Below, one piece after another: positions 1-34,586 of a stretch of 34,586 nt of DNA. The stretch is from Hungatella sp. GTDB taxonomy: Bacteria > Bacillota > Clostridia > Lachnospirales > Lachnospiraceae. The first letter of the stretch is position 1. Each line of letters opens with the position of its first letter. The stretch lies in the NCBI GenBank assembly GCA_022796015.1, contig JAAWHU010000035.1, positions 1-34,586 of the forward strand. Reading direction: 5' to 3'. The position numbers and the translations under genes were made by a program. The notes below the pieces were generated by a model. That model was not told where the DNA came from, did not search any database, and was given only the letters and a program-made list of their open reading frames with translations.

Positions 1-348
1 GAGAAGGGGTGGGTAAAGGGAATGACCTGCATCCGAATGGAGCTTGGGGAGCCGGACGCTTCGGGGAGAAGGAGGCCGGTGCCTGTGGAGGGCTCGGAGT
101 TTACCATCGATGCGGACACGGTGATCATGTCCCTTGGTACATCGCCTAACCCTCTGATCTCCAGTACCACAAAGGGCCTGGAGGTGAACCGGAGGAAGTG
201 TATCGTGGCGGAGGAGGCCACGGGGAGGACCAGCCGGGAAGGGGTCTATGCAGGAGGAGACGCAGTGACCGGAGCGGCAACAGTGATTCTTGCCATGGAG
301 GCGGGAAGGGCCGGAGCCAGGGGAATCCATGAGTATTTGTCTGAGTAA
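1..348 (+). CDS. gltD: Glutamate synthase (NADPH) small subunit, C-terminal fragment
   Basis: The reading frame is open from the first base, so this is the 3' end of a gene that begins outside the window; the ATG at 22 is internal. The visible 115 residues carry the C-terminal half of the flavoprotein/NADPH domain of the glutamate synthase beta subunit family. There is the dinucleotide-fold stretch DTVIMSLGTSPNPLI, and then the FAD-contacting GVYAGGDAVTGAATVILAME motif that closes this family. The enzyme passes electrons from NADPH through FAD and Fe-S clusters for reductive transfer of the glutamine amide to 2-oxoglutarate. Homotetrameric stand-alone relatives in clostridia (often named gltA) carry the same C terminus, and some of them act as NADPH-dependent ferredoxin oxidoreductases (NfnB). 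The missing N terminus prevents a choice. Next comes deoB after 76 bp, with no terminator recognised between them. Confidence 0.85.
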   Translation, partial: EKGWVKGMTCIRMELGEPDASGRRRPVPVEGSEFTIDADTVIMSLGTSPNPLISSTTKGLEVNRRKCIVAEEATGRTSREGVYAGGDAVTGAATVILAMEAGRAGARGIHEYLSE

Positions 349-424
349 TATAAGAAAGTAGCTGCCAGGTCTTATAAATATAGGATGATGCTGGGGTCAA
401 ATAGAACATAAGGAGCGCGGGACT

Positions 425-1615
425 ATGAAAAAATACAGACGGATATTTACAGTTGTCATTGACTCTCTTGGTATCGGGGCTATGCCCAATGCGGCTCAGT
501 ATGACGACGAGGGCACCGATACCCTGGGCCATATTGACCGGCATATGGATCCATTTAAAATTCCCAACCTTGCCAGAATGGGTATCGCCAACCTTCACCC
601 CTTAAAGCATGTGGAGCGTGTAGAGAAGCCCCTTGGCTACTATGGGGAGCTTTTGGAGGCCAGTGTGGGCAAGGACACCATGACAGGCCACTGGGAGATG
701 ATGGGGCTTCATATTACTAAGCCTTTTAAGACCTTTACAGACACCGGTTTTCCGGAGGAGCTTTTGGAGGAATTGTCTAAAAGGACCGGCCACAAGATTG
801 TGGGCAACAAGTCCGCCAGCGGCACCCAGATCTTAGATGAGCTGGCAGAGCATGAGATTGCCACCGGGGACATGATCGTATATACATCGGCGGACTCGGT
901 ACTTCAGATCTGCGGCAACGAGGAAACCTTCGGCTTGGAAGAGCTGTACCGCTGCTGCGAGATTGCCAGGGAACTGACCATGAGAGATGAGTGGAAGGTG
1001 GGACGGGTTATTGCCAGACCTTATGTGGGAAGGAAAAAGGGAGAGTTTAAACGAACCAGCAACCGCCATGATTATGCATTAAAGCCATATGGAAGGACTG
1101 CCTTAGACGCCCTGAAGGAGGCGGGATACGACGTGATCAGCGTAGGGAAGATCCGGGATATCTTCGATGGAGAAGGAATCACGGAAAGCCATAAGTCCAA
1201 AAGCAGTGTCCACGGCATGGATCAGACCATTGAGATTGCGGACAAGGAGTTTGAAGGCCTCTGCTTTGTGAATCTGGTGGATTTTGACGCTCTGTGGGGC
1301 CATCGGAGGAATCCTGTAGGCTACGGACAGGAGCTGGAGCGCTTTGACGAGAAATTAGGGATTCTTCTTGAGAAACTTAGAGAAGATGATTTGCTGATCA
1401 TTACTGCGGATCATGGCAATGATCCCACTTATAAAGGTACGGATCACACCAAGGAGAAGGTGCCGTTTCTGGCCTGGTCGCCTTCCATGAAGGGCCATGG
1501 AAGGCTGGAAGCAAAGGACACCTTTGCCATAATCGGAGCTACCATTGCCCATAATTTCCAGGTGGATATGCCAGAGGGAACCATCGGAACCAGCATACTG
1601 GAGGAATTAGAATAA
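425..1615 (+). CDS. deoB: Phosphopentomutase
   Basis: DeoB interconverts ribose-1-phosphate or deoxyribose-1-phosphate with the 5-phosphates, linking nucleoside salvage to the pentose phosphate pathway. The 396-residue product has the usual family length and the alkaline-phosphatase-superfamily metal ligands: [13 protein letters not shown] near residues 11-23 (metal-binding Asp13), the phosphorylated threonine Thr85 in [12 protein letters not shown], and [18 protein letters not shown] near 327-344 (Asp/His metal ligands). A cap domain lies between them. The start ATG follows an AGGAG 9 bases upstream. The gene is followed by a strong terminator, so it is either alone or last in a transcript with the preceding flavoprotein gene. 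Family assignment is firm; nothing in the sequence is unusual. Confidence 0.97.
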
Positions 1616-1635
1616 TGGGGCGTCAAAAGGGCTGC

Positions 1636-1672
1636 AAAAGCCGTCTGTGAGAAAATCACAGGCGGCTTTTTT
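1636..1672 (+). terminator. Rho-independent terminator after deoB
   Basis: An inverted repeat (arms AAAAGCCGTCTGTGA and TCACAGGCGGC with a GAAAA loop) is followed directly by six T residues. It ends the deoB transcript 20 bp after the stop codon and separates it from the YitT gene. Confidence 0.9.
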
Positions 1673-1731
1673 GCACACTTTAATAAGATAGAGTGTTAGA
1701 TGATTACCATAGAAAACGGGAGGAATCAGCA

Positions 1732-2592
1732 ATGAAGCATTGGGACAATATAAAAAGCATTTTATGGATTCTTTTGGGCAATACGGCATATGCGCTGGCC
1801 GTAACCATGTTTATCCTGCCCAACGGCCTGATTACAGGGGGAACCACGGGCCTGGCATTGTTTTTCTACCATCAGATGGGAGTGCCTATTCAGGGATTTG
1901 TGACGGTGTTCAATGTGGCCATGTTCCTTTTAGGCGCTGTGGTCCTGGGGAAAAAATTTGCCCTCACCACGGTGATCAGTACCTTCTACTATCCCCTGGT
2001 TCTGTCGGTATTCCAGAAAATCCCGGTGCTGGGAGCCATGACAAAGGACAATCTCCTGGCCGTGATCTTTGCCGGGCTCTTAATCGGAGGAGGCATCGGG
2101 GTGGTGATTCGGGCGGGAGCCTCCACGGGAGGTATGGATATTCCGCCTTTGGTGCTCAATAAAAAGCTGGGGCTGCCGGTGTCTGTCACTATGAACGGGA
2201 TGGATACGGCGATTCTCCTTCTGCAGATGGTATTTTCCGACAAGGAGATGGTGCTCTACGGCATTCTTCTGGTGCTGATCTACACCACCGTTCTGAACAA
2301 GGTCCTTCTTCTGGGCCAGGCAAGAATGCAGGTAAAGATTGTTTCGGAATTCTATGAGGAGATCAACCAGGCCATAGCCGGAGAGCTGGACCGGGGAGTG
2401 ACATTGTTTAGCTCCAGAACCGGCCATTTGAAAAAGGATGGGTATGTGGTGATGTCTGTAGTAAACCATCGGGAGCTGGCCCAGTTAAACCGCCTTGTTC
2501 AGAATATTGATCCCCAGGCATTTATTGTGATCCATCAGGTTAATGAGGTAAGAGGAAGAGGGTTCACCCTGACCAAAAAATATACATCATAA
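1732..2592 (+). CDS. YitT family membrane protein (DUF161/DUF2179)
   Basis: This 286-residue protein belongs to the YitT family of small multi-pass membrane proteins whose transport role is not established. The N-terminal about 200 residues hold five or six hydrophobic segments. They include the family's glycine-rich repeats: GGTTGLALFF near residue 34 and GASTGGMDIPP near residue 139. The C-terminal 75 residues form the cytosolic DUF2179 domain ending in RGRGFTLTKKYTS. I chose ATG 1732 (MKHWDN) because GGGAGG lies 8-9 bases upstream; an in-frame GTG at 1693 has no ribosome binding site. A paralogue sits at the other end of the window (33678). Substrate and regulation are unknown. Confidence 0.88.
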   Translation: MKHWDNIKSILWILLGNTAYALAVTMFILPNGLITGGTTGLALFFYHQMGVPIQGFVTVFNVAMFLLGAVVLGKKFALTTVISTFYYPLVLSVFQKIPVLGAMTKDNLLAVIFAGLLIGGGIGVVIRAGASTGGMDIPPLVLNKKLGLPVSVTMNGMDTAILLLQMVFSDKEMVLYGILLVLIYTTVLNKVLLLGQARMQVKIVSEFYEEINQAIAGELDRGVTLFSSRTGHLKKDGYVVMSVVNHRELAQLNRLVQNIDPQAFIVIHQVNEVRGRGFTLTKKYTS

Positions 2593-2630
2593 ATTTAAGA
2601 AAAACAGTCATACTAACAAGAGAAATCCGT

Positions 2631-2643
2631 GCCCTTTAAGGGC
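2631..2643. promoter_or_regulatory. Short palindrome upstream of the TRAP operon
   Basis: GCCCTT-T-AAGGGC is a perfect 6-bp palindrome with a one-base centre. It lies 23 bp before the dctP start and just before its AAAGGA ribosome binding site. It could be an operator or a small mRNA hairpin near the start. A 6-bp arm is short enough to occur by chance, and no convincing promoter was recognised in this 73-bp gap. Confidence 0.25.
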
Positions 2644-2665
2644 AGAGAAAGGAACATGGAAAACC

Positions 2666-3802
2666 ATGAGACGAGGGAATATCTTTTGGAGAGCAGGGCT
2701 GTTTTTTGCTGTGATCCTGCAGATAGCGATGGTATTGGCAATGGCAGGCTGTGCTGCAATGACAGATGGAAAGAAGATTGTAAGGATTGCCCTGGGACAG
2801 TCGGAAAGTCATCCGGAGTATCTTGGGCTTACGGCTTTTAAGGAGCATGTGGAGAAGCACTTAGGAGACCAGTATGAGGTTCAGATCTTCCCCAATGAGA
2901 TTTTGGGGGCGACACAGAAGGCAGTGGAGCTGACTCAGACGGGGGCCATCGATTTTGTGGTGGCCGGGACGGCTAATCTGGAAACCTTCGCAGATGTGTA
3001 CGAGATTTTCAGTATGCCTTACCTATTCGATTCGCCGGAAGCCTACCGGACGGTTATGGGGAATGAGGAGATGATGAACGGCATCTATGAATCCACGGAT
3101 CAGGCAGGATTCCGGGTGCTGACATGGTACAACGCGGGAACCCGGAATTTCTATGCCAAAAAACCTGTTTACACACCGGAAGACTTAAAAGGGCTTAAGA
3201 TCCGGGTGCAGCAAAGCCCGGCCAGCGTAAAGATGATGCAGGCTTTCGGGGCGGCGGCTTCCCCTATGAGCTTTGGGGAGGTGTACACCGCCATTCAGCA
3301 GGGGGTTATTGACGGGGCAGAGAACAACGAGCTGGCTCTGACCAACAACAAACACGGGGAGGTGGCCAAATATTTTACTTACAACATGCACCAGATGGTT
3401 CCCGACATGCTTGTAGGCAATCTGAAATTTTTGAACAGTCTGACAGAGGAGGAGCTGAAGATCTTTAAGGAGGCGGCGCTGATCTCCAGCCAGGTGGAGC
3501 AAAGGGAATGGGAGCTTCAGACGGCAAAGGCCAAGGAGATGGCAGAGAAGGATATGGGAGTAACCTTTCTTACTGTGGATGTGGAAGCCTTTAAGGAGAA
3601 GGTGCTGCCGCTTCATGAAGAGATGCTTTCTGCCAATCCCCATATTGTCCAGGTCTATGAGGAGATTCAGAAGGTCAATAGAGCGTTAAAGGAGCTGGAG
3701 GAGGGATACGGGCCGGAGATGGGGCTGGGAAGAAAAACAGGGCCCATAGCCCGGCAGTGGAGGCTGGCAGAGAAAGGGGGAAACAGGCAGTGGATGGAAT
3801 AA
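2666..3802 (+). CDS. TRAP transporter substrate-binding lipoprotein, DctP family
   Basis: This is the extracytoplasmic solute receptor of a tripartite ATP-independent periplasmic (TRAP) transporter. The 378-residue product has a signal peptide with a lipobox-like LAMAGC ending at Cys28, as expected for a receptor anchored to the outer face of a Gram-positive membrane. The DctP fold signature is visible: QSESHPEYLGLTAFKEHVEK, ILGATQKAVELTQTGAIDFV, and the ligand region LKIRVQQSPASVKMMQAFGA followed by MSFGEVYTAIQQGVIDGAEN. The Arg in KIRVQQ is the family's carboxylate-binding arginine, so the ligand probably has a carboxyl group. The start at 2666 is fixed by the signal peptide. The stop overlaps the start of the small membrane subunit, showing tight coupling. 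The exact substrate cannot be read from sequence. Confidence 0.93.
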   Translation: MRRGNIFWRAGLFFAVILQIAMVLAMAGCAAMTDGKKIVRIALGQSESHPEYLGLTAFKEHVEKHLGDQYEVQIFPNEILGATQKAVELTQTGAIDFVVAGTANLETFADVYEIFSMPYLFDSPEAYRTVMGNEEMMNGIYESTDQAGFRVLTWYNAGTRNFYAKKPVYTPEDLKGLKIRVQQSPASVKMMQAFGAAASPMSFGEVYTAIQQGVIDGAENNELALTNNKHGEVAKYFTYNMHQMVPDMLVGNLKFLNSLTEEELKIFKEAALISSQVEQREWELQTAKAKEMAEKDMGVTFLTVDVEAFKEKVLPLHEEMLSANPHIVQVYEEIQKVNRALKELEEGYGPEMGLGRKTGPIARQWRLAEKGGNRQWME

Positions 3803-4305
3803 AAAAGATGAGAAAAGGGTTGGACGGCGTGTTGAAAATATTTCAGATAGCTCTTTTCGGAACCATGGTGCTGGTGGGCACCTACCAGATTCTGGTAAGG
3901 TATCTCTTTAACAACCCCAGTACGGTCTCAGAAGAATTTTTAACCTATGCCTTTGCCTGGCTGTCTCTCGGAGCGGCGGCATATATGTTCGGCAAAAGGG
4001 GGCATATGCGCATGGGATTTGCGGCGGACCAGGCCAAGGAAAGCACCAGATGGAGGCTGGAAATGATCTCTCAGCTTCTGACATGCGGGTTTGCGGCGGT
4101 AATTATGATCTATGGAGGAATTCAGATTACGTCGCTGACCATGAGCCAGAAAACGGCTTCCCTTGGAATCCCCATGGGATATGTGTACAGCATTGTGCCT
4201 GTGAGCGGAGGCCTGATTCTGTTTTATGGGATCTTAAATATTGTGGAGATGATGGAAGCTTTCAGAAGAGGCAGGGAGCTGGATGAGAGGGGGAAGATCA
4301 CATGA
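3790..4305 (+). CDS. TRAP transporter small permease subunit, DctQ family
   Basis: A 171-residue four-helix membrane protein joins the receptor to the large permease in TRAP systems. Family marks include LVRYLFNNPSTVSEEFLTYA near residues 33-52 and AAAYMFGKRGHMRMGF near 60-75. Hydrophobic segments lie at about 14-34, 49-66, 88-108 and 128-148. The start is uncertain. GTG 3790 has AAAGGGGG 9-10 bases upstream and overlaps dctP by 13 bases; an in-frame GTG at 3757 lacks a site and ATG 3808 would shorten the N terminus. The stop codon overlaps the start of dctM (ATGA), so translation of the three subunits is coupled. Confidence 0.9.
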   Translation: MDGIKKMRKGLDGVLKIFQIALFGTMVLVGTYQILVRYLFNNPSTVSEEFLTYAFAWLSLGAAAYMFGKRGHMRMGFAADQAKESTRWRLEMISQLLTCGFAAVIMIYGGIQITSLTMSQKTASLGIPMGYVYSIVPVSGGLILFYGILNIVEMMEAFRRGRELDERGKIT

Positions 4306-5609
4306 ATATTGCATGGACGGCGGGCTTGATTATTCTGGGAGTCTTGGTGGTGCTTCTTCTGGGGGGGATTCCCATAGCCATAGCTTTGGCGGTTTCTTCT
4401 ATCTGTGCCATTCTCCCGATTCTGGAGCTGGAACCGGCGCTTCTGACAGGAGCCCAGAGAATTTTCTCCGGGATCTCGGTGTTTAATCTTATTGCCATTC
4501 CCTTTTTCATTCTGGCGGGAAATATTATGAATAAGGGCGGCATCGCCATACGTCTGATCCAGTTTGCCAAGCTCTTTACAGGAAGGATTCCCGGGGCTTT
4601 GGCCCACACCAACATTGTGGCCAATATGCTTTTCGGAGCCATATCCGGCTCTGGAACGGCGGCGGCTTCTGCCATGGGGGCCATAATCGGGCCGGTGGAG
4701 GAATCCGAAGGATATGATAAAAATTTTTCTGCCGCAGTGAATATTGCAACGGCGCCTACAGGGCTTTTGATTCCTCCAAGCAATGTGATGATTACCTATG
4801 CCCTGGTCAGCGGAGGCACCTCCATAGCCGCTTTGTTTATGGCCGGATATATTCCGGGGATTCTATGGGGGCTTGCCTGTATGGCGGTAGTGTATTTTTA
4901 TGCCAGAAAGCACGGATACCGCAGCGAACAGAGATTTACCGGGAGAGAGCGGATACGGACCTCCTTCCAGGCAGTTCCAAGCCTTCTCATGATTGTCATT
5001 GTCATTGGAGGAATCATTAAGGGGATCTTTACAGCCACAGAGGGGGCCGTGGTAGCCGTGGTTTACAGTCTGATTCTGTCGCTGTTCTTTTACCGCTCCA
5101 TTACCTGGAGGGATCTGCCTGCCATCTTTGTGGACAGTGCCCAGATGACGGGAATCATTATTTTTCTCATCGGGGTCTCCAGCATTATGTCCTGGGTCAT
5201 GGCGTTCACAGGGCTTCCGGGAGCCATATCTTCGGTTATGCTGGGAATCAGCAATAACCGGTATATCATCCTGCTGATTATCAATCTGCTGCTTCTGGCG
5301 GTGGGGACCTTTATGGATATGACGCCGGCCTGCCTGATTTTTACACCGATTTTCCTGCCCATCTGCCAGGAGCTGGGAATGAATTCCGTTCATTTCGGGA
5401 TTATGATGATCTTTAACCTGTGCATCGGCACCATCACCCCACCTGTGGGGACTACGCTCTTTGTGGGGGTGAAGGTGGGAAATACCAGGATTGAGGAGGT
5501 GATAAAGCCTCTTTTGTATTACTTTGCCGCTATTTTTGCAGTGCTTCTGGCGGTAACCTATGTGCCTTCCCTCTCCCTGTGGCTGCCGGGAATGCTGGGG
5601 TATGTGTAA
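4302..5609 (+). CDS. TRAP transporter large permease subunit, DctM family
   Basis: This 435-residue protein with about 11-12 hydrophobic segments is the sodium-coupled permease of the TRAP system. Characteristic family stretches are FFILAGNIMNKGGIAIRLIQF near residues 65-85, MLFGAISGSGTAAASAMGAI near 109-128 (the conserved SGS loop), ATAPTGLLIPPSNVMI near 149-164 and the second repeat NLCIGTITPPVGTTLFV near 369-385. A strong AGGGGG lies 8-9 bases before the ATG, which overlaps the DctQ stop. With dctP and dctQ it forms a complete transporter operon. It runs convergently into the regulator at 5651, and the pair is separated by a GC-rich hairpin. Confidence 0.95.
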   Translation: MNIAWTAGLIILGVLVVLLLGGIPIAIALAVSSICAILPILELEPALLTGAQRIFSGISVFNLIAIPFFILAGNIMNKGGIAIRLIQFAKLFTGRIPGALAHTNIVANMLFGAISGSGTAAASAMGAIIGPVEESEGYDKNFSAAVNIATAPTGLLIPPSNVMITYALVSGGTSIAALFMAGYIPGILWGLACMAVVYFYARKHGYRSEQRFTGRERIRTSFQAVPSLLMIVIVIGGIIKGIFTATEGAVVAVVYSLILSLFFYRSITWRDLPAIFVDSAQMTGIIIFLIGVSSIMSWVMAFTGLPGAISSVMLGISNNRYIILLIINLLLLAVGTFMDMTPACLIFTPIFLPICQELGMNSVHFGIMMIFNLCIGTITPPVGTTLFVGVKVGNTRIEEVIKPLLYYFAAIFAVLLAVTYVPSLSLWLPGMLGYV

Positions 5610-5625
5610 GACAGACAGCAGACAA

Positions 5626-5642
5626 GGCCCCTCCATGGGGCC
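5626..5642. other. GC-rich hairpin between convergent genes
   Basis: GGCCCC-TCCAT-GGGGCC forms a perfect 6-bp stem with a 5-base loop. It lies in the 41-bp gap between dctM (+) and the regulator gene (-). It lacks a T run on either strand, so it is at best a weak bidirectional terminator. Confidence 0.35.
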
Positions 5643-5650
5643 CTGCGGGG

Positions 5651-6622
5651 TCAGTACACCAGGTTCATAACGATGCCGTGGGGATAATCTCCGTATTTTT
5701 CACCGAAAATGTTGATTCCGCCTATGTGTTGGGCATCTTTTTTAATCTGGATTTTTAAAGAGATGTAGGGATGATCCTGCAGGTTCAGGTCAGCAAGCCC
5801 GATTTCAGGGTTGGTCAGCAGGCCATCCAGATATCCGCCTCTGGTTTTGACGGAAAAGATTTTTAAAAGTCCGTACTGGGTCCTTCCGCTGGGCCAGGCA
5901 GAAGGCGTGAGACGGCCTCGCCTGGAACCAAAATCTCCGGGAGAACAGTAGGTAGTAATTTCTTTATTGTTAATGGAAATGGTAATATCTGAGGGCCAGT
6001 TCTCTAAAAATCCGGGAGCCTCCGAGCAGATCTCCATCTGAAAGGCAATTTCTTGGAGGGGCAGCAGAGGGTTGCTGAGATTGGGGAAGCGATATTCGAT
6101 ATAGCCTTGCTGGAACCACAGAAGCTGGGCCCTGGTGCGCAGGGGAGAGTAAAAGGAGCGGATATTATCGTAGACGTCCAGGATTCCGTTTTCGTCGGCA
6201 AGGCCGCAGGTGGGTTCGATCTCAAAGGAGTGGTAATTGCCGATGGGCATGTCCAGGGTTATGGTGTTGTCGGCGATATCCGCCTCCGCATCAAATGTCT
6301 CCAGATGAAAGGACTGGAGGCTGCAGGTGGACACCCGCATGGAGCCATGGAGCCCGGGCTGGGTCTCCGTTACAATCAGGCGGGCATCCTCCAGAGTCTT
6401 AATATGCAGAGCAGTGGAGGATACAGGAATGTGGAGAAGATCCGCAATTTCCTGGAGGGACAAGGCCGTGTTTCTCAAAAGATTCAGAATATTCAGGCGG
6501 ATAGGGGAAGAAAGCGCTTTCCCTATCTTTGTAATGTGGTCATGATGATTGGGATTGCACAGGTAGAGCTCGATATCTCTCTCTCCAATAATTTTTACGG
6601 GGGTTTTTACTTTACCAGCCAT
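5651..6622 (-). CDS. Winged helix-turn-helix transcriptional regulator (ArsR-like) with a large C-terminal domain
   Basis: This 323-residue protein begins with an ArsR-like DNA-binding domain. KIGKALSSPIRLNILNLLRN near residues 32-51 is followed by the helix-turn-helix SLQEIADLLHIPVSSTALHI near 54-73 and a wing. The remaining 230 residues are predicted mostly beta, end in INIFGEKYGDYPHGIVMNLVY, and carry no metal-binding pattern; I infer a ligand-sensing domain. It is far longer than metal-sensing ArsR proteins (about 100-120 residues). An AAAGGA lies 7 bases before the ATG. The gene sits between the TRAP operon and a divergent GH2 glycosidase. It is therefore the likely local regulator, probably responding to the imported carbohydrate or its hydrolysis product. 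Both the ligand and the direction of control are inferred. Confidence 0.8.
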   Translation of the reverse strand: MAGKVKTPVKIIGERDIELYLCNPNHHDHITKIGKALSSPIRLNILNLLRNTALSLQEIADLLHIPVSSTALHIKTLEDARLIVTETQPGLHGSMRVSTCSLQSFHLETFDAEADIADNTITLDMPIGNYHSFEIEPTCGLADENGILDVYDNIRSFYSPLRTRAQLLWFQQGYIEYRFPNLSNPLLPLQEIAFQMEICSEAPGFLENWPSDITISINNKEITTYCSPGDFGSRRGRLTPSAWPSGRTQYGLLKIFSVKTRGGYLDGLLTNPEIGLADLNLQDHPYISLKIQIKKDAQHIGGINIFGEKYGDYPHGIVMNLVY

Positions 6623-6646
6623 AGGATGTCCTTTCTTTCAGTCAAA

Positions 6647-6679
6647 TAATTAAAGTGTACGAAAAAAGCTGTTTAATTA
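6647..6679. promoter_or_regulatory. Inverted repeat in the regulator leader, candidate operator
   Basis: TAATTAAA (6647-6654) and TTTAATTA (6672-6679) are exact reverse complements separated by 17 bp. They lie between the regulator's candidate -10 boxes and its start codon. Position and symmetry suit autoregulation by a winged-helix dimer. The sequence is AT-rich, so chance cannot be excluded. Confidence 0.35.
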
Positions 6680-6681
6680 CA

Positions 6682-6716
6682 AGTATAGTATAATAAAAGA
6701 GTAGAAAGACAAGCAA
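6682..6716 (-). promoter_or_regulatory. Weak sigma-A promoter for the regulator gene
   Basis: Read on the minus strand, two overlapping TATACT boxes (plus-strand 6687-6692 and 6682-6687) lie downstream of TTGCTT (6711-6716) and TTGTCT (6707-6712). TTGCTT with an 18-bp spacer to the upstream TATACT is the best pairing. The boxes are imperfect. Confidence 0.35.
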
Positions 6717-6734
6717 TTTTATGAAAAAAATCTG

Positions 6735-6753
6735 ATATTCTCAAGAGAAATAT
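6735..6753. promoter_or_regulatory. Imperfect inverted repeat abutting the GH2 promoter
   Basis: ATATTCTC and GAGAAATAT flank a central AA and pair with one extra base in the right arm. The repeat ends at the first base of the GH2 -35 box, a usual place for an activator or repressor site. It is offered as a candidate operator for the adjacent regulator. Confidence 0.3.
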
Positions 6754-6781
6754 TGACGTGCCGTTCCTATTTTATTATAAT
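6753..6781 (+). promoter_or_regulatory. Sigma-A promoter of the GH2 gene
   Basis: TTGACG (6753-6758) and a perfect TATAAT (6776-6781) are separated by exactly 17 bp. The predicted start near 6788 leaves a leader of about 57 nt before the GH2 start codon. Confidence 0.8.
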
Positions 6782-6844
6782 GAAAATAGAATAAAAATAC
6801 AATACCAAAAACAAAAAACATCTGCAGAAAATGGAGGATCCCTT

Positions 6845-8566
6845 ATGGACAGAAGAAATGAATATCCCCGTCCTGATTTTGTCAGAGACCAATGGATGAG
6901 CTTGAATGGTGAATGGGATTTTTATGTGAAGGAGGAGAAGAGAAGGATTCAGGTGCCTTTTGTCTGCCAAAGCCTTCTAAGCGGAATCGGAGAACGGATT
7001 GAGGAGGATCAGGTTGTTTATGAGCGTGTGTTCCAGGTTCCAAAAGCATGGAAGGGAAAGCAGGTTCGCCTGAATTTTGGGGCGGTTGACTACAGCTGCC
7101 AGGTCTTTGTGAACGGCCTCTTTGTGGGCAGCCATGTGGGAGGGCATACCCCCTTCAGCTTTGATCTTACGGAGGTTTTATGCTGGGGAGAGGAGCACAT
7201 CAGGGTCTGTGTCACAGATCCTCTGCAGGATGAGAGGATTGCCAGAGGCAAACAGTTCTGGAAGGAAAAATCAGAGGTAATCTGGTACACTCCAAGTACG
7301 GGAATCTGGCAGAGCGTATGGCTGGAGCCTGTAGAAAAGACCAGGCTTCAGTGGGTTCACTTTACGCCGGATATTGACGAGGGGATGGTACGGATTGATT
7401 ACTGCATGTCAGAGGAAGCAGCTCTGCCCTGCAGGACTCAGATTGTAATTACAAAGGATGGCCGGCAGGTATTTGAGGGAATCACGGATTGCCGGGAGAG
7501 GGAGCAGACCATTGCCGTGGATGTATTTCACAAAAAGGCCTTAACTGGTTTTTATCATTTTGGGGAATCCTGCTGGTCCCCGGAGAAGCCCAACCTTTAT
7601 GACGTGGTTATGAAGGTGGTATCCCGGGACGGAAAGGAGGATGAGGTAAAGACCTATTTCGGCATGAGAAAGATCGAGATAAAAGAGGGAAGGATCTACC
7701 TGAATCACAGGCCGTATTATCAGAAGCTGGTGCTGGATCAGGGATATTGGAAGGAAAGTCTCATAACCGCTCCGTCGGACGAAGCTTACATAGAGGATAT
7801 AAAAAAGGCGAAGGCCATGGGATTTAACGGATGCAGGAAACACGAGAAGGTGGAAGACCCCAGGTTTTTGTACTGGGCGGACCGCATGGGATTTCTGGTG
7901 TGGGAGGCCATGGCCAGTTTCTGGGTATATACCCCTCAGGCTGCTGCGGCGTTTATGAAAGAGTGGATGGATGTGATCCACAGAGATTATAACCACCCCA
8001 GTATTGTTGTGTGGGGAATGCTCAATGAAAGCTGGGGGGTGCCAGGAATCGGGCATGACAGGCAGCATCAGGCATTTGCCAAGGCATTGTATCACCTGGC
8101 CCACAGCCTGGATACCACCAGGCTGGTAGTGTCCAATGATGGCTGGGAGATGACGGATTCGGATATCTGCGCTTTTCATACCTACAAGCACGGCAGGGAG
8201 GGAGACAGACGGCGGCAGGAGCTGTTTCAGGAATCCTTAAAATCCGTGGAGGGGCTTCATCTGATTATGGAAAAGCCGGTGTTTGCTGAGGGAACCGGAT
8301 ATGAGGGCCAGCCGGTGATCCTAAGTGAGTTTGGAGGTATCGCTGTCTCTGATGAGGAGGAAGGCTGGGGCTATACCTCTGTGAACCGGGACGGCTTCTT
8401 AAAAGCCCTAAGCCGGGTGACGGAGGCCGTGTATGGGTCGAAGATCATCTGCGGATTTTGTTATACCCAGCTGACCGATGTGGAGCAGGAGAGGAACGGA
8501 CTGCTGACGGCAGACCATCAGTTTAAATTTGACCCGGAAGATATCCGAAAGATCATAGAACTTTGA
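6845..8566 (+). CDS. Glycoside hydrolase family 2 enzyme (beta-galactosidase/glucuronidase superfamily)
   Basis: This 573-residue protein has the three-part GH2 layout: an N-terminal sugar-binding jelly roll (about 1-160, with WMSLNGEWDFYVKEE and NFGAVDYSCQVFVNGLFVGSH), an Ig-like domain (about 170-275) and a TIM barrel (about 280-573). The acid/base is Glu395 in VVWGMLNESW and the nucleophile is Glu495 in PVILSEFGG. It has no signal peptide, so it acts on imported oligosaccharides or glycosides. ATG 6845 is chosen because GGAGG lies 7 bases upstream; the longer GTG-started frame has none. At the C terminus, where beta-glucuronidases carry the carboxylate-binding Asn-x-Lys motif, this protein reads ERNGLLTAD, so a canonical glucuronidase activity is doubtful. 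The TRAP transporter and regulator next door suggest one utilisation locus. Confidence 0.9.
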   Translation: MDRRNEYPRPDFVRDQWMSLNGEWDFYVKEEKRRIQVPFVCQSLLSGIGERIEEDQVVYERVFQVPKAWKGKQVRLNFGAVDYSCQVFVNGLFVGSHVGGHTPFSFDLTEVLCWGEEHIRVCVTDPLQDERIARGKQFWKEKSEVIWYTPSTGIWQSVWLEPVEKTRLQWVHFTPDIDEGMVRIDYCMSEEAALPCRTQIVITKDGRQVFEGITDCREREQTIAVDVFHKKALTGFYHFGESCWSPEKPNLYDVVMKVVSRDGKEDEVKTYFGMRKIEIKEGRIYLNHRPYYQKLVLDQGYWKESLITAPSDEAYIEDIKKAKAMGFNGCRKHEKVEDPRFLYWADRMGFLVWEAMASFWVYTPQAAAAFMKEWMDVIHRDYNHPSIVVWGMLNESWGVPGIGHDRQHQAFAKALYHLAHSLDTTRLVVSNDGWEMTDSDICAFHTYKHGREGDRRRQELFQESLKSVEGLHLIMEKPVFAEGTGYEGQPVILSEFGGIAVSDEEEGWGYTSVNRDGFLKALSRVTEAVYGSKIICGFCYTQLTDVEQERNGLLTADHQFKFDPEDIRKIIEL

Positions 8567-8617
8567 GTTTCGCAATTCGTCATAAAAACTTAAATAGCAA
8601 AACCGCCCGGGGTAGTG

Positions 8618-8623
8618 TATAAT
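8618..8623 (+). promoter_or_regulatory. Candidate -10 box for the SH3 lipoprotein gene
   Basis: A perfect TATAAT lies 52 bp before the start codon. The position 17 bp upstream reads TAGCAA, a poor -35 box, so the promoter is tentative. Confidence 0.35.
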
Positions 8624-8674
8624 CTATGATATCAGATGTGTCCTTTGATACCGATTGTTATGGAGGAATTGATT

Positions 8675-9688
8675 ATGAGAAAACAATGGATTGCTTTTGT
8701 GGCGGTCATGACTGCTGTAGGTATTTCAGCCTGCGGAAACGGTGATGGAATCGTGATAAACGGAACTACTGCTGCAGAGTCGGAGAGTACTCAGTTAGAA
8801 GGCAGTGACAGCGCGGGAGGGGAGACGACTTCCGGAACAACCATAGAGATTATAACAGGGGAGACGACGATGGCGCCGGAGACAGCGCCTGTGTCTACAG
8901 AAGAGTATACTCAGGCGCCGGCTCAGATTCAGCCGGAGACAACTGCATCCCAGCCGACTGCCAGTACCACAAAGGCGGCTACTCAGGCTGCCACCCAGCC
9001 GGAGACTACAGCGGCAAAGGTATATAAGGTAAAAGATGTGAAGAAGACCATGTATGCCACGGCGTCGGTTCGTGTCCGGGCCAGCTATTCCACCGGTTCC
9101 GATGTACTGGCAGGATTGTCCAAAGATGAAAAGGTGGAGGTTACAGGGGAGTCGGAGAACGGATGGCTTCGGGTTAATTATAAAGGCAATGTGGGCTATG
9201 TATCCAAGGATTACCTTACGGAGACTGCCCCCAAGACAGCCTTAGAAACCACCAATACAGACAAACCATCTACCGGGGCGTCCAACCCGGGAACTACAAA
9301 TTCCGGAACCCTGAGTCCAGGAAATCATGGAACAGGACCTACGGCACCTGCTGCCGGCAGCGGAGGAGCCACAGGCCCAGGGGGTTCCTCTAATCCTACT
9401 ACCAACGGGGCCGCAGGCCCGGGAGGAAGCACCGGTCCGGGAAGCACCAGCCCGGGAGGAAGTACAACTCCGGAAAGCACCAAGCCGGCCTCCGGCGGGG
9501 GCAGCTCCATCACAGGAAGCGTTACGGCCCTGGATCCTTCAGGCGTTACGGTTCAGACAAGCAACGGAACATCTTATCAGTTTGTATGGGGAGACAGTGT
9601 TCCTGCATTGGCGCCGGGAGAAAAGATTCAGATTTTCTATGAGACTACAAGCTCCGGAGAAAAGCGGGTGACCAGCTATTCCAAATAG
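8675..9688 (+). CDS. Secreted lipoprotein with bacterial SH3 domain
   Basis: The product is a predicted 337-residue lipoprotein: a short signal peptide ends in the lipobox ISAC at Cys20. Residues 21-120 are a Thr/Ser/Glu-rich spacer. Residues about 124-182 form a bacterial SH3 domain (ATASVRVRASYSTGSDVLAG, then GWLRVNYKGNVGYVSKDYL), a fold that commonly binds peptidoglycan peptides. Residues about 185-280 are a low-complexity Gly/Pro/Ser/Thr linker. The last 55 residues (SVTALDPSGVTVQTSNGTSY and on) look like a small beta domain. ATG 8675 has GGAGG 8 bases upstream; in-frame alternatives at 8636 and 8660 would put extra residues before the signal peptide. It is followed after 41 bp by darA, perhaps co-transcribed. 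Its precise role is unknown. Confidence 0.85.
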   Translation: MRKQWIAFVAVMTAVGISACGNGDGIVINGTTAAESESTQLEGSDSAGGETTSGTTIEIITGETTMAPETAPVSTEEYTQAPAQIQPETTASQPTASTTKAATQAATQPETTAAKVYKVKDVKKTMYATASVRVRASYSTGSDVLAGLSKDEKVEVTGESENGWLRVNYKGNVGYVSKDYLTETAPKTALETTNTDKPSTGASNPGTTNSGTLSPGNHGTGPTAPAAGSGGATGPGGSSNPTTNGAAGPGGSTGPGSTSPGGSTTPESTKPASGGGSSITGSVTALDPSGVTVQTSNGTSYQFVWGDSVPALAPGEKIQIFYETTSSGEKRVTSYSK

Positions 9689-9729
9689 ACGGCTCCGAAA
9701 GGTTATAAGTAAAGAGTGAGGTGAAAAGA

Positions 9730-10065
9730 ATGAAGATTATTTATGCGATTGTAAGTTCTGACGATGGCAACCGGGTTACGGAGGTGCTGAACGAGAATCA
9801 GTTTATGGTGACCAAACTGGCGACTACCGGAGGATTTTTGAAAAAGGGGAACTGTACATTGATGATCGGTACAGAGGCCGAGAAGGTGGATCATGCCATA
9901 GAGCTGATTAAGGAAACCTGCGGCAAGAGGCAGAAGATTACCTGCAATGTGCCTGCGCCCAATATCTCCTCTATTTCGGCCGGCTATATGATGATGCCCA
10001 TGACCGTGGAACTGGGAGGGGCCACTATATTTGTAACGGATGTAGAGCGGTTTGAGAAGATTTAG
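9730..10065 (+). CDS. darA: Cyclic-di-AMP receptor, PII-like (DarA/PstA family)
   Basis: This 111-residue protein is a PII-like trimeric binder of the second messenger cyclic di-AMP. The family signature is plain: MKIIYAIVSSDDGNRVTEVL, then VTKLATTGGFLKKGNCTLMIG near residues 24-44, and VELGGATIFVTDVERFEKI at the end. These match the B. subtilis DarA (YaaQ) pattern, in which the TTGGFL loop and the C-terminal GGAT strand contact the nucleotide. ATG 9730 is chosen because GAGGTG lies 6 bases upstream; GTG 9721 would add three residues. In Firmicutes c-di-AMP controls potassium and osmolyte uptake and cell-wall state. The partner of DarA proteins is still unsettled. A strong terminator follows. 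Confidence 0.95.
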   Translation: MKIIYAIVSSDDGNRVTEVLNENQFMVTKLATTGGFLKKGNCTLMIGTEAEKVDHAIELIKETCGKRQKITCNVPAPNISSISAGYMMMPMTVELGGATIFVTDVERFEKI

Positions 10066-10088
10066 GCCGAGAGAATAAAACTTCAAAG

Positions 10089-10142
10089 AGCCCGTGTTCG
10101 CTCGATTAATCCTGGAGCGAAGGCGGGCTTATATAATTTTTA
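10089..10142 (+). terminator. Rho-independent terminator after darA
   Basis: A long hairpin pairs AGCCCG (10089-10094) with CGGGCT (10124-10129) and TTCGCTC (10097-10103) with GAGCGAA (10115-10121). It is followed by a T/A-rich tract ending in a T run. Confidence 0.8.
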
Positions 10143-10272
10143 GAATTTTCAGTTAATTAATAATTAGAATCAAAAAAAGCCGACTAAAATGTTGTAATAA
10201 AACAAATAATTCAAATAAAATTATACAATTAAAGAATAGAATAAAAATATTAAAAAAATCTCAAAAAAAGCA
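10143..10272. other. A/T-rich tract upstream of the ncRNA promoter (UP-element-like)
   Basis: About 130 bp with almost no G or C and many runs of A lead directly into the -35 box at 10273. A-tracts in this position resemble UP elements, which bind the alpha C-terminal domain of RNA polymerase at very strong promoters. No open reading frame is seen here. Confidence 0.5.
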
Positions 10273-10301
10273 TTGACAAATCAAAGGAGTTGAACTATAA
10301 T
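10273..10301 (+). promoter_or_regulatory. Full-consensus sigma-A promoter of the noncoding RNA
   Basis: TTGACA (10273-10278) and TATAAT (10296-10301) match consensus at all twelve positions with the optimal 17-bp spacer. This is the best promoter in the window, and the next annotated plus-strand protein gene lies more than 3.5 kb away. Predicted transcription starts near 10308. Confidence 0.9.
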
Positions 10302-10307
10302 AAAGAC

Positions 10308-10810
10308 ATCAAAAAGAAACAAACAAGTTAGAGAAGATACAAAAGAGGATCGAAGAACTAACAAATATGAAAGAAGGAGGTACGGACCACCAAAGACTTA
10401 AGATTTGTTTCATCTATCAGATAAAGATGTGAATTTGAAAGAAGATAGATGAGACCAGGACCCCCTGAACTATAGGAAGCAGACCCGGAACATGGAAGCT
10501 ATGGATTCCGCATTCTAAGATCGTTAACAGAAGAAGATATTCGTTTGGTGATATGACGAGAAAGTATTGCTGGTGCGAAGTAGATTTTCGGAGTATAACA
10601 TTAGAAAGAAAGATGAAGAAAAAGGAACATACATAGAACGGGGAGCGGAATATAGGGAAGAACAATTAAATATAGAGAAACTTAAAGACAGACCCAAAAG
10701 GGGCATAGAGGTCTTTAAGAATTACCGGAAAAGAGAGGTAATAGTCCAATGGATGAGATAGTATAGAGGCGGGTATCGTGTAAGGAAAGAAAAAGACGAT
10801 ACCCGCTTCT
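10308..10810 (+). ncRNA. Putative large structured noncoding RNA, about 500 nt
   Basis: No protein gene is convincing here, yet the region sits between a consensus promoter and a 15-bp terminal stem. The predicted transcript is purine-rich and folds locally. GTTAG/CTAAC pairs at 10327-10331 and 10358-10362. A 12-bp stem with one G-U pair joins 10407-10418 to 10444-10455. CGGAA/TTCCG plus CAT/ATG form a bulged hairpin at 10486-10510. CTTAAAGAC pairs with GTCTTTAAG (10681-10689 and 10711-10719) around an inner CCC-AAAA-GGG hairpin. ATTACC pairs with GGTAAT (10721-10726 and 10737-10742). I do not see RNase P, tmRNA, SRP or 6S RNA signatures. It could belong to an ornate large RNA class such as ROOL, whose consensus I cannot check here, or be new. 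A 64-codon frame inside lacks a ribosome binding site and looks spurious. Confidence 0.62.
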
Positions 10811-10811
10811 G
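10765..10811. terminator. Terminal hairpin of the ncRNA, between convergent transcripts
   Basis: AGAGGCGGGTATCGT (10765-10779) pairs with ACGATACCCGCTTCT (10796-10810) over 15 bp with one G-U pair and a 16-nt purine-rich loop. The T tract after it is poor, so termination may be partial. It may also serve the radical SAM gene on the other strand. Confidence 0.6.
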
Positions 10812-10834
10812 CTGTGTGAATTTTTGCAGTAATC

Positions 10835-11758
10835 TTACGTTAACCCTTCCAGGTCAAAGGGCGGGGTGTATTCTTCCTTGGCACTGCATCTTTTTTGCAT
10901 ATAGCCATCACATAAGCCCAGTTCCAGGGCAGTATCCACAACCTTTTCATATTCATATGTAGTAATTCTCCGGCTGATCTCAGGATAGTCTGACGTGGTG
11001 CGGGCCAGATAGAAGGGGGTATACTGGCTTAAGAGGCTGATCTTATATCCTCCGTGAGGCAGTGTGTCCTTCATCCAGTGAAGGAGCTTTATGGAATCGC
11101 CCATTGCCCCGGGCAGAACCATATGGCGGATCATGACTCCCGATTTCAGCAGGCCGTTCTCGTCTGTTACAGGAGCGCCTGTCTGCTGTATCATCTGGGA
11201 AATGGCCCGGCTTGCGCAGGCAAAGTAATCTTCAGCCTTGGAGTAGCCTAGGGACAGAGCGGAGTCATAATATTTCAGATCAGGAAGCCAAATATCAATG
11301 TAGGGCTTAAGGGCTTTGATGACAGAGGCCCTTTCATAGCCGCCGCAGTTGTAGACTACGGGGATGGACAGGGAGGGCCGGGCCAGATTCAGGGCTTCTG
11401 TCACAGAGGGGAGATAGTGAGTGGCAGTGACCAGATTAATGTTGTGTGCGCCCTGGTTCTGAAGCTTTAAAAACAGCTCCGACAGTACCTGAGGCGTCAC
11501 CTCTTTTCCGAAGCCCTCATGGCTTATTTTGTAATTCTGGCAAAAACAGCATCTCAGGGTGCAGCCACTGAAGAATATGGTGCCGCTTCCCCTGGTGCCG
11601 CTGATGGAGGGCTCCTCCCAATGGTGAAGGGCGGCTCTTGCGATCATGGGCTGGGTGCCGCTCTGACAGAATCCTTTCTTGCAGGTGCGGTCCACGCCGC
11701 ACATGCGGGGGCACAGGCGGCAGCCGGTATATGTATAAGGAAAAGAATGGTTGGTCAT
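10835..11758 (-). CDS. PflA-like radical SAM protein of unknown target (COG1313/PflX type)
   Basis: This 307-residue enzyme carries the radical SAM cluster motif CTLRCCFC (Cys66, Cys70, Cys73). It is preceded by a cysteine-rich N-terminal segment, CRLCPRMCG (Cys13, 16 and 20) and CKKGFC (Cys26 and 31), typical of the PflX/AmmeMemoRadiSam-related group. The body has family strings such as NINLVTATHYLPSV, VVYNCGGYE and DIWLPDLKYYD. The start ATG 11758 is chosen because the Cys motif normally lies near the N terminus; a longer upstream frame crosses a perfect hairpin. No good ribosome binding site precedes the ATG, which is odd. The substrate of this group is not established. It could activate a glycyl radical enzyme or modify another partner, and no partner lies beside it. 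Confidence 0.83.
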   Translation of the reverse strand: MTNHSFPYTYTGCRLCPRMCGVDRTCKKGFCQSGTQPMIARAALHHWEEPSISGTRGSGTIFFSGCTLRCCFCQNYKISHEGFGKEVTPQVLSELFLKLQNQGAHNINLVTATHYLPSVTEALNLARPSLSIPVVYNCGGYERASVIKALKPYIDIWLPDLKYYDSALSLGYSKAEDYFACASRAISQMIQQTGAPVTDENGLLKSGVMIRHMVLPGAMGDSIKLLHWMKDTLPHGGYKISLLSQYTPFYLARTTSDYPEISRRITTYEYEKVVDTALELGLCDGYMQKRCSAKEEYTPPFDLEGLT

Positions 11759-11789
11759 AAAGGAGGGCTCTCTTTCTTTTGGGGGTTTG

Positions 11790-11834
11790 TTTTCTGTTAC
11801 GGGAAAGCTTCTGGAGCTTTCCCGTAACAGAAAA
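11790..11834. repeat. Perfect 20-bp inverted repeat (hairpin)
   Basis: The 20-base arms at 11790-11809 and 11815-11834 are exact reverse complements around the loop TCTGG. The repeat lies 31 bp before the radical SAM start and 21 bp after the stop of the small gene on the same strand. The stem is T-rich at its 5' base and A-rich at its 3' base, and no T run follows on either strand, so it is not an ordinary intrinsic terminator. Confidence 0.85.
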
Positions 11835-11855
11835 GGCTTTGCAGGATCCGGAAAG

Positions 11856-12029
11856 CTATGGGATTTCGGGATCCTTGGAGGAAGGGGGAGTGAGGTATGG
11901 GAACATTTCCTCATAGGCTTCCAGTTCCTCATCGGTTTCAGGAAGGGCGGGAATCAGTCCCGTACATTCCATGGAGGATACAATCGGGGTATCCAGAAAA
12001 TCATCCTCATCTGTTTCAAAAATATTCAT
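11856..12029 (-). CDS. Small acidic protein downstream of pyrG
   Basis: A 57-residue product begins MNIFETDEDDFLDTPIVSS and ends in PYLTPPSSKDPEIP. It is strongly acidic, with no membrane segment and no motif I can name. The start is supported by GAGGTG 6 bases before the ATG, a proper ribosome binding site. The reading frame, acidic composition and a position 61 bp after pyrG on the same strand support a real gene, probably co-transcribed with pyrG. The SMECTGLIPALP segment near residues 19-30 looks like a conserved core, and I have an impression of similar small hypotheticals in related bacteria that I cannot confirm. Function unknown. Confidence 0.65.
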   Translation of the reverse strand: MNIFETDEDDFLDTPIVSSMECTGLIPALPETDEELEAYEEMFPYLTPPSSKDPEIP

Positions 12030-12090
12030 GTTCTTCACCTCATGATTAGTATGAGCCGGAAAACCAAAAATATTCGGACAGACATCCATG

Positions 12091-13692
12091 TTATGTTGGA
12101 TTTTTTAAGGCGGCTTTTATAAATCCGCAAAACAGGGGGTGGGGCTTGTTGGGGCGGGACTTAAACTCAGGATGGGCCTGGGTTGCCACAAACCATGGAT
12201 GATCAGGAAGCTCGATCATCTCCACAATCCTGCCATCCGGGGAGATGCCTGACAGCAGCATTCCCTTTTGGGACAGAATCTGGCGGTAATCATTATTGAC
12301 CTCGTACCGGTGTCTGTGCCGCTCCCATATGGTTTCCTGGCCGTAAAGCTCATAGGCCCTGGACTCATGGTTTAAGACACAAGGGTAGGAGCCCAGCCGC
12401 AGGGTTCCTCCAAGCTCTTTTACTCCATCCTGTTCCGGCATGAGATGAATCACGGGATGGCAGGTGGAGGGCTCTAATTCCGTGCTGTGGGCACGGGGAT
12501 ATCCCACAACATTTCGGGCAAATTCCACGATTGCAAGCTGCATCCCCAGACACAGGCCCAGGAAGGGAACCTGATGCTCTCTGGCATAGCGGATGGCGAG
12601 AATCTTTCCGTCGATTCCCCTGCTGCCGAATCCCCCGGGAACCAGAATTCCATTTACGTTCCCAAGAAGCTCCTCCACATTGTCCGGTGTGACGGTCTCG
12701 GAGTCAATCCACTTGATGGATACATCGGTCCGGTTTGCCACACCTCCATGCTTTAAAGCCTCCACAACAGAGATATAGGCATCATGAAGCTGGATGTATT
12801 TTCCCACTAAAGCGATAGTCACTTGGAATTTCGGATGTTTCCAGGCGTTAATCATAGTCCCCCATTCTTCAAGCTCCGGCATAGGACAAGGAAGCTTTAA
12901 GCTCTGGCATACGACCTGGGCCAGATGTTCTTCTTCCATGGCAAGAGGGGCTTCGTACAGAAGCTCTACGTCAAGATTCTGAAGGACATGGGTCTGGGGA
13001 ACGTTGCAGAACAGGGCGATCTTGCCGCGGATATGATCGTCTAAAGGATGCTCCGTGCGGCAGACAATGATATCCGGCTGGATTCCCATGCCCTGAAGAT
13101 TCTTGACGCTGGCCTGGGTGGGTTTTGTCTTTAGTTCGCCGGAGGCTTTCAGATAGGGGATAAGGGTCACGTGAATAAGGATTGCATTGTCATGTCCCAC
13201 ATTGTGCCGGAACTGGCGGATGGCTTCAAGAAATGGCTGGCTTTCAATGTCTCCTACGGTTCCGCCTATCTCGATTATGGCGATCTCTGTGCCGGAGGAA
13301 GAATTCCGGTGAAAGCTTCTCTTGATTTCATCGGTAATGTGAGGGATTACCTGGACGGTGCCGCCGCCGTAGTCCCCCCGGCGCTCCTTGGACAGGACGG
13401 ACCAATAGATTCTGCCGGCTGTCACATTGGAGTTTTTTGTGAGATTTTCATTGATAAAGCGCTCGTAATGGCCCAGATCCAGGTCTGTCTCGGCGCCATC
13501 GTCGGTCACGAAGACTTCTCCGTGCTGGACAGGATTCATGGTACCGGGATCAATATTGATATAAGGGTCAAATTTCTGCATGGTAACATGATAGCCCCGT
13601 GCCTTGAGAAGACGCCCAAGAGATGCGGCAGTGATGCCTTTGCCAAGACCGGATACGACTCCGCCGGTAACAAATACATATTTCACGGACAT
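12091..13692 (-). CDS. pyrG: CTP synthase
   Basis: PyrG aminates UTP to CTP using glutamine and ATP, the last step of pyrimidine nucleotide synthesis. The 533-residue length is normal. The N-terminal synthetase domain shows [17 protein letters not shown] at residues 4-20, [20 protein letters not shown] and [10 protein letters not shown]. The C-terminal class I glutamine amidotransferase domain has GLCLGMQ with nucleophile Cys381 and a HPEFKSRP His/Glu pair near the end. ATG 13692 is chosen because GGAGGAGG lies 7 bases upstream; an in-frame start six codons earlier overlaps this site. I looked for the B. subtilis-type GGGC initiation and attenuator in the leader and do not see it. The gene is divergent from ftsH. 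Confidence 0.98.
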
Positions 13693-13727
13693 GGTTTTTT
13701 CCTCCTCCATTTTTTAATAATTTACCT

Positions 13728-13733
13728 ATTATA
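13728..13733 (-). promoter_or_regulatory. Candidate -10 box for pyrG
   Basis: On the minus strand a perfect TATAAT lies 36 bp before the pyrG start codon. No good -35 box is seen at 16-18 bp, so this is a partial promoter call. Confidence 0.4.
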
Positions 13734-13798
13734 CAACCCTGCCTGGAAGAAATCCAGACTTTTTCCCTAAAATTTATATTTTTTTTAGGTCACTTTCC

Positions 13799-13827
13799 TT
13801 GATTTATGGGGAGACTGACACTATAAT
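13799..13827 (+). promoter_or_regulatory. Sigma-A promoter of ftsH
   Basis: TTGATT (13799-13804) and a perfect TATAAT (13822-13827) are separated by 17 bp. Transcription would start near 13834, giving a leader of about 80 nt. Confidence 0.8.
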
Positions 13828-13913
13828 AGAAAGGTATGTGCACCGGAAAGAGTGTTATATAGCATGGTATGGTATAAACTGGCCGCAGGGCAGAGATAGG
13901 AGAACTGGAATTT

Positions 13914-15800
13914 ATGGAGAACAACAATAACAAAGGCGATGGCAGGATGCCGGGAGGTCAGGGGCAGACCATACTGATCATATTGATCGCGGCATTGATT
14001 ACCTTTGTCAGCATTTTTAAAATGGGAGATTATCTGAGGGGAAAGGGTTCCACCCAAGAGATTCCCTACAGCGAATTCGTTCAGGCTTTGGAGAGCGGAA
14101 AGGTAAAAGAAGTAAGGGTAAGCGGAGCGGAGGTTTATTTCAGGACCCGGGAGGGCGCGGAGGGCTACCGGCCGGGGATCGAATATATTTCCGTGAGGAT
14201 GGAAGGCGGAGACCAGCTGACCCAGAGGCTCGTGGAAGCAGGCGTGGAGGGCAGCCAGGAGAATGCAAGCAACAGCGTGTGGCTGGAGAATCTCATTAGT
14301 TTTGCCCTCATGTTCGGATTTTTGATTCTGTTTATGAATTTCATGATGAAGCGCATGGGAGGCGGCGGAATCATGGGGGTGGGCAAGAGCACGGCTAAGA
14401 TGCACATGCAGAAAGAGACCGGAATCACCTTCATGGATGTGGCAGGCCAGGATGAGGCCAAGGAATCCCTGGTGGAGATCGTGGATTTTCTTCACAATCC
14501 GGGGAGATATACCCATATCGGGGCTAAGCTGCCAAAGGGCGCTCTCCTTGTGGGGCCTCCGGGAACAGGAAAGACACTTCTTGCCAAGGCCGTGGCCGGG
14601 GAAGCTAAAGTGCCCTTCTACTCCCTGTCAGGCTCTGACTTTGTAGAGATGTTTGTGGGAGTGGGGGCTTCCCGTGTCCGGGATCTGTTTAAGCAGGCCC
14701 AGGACAATGCTCCCTGCATCATCTTTATAGACGAGGTGGATGCCATTGGAAAGAGCCGTGATTCCCGCTACGGCGGCGGCAACGACGAGAGGGAGCAGAC
14801 CTTAAACCAGCTTTTGTCGGAGATGGATGGCTTTGATTCCTCCAAGGGTCTTCTGGTTCTGGCCGCTACTAACCGGCCGGAGATTCTGGATCCGGCTCTT
14901 CTGCGGCCCGGCCGTTTTGACCGGCGTATCATCGTGGACAAGCCGGACTTAAAGGGACGCGTGAATATTCTCAAGGTTCATGCCAAGAATGTGGCTTTGG
15001 ACGAGACCGTGGATCTGGAGGCCATTGCCCTGGCCACATCAGGGGCCGTTGGTTCTGATCTGGCCAACATGATCAACGAGGCGGCGATTCTGGCGGTGAA
15101 GAACAACCGGGCCGCAGTGAACCAGAAGGATCTCTTTGAGGCAGTGGAGGTAGTTCTTGTAGGCAAGGAGAAAAAGGATCGGATTCTCAGCAAGGAGGAG
15201 CGGCGGATCGTCTCATACCATGAGGTGGGCCATGCTCTGGTGAGCGCGCTTCAAAAGGATGCGGAGCCGGTGCAGAAGATTACCATAGTGCCCAGAACCA
15301 TGGGAGCCCTGGGGTATGTGATGCAGGTTCCCGAGGAGGAGAAATTCCTCAATACGGAGAAGGAGCTGCGTGCCATGCTCATCGGATGCCTGGCAGGCCG
15401 TGCGGCGGAGGAGCTGGTTTTCGAGACAGTGACCACGGGGGCTTCCAATGATATTGAGAAGGCCACGAGAATCGCCAGAGCCATGGTAACTCAGTACGGA
15501 ATGTCAAAGAGATTTGGTCTTATGGGTCTTGCCACCCAGGAGGATCAGTACTTAAGCGGACGCATGGTCCTCAACTGCGGAGAGGCTACTGCGGCGGAGA
15601 TCGACCAGGAGGTAATGTCCATGTTAAAGGACTCCTACGAGGAGGCAAAAAGGCTTCTTGGGGAGAACCGGGATGTGATGGACAAGATTGCGGAGTTTTT
15701 AATCGAGAAGGAGACCATAACAGGTAAGGAATTTATGAAGATCTTCCGGGAGTGCAAGGGGATTCCGGAGCCGGAGGCGGAAGAGAAGAAGGAAAGCTGA
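13914..15800 (+). CDS. ftsH: ATP-dependent zinc metalloprotease FtsH
   Basis: FtsH is a hexameric membrane-anchored AAA+ protease that degrades misfolded membrane proteins and selected regulators. The 628-residue protein has a first membrane helix near residues 18-40, an extracytoplasmic domain to about 120 and a second helix near 122-144. The AAA module has Walker A GPPGTGKT at 214-221, Walker [14 protein letters not shown] near 265-277 and the arginine-finger region [10 protein letters not shown]. The zinc protease motif HEVGH lies at 436-440, with the third ligand region downstream. An AGGAG precedes the ATG by about 12 bases. A strong terminator follows, so it is monocistronic. No anomalies. 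Confidence 0.98.
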
Positions 15801-15812
15801 GACAGAGAGAGG

Positions 15813-15856
15813 AAAAGGCGATACGCCCTCCTATGGGAGGCAGTATCGCCTTTTTT
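15813..15856 (+). terminator. Rho-independent terminator after ftsH
   Basis: AAAGGCGATAC and CCTCC pair with GGAGG and GTATCGCCTTT around a TATG loop with one internal GC/CA mismatch. Six T residues follow. Confidence 0.9.
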
Positions 15857-15882
15857 ATGTCAATTCCCAAACAATACGCGGA

Positions 15883-18015
15883 TTACTGTCCGGCCCCGGC
15901 TGCGCTTAAGCCTGCGATCCGGCCAAAGGTAAAGATGTCGGCTTCCGCGTTGCCTCCTAAGCGGTTGCCGGCGTGGATGCCGCCGGTTACTTCTCCGGCT
16001 GCCCACAGTCCGGGGATGGCATTGCCATCTGTGTCAAGGACAGCAGCATCTGTGTTGATCACTACGCCGCCCATGGTGTGGTGGAGAGAGGCTTTTCTCG
16101 GAGAGATACAGATGCCTGCGTTGGCATCGGCCTCAATGGCTTCTAAGTCAATGGCTCCGGCCAGTACTTCCTTTCCGAACTCATCGTCTTTCTGTGCAGC
16201 TACATAGCTGTTGTACGTCTCGATGGTACTGCGGAGGGCTTCCTCTGTAAAGGCAGGAGCAGCACCGCCGGCAGAGGTCTTGGTGGCTTCTGCCAGCTCT
16301 GCCAGGGTGGAACCATACCAGATATGGCCGCCTTCCACAAGATCTGCCACATTGGCTCCGAAGGTAGCCGCGTCATGGTAGCCTACACCTTTGCAGACGC
16401 CGTTTTCATCGGTGGTGCCGGCATAGATAATGTAGAAAATACCGTTTTCCTGTGAGAGGGAGGCCAGGGTCAGGACATCGCGCTCTGCATATTCATTGAC
16501 AAACCGGCTTCCCGTTCCATCAATCCAGATCTGCTCAGAGGCATCTCCCCACAGTCCATCGGTCATGGTGCCCTTTAGGGGTGAGGAGGAAGGCATCATC
16601 TGGGCAATCTCAAGGCCTGTAGCGGCGGCGCCGATATCCATGGCCATGGCAATGCCATCGCCGGTGTTGGTTCCTACATTGGTGGTGAGCGTGTGGTCTG
16701 ACAGGCTGTCGCCCCAGTATTTGTCATGCTCTTTTACCATAGGTGCATTGGCGCAGTATCCGCCGCAGGCAAGAATCACGCCTTTGGAGGCATTGATGGT
16801 GACGCTGGTGCCATCCGCCTGCTTTGCCTGAACTCCCGTCACACGTCCGCTGTCGTCTGTGAGAAGGGAAACTGCCTGGGTCTCCGTGTAGATCTGGACA
16901 CCTTCAGCCAGAGCCGCATCCTTCAGAGAATTGATCAGGGAAGTGCCGGCGGGGAAGGGATGGGTCCTGGGCCACATGGCTCCCAGTACGGTAAACAGGG
17001 GGGCGTCGGTTCCGCTTGCCACATCAAGGCCCAGGTCTTTAAGCCAGTCAAAGGTCTCTAAGGCATTCTGAGCCAGGGTATTGGCCAGCTCCAGGTCAGA
17101 GGCGATCCAGGTTCCATCGTTTAGCTGGCGCAGGCCTCCGGTGTAAATATGCCACATATGTAAGGACACGGAGTCAAAGCCGGGCATGTCGGTACCGGGG
17201 GTCTTCCCCTCGTTGGCAGTATAAAACTCCTTAATATCTGTCTGCAGCTGTGTGAGGACCTCCTTCCACTCAGGAAACTGGTCAAGCTTTAAGGCTTCAT
17301 CAGAGGGATCAAGAGCCAAGTAGGCGTCCAGTGTATTCTTTTGAGCCTCGGTGAGAACAGCGGATTCCTGGGCGCCGGTGTCCACAGCGTTGTATGCGCC
17401 GCCGGCCATCATGGTATTGCCTCCCAGGAAAGAGCTTTTCTCAATGAGAATAACCCGGGAACCGTTCTGCGCTGCAGTGGCTGCAGAGCTTAAGCCGGCT
17501 CCTCCTCCGCCTACTACTACAACATCCGTATCCCACACCTGGTTGACACCGGGCTGTGCGCTGTAGGCTCTGGCTTTGAGTACATCCATATCCAGGCCGG
17601 CCTCCTGGGCGGCTGCATCTGCGGCTCTCAAAACGGCCATGCTGGCAAAGGTGGCTCCTGTTACCGAATCCAGAGTAGTGGTCTGATAGTCTACGATCTG
17701 TGCGGGAATCCTTTCCAGGGCAACGTCGCAGACTCCCGGAGTCTCGTGACTTTCCGTCACCACTGCCTTGGTGATGACGCCATCGTTAATGGTCAGCTCC
17801 ACGGTCACAGGTCCCTGCATGCCCACGGAGGAACCCGTAAAGGTGCCGGAGATTCCAGCATTGGGGGAAGGGGCCGTCGTCTCAGGGACAGTGTCAGCCT
17901 GCTGAGTCTGAGTCTCTGCCGCGGAGGCAGGCTCTGCAGGTTTGCCGGAGGAACAGCCTGCAAGGCTTATGGCCATGGTCAGGCAGAGTCCGGCAGAGAG
18001 AAATTTTTTTTTCAT
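15883..18015 (-). CDS. Secreted flavoprotein reductase lipoprotein (FMN-binding domain plus FAD-binding fumarate reductase domain)
   Basis: The 710-residue lipoprotein (lipobox ISLAGC, Cys21) belongs to the family of extracellular flavin reductases that use small unsaturated acids as terminal electron acceptors. Residues about 55-140 form an FMN-binding domain with the flavin transferase target DSVTGAT, so FMN should be covalently attached at Thr122 by ApbE. Residues about 163-705 form the FAD-dependent reductase, with VVVVGGGGAGLSSAA at 165-179. Active-site candidates are His352 in PRTHPFP, Arg504 in GSRFVNE, His645-His646 in LHHTMGG and Arg685 in GNRLGG. It has no heme-binding CxxCH. Substrate (fumarate, urocanate, cinnamate type or other) cannot be read from sequence. 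The ATG follows GGAGGAG and a strong promoter. Monocistronic; electrons probably arrive from a membrane quinone/flavin shuttle. Confidence 0.9.
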   Translation of the reverse strand: MKKKFLSAGLCLTMAISLAGCSSGKPAEPASAAETQTQQADTVPETTAPSPNAGISGTFTGSSVGMQGPVTVELTINDGVITKAVVTESHETPGVCDVALERIPAQIVDYQTTTLDSVTGATFASMAVLRAADAAAQEAGLDMDVLKARAYSAQPGVNQVWDTDVVVVGGGGAGLSSAATAAQNGSRVILIEKSSFLGGNTMMAGGAYNAVDTGAQESAVLTEAQKNTLDAYLALDPSDEALKLDQFPEWKEVLTQLQTDIKEFYTANEGKTPGTDMPGFDSVSLHMWHIYTGGLRQLNDGTWIASDLELANTLAQNALETFDWLKDLGLDVASGTDAPLFTVLGAMWPRTHPFPAGTSLINSLKDAALAEGVQIYTETQAVSLLTDDSGRVTGVQAKQADGTSVTINASKGVILACGGYCANAPMVKEHDKYWGDSLSDHTLTTNVGTNTGDGIAMAMDIGAAATGLEIAQMMPSSSPLKGTMTDGLWGDASEQIWIDGTGSRFVNEYAERDVLTLASLSQENGIFYIIYAGTTDENGVCKGVGYHDAATFGANVADLVEGGHIWYGSTLAELAEATKTSAGGAAPAFTEEALRSTIETYNSYVAAQKDDEFGKEVLAGAIDLEAIEADANAGICISPRKASLHHTMGGVVINTDAAVLDTDGNAIPGLWAAGEVTGGIHAGNRLGGNAEADIFTFGRIAGLSAAGAGQ

Positions 18016-18051
18016 GATCTTCTCCTCCATTTTTGTTGTTCTAACAAATCC

Positions 18052-18080
18052 ATTATAAAAGGAATGGATATAGCGGTCAA
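18052..18080 (-). promoter_or_regulatory. Sigma-A promoter of the flavin reductase gene
   Basis: On the minus strand TTGACC (plus 18075-18080) and TATAAT (plus 18052-18057) are 17 bp apart. The start codon lies about 36 bp downstream of the -10 box, so the leader is short. Confidence 0.85.
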
Positions 18081-18150
18081 GGATTTATGGGTTTTTGTGA
18101 ATCTTCTGGATCCCTGCTTCTTGTAATATATTGCTGGTGTTAAATAAAGA

Positions 18151-18181
18151 TTGACATTTCGTAAGAATATGATAGTATAAA
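18151..18181 (+). promoter_or_regulatory. Promoter of the metal-efflux operon
   Basis: TTGACA (18151-18156) is a perfect -35. Candidate -10 boxes are TAGTAT (18173-18178, 16-bp spacer) and TATAAA (18176-18181, 19-bp spacer). Suboptimal spacing next to an operator is common in metal-regulated promoters. Confidence 0.7.
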
Positions 18182-18203
18182 CATATGAATAACTGTTCAT
18201 ATG
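18182..18203. promoter_or_regulatory. SmtB/CzrA-type operator
   Basis: The arms CATATGAA and TTCATATG form a perfect 8-bp inverted repeat around TAACTG, containing the TGAA-n6-TTCA core known for SmtB/CzrA/ZiaR operators. It begins at the -10 box and covers the transcription start, so the apo-sensor bound here would block the promoter. Confidence 0.8.
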
Positions 18204-18227
18204 AAAAGCGGAGAAAGGAAGGATTTT

Positions 18228-18608
18228 ATGACAGAGAAAGAGCAGATTGAGAGAGAGGTTCAGGAGGGGCTGTGTGAGTTCATGCATGTCCACGAGGAGA
18301 TCGTGGAAAAAGTGGAGAAGGTGATGCCGGACGAACAGCAGCTACTGGACTTGTCAGAATTTTTTAAGGTTTTTGGAGATTCCACCAGAATCAAGATCTT
18401 GTATGTGCTGAGCCAGTCGGAGATGTGTGTCTGTGATATTGCCAGTATTCTTCAGATGGGGCAGTCGGCTATCTCCCATCAGCTCCGGGTTCTAAAGCAG
18501 ATGCGTCTCGTGAAGTTCAGGCGGGATGGAAAGACCGTGTTCTATTCTCTCTCGGACACTCACATTCAGACCATTCTGGCCCAGGGTATGGAGCATATCT
18601 GCGAATAA
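18228..18608 (+). CDS. ArsR/SmtB-family metal-sensing repressor (CadC/SmtB-like)
   Basis: This 126-residue winged-helix repressor should release its operator when zinc, cadmium or lead binds. The core FFKVFGDSTRIKILYVLSQ and the recognition helix GQSAISHQLRVLKQMRLV are typical. Two known metal sites are visible. MCVCD (Cys67, Cys69) matches the alpha-3N cysteine pair of CadC, with N-terminal Cys16, His20 and His22 as partners. The last helix carries Asp110, His112, His123 and Glu126 with exactly the spacing of the SmtB alpha-5 zinc ligands Asp104, His106, His117 and Glu120. ATG 18228 follows AAGGAAGG by 6 bases; the in-frame ATG at 18201 lies inside the operator. It is followed after 34 bp by the efflux ATPase. 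Confidence 0.93.
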   Translation: MTEKEQIEREVQEGLCEFMHVHEEIVEKVEKVMPDEQQLLDLSEFFKVFGDSTRIKILYVLSQSEMCVCDIASILQMGQSAISHQLRVLKQMRLVKFRRDGKTVFYSLSDTHIQTILAQGMEHICE

Positions 18609-18642
18609 GGATGAATGGAACAACAGATTCGAGGAGGAGATC

Positions 18643-20556
18643 ATGACAAAGAAACAGAAAAAAATGATAGTACGTCTTGGCATAAGCGCCGTATTTTTGG
18701 CGGCAGGAATGATCTGGGAGGGGAGCCACCCGGCAGACTGGGTGCTGTTTCTCATATCTTATCTGTCAGCAGGATATGATATTCCCTTAAAGGCTTTGAG
18801 GAATATCCGCAACGGACAGGTGTTTGACGAGAACTTTCTTATGACCGTGGCGACTTTCGGGGCCATAGGCGTAGGGGAGCTGGAGGAGGCCGTGGCGGTT
18901 ATGCTGTTCTACCAGGTGGGAGAGTTGTTTAACGACTATGCAGTGAACCGTTCCAGAAAGTCCATTACCAACCTGATGGATATTAACCCGGAATATGCCA
19001 ATGTGATCCGGGAGGGAAAAGAAGAGCAGGTGGAGCCCGACGAGGTGGAGCCGGGAGAGACCATTATCATCAAGCCGGGAGAGAAGGTTCCCCTGGATGG
19101 AGTGGTCATAAAAGGAATTTCCAGCCTTGACACCAAGGCACTGACAGGGGAAAGCATTCCTATGGAGGTGACGGAGGGGGAGGCCATAGTCAGCGGCGCC
19201 ATCAATCTCAACGGCCTTTTGGAGGTGCAGGTAACAAAATTATTTGACGACTCCACCGTATCCAAGATTCTGGAGCTGGTGGAGAATGCCAGCTCCAGAA
19301 AGGCAAAGGCAGAGAATTTTATTACAAGATTTGCAAGGGTATATACTCCCATTGTTGTGGCCCTGGCCTTGCTTCTGGCTTTGGCGCCGCCTCTTTTTTT
19401 GGGACAGCAGTGGTCCGTGTGGATGTACCGGGCCTGCAGCTTTTTGGTGGTATCCTGTCCCTGCGCCTTGGTGATCTCAGTACCTTTAAGCTTCTTCGGA
19501 GGCCTTGGGGCCGCGTCGAAGCATGGAATCCTTATGAAGGGAAGCAACTATCTGGAGGCCATGGGCAGCCTGGACACGGTTGTGTTTGATAAGACGGGAA
19601 CTTTGACGACAGGAAGATTTCAGGTGACTCAGGTGAATCCGGGGAGGGAATCCGTAAGCAGGGCGCAGCTTCTGGAGCTGGCGGCTTACGGAGAGTACCA
19701 TTCTAATCATCCCATTGCTCTCTCCGTGAAGGAGGCCTTTGATAAGGAGAATCCAGGTAAGGAGATTCGGACGGAGAGAATTCTTGCAGTGGAGGAGATT
19801 CCGGGTCATGGCATGCATGTAGAGCTTTCGGGAGAAAAGGGCAGCGCCCTGGAGGCAGCCGGCAGCCAGAGTCTTTATATCGGCAATGAGAAATTGATGA
19901 AGTGTCAGGGAATCAGGATTTCGGGGCAGGACAACGTTCTGGGAACCACTCTCTATCTTGGAGATGAGGGCGGATTTTTAGGTTCTGTTGTCATTGCCGA
20001 CACCATCCGGGAGGATGTGCCCCATGCTCTTTTCGGTCTTCGGAAAGCTGGGGTGGCCAATTTGGTCATGCTTACGGGGGACAAGGAGGCTGTAGGAAAA
20101 GCCGTGGGAGAAAAGCTGGGGCTGGATAAGGTGTTCGGCGGGCTTCTTCCCGGAGATAAAGTGCAGAAGGTGGAGGAACTTCTGAGGGCAAAGCCTGAGG
20201 GACGGACCCTGGCCTTTGTGGGAGACGGAATTAACGATGCCCCGGTTCTTGCCAGGGCTGACATAGGAATCGCCATGGGAGGAATCGGTTCCGATGCTGC
20301 GGTGGAGGCTGCAGACGTGGTCATTATGAACGACGAGCCATCAAAGATCGTGGATGGAATCCAAATAGCCAGAAAGACCGTGGGGATTGTACGGCAGAAT
20401 ATTGTTTTTGCCATCGGGGTGAAGGTTCTGGTCCTTGTCCTGGTAGCCCTTGGCCAAGCGTCCATGTGGGCTGCAGTTTTCGGCGATGTGGGAGTGTCTG
20501 TCCTGGCCATTCTCAATGCCATTCGGACCTTGAATTATAAGAAGACCTTGCAATAA
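18643..20556 (+). CDS. Heavy-metal P-type ATPase (Zn/Cd/Pb exporter)
   Basis: The 637-residue P1B-type ATPase exports Zn, Cd or Pb. Landmarks in order: ALTGES actuator loop near residues 168-173, metal-site Cys-Pro-Cys at 272-274 (SCPCALVISVPL), the phosphorylated Asp316 in DKTGTLT, the HP pair in EYHSNHPIAL, GDGINDAP hinge and a last helix with FGDVGVSVL. The Lys in GVKVLVLV and the Asp in FGDVG match P1B-2 (ZntA/CadA-like) metal ligands, favouring divalent Zn/Cd over copper. There is no N-terminal metal-binding domain: membrane helices begin almost at once. ATG 18643 has GAGGAGGAG just upstream; longer frames overlap the repressor gene. It is co-transcribed with the repressor. Confidence 0.95.
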   Translation: MTKKQKKMIVRLGISAVFLAAGMIWEGSHPADWVLFLISYLSAGYDIPLKALRNIRNGQVFDENFLMTVATFGAIGVGELEEAVAVMLFYQVGELFNDYAVNRSRKSITNLMDINPEYANVIREGKEEQVEPDEVEPGETIIIKPGEKVPLDGVVIKGISSLDTKALTGESIPMEVTEGEAIVSGAINLNGLLEVQVTKLFDDSTVSKILELVENASSRKAKAENFITRFARVYTPIVVALALLLALAPPLFLGQQWSVWMYRACSFLVVSCPCALVISVPLSFFGGLGAASKHGILMKGSNYLEAMGSLDTVVFDKTGTLTTGRFQVTQVNPGRESVSRAQLLELAAYGEYHSNHPIALSVKEAFDKENPGKEIRTERILAVEEIPGHGMHVELSGEKGSALEAAGSQSLYIGNEKLMKCQGIRISGQDNVLGTTLYLGDEGGFLGSVVIADTIREDVPHALFGLRKAGVANLVMLTGDKEAVGKAVGEKLGLDKVFGGLLPGDKVQKVEELLRAKPEGRTLAFVGDGINDAPVLARADIGIAMGGIGSDAAVEAADVVIMNDEPSKIVDGIQIARKTVGIVRQNIVFAIGVKVLVLVLVALGQASMWAAVFGDVGVSVLAILNAIRTLNYKKTLQ

Positions 20557-20576
20557 AAAGCTAACATAGATATAAT
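20548..20576 (+). promoter_or_regulatory. Sigma-A promoter of the UDP-glucose dehydrogenase gene
   Basis: TTGCAA (20548-20553) and a perfect TATAAT (20571-20576) are 17 bp apart. The -35 overlaps the final codons of the ATPase gene. This allows separate expression of the next gene, since no terminator follows the ATPase. Confidence 0.65.
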
Positions 20577-20618
20577 AAAAATGTAGATTTAAATTCATTA
20601 CAGGAGAATAATACAATT

Positions 20619-21893
20619 ATGAATACAAATGTAAGCACACCCGCTTGTTCCCCCAAGACCATAGCAGTGGCAGGAACCGGCTATGTAGGCTTGTCCCTGG
20701 CAGTTCTTTTGTCTCAGCATCACAAGGTTTATGCAGTAGATATTGTTCCGGAGAAAGTGGAGAAAATCAATGCAGGAATTTCTCCTATTCAGGATGCGGA
20801 GATCGAAGAGTATCTGGCTGAACGTACTCTGAAGCTTACGGCGACTTTAGATGGGGATATGGCTTACAGGGAGGCTGATTTTGTTATTATCGCCGCTCCG
20901 ACCAACTATGACAGCCGCAAGAATTTCTTTGACACTTCGGCGGTGGAGAAGGTCATTGAGCTGGTTCTTAAGGTAAACCCGGAGGCTGTCATGGTGATTA
21001 AGTCCACTGTGCCTGTGGGATATACGGAGTCGGTGAGAAAGCGGTACAACACAAAGAACATTCTGTTCAGCCCCGAGTTCTTAAGGGAATCCAGGGCGCT
21101 CTATGATAATCTGTATCCCAGCCGGATCATCGTGGGTGTGGATGAAGCAGATGAAGCGCTGTGTGCTGCCGCCCGAACCTTTGCCGCCCTTTTGCAGGAG
21201 GGAGCCGTGAAGGAATCTATAGACACTCTTTTCATGGGATTTACGGAGGCGGAGGCCGTGAAGCTTTTTGCCAACACCTATTTGGCGCTGAGAGTTTCCT
21301 ATTTTAACGAGCTGGATACTTATGCGGAGATGAAGGGGCTGGATACAAGGTCCATTATCGATGGGGTATGTCTGGATCCCAGAATCGGTTCTCACTACAA
21401 CAATCCTTCCTTTGGATACGGCGGATACTGTCTGCCTAAGGATACCAAACAGCTTCTTGCCAACTACTGCGATGTGCCGGAGAATCTTATTGAGGCTATT
21501 GTGGAGAGCAATCGTACAAGAAAGGATTTTATCGCGGATCGTGTGCTTACCATGGCCGGGTACTATGACTACTACAGCCGGAATGACTATGATATGGAAA
21601 AGGAGAGGAAATGTACCATCGGCGTGTATCGTCTCACCATGAAGAGCAATTCCGATAATTTCCGCCAGTCTTCCATTCAGGGGGTTATGAAAAGAATCAA
21701 GGCCAAGGGGGCAGTAGTTGTAGTCTATGAGCCGGCTTTGGAGGATGGCAGCACATTTTTCGGCAGTCAGGTGATCAATGACTTGGATAAATTTAAAGCC
21801 ATGTGTGACTGCATCATAGCCAACCGGTATGATGATGTGTTTGACGATGTAAAGGAAAAGGTATATACCCGGGATTTGTTCAGAAGAGATTAG
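20619..21893 (+). CDS. Nucleotide sugar dehydrogenase (UDP-glucose 6-dehydrogenase type)
   Basis: The 424-residue enzyme probably oxidises UDP-glucose to UDP-glucuronate with two NAD+, supplying acidic sugars for surface polysaccharides. The N-terminal Rossmann motif is [16 protein letters not shown] near residues 12-27, followed by [11 protein letters not shown]. The middle contains [20 protein letters not shown]. The catalytic Cys271 lies in [20 protein letters not shown]. The C-terminal nucleotide-binding domain has [17 protein letters not shown]. An AGGAG lies about 12 bases before the ATG. Another UDP-sugar is possible, because this family also oxidises UDP-ManNAc and UDP-galactose. No polysaccharide cluster adjoins it; the only nearby glycosyltransferase is 11 kb away. 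Confidence 0.9.
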
Positions 21894-21907
21894 AAAAGAG
21901 GATGACT

Positions 21908-22579
21908 ATGCCGGTATTCCGTTTGAGCAAAGAGGAATTGATTTTTCCAGCGCCTGCCCTTGCCGAGGACAACGGTCTTCTGGCCGTAGGCGGAGACTTA
22001 TGTGTAGACCGGCTGCTTTTGGCCTACAGCCACGGGATTTTTCCGTGGTATAACCCAGGAGAGGAGATTCTGTGGTGGTGCCCGAGGGAGAGATTTCTTA
22101 TATTTCCGGGAAAGATCCATGTATCCCACTCTATGAAAAAATATATGAGAAAACACGATTTCCAGGTTCTATTAAACCGGGATTTTCAGGACACCATGCA
22201 TCACTGCCGTATGAAACGAGAGGGTGTGGAGGGAACCTGGATCAGCGACGATATGGAAGCGGCCTATCTGAAGCTCCATAAAGCAGGATTTGCTGTCAGC
22301 GTGGAGGTCTACGAGGATGGAATCTTAAGCGGCGGTCTCTATGGTGTGGCGATTGGGAGATGCTTTTTTGGAGAGAGCATGTTTTCGGAGAAGGCTAACG
22401 GTTCTAAAGCGGCCCTGATTATATTTTCCCGGTTTTTAGAGCAGAGATCCTTTCTTTTTATAGACTGCCAGTTTCATACGGACCATTTGGAGCATATGGG
22501 AGGAGAGTATGTGCCATGGGAGAGATTCGAAGATCTTCTCCAAGAGGGAACAGGATACTGGCTTCCGGCCAATCAGTAG
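21908..22579 (+). CDS. aat: Leucyl/phenylalanyl-tRNA--protein transferase
   Basis: Aat adds Leu or Phe from aminoacyl-tRNA to proteins starting with Lys or Arg, marking them for ClpS-ClpAP/CP degradation. The 223-residue protein shows the family signature HGIFPWYNPGEEILWWCP near residues 38-55, a WISDDMEAAYLKLHKAG segment and GRCFFGESMFSEKANGSKAAL near 150-170. ATG 21908 is preferred, with AAAAGAGG at a proper 6-7-base distance; ATG 21902 would leave almost no spacing. Aat is best known from proteobacteria and is patchy in Firmicutes. It is 14 bp downstream of the nucleotide sugar dehydrogenase, probably in the same transcript, and is followed by the glnA promoter. Confidence 0.93.
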   Translation: MPVFRLSKEELIFPAPALAEDNGLLAVGGDLCVDRLLLAYSHGIFPWYNPGEEILWWCPRERFLIFPGKIHVSHSMKKYMRKHDFQVLLNRDFQDTMHHCRMKREGVEGTWISDDMEAAYLKLHKAGFAVSVEVYEDGILSGGLYGVAIGRCFFGESMFSEKANGSKAALIIFSRFLEQRSFLFIDCQFHTDHLEHMGGEYVPWERFEDLLQEGTGYWLPANQ

Positions 22580-22602
22580 GAGGCAGGGACAGTATTAGGG
22601 TA

Positions 22603-22631
22603 TTGACAAATTTCCGGCAGACTGCTATATT
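22603..22631 (+). promoter_or_regulatory. Sigma-A promoter of glnA
   Basis: A perfect TTGACA (22603-22608) and TATATT (22626-22631) are separated by 17 bp. Transcription starts near 22638, just before the leader stem. Confidence 0.85.
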
Positions 22632-22642
22632 TTACACATGAC

Positions 22643-22693
22643 GAGGATGTTACGGAGGCGGTCATTGGGGACAATGGCCTTTGTAATATCCTC
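22643..22693 (+). promoter_or_regulatory. Long stem-loop in the glnA leader
   Basis: Bases 22643-22659 and 22677-22693 can pair over 17 continuous base pairs, three of them G-U. A competing fold pairs GGTCATTG with CAATGGCC (22660-22667 and 22672-22679) as an inner hairpin. The stem starts about 5 nt from the predicted transcript start and is followed by a weak T-rich stretch, then the AAGGAG at 22706. It is a candidate attenuator or ANTAR target, because an ANTAR regulator lies directly downstream of glnA. Confidence 0.6.
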
Positions 22694-22721
22694 ATTCTTA
22701 TATAGAAGGAGACTTGTGAGC

Positions 22722-24059
22722 ATGGGAAGGTACGACAAGGAAGACATCATCCGAATGGTGGAAGAAGAAGATGTGGAATTTATCAGGCTTCAGTTTACCG
22801 ATATATTCGGAATGCTGAAAAATGTGGCCATAACCTCGGGACAGCTGGAGAAAGCCCTGGATAACCGATGCATGTTTGATGGGTCGGCCATAGAGGGATT
22901 TGTCAGAGTCGATGAGACAGACATGTATCTTTATCCCGATCTGGATACTTTTGAGATATTTCCCTGGAGACCCCAGCAGGGCAAGGTGGCGCGTCTGATC
23001 TGCGACGTCCACTGTCCTGACGGAACTCCCTTTGAGGGTGATCCCAGGTATGTCCTGAAAAAGGTGCTGAAAGAGGCGGAAGATATGGGCTACCGCTTTA
23101 ATGTGGGGCCGGAGTGTGAATTTTTCCTGTTCCATATGGATGAGGAGGGAAAGCCCACCACAACCACCCATGAGATGGCAGGATATTTTGACGTGGGGCC
23201 CGTTGATCTGGCGGAGAATGTGCGGCGGGATATTGTGCTGAATCTGGAGGACATGGGATTTGATATCGAATCTTCCCACCACGAGATCGCACCGGCCCAG
23301 CATGAAGTGGATTTTCAGTATGAGTCCGGTTTAAGAGCCGCGGACAATATTCTTACCTTTAAGATGGCGGTGAAGACCATTGCCAAGAGACATGGCCTTC
23401 ATGCCACATTTATGCCGAAACCAAAGGCAGGAGTCAATGGTTCCGGCATGCATATCAATATGTCTCTTGAAGATGAATTCGGCAAGAATATGTTTGCGGA
23501 CGATAAGGACGAGAGGGGCTTAAGCAGGCTGGGATACCAGTTTATGGCCGGGATTCTCTTCCATATTAAGTCCATGACTATCCTTACCAATCCGCTGGTA
23601 AACTCCTATAAACGCTTGATCCCGGGCTATGACGCGCCTACTTATATTGCCTGGTCCACGGCGTCCAACCGGGCGCAGCTGATTCGGATTCCTTCTTCCA
23701 AGGGGGCAAGTACCAGAATTGAGCTGAGAAGCCCTGATTCCGCCATGAATCCCTATCTGGCCCTGGCGGCCTGTCTGGCGGCAGGCCTGGATGGAATCAA
23801 AAAGCAGATGAACCCGCCCAAGGCTGTCTGCCGGAGCGTGTATTCCATGACGGAGGAGGAGCTGAGGGAGCAGGGGATCAGCCAGCTGCCTGAGACTTTA
23901 GGCGAGGCCATTGAGGCCTTTGAGAATGACGAGTTTTTGCAGAAGGTCCTTGGAAAGCATATTTATACCAAATATCTTGCGGCAAAGAAGAAAGAGTGGA
24001 ACGAGTTCCGCTCTCAGGTGACGGACTGGGAGATCGGGGAATATCTCTATAAGTTTTAG
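22722..24059 (+). CDS. glnA: Glutamine synthetase type I (GSI-alpha)
   Basis: GlnA makes glutamine from glutamate, ammonia and ATP. The 445-residue product has the length and sequence of the Gram-positive GSI-alpha class. It has the beta-grasp domain with DIFGMLKNVAI, MFDGSAIEGFVRVDETDMYL, the metal site NVGPECEFFLF, the ATP region SSHHEIAPAQHEVDF, GVNGSGMHINMSL, the NPLVNSYKRLIPGYDAP loop and STRIELRSPDSAMNPYLA. It lacks the insertion and adenylylation tyrosine of GSI-beta enzymes. Control should therefore be by feedback and by RNA or protein regulators. ATG 22722 is chosen because AAGGAG lies 10 bases upstream; the longer frame reads through the structured leader. No terminator separates it from the ANTAR gene. 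Confidence 0.97.
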   Translation: MGRYDKEDIIRMVEEEDVEFIRLQFTDIFGMLKNVAITSGQLEKALDNRCMFDGSAIEGFVRVDETDMYLYPDLDTFEIFPWRPQQGKVARLICDVHCPDGTPFEGDPRYVLKKVLKEAEDMGYRFNVGPECEFFLFHMDEEGKPTTTTHEMAGYFDVGPVDLAENVRRDIVLNLEDMGFDIESSHHEIAPAQHEVDFQYESGLRAADNILTFKMAVKTIAKRHGLHATFMPKPKAGVNGSGMHINMSLEDEFGKNMFADDKDERGLSRLGYQFMAGILFHIKSMTILTNPLVNSYKRLIPGYDAPTYIAWSTASNRAQLIRIPSSKGASTRIELRSPDSAMNPYLALAACLAAGLDGIKKQMNPPKAVCRSVYSMTEEELREQGISQLPETLGEAIEAFENDEFLQKVLGKHIYTKYLAAKKKEWNEFRSQVTDWEIGEYLYKF

Positions 24060-24106
24060 GTTCCGTCACAGAATTTGGCGTCGGTGTTTGTCCGGAGGTG
24101 AGGCAT

Positions 24107-24664
24107 GTGACCAATATTATAGTTGCATTTTCCAAACAGGAAGACGCAAAGAATATAAAGAATATTCTAATGCGCAATGGGTTTCAGGTGGTTGCTGTGT
24201 GTACCTCCGGCGCCCAGGTTCTCACCAGCTTAGAAGATTTAAACAGCGGAATCGTGGTCAGCGGTTACCGTTTTGAAGATATGCTGTATCAGGGGATCCT
24301 TGACTGTATGCCCAAGGGATTTGAGATGCTTCTCGTGGCCTCCCCCAACCGTCTGGGGGGCATGAGACCCGAGGATATCACCTATCTCTCCATGCCTTTA
24401 AAGGTTCAGGCCCTGGTAAGAACCCTGGAGGACATGTGCCAGTCTCAGCTGCGCAGAAGGAAAAAGCTGCGTCAGCAGCCGGCGGAGAGAAGCAGGGAGG
24501 AGACTCAGATGATACAGGACGTGAAGAACCTTCTAATGGAGAGAAATGATATGACAGAGAAGGAGGCCCATCGCTATCTCCAGAAATGCAGCATGGACAG
24601 CGGCACCAATCTGGTGGAGACGGCTCAGATGGTACTGAGTCTCATAGGCCCTCAGGCCGGATGA
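24107..24664 (+). CDS. ANTAR-domain RNA-binding antiterminator with degenerate receiver domain
   Basis: The 185-residue protein pairs a response-regulator-like N-terminal domain (about 1-115) with a C-terminal ANTAR helix bundle (about 125-180, VKNLLMERNDMTEKEAHRYL and MDSGTNLVETAQMVL). ANTAR domains bind paired RNA hairpins and prevent transcription termination. The receiver has lost key residues: the acidic pair after the first strand reads VAFSKQED, and the usual phosphoacceptor Asp position is in SGIVVSGYRF. It should therefore not be phosphorylated in the standard way. GTG 24107 is chosen because GGAGG lies 8 bases upstream. ANTAR genes next to glnA are known in clostridia, where they control nitrogen assimilation, so the glnA leader stem is a natural candidate target (inference). 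Confidence 0.9.
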   Translation: MTNIIVAFSKQEDAKNIKNILMRNGFQVVAVCTSGAQVLTSLEDLNSGIVVSGYRFEDMLYQGILDCMPKGFEMLLVASPNRLGGMRPEDITYLSMPLKVQALVRTLEDMCQSQLRRRKKLRQQPAERSREETQMIQDVKNLLMERNDMTEKEAHRYLQKCSMDSGTNLVETAQMVLSLIGPQAG

Positions 24665-24688
24665 CAAAAGAAAAGGCAGGGAGAAACA

Positions 24689-25492
24689 ATGATAAGATTT
24701 ACAAAAATGCAGGGGGCAGGCAACGATTATGTGTATGTCGACTGCTTTAAGGAGACTGTAAATGATCCGGCGGCAGCGTCGGTGAAGGTCAGTGATCGTC
24801 ATTTCGGTATCGGATCCGATGGCCTGGTATTGATCTGCCCATCGGAAAGGGCAGATGTGAGAATGCGGATGTTCAACGCCGACGGCTCGGAAGGAACCAT
24901 GTGCGGCAATGCCATCCGCTGTGTGGGAAAATACGTCTATGATCATGGCCTGGTGCCCAAGGAGCACATAAGTGTGGAGACACTGGGGGGAATTAAGCTG
25001 TTGGATATGGACATACGGGAGGGAAAGGCAGCAGGGGCCAGTGTGGATATGGGTGTGCCTCAGATCACCTCCCAAATCCCGGAGCCCATAAACATTCAGG
25101 GGGAGGAGAAGGAATTTGTGGGGATTGATGTAGGGAATCCCCATGCTGTTTATTTCTGCCAGGATATTGACCGATTAAGGCTGGAGGACATAGGCCCGCT
25201 CCACGAATGTCATATCCGCTTCCCAAACCGGGTGAATTCGGAGTTTGTCCAGGTTCTTTGCCGAAACCATATAAGAATGCGGGTGTGGGAGAGAGGAAGC
25301 GGTGAGACCTGGGCCTGCGGGACCGGAGCCACAGCCAGCGCAGTTGCAGCCATGGTAATGGGTTATGCAGATAACAAGGTAAAGGTGTCTCTTAAAGGCG
25401 GTGATTTGGATATTACATGGAACCGAAAGACAGGCCATGTGTTTATGGCAGGCCCGGCAGTGGAAGTATTTCATGGAGAGATAGAAATTTGA
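24689..25492 (+). CDS. dapF: Diaminopimelate epimerase
   Basis: DapF converts LL- to meso-diaminopimelate for peptidoglycan and lysine. The 267-residue product has both catalytic cysteines in their family contexts: Cys72 in [12 protein letters not shown] and Cys210 in [15 protein letters not shown]. The N-terminal [13 protein letters not shown] and the GIGSDGL motif are also typical. A GGGAGAAAC precedes the ATG. It sits 24 bp after the ANTAR gene and 19 bp before dapL, so these are very probably one transcript. Confidence 0.97.
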
Positions 25493-25511
25493 TACAGGAG
25501 GAGCAAGAGTG

Positions 25512-26732
25512 ATGTTTCAGGTAAATGAAAATTATTTGAAATTACCGGGAAGCTATCTGTTTTCCACCATAGCAAAGAAGGTAAAGTCCTACACAGAGGC
25601 CAATCCTCACAGGAAAGTGATCCGTCTGGGGATCGGAGATGTGACCCAGCCTCTGGCGCCGGCCATTATTAAGGCCATGCATGAGGCGGTGGACGAGATG
25701 GGAGATGTCAGAACCTTCCACGGCTACGCGCCGGATCTGGGTTATGGCTTTTTGCGGGAGGAGATAGCGAAAAAAGATTATCAGGAAAGAGGATGCGCCA
25801 TTGAGGCTGACGAGATCTTTATATCAGACGGGGCAAAAAGCGACTGCGGCAACATTCAGGAAATCTTTGCGGCGGACAGCCGTATTGCTGTCTGCGACCC
25901 GGTGTATCCGGTTTATGTGGATTCCAACGTGATGGCGGGGAGAACCGGGGAATATGATGAGGCCAAGGGAATCTGGAGCAATGTGATCTACATGCCCTGT
26001 ACGGCCGAGAACCATTTTGTGCCGGAGCTTCCCGAAGAGAGGCCGGATCTTATCTACCTGTGCGTACCCAATAATCCTACAGGAACCACGCTGAACAGAG
26101 AGCAGCTGAAGCTGTGGGTGGACTATGCCAATGAGACAGGAGCCGTGATTCTCTATGATGCGGCTTATGAGGCCTACATCAGGGAGGAGGATGTGCCCCA
26201 CAGCATTTTTGAGATTCCCGGCGCCAGAACCTGTGCCATAGAGTTCCGCTCCTTTTCTAAAAATGCGGGATTTACAGGGGTAAGGCTGGGATTTACCGTG
26301 ATTCCCAAGGACTTAAAGAGCAGCAATGCAGCAGTTCACAGCCTGTGGGCAAGACGCCACGGCACAAAGTTCAACGGTGCCCCCTATATTGTGCAGAAGG
26401 CCGCCATGGCAGTCTATTCGGATGAGGGGAAGGCCCAGCTGAAAGAGCAGGTGGCCTACTATATGAGCAACGCAGAACTCATCTATGAGGGATTAAAGGA
26501 GGCCGGGTATCAGGTGTACGGCGGCGTCAATGCCCCCTATATCTGGTTAAAGACCCCGGGGGACATGACCTCCTGGGAGTTCTTTGACTGGCTTCTTGAG
26601 AGCGCCAATGTGGTGGGAACCCCGGGAAGCGGTTTTGGGCCAAGCGGTGAAGGGTATTTCCGGCTGACTGCATTCGGGACCCGGGAGAATACCATGGAGG
26701 CAATGGAACGAATCAGAAATCTGAAAGCATAA
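25512..26732 (+). CDS. dapL: LL-diaminopimelate aminotransferase
   Basis: DapL makes LL-diaminopimelate directly from tetrahydrodipicolinate and glutamate, bypassing the acylated intermediates. The 406-residue PLP enzyme of fold type I shows the DapL N terminus [19 protein letters not shown] and [17 protein letters not shown], the substrate segment [12 protein letters not shown] and the PLP lysine Lys250 in [19 protein letters not shown] 25512 is chosen, with AGGAGGAG 8 bases upstream; the GTG at 25509 directly precedes it. DapF acts on its product and is encoded immediately upstream, so the pair supplies meso-DAP. This pathway variant fits a clostridial host. Confidence 0.96.
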
Positions 26733-26768
26733 GAACAGTAAGGCTTAAGATCAGAAGGGAGAATGGGT

Positions 26769-27206
26769 ATGGATGATATCGACAGAAAAATACTTAAGAT
26801 TTTACAGGATAATGCAAGGACATCTCTTAAGACCATTGCAGAAAAGACATTTTTGTCATCTCCTGCAGTGTCTGCAAGAATCGAGAAGCTGGAGAAGGAT
26901 GGGATTATTGCCGGGTACCATGCCATGGTAGATCCTATGAAGCTGGGATATCATATTATTGCCTTCATTAATCTGGATGTGGTTCCTGAGGACAAGCCCA
27001 AGTTCTATCATTATGCCGCCGAGATGCCCAATGTGCTGGAGTGCAACTGTGTTACGGGAGAATACTCCATGCTCATGAAGGTGGCTTTTCAGAGTACTAT
27101 GGAGTTGGATATCTTTATCGGCCAGCTCCAAAAATTCGGCAAGACCAGCACTCAGATCGTATTCTCCACCCATGTGGGGCCGAGAGGTGTGGATGTGGAG
27201 GAGTGA
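26769..27206 (+). CDS. Lrp/AsnC family transcriptional regulator
   Basis: The 145-residue protein has an N-terminal helix-turn-helix (DDIDRKILKILQDNARTSLK, then KTFLSSPAVSARIEKLEKDG at about 26-45). A RAM ligand-binding domain follows (about 65-140), with VLECNCVTGEYSMLMKVAF near 94-112. Members bind amino acids and control amino acid metabolism. ATG 26769 is preferred because AGGGAG lies 7 bases upstream; ATG 26763 would be too close. Its position 36 bp after dapL suggests it belongs to the glnA-dap transcript and may sense an amino acid of this pathway, which is inference. Confidence 0.92.
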   Translation: MDDIDRKILKILQDNARTSLKTIAEKTFLSSPAVSARIEKLEKDGIIAGYHAMVDPMKLGYHIIAFINLDVVPEDKPKFYHYAAEMPNVLECNCVTGEYSMLMKVAFQSTMELDIFIGQLQKFGKTSTQIVFSTHVGPRGVDVEE

Positions 27207-27224
27207 CAGGGAGAGATTTAAAGG

Positions 27225-27270
27225 AAAAAGGAAGAAAACCCGGCCTAAAGCCAGTTTCCCTTCCTTTTTT
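27225..27270. terminator. Bidirectional terminator between convergent genes
   Basis: AAAAAGGAAG (27225-27234) pairs with the CTTCC and T run at 27260-27270, with an inner AAAC/GTTT. It gives a T run on either strand and fits the convergence of the Lrp gene with the HAD gene. Confidence 0.75.
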
Positions 27271-27271
27271 G

Positions 27272-27919
27272 TTATGAAATTCCCAGGATGCCGGGAATCT
27301 CAAGAAGCGATTTTATCTCATAGTCTGCATGAGAGCGGTCAAAACCAAACCTGTCATCAATGAGGGCAGCTATGGTCATGCCTGCCCGAAAGGCAGCGGT
27401 AATGCCCAGAGTAGAATCTTCAATAACCAGACATTCATGGGGCGCCACCTTTAGCTGGGCAGCAGTATACTGGTAGATTTCGGGGTTGGGCTTGCTCTGC
27501 TTGAACTGGCTTCCGCTTACAATCTGGTCAAAATAAGATCGGATCTGATTCTCATTAAGGACGCGCAGGATGATCTCCATCTGGGTGGAGGAGGCTAAGG
27601 CCAGGCTGTAGCCGCGATCCTTCAGAAGCGTTAGAACCTGCAGGGCCTCCTTTCGGAAGATCGCCCGGTAGTCTACCTGGGAGAACACATTGACAGAAGC
27701 CCGGTATTCATCCCGAAGCTCCTCCCAGGTCTGGCCGTTGTTCACGGCTTTTTCCATGACTAACCAGGCATCCTCCTTGGAGGCTCCCACCATTCCGAAG
27801 AGCTGGTCAATGGTGACATCAGGGTTTTTGGCTCTGGCAAATGCCAGATCGAACTGGAGGTAGCAGATCTCACTGTCGATCAGCACCCCGTCCATGTCAA
27901 AGATAACTGCTTTTATCAT
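27272..27919 (-). CDS. HAD superfamily phosphatase (beta-phosphoglucomutase-like)
   Basis: The 215-residue HAD protein has the nucleophile motif FDMDGVLIDSE at residues 7-17 (Asp8 nucleophile, Asp10 acid/base), a four-helix cap (about 18-85), motif II ALASSTQ and motif IV VIEDSTLGITAAFRAGM near 161-177. This is the subfamily IA pattern of phosphoglycolate phosphatase and beta-phosphoglucomutase relatives. The substrate, probably a sugar phosphate, is undetermined. AAAGGAT lies 8 bases before the ATG. The next minus-strand gene upstream is the amidase, ending 71 bp away. Confidence 0.9.
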   Translation of the reverse strand: MIKAVIFDMDGVLIDSEICYLQFDLAFARAKNPDVTIDQLFGMVGASKEDAWLVMEKAVNNGQTWEELRDEYRASVNVFSQVDYRAIFRKEALQVLTLLKDRGYSLALASSTQMEIILRVLNENQIRSYFDQIVSGSQFKQSKPNPEIYQYTAAQLKVAPHECLVIEDSTLGITAAFRAGMTIAALIDDRFGFDRSHADYEIKSLLEIPGILGIS

Positions 27920-27990
27920 AGGTTTTATCCTTTCTTTGGTGTATCGGAGGCGGGGAGCTAGTGTGCTGGAAATGTGAATGTGTCAGTATA

Positions 27991-28773
27991 CTAGTATACC
28001 CCGGTTTCTTTTACAAGAAATGTGTTGTAACCATAATTTTTCAGCCGGCGTTCCATCTGGGCTGCATAGTCCATATTCAGGAAAGCGCCGACACGGACTT
28101 TGTACAAGCCGTTGTCGTAGATGAGGAAGGCTGGGAAGCCCTGAGAGAGCAGCTGGTTTAACTGCTGGGAGGCAGCCTGCTGATTCTGGTAGACTCCGGT
28201 TTGTACCTGATAGTACTCGGGCCGTGCCTCCTCTTCCTCCCGAATGGTTTTTAATATGCCGTCAGCGACAGCTTGGGCGATGGCGTCAAAATTCTGGTCG
28301 AAGATGCGGTTGTCAATTTCATTGTCAATGAAGCCGGCTTCCACAAGAACTGCCGGCATCTGGGTACGGCGAAGAACCACCAGGCCGGGACGTTCAATGA
28401 CCCCCAGATTGGCAAAGCCTGCGGACTCCAGGGCGGAGTTGATATTCTCGGCCATGAGCGCGGGAACCCCTGTATTTTCATAGACCAAGGTCTCGGCTCC
28501 GGATGCGCTTCCGGGGACAGGCATGGCATTGCGGTGGATGGAAATAAAGTAGTCAGCTCCGGAGCGGTTAGCGATCTGGGCTTTCTCATAGGGGGTATTG
28601 TAGGTGTCGCTGACTCTGGTGTAGACCACATCTACGCCGTTTTTGGCCAGAATACTGCCTACGGCCAGGGTCAGGTTCAGAGTATCCGTTTTTTCCTGCC
28701 GTCCCAGATAAGTGGCCCCAGGCTCTGCGCCTCCGTGGCCGGCGTCCAATATGACTTTTGTTGTCTCTGCCAA
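27991..28773 (-). CDS. N-acetylmuramoyl-L-alanine amidase with SPOR domain
   Basis: This 260-residue protein combines a zinc amidase (Ami_3 type, about 5-178) with a C-terminal SPOR domain (about 186-257). Zinc ligands are His13 (DAGHGG), Glu27 (GRQEK) and His80 (ISIHRNA); the catalytic Glu145 is in LVEAGFID. It cuts the bond between MurNAc and the stem peptide. SPOR domains bind glycan strands stripped of peptides, at division or spore septa. The start is TTG 28773, with GGAAGGAG 9 bases upstream; no ATG fits. There is no signal peptide, unusual for an amidase, so export may be non-classical or the enzyme may be released by mother-cell lysis. The gene lies 73 bp downstream of the peptidoglycan-binding gene. 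Confidence 0.9.
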   Translation of the reverse strand: MAETTKVILDAGHGGAEPGATYLGRQEKTDTLNLTLAVGSILAKNGVDVVYTRVSDTYNTPYEKAQIANRSGADYFISIHRNAMPVPGSASGAETLVYENTGVPALMAENINSALESAGFANLGVIERPGLVVLRRTQMPAVLVEAGFIDNEIDNRIFDQNFDAIAQAVADGILKTIREEEEARPEYYQVQTGVYQNQQAASQQLNQLLSQGFPAFLIYDNGLYKVRVGAFLNMDYAAQMERRLKNYGYNTFLVKETGVY

Positions 28774-28846
28774 ATCAAAAAACTCCTTCCAATAAACAGT
28801 CTATACATTATGAATATGTGAAATCTCCCGAAAGAGTACACACTTG

Positions 28847-30112
28847 TCAGGAAAGTTCTGCAATCCTGGTGATCCCTACATAGATGTGGGAAATCTTGTA
28901 CCAGGTGGCAAAGTCTACGATACCGGTCTGAGGAAGACCGAAAACGGACTGGAATTCCCGGACGGATGCTGCCGTATTAGGGCCATAGAATCCATCAGGG
29001 GCTACATGGGGGATAGCGCTGTAAACCGTGGCGATGGCATCTAATTGTTCCTGGAGCTGTCTCACCTTCTGGCCGGATGAGCCGATGGTCAGGTTTTCCC
29101 CCGGCCAGGAGGCAGGAATTCCTGCGATCTGCTCCGCCGTATTGATGTAGATGCTGGGGCCGTAGAAATGGCGCAGAATCTCAATGGGGCTGTAACCTCT
29201 CTCCCCTAAGGAGCAGGAACCCCACTGGGTCATCCAGTTAGGACAGGTAACCTGTCTGCCATCGCAGTATTGGGTTAAAATGGGCTGCTTCACATCAGGC
29301 CTGGAGAGGTAGTTGTCGAAAATCTCATCCACTACCAGGGAGATACTTTCATAGATGTTCCGGCCGTAGATCCATTTGTGGTCATAGGCTGTGGAGGAGG
29401 TTATGGTAAAGTCATAACCCTGGTTCCGGTACCACTCCGTGTACACCCGATTCAAGGTAAAGGACATAATGGCAAGTATGTTGGCTGTAAGGGTGGATTG
29501 GGGCCAGGTGGCGTAAATTTCACTGGAGGCTACATTCTTAATATAGTCCCGATAGGGAACATAGTAGTTGGAGGCGGAGGAGTCGGATGGAGGGCCATCA
29601 TGAACCACTATGGTCTGAGGAACCACCACACGGCTTAAGACGATTTCACCGGATTCATTAACAGGCTTCACCTCTGCTTCCGCAATCTTGGGCGGATAGT
29701 TCCCATACAGGGTGTGATCCGGTATGACAATCGAAGGATTAATAGGCTGCGGGTCGTCTTCCGGTTCCAGGGCTACAGGCTGGATGGAGGTGGTGTCAGG
29801 AAGAATCTCGGTGCCGGAGACAGTCCGGCTTTTGAATCCGGGGGCTGTAATCACCAGATCATATTCGGAGTAGGGCCGGCTGTCTCCGGGAGTCAGGCTG
29901 TATTCTAAAGGCGGCGCATCCAGAGATACCTCCTCCGTCTGGCCTGAGCTGTTGGTAGTAACCTCCTCTATGGTATTGCCCGGGGCAGTAGTGTTGGAGA
30001 TCCGGACAGTGGCATTCTGAATGGGGAAATTGTTGATAATGGATACCACATTGACCTGGAGAAGGCCGTGGCTTCCCTGTTCAGTTGCGCAGGAGTAAAG
30101 TTTTTTTTGCAT
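28847..30112 (-). CDS. Peptidoglycan-binding protein with SpoIID-like middle domain
   Basis: The 421-residue protein has three visible parts. Residues about 15-115 form an Ig/carboxypeptidase-regulatory-like beta domain (VVSIINNFPIQNATVRIS, ITAPGFKSRTVSG). Residues about 185-335 resemble SpoIID-type sporulation proteins (LTANILAIMSFTLNRVYTEW, TAYDHKWIYGRNIYESIS). Residues about 345-412 form a PG_binding_1 domain (TIGSSGQKVRQLQEQLD, DGFYGPNTAASVREFQSVFG). It has no signal peptide or lipobox. An AGGAA precedes the ATG by about 8 bases. It is followed by the SPOR amidase on the same strand. The pairing of a SpoIID-like protein with an amidase recalls spore engulfment or cortex enzymes, but that role is inferred. 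Confidence 0.78.
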   Translation of the reverse strand: MQKKLYSCATEQGSHGLLQVNVVSIINNFPIQNATVRISNTTAPGNTIEEVTTNSSGQTEEVSLDAPPLEYSLTPGDSRPYSEYDLVITAPGFKSRTVSGTEILPDTTSIQPVALEPEDDPQPINPSIVIPDHTLYGNYPPKIAEAEVKPVNESGEIVLSRVVVPQTIVVHDGPPSDSSASNYYVPYRDYIKNVASSEIYATWPQSTLTANILAIMSFTLNRVYTEWYRNQGYDFTITSSTAYDHKWIYGRNIYESISLVVDEIFDNYLSRPDVKQPILTQYCDGRQVTCPNWMTQWGSCSLGERGYSPIEILRHFYGPSIYINTAEQIAGIPASWPGENLTIGSSGQKVRQLQEQLDAIATVYSAIPHVAPDGFYGPNTAASVREFQSVFGLPQTGIVDFATWYKISHIYVGITRIAELS

Positions 30113-30167
30113 AGGAGTTCCTCGCAGAGAATGGTTACTACCAATATATTGTTCTTTGTCATAAAGG

Positions 30168-31541
30168 TTACAGCATTATGTATTTAACGATAAAAAGCAA
30201 TGCCAGGACATACATCAGAGGGCTGATCTTCTTGTCCGCCGCTTTTCCTGTGGCAAGATTTAACACCACATAGGAGATAACGCCCATGGCGATGCCTTCG
30301 GAGATACTGTACATGAAGGGCATGGCAGTGATGGCAATGTAGGAGGGGATGGCCTCCGTGTAGTCGCTGAAATCAATTTTTGTGATGGAGGTCATCATGA
30401 GAAAGCCTACGATGACAAGGGCAGGAGCAGTGGCAAAGGAGGGAATGGCAAGGAATATGGGGGACAAAAACAGGGAGAGTCCGAATAGGAGAGCGGCCGT
30501 CACTGCAGTGAGGCCCGTTCTTCCTCCCTCCGCCACACCGGAAGCGCTTTCCACGAAGGTAGTGGTGGTGGAGGTTCCCAGCACGGCGCCAAAGGAAGTA
30601 CCCACGGCATCCGCCATAAGAGCTCCTTTGATACGGGGCAGCTTGCCATCCTGATCAAGCATGTCTGCCTTGGAGGCCACGCCAATCAGGGTTCCCAAGG
30701 TGTCGAACAGATCTACAAATAAAAATGCAAACATTACCACAAAGAAGTCCAATGTAAGAATCCCTTTAAAATTCAGCTGCATTAGGGTGGGAGCCAGGCT
30801 GGGTACAGAAAGCCCCTTGGAGAAATCAGGAAGAAGGCTGTAGCAGCCAAGGTCCGGATTGATCTTATAAAGGCCTGTAAGCTGGCAGAGGATACCAAGA
30901 CCCCAGGTTATAAGAATGCCCCACAAGATATTGCCCTTCACATTTTTAATAAGAAGGATTCCGGTAATGAGGATTCCTATGAGGGCCAGAAGAACGGTGA
31001 TCCCCTGGCTGGAGAAGGTTCCGGCCTGAACGGAATCCTTAAAGGAGTAGATAGAGACCAGAGTGGCACTGTCCACCACGATCTTGGCATTCTGCATTCC
31101 GATAAAGGCAATAAAGATACCGATTCCCACAGAAACGGCATGTTTGAGGTTCATGGGAATGGCGTTGAAAATGGCTTCTCTCACATTGGTCAGAGAGAGA
31201 ACAATAAAGACAATTCCTTCAATAAACACTGCCGCAAGGGCGGTCTGCCAGGAATACCCCATCTGAAGCACTACGGTATAGGCAAAATAAGCATTCAGTC
31301 CCATACCAGGAGCCAGAACAAAGGGATAGTTGGCGAAAGCCGCCATAAGAAGGGTGGCAATCATGGAAGCCAGAGCCGTGGCGGTAAACACCGCACCAGT
31401 GTCCATGCCTGCTTCTCCCAGGATGTTGGGATTCACGGCCAAGATATAAGCCATGGTCATAAAGGTAGTAATACCCGCCAGAATCTCTGTCCTGACATCT
31501 GTGTGTTTCTCCTTCAGATGAAACAATTTTTCCAAGTTCAT
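30168..31541 (-). CDS. NCS2/AzgA-type purine permease
   Basis: The 457-residue transporter with about 12-13 membrane helices imports hypoxanthine, guanine or adenine by proton symport. Family marks include EILAGITTFMTMAYILAVNP near residues 19-38, FVLAPGMGLNAYFAYTVV near 74-91, the substrate-site LFVDLFDTLGTLIGVA near 269-284 and GTSTTTTFVESASGVAEGGRTG near 317-338, the last being the AzgA (PbuG/PbuO) signature. AGGAGG lies 8 bases before the ATG. Such genes often follow a purine riboswitch; I looked in the 246-bp upstream region and found none. Its upstream neighbour is the divergent CPBP gene. Confidence 0.95.
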   Translation of the reverse strand: MNLEKLFHLKEKHTDVRTEILAGITTFMTMAYILAVNPNILGEAGMDTGAVFTATALASMIATLLMAAFANYPFVLAPGMGLNAYFAYTVVLQMGYSWQTALAAVFIEGIVFIVLSLTNVREAIFNAIPMNLKHAVSVGIGIFIAFIGMQNAKIVVDSATLVSIYSFKDSVQAGTFSSQGITVLLALIGILITGILLIKNVKGNILWGILITWGLGILCQLTGLYKINPDLGCYSLLPDFSKGLSVPSLAPTLMQLNFKGILTLDFFVVMFAFLFVDLFDTLGTLIGVASKADMLDQDGKLPRIKGALMADAVGTSFGAVLGTSTTTTFVESASGVAEGGRTGLTAVTAALLFGLSLFLSPIFLAIPSFATAPALVIVGFLMMTSITKIDFSDYTEAIPSYIAITAMPFMYSISEGIAMGVISYVVLNLATGKAADKKISPLMYVLALLFIVKYIML

Positions 31542-31654
31542 GGAATGATCCTCCTTTTGTATTATGAACTTCTTCTCTGCTATTTTACCATGCTGCAGCG
31601 CAAAAAGCTACTTTTTCTTCTTCCATCAAAAACTCCCCCATCCCCCATTTATTG

Positions 31655-31663
31655 TGGTATAAT
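31655..31663 (+). promoter_or_regulatory. Extended -10 promoter of the CPBP gene
   Basis: TGG directly precedes a perfect TATAAT (31658-31663), giving an extended -10 that does not need a good -35, and none is seen. The transcript would start near 31670 and carry a leader of about 118 nt. Confidence 0.65.
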
Positions 31664-31708
31664 GTACGCGAAGCCCGCGATGAGGGAAACCGAAGGTTAA
31701 CCGAATAG

Positions 31709-31764
31709 CACTGCGTTTGTATGGGAGAGAACGCGTAAAAAGAACCAGTGTTGTCAGGTTTTTT
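31709..31764 (+). promoter_or_regulatory. Possible attenuator in the CPBP leader
   Basis: Two folds exclude each other. AAAGAACC (31739-31746) can pair with GGTTTTTT (31757-31764) as a weak terminator-like hairpin with a T run. CACTG (31709-31713) can instead pair with CAGTG (31746-31750), stacked with CGTT/AACG (31714-31717 and 31730-31733). No known riboswitch class is recognised. Confidence 0.35.
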
Positions 31765-31787
31765 CATAAGGCGAAAGGAGGACAATC

Positions 31788-32414
31788 TTGGCAGGGATCA
31801 TATGGAGCCTATCCTGGCCCCTGATATGTTACGGACTGTCAGTGGAGCTGGCATCCCTGGTTTTCCGGAATCAGGAGCCTTTACTGTACACCATGGCAGG
31901 AGCGGCATGGGTGATTCCGTTTTTCATAGGAATCTATGGAAGGGAGCCAGGAAAAAGGGATCAGTGGCGGGAATTTGGCCGGAAAGAAGTAGCCGGGTGG
32001 GGGCTTTTGGGAATAGGGGGAAGCCTGCTGGTTAATACTCTTATTAAAATCAGTGGAATTGCCCGGATTTTTCCGGGATTTTCTCAGATATCACCCCAGA
32101 TTTACAGGTTGCCTTTCGTGCTTCAGTTCTGCGCTGCAGGCATAGGGATTCCCGTGGCGGAGGAACTGATCTTCCGGGGGCTTATGTTCGGCCATGTCAG
32201 AGAGGAATGGCCTTTTGCCCGATCCGCAGTCATAACCTCCCTTCTCTTCGGTATTTACCATGGCAATGTCCTTCAGGCAGCCTATGGGTTTGTTATGGGG
32301 ATGCTCTTTGCCTTGGGAATGGAGAAAAAGGGGACCATCCTCGTTCCCATAACCATGCATATATGGGCTAATGTGGCATCATTGGCTATAACATGGTTCC
32401 AGGGAACAGGATAG
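31788..32414 (+). CDS. CPBP family intramembrane metalloprotease
   Basis: The 208-residue membrane protein has all the CPBP (Rce1/Abi) catalytic motifs: AEELIFRG with Glu125, Glu126 and Arg130, LLFGIYHGN with His158, and HIWANV with His191 and Asn195. Hydrophobic segments surround them. Family members cleave membrane substrates in roles from prenyl-protein processing in eukaryotes to bacteriocin self-immunity in bacteria; the substrate here is unknown. The start is TTG 31788 with AAAGGAGG 6 bases upstream. It lies 86 bp before a glycosyltransferase gene, with no bacteriocin precursor recognised nearby. Confidence 0.9.
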   Translation: MAGIIWSLSWPLICYGLSVELASLVFRNQEPLLYTMAGAAWVIPFFIGIYGREPGKRDQWREFGRKEVAGWGLLGIGGSLLVNTLIKISGIARIFPGFSQISPQIYRLPFVLQFCAAGIGIPVAEELIFRGLMFGHVREEWPFARSAVITSLLFGIYHGNVLQAAYGFVMGMLFALGMEKKGTILVPITMHIWANVASLAITWFQGTG

Positions 32415-32500
32415 ACAGTACGATCAATTTAAGGACCGGGAGCGGAGAACATGAAAAGCCGAACCCGGCAGTGAGATAAAAGCAAAAGGAGGAAGAACCA

Positions 32501-33520
32501 TTGAAATTGTTAACGGCAGCAATTCCCTGCTATAATTCAGAGGCATATATGAGACATTGTATCGAATCCCTTCTTGAGGGAGGGGATGAGGTGGAGATCC
32601 TGATTGTGGATGATGGCTCCACAAAGGACGATACGGCCCGGATCGCTGATGAATATGAAAGGAACTATCCTGGAATCTGCAGAGCAATCCATCAGGAGAA
32701 TGGAGGTCACGGGGAGGCGGTAAACGCCGGATTGAGGAACGCCAGCGGAATTTATTTTAAAGTGGTGGACAGCGACGACTGGGTGGATCGGGATTCCTAC
32801 TTAGAGATCCTAAAGACTTTGAGGGAATTTGTATATCGGAATGAAACTCTGGACATGCTGATTTCCAATTTTGTCTATGAGAAGCAGGGGGCCAGAAGGA
32901 AAAAGGTTATGAATTACCGGACAGCCCTGCCGAAGGATCAGGTGTTTACATGGAAAGACATCAAGGTCTTTATGCTGGGGCAGTATATCCTTATGCATTC
33001 GGTGATCTACAGAACAGAACTTCTGCGGCAGTGCGGACTGGAACTGCCCAGGCATACCTTTTATGTAGACAATATTTTTGTCTACCAGCCCTTACCCCAC
33101 GTAAAGACCATGTATTACCTTGACGTGAACTTTTACCGGTATTATATCGGCCGTGAAGATCAGTCCGTCAATGAGACGGTGATGATCGGAAGGATCGACC
33201 AGCAGATCCGAGTGACAAAGCTGATGCTGGACTATTATACAAAGGCCAAAATACAGCAGTGGAAGCTTCGGTATTATATGGTCCGGTATCTGGAGATCAT
33301 GATGGTGATTTCCTCCATACTGGCGATTCGTTCCGGTACGGAGGAGAACATGGCAAAGAAAAAGGAACTGTGGCAGTATGTCAGAAAAAACGACTTCCTT
33401 TTGTTTCTGAGACTCCGATTCGGCTTTTTGGGACAGGGCATGAATCTGCCGGGAAAAGGCGGCAGGAAGGTGTCTGTGGCCGGCTATAAGATCAGCCAGA
33501 AGTTTTTCGGTTTCAACTGA
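32501..33520 (+). CDS. Glycosyltransferase family 2
   Basis: The 339-residue enzyme has a GT-A fold: AIPCYNSEAYMRHCIESLL near residues 7-25, the nucleotide-binding VDDGS at 36-40 and the metal-binding VDSDDWVD near 89-96. The C-terminal 130 residues are helical and basic, with no clear membrane segment. It transfers a sugar from a nucleotide donor to an acceptor that cannot be named, probably for a surface glycan or glycolipid. The start is TTG 32501 with AAAGGAGG 8 bases upstream. A 7-codon frame before it (32451-32474) has a weak site and I do not call it. Confidence 0.9.
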   Translation: MKLLTAAIPCYNSEAYMRHCIESLLEGGDEVEILIVDDGSTKDDTARIADEYERNYPGICRAIHQENGGHGEAVNAGLRNASGIYFKVVDSDDWVDRDSYLEILKTLREFVYRNETLDMLISNFVYEKQGARRKKVMNYRTALPKDQVFTWKDIKVFMLGQYILMHSVIYRTELLRQCGLELPRHTFYVDNIFVYQPLPHVKTMYYLDVNFYRYYIGREDQSVNETVMIGRIDQQIRVTKLMLDYYTKAKIQQWKLRYYMVRYLEIMMVISSILAIRSGTEENMAKKKELWQYVRKNDFLLFLRLRFGFLGQGMNLPGKGGRKVSVAGYKISQKFFGFN

Positions 33521-33545
33521 GGTTATCCACAAGGAGAAGGTTGTG

Positions 33546-33620
33546 ATGATTCCAAGAGTAATGGTGTTTGCATTTGGCTCTTTCCTGGGCTATATTACCC
33601 TTAGAATACAAACCTTGTGA
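33546..33620 (+). CDS. Possible 24-residue hydrophobic small protein
   Basis: A short frame encodes MIPRVMVFAFGSFLGYITLR and four more residues (IQTL), a single hydrophobic stretch flanked by arginines as in small membrane peptides. AAGGAG lies 9 bases before the ATG, and an alternative GTG directly precedes it. It occupies the 157-bp gap between the glycosyltransferase and YitT genes. Such a short frame can arise by chance, so this call rests on the ribosome binding site and composition. Confidence 0.35.
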   Translation: MIPRVMVFAFGSFLGYITLRIQTL

Positions 33621-33635
33621 ATACAGGAGGCAACG

Positions 33636-33671
33636 ATGGGGCTGCACCAAGGCGTGGCAGCTCTCAGTTGA
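33636..33671 (+). CDS. Possible 11-codon leader ORF before the second YitT gene
   Basis: ATG 33636 has the best ribosome binding site in the gap (CAGGAGG, 5 bases away) and encodes MGLHQGVAALS, then TGA. The stop lies 6 bases before, and in the same frame as, the YitT start at 33678, whose own ribosome binding site is poor. It may couple translation to YitT, or may mark a former longer start interrupted by a nonsense change. Confidence 0.35.
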   Translation: MGLHQGVAALS

Positions 33672-33677
33672 AAAGAT

Positions 33678-34544
33678 ATGACGAGAGAATTTAAGAATCC
33701 GGTGATGAAACTGATGTGGGAGTACGGACTGATTACAGCCAGTATTTGGATTATGGTAGTGGGAGTCTATTTCTTTAAGTTTCCCAATCATTTTGCTTTC
33801 GGAGGGGTTACCGGCTTTTCCACGGTGGTAAGCGCCGTCACCTCATGGTCTGCAGGAGATTTTACCTTTGCCGCCAATATGGTCCTTCTTCTTGTAGGGT
33901 TTCTGTTTGTGGGGCGCCAGTTCGGGGTAAAGACCGTGTATGCCAGCATACTCATGTCCGTATCCTTGTCGGTTCTTGAGAAACTGTACCCTATGGATAC
34001 TCCCTTTACTTCAGAACCGGTGTTGGAGCTGGTTTTTGCCATTCTGCTTCCGGCAGTGGGCTCGGCTGTTCTGTTTAACATCGGTGCATCCAGCGGAGGG
34101 ACTGATATTATTGCCATGGTGCTGAAAAAGTATACCAGCTTTAATATCGGCACGGCTCTTTTGCTGGCAGATGTATTTGCTGTGGCTTGCTCTTTCTTTA
34201 TCTTTGGACCGACTACAGGACTGTTCTCGAGCCTTGGACTTATGGCCAAATCCCTTATGGTGGATGGAGTCATCGAGAACATTAACCTGTGTAAATGTTT
34301 TAATATCGTGTGTGATGATCCGGCGCCTATCTGCGATTATATCATTAACCGTCTGGATCGGAGCGCCACTATCTATGAAGCACAAGGAGCTTTTACTCAT
34401 CATAAGAAATCGGTGGTTATGACGACCATGAAACGGGGGCAGGCAGTCCGGCTGCGCAACTATATCCGCAGTGTGGAGCCTACGGCATTTATGATGGTGA
34501 CCAATTCCAGTGAGATTATCGGAAAGGGTTTTCTTAGCAATTAA
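33678..34544 (+). CDS. YitT family membrane protein (second paralogue)
   Basis: This 288-residue protein is a second member of the YitT family (DUF161 plus DUF2179). It has five or six membrane segments in the first 190 residues with the glycine repeats FGGVTGFSTVVSA near residue 41 and IGASSGGTDIIAMVLKK near 136. The cytosolic DUF2179 domain runs from about 205 to the end (DRSATIYEAQGAFTHHKKSV, GKGFLSN). The start is less certain than usual: ATG 33678 lacks a clear ribosome binding site but follows the leader ORF stop by 6 bases; ATG 33705 is an alternative. It differs clearly from the paralogue at 1732, so this is not a recent duplication. Confidence 0.87.
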   Translation: MTREFKNPVMKLMWEYGLITASIWIMVVGVYFFKFPNHFAFGGVTGFSTVVSAVTSWSAGDFTFAANMVLLLVGFLFVGRQFGVKTVYASILMSVSLSVLEKLYPMDTPFTSEPVLELVFAILLPAVGSAVLFNIGASSGGTDIIAMVLKKYTSFNIGTALLLADVFAVACSFFIFGPTTGLFSSLGLMAKSLMVDGVIENINLCKCFNIVCDDPAPICDYIINRLDRSATIYEAQGAFTHHKKSVVMTTMKRGQAVRLRNYIRSVEPTAFMMVTNSSEIIGKGFLSN

Positions 34545-34568
34545 GAGCCTAAGAGCAGCGAGGCGGGT

Positions 34569-34586
34569 AAAAAGTCATGACTTTTT
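34569..34586 (+). terminator. Palindrome at the window end, possible terminator
   Basis: AAAAAGT-CATG-ACTTTTT is a perfect 18-bp palindrome 24 bp after the YitT stop, ending in a T run at the window edge. The stem is short and A/T-rich, so termination is only a possibility. Confidence 0.35.

Follow-up and report, generated by a model that had tools for sequence, protein, structure and literature searches.

The bar minigenes of phage lambda are two-codon frames in phage DNA, and the macrolide E-peptides act on the ribosome. Dual-function RNAs such as RNAIII and SgrS encode peptides of tens of residues, and in translation-controlled attenuators the stop of the leader frame meets the base of the terminator stem. 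The Lachnospiraceae rank among the main bacteria of the gut. Thousands of candidate structured RNAs have been predicted in human microbiomes (PMC8040213); Downstream-peptide and yfr6 RNAs consist of a 5' UTR element that precedes a short ORF (PMC2864571), and early-codon drop-off has been studied with AUA at position four of a reporter (PMC10192219).

In this paper we describe an RNA gene, and the family to which it belongs, from a Hungatella sp. window (Lachnospiraceae; assembly GCA_022796015.1, contig JAAWHU010000035.1), the window being the whole stretch of 34,586 nucleotides that was analysed. Judged from sequence comparison, this is a family of RNA genes with a strong promoter, covarying helices, modules built around Shine-Dalgarno (SD) sequences, a five-codon frame and a terminal hairpin. 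The most likely reading, to which we give a probability of about 0.55, is that of a trans-acting RNA gene that would engage ribosomes and ends in a minigene.

Like the lambda bar minigenes (background in PMC10192219), the element has an SD, a start codon, a very short frame, a stop and a prominent AUA; unlike them, its frame is mostly of five codons, lies in a dedicated structured RNA gene of the chromosome and is accompanied by extra SD modules that lack a start. With ROOL, GOLLD, OLE and raiA (PMC12286853, PMC11706538) it shares structure, a promoter of its own and a place in an intergenic gap, but it gives no match to their covariance models, its smallest members have an estimated length of about 140 nt and its core consists of SD modules and short frames. 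RNAIII and SgrS are comparable in that a regulatory RNA, putative in our case, also holds a reading frame, whereas here the frame has five codons and SD modules without start codons are present. Downstream-peptide and yfr6 RNAs (PMC2864571) are likewise conserved RNAs adjoining a short conserved coding sequence; the element differs in its five-codon ORF at the 3' end and its repeated SD modules. Finally, the short frame with a stop that meets a terminator hairpin recalls leader-peptide attenuators, but there is no constant downstream gene, and 31 of 85 loci are followed by a convergent one.

The RNA gene between darA and a radical SAM gene

A sequence-only reading had proposed, for the gap between these two genes, a large structured RNA behind a full-consensus promoter. 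The features of the region are as follows.

9721..10065 (+), darA, cyclic-di-AMP receptor, upstream neighbour (Pfam PF06153)
10140..10272 (+), AT-rich A-tract stretch, UP-element-like in sequence and putatively in function
10273..10301 (+), sigma-A promoter TTGACA-17-TATAAT, 12/12, with the start expected near 10307-10309
10327..10362 (+), 5' hairpin with a GTTAG/CTAAC stem, all cells paired in 8 genus sequences
10374..10381 (+), SD of the 5' module, AAGGAGGT, for which pairing to the 16S tail is computed at -14.0 kcal/mol
10374..10401 (+), 5' module from sequence and pattern matches: SD, TACGGACCA, then CCA-AAG-ACT-TAA, without a start codon
10407..10455 (+), 12-bp hairpin, 10407-10418 with 10444-10455, pairs 12/12
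10470..10655 (+), central domain of helices closed by CTATAG/ATATAG, different or missing in many relatives
10540..10579 (+), hairpin with a nearly invariant loop region, ATATGACGAGAAAGTAT
10664..10676 (+), AU-rich motif AATTAAATATAGA, conserved in eight aligned genus members
10681..10719 (+), 9-bp stem, 10681-10689 with 10711-10719, pairs 9/9
10733..10738 (+), SD of the 3' module, GAGAGG, duplex energy -9.8 kcal/mol
10749..10766 (+), mini-ORF ATG GAT GAG ATA GTA TAG, MDEIV, from covariance-model alignment and codon counts
10764..10811 (+), terminal hairpin of 16 bp, 10764-10779 with 10796-10811, overlapping the mini-ORF stop codon; presumed terminator
10835..11932 (-), radical SAM gene, convergent neighbour outside the RNA (Pfam PF04055)

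The promoter, 17-bp spacer included, is as the sequence-only reading had described it, and AT-rich DNA precedes it in the aligned genus homologues as well. The upstream gene scored 118.3 bits against the NCBIfam DarA model, below the cut-off of 140. The roughly 500 nt behind the promoter are, as proposed, structured: the folding energy of 10308-10811 was -118.6 kcal/mol, compared with -82.6 +/- 6.1 kcal/mol in 100 dinucleotide shuffles (z -5.9), none of which was equally low. Both the 12-bp and the 9-bp stem named beforehand pair throughout, and the terminal stem is present, although it measures 16 bp rather than the 15 bp claimed. The mini-ORF ends at the foot of this stem. The terminal hairpin, which is presumed to be a terminator, has a weak U tail in the window and was not reported there by a terminator scan; in the 105 copies scored across the family the stem is 11-20 bp long, and a T-rich tail (5 or more T among the 10 nt across the end of the stem) was present in 84 by raw count.

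At the gathering level Rfam gave no match in the whole window; relaxing the limit to E<=10 over 10000-11100 brought up two CRISPR-repeat matches and no others, both below threshold (E 1.8 and 2.5). The scan included ROOL and raiA, as the first reading had advised, and no family rose above threshold. Nor did any match overlap the element in 48 further loci (20 scanned at E<=1, 18 at the gathering level and 10 at E<=0.5), one of which, L028, is probably no true homologue. The earlier failure to match the RNA to RNase P RNA, tmRNA, SRP RNA or 6S RNA was borne out, none of these giving a covariance-model match in the window or over 10000-11100. The suggestion of ROOL, GOLLD or OLE as its class found no support: neither these nor raiA had a covariance-model match in the window or the 48 loci, and estimated transcripts range from 138 to 775 nt (median 384), so that neither a constant size nor a large ornate fold is found in all members. 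Clostridiales-1 (RF01699) lies about 0.1-2 kb from the RNA in L135, above its cut-off, and in L155, below it. It was rejected as the same element, no module being seen in its sequence by eye, and its vicinity is perhaps due to chance.

That the gap holds no credible protein gene is correct insofar as no plus-strand ORF of at least 80 aa lies within the RNA, but the five-codon mini-ORF had been missed, which of all coding-like features has the best support. In eight genus homologues the longest plus-strand ORFs, of 21-64 aa, differ in position, and of 112 alignment gaps (a shared gap counting once for each row) 97 have a length not divisible by three. An 82-aa minus-strand ORF at 10417-10665 was rejected as a protein gene, there being no Pfam match. 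The longest minus-strand ORFs of the eight members measure 51-101 aa, and 12 of their 28 pairs align at E<=1e-3 with 35-63% identity over 16-77 aa; given the frame-breaking gaps we put this likeness down to shared DNA (74% mean column identity), and a minus-strand coding role may formally exist. ORFs, Pfam and gap phases together gave no conserved protein gene in the RNA region. No description of such an RNA was found by title or abstract in a literature search that left most subscription journals outside, and relative to Rfam 15 and the literature searched the family is apparently undescribed. Fragments of it may be among the supplementary models of PMC8040213.

Spread, covariation and variable domains of the family

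At E<=0.01 blastn with the window's RNA matched 21 of the 26 same-genus genomes, its own included; among family genomes it matched 66 of 200, many of them weakly. An alignment of the 3' part of 35 copies (A1) served as the basis of a covariance model, R1, which matched 22 of the 26 same-genus genomes (own included), 94 of 397 family genomes at E<=1e-6 and 180 of 397, from 157 of 334 genera, at E<=0.01, the last figure being partly chance. Conservation beyond a single strain, on which the sequence-only reading had let its case depend, is therefore found in the 22 genus genomes and the 94 family genomes. In the class, R1 matched 9 of 391 genomes at E<=1e-3. Six were of the same family, the own genome among them and one (L166) false on inspection; the three outside the family were all chance on inspection. 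Five further weak family matches were inspected. Four of them, L162-L165, appear genuine and the fifth, L166 (E 8.6e-5), is false, which makes the range from E 1e-5 to 1e-2 a mixture. Because the copies are related, and some genomes are close relatives, these counts are not independent.

A 27-letter pattern of the 5' module retrieved 14 named records, and their titles (Lachnospiraceae, Eisenbergiella, Faecalicatena, Fimousia, Paralachnospira, Eubacteriales, Clostridiaceae) point to Lachnospiraceae as the family. Twelve of the 14 are labelled or named as metagenome-assembled genomes (MAGs); the titles of the other two, Lachnospiraceae bacterium 3-2 and strain 1XD21-29, are non-MAG. The pattern had no exact match in viral contigs, and the window's RNA had no blastn match at E<=0.01 in plasmids or phages. 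A functionless repeat or mobile sequence, or an artefact of metagenome assembly, was already disfavoured as an explanation and is scarcely credible. The share of MAGs and the one to four R1 matches per genome would suit it, but it is the spacers that diverge, the promoter, the modules and the terminator being conserved, and in 20 genus loci, with flanks of about 1.5 kb of which some are cut by contig ends, the radical SAM gene adjoins the RNA in 18 and darA in 7; the two non-MAG records and the empty viral, plasmid and phage searches argue against it as well. About a quarter to under half of the sampled family genomes match, yet there is no Rfam family.

Eight full-length genus members of about 500 nt were aligned (A4), and the alignment keeps the promoter, the hairpins and the terminal stem. 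Both sides have changed in 20 of its 88 pairs, compared with 8.1 in shuffles and with 0 of 500 shuffles as high, although the structure was derived from the tested sequences themselves; 94% of paired cells can pair, against 40-47% when the structure is slid, and on one of five measures, that of further pair types, 19 of 500 shuffles reached the observed value. For the 3' hairpins in 35 sequences none of the five covariation measures was matched by a shuffle. Within the genus alignment one pair of the 5' hairpin (10327-10362) is C-G in four sequences and U-A in four, the 12-bp hairpin has all cells paired with one double-sided and six one-sided changes, and three pairs of the 9-bp stem have changed on both sides. 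No covariation was seen there for GGAGGU[ACGG]ACCACC, a 5' hairpin that would hide the SD. With the 12/12 promoter and the absence of an Rfam match, the 20 double-changed pairs uphold the proposal of a large RNA that is conserved, covaries and has a promoter to itself. That proposal had set compensatory change in the stems against codon-like substitution: the former was found in the helices, but the latter occurs too, at 10749-10766.

What lies between the modules varies. In the window the insert is the domain 10407-10719; elsewhere it is a shared hairpin loop, different repeats or almost nothing, and the smallest members, estimated at some 140 nt, are hardly more than two modules and a terminator. 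The loop hairpin, recognised by TGACGAGAAAG, occurs in 42 of 107 RNAs, with its four inner pairs formed in all 42 and the next seven in 29-41 of them, and a relaxed form of the AU-rich motif AATTAAATATAGA in 29 of 107.

Several single members deserve description. L017, of the same genus, is a natural deletion without the central domain, about 320 nt long from the -35 box, and retains both modules and the terminal hairpin. L162 and L165, from two genomes of one genus in the same family, have mini-ORFs LEISE and LEILN with a terminal hairpin behind a different upstream domain that contains two near-copies of GTGGCTTAAGCTTCAC; Rfam gave no match overlapping the element in L162. The 3' module seems joinable to other RNA domains. 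The insert of L043, upstream of the R1 match at 822-910 (-), consists of about ten imperfect 23-24-nt repeats of the type AGCAGTACARGAAGTAATGT, counted by eye, and GUAC...GUAC pairs were noticed in other members, for example L076, L083 and L145.

It is quite unlikely, in our estimate, that the element is a structured noncoding RNA of the ROOL, GOLLD or OLE kind whose function resides in its fold, the mini-ORF being a by-product such as a ribosome-protected 3' end. The double-changed pairs that no shuffle equalled, the nearly invariant loop in 42 of 107 RNAs and the roughly 500 nt kept in eight genus members are what it would lead one to expect, but the central domain is precisely the variable part, the smallest members dispense with it, L017 has lost it, and in L162 and L165 the 3' module stands behind another domain.

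Predicted ribosome-binding modules and the mini-ORF

Promoters and frames were counted in 110 copies, 5' modules in 107 RNAs. The promoter was taken as the best score within 900 nt, by which some may be wrong, and was 12/12 in 62 copies, 11/12 in 36 and 10/12 in 9; random 900-nt stretches of the fetched loci hold 12/12 in 3.9% and 11/12 in 5.3%. None was assigned in L067, L105 and L072, the last being near a contig end. Left out as duplicates were L047, L064 and L066 (the places of L087, L094 and L088), and L146, which repeats part of L100, was excluded. L049, L055 and L061, all with a start and a stop, also stand outside the 110-copy counts.

The 5' modules have a strong SD, mostly CCR or AAG in the position of a start codon and, as a rule, UAA three codons further. 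Applied to the stretch from promoter to 3' module, a regular expression found 135 of them, chance hits included, in 102 of 107 RNAs; 10 of the 107 have only one module. At the start-codon place they have CCA (40), CCG (35), AAG (22), ATG (10), TTG (2) or other triplets (26), and the 12 with ATG or TTG, among them one in L109 that belongs to a neighbouring array as its 3' module, all run for two to six codons before a stop. The first in-frame stop falls exactly at the fourth codon in 88 of 135 modules, against 13 and 1 in the other two frames, where the highest single stop counts within twelve codons are 13 and 25. This fourth codon is TAA in 84, TGA in 3, TAG in 2 and something else in 46, so that TAA may be a motif rather than a stop; true 5' modules without a stop there exist, for example in L077 and L143. 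A strict form of the pattern occurs exactly once in 20 of the 26 genus genomes (own included), each time beside an R1 match, and its reverse in none of the 26.

Median SD duplex energies with the 16S tail were -13.9 kcal/mol for 5' modules (n=129) and -11.1 kcal/mol for 3' modules (n=96), compared with -5.9 kcal/mol at 21 ORF starts of the window, the module sites having been chosen for an AGG core and the ORF starts being mechanical. The distance from one SD to the next is 43-60 nt in 23 cases, among which the L109 pair figures twice, and 28 nt in one; the remaining spacings are at least 65 nt, mostly 150-640 nt with an insert. Three other ideas were dropped: read-through of the 5' module from an upstream start meets an in-frame TAG in the GGAGGTAGATT copies (L070, L073, L074), and neither pairing of the module's GGACC with GGUCC of the 3' module nor pairing of AUCUA with UAGAU was consistent by eye.

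The 3' module consists of an SD, a start codon and a stop directly before the terminator; in the window, aligned on R1, GAGAGG...GTCCA is followed by ATG GAT GAG ATA GTA TAG. The best 87 R1 matches, from 85 loci, start with ATG (61), TTG (24), GTG (1) or another triplet (1) and stop at codon 6 in 74 and codon 7 in 12. In L135 there is no start codon at the position, and a TTG frame of eight codons, MDNLETIV, was seen by eye a few bases downstream. Among the 110 copies 109 have a start codon (ATG 81, TTG 26, GTG 2, CTG 0), with the stop at codon 6 in 93, codon 7 in 15 and codon 11 in one, which is the layout of a minigene, an SD and a start with a stop within a few codons (109 of 110 starts, 108 stops at codon 6 or 7). 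The segments behind R1 had been trimmed at CCANTGGA or CCCATGGA, and for 23 of the 110 copies placement relied on a pattern demanding NTGG, both of which favour NTGG starts; the absence of CTG, the stop position and the 14 records fetched by their 5' module are independent of this bias. None of these records is, under its id, in the R1 training set; L154 and L159 are apparently the contigs L086 and L080, leaving 12 of the 14 new. In all 14, R1 matches the same strand farther downstream (E 1e-15 to 0.018, the weakest being L150), and a frame 5-8 codons long separates the SD from the terminal hairpin. Twelve have it behind a CC(A/C/G)-NTG context; L147 and L150 read, by eye, ATG ATT GAA GAA TCA ATG TAA and ATG ATT GAA GAA TCA TTA TAA.

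The consensus peptide is M-D-[E/S]-I-V, with divergent forms such as METMS, MDNEM, MIEESM and MDMELISE. The second residue is Asp or Glu in 101 of 109, and both Asp codons are used; Ser at the third is AGY in 31 and TCA in 3, Val at the fifth is GTT, GTA, GTC or GTG in 45, 11, 10 and 2, and TAG, TAA and TGA all serve as stops. Frame pairs that differ by one letter comprise 27 synonymous and 20 non-synonymous changes, where a synonymous fraction of 0.19 is expected. From these aligned copies, substitution in the mini-ORF is codon-like, within an RNA that otherwise changes by compensation. The other two frames have early stops in 65 and 38 of 109, at one fixed place each, and it is by its variants and by the 108 of 109 that frame 0 is distinguished, not by stop-free other frames. 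The letters could in part serve RNA structure, GUCC-ANU-GGAY being a possible 4-bp hairpin around the start codon.

Codon 4 behaves differently. Ile is encoded there by ATA in 63 of 63 cases, against 71 of 504 in the genes of the window, one-letter changes are 0 synonymous to 4 non-synonymous, and the third base is a purine in 107 of 109 copies. From the uniform ATA and the 0:4 changes we infer that selection at this codon is not on the peptide alone; the invariable AUA is not explained by the peptide and may be the best clue to an effect at the level of tRNA.

A minigene acting through its peptide or its peptidyl-tRNA ranks second among the readings and is unlikely. With initiation at the strong SD and a stop soon reached, MDEIV or MDSIV would be made, or drop-off of peptidyl-tRNA would tie up a scarce tRNA, for example the AUA reader, in the manner of the lambda bar minigenes, or the action would be on the ribosome, as with the macrolide E-peptides. 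Conservation of M-D-x-x-V with synonymous change and the bias to AUA point this way, as does early-codon drop-off with AUA at position four of a reporter (PMC10192219). However, 46 of 109 copies have a codon other than AUA there, the peptides differ, and both the start-less 5' modules and the large covarying domain are left unexplained.

Gene neighbours and a possible mode of action

Across 85 family loci the gene nearest downstream runs in the direction of the RNA in 54; in the other 31, the window's locus among them, it is convergent, so that the regulated downstream gene of an attenuator is missing there. Twenty of the same-strand genes form one sequence cluster, of which two tested members belong to the GH3 family; other tested downstream genes encode an ABC transporter, a histidine kinase and a rhodanese, and one more had no Pfam match. 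Upstream genes, too, are often common to the GH3 loci (in clusters that include an aspartokinase-like and a homoserine dehydrogenase member), as expected from descent. A cis-acting leader, in which a ribosome on the mini-ORF blocks the terminator and lets transcription enter the next gene, would make sense of the stop codon at the foot of the terminator stem and of the 54 same-strand genes, 20 of them in the cluster with GH3 members. It is very unlikely for the family, given the 31 convergent loci, the variety of the other downstream genes and the shared upstream genes at GH3 loci, although a cis role may exist in single loci. Variable neighbours and convergent genes argue that the RNA is probably no cis leader and acts on its own.

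The trans-acting, ribosome-engaging reading could work as follows. The strong promoter would drive transcription of a structured RNA. At the start-less 5' modules, one or more per RNA, a 30S subunit could dock and should not initiate, because the SD is very strong and there is usually no start codon. The 3' module, by contrast, offers an SD, a start, a stop five or six codons on and a terminator hairpin directly after it. Action in trans would come about through the capture of ribosomes or 30S subunits. Start-less sites would load or hold them, and the last site would allow a pentapeptide to be made and the ribosome to finish at the hairpin. In this way the stability or activity of the RNA and of its variable central domain might come to reflect the state of the translation machinery. 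More tentatively, and at odds below even, this would be a new kind of RNA gene, a row of docking sites of which the first lack a start codon by design and the last is a five-codon minigene at the terminator's foot. It would serve as a ribosome trap, or as a gauge of free 30S subunits that tells the cell its translation capacity.

The family blurs the line between noncoding RNA and mRNA, in that its members share predicted ribosome-binding sites whose frames, a few codons long, are shorter than gene finders usually report. If translated, these mini-ORFs would to our knowledge be among the shortest conserved genes known. If it is true that the start-less sites only bind 30S subunits, they would represent a new way to sense or buffer translation.

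Tandem arrangements were seen in two loci that contribute two copies each to the 110: L109 has two 3' modules 208 nt apart, and the two copies of L103 lie about 570 nt apart.
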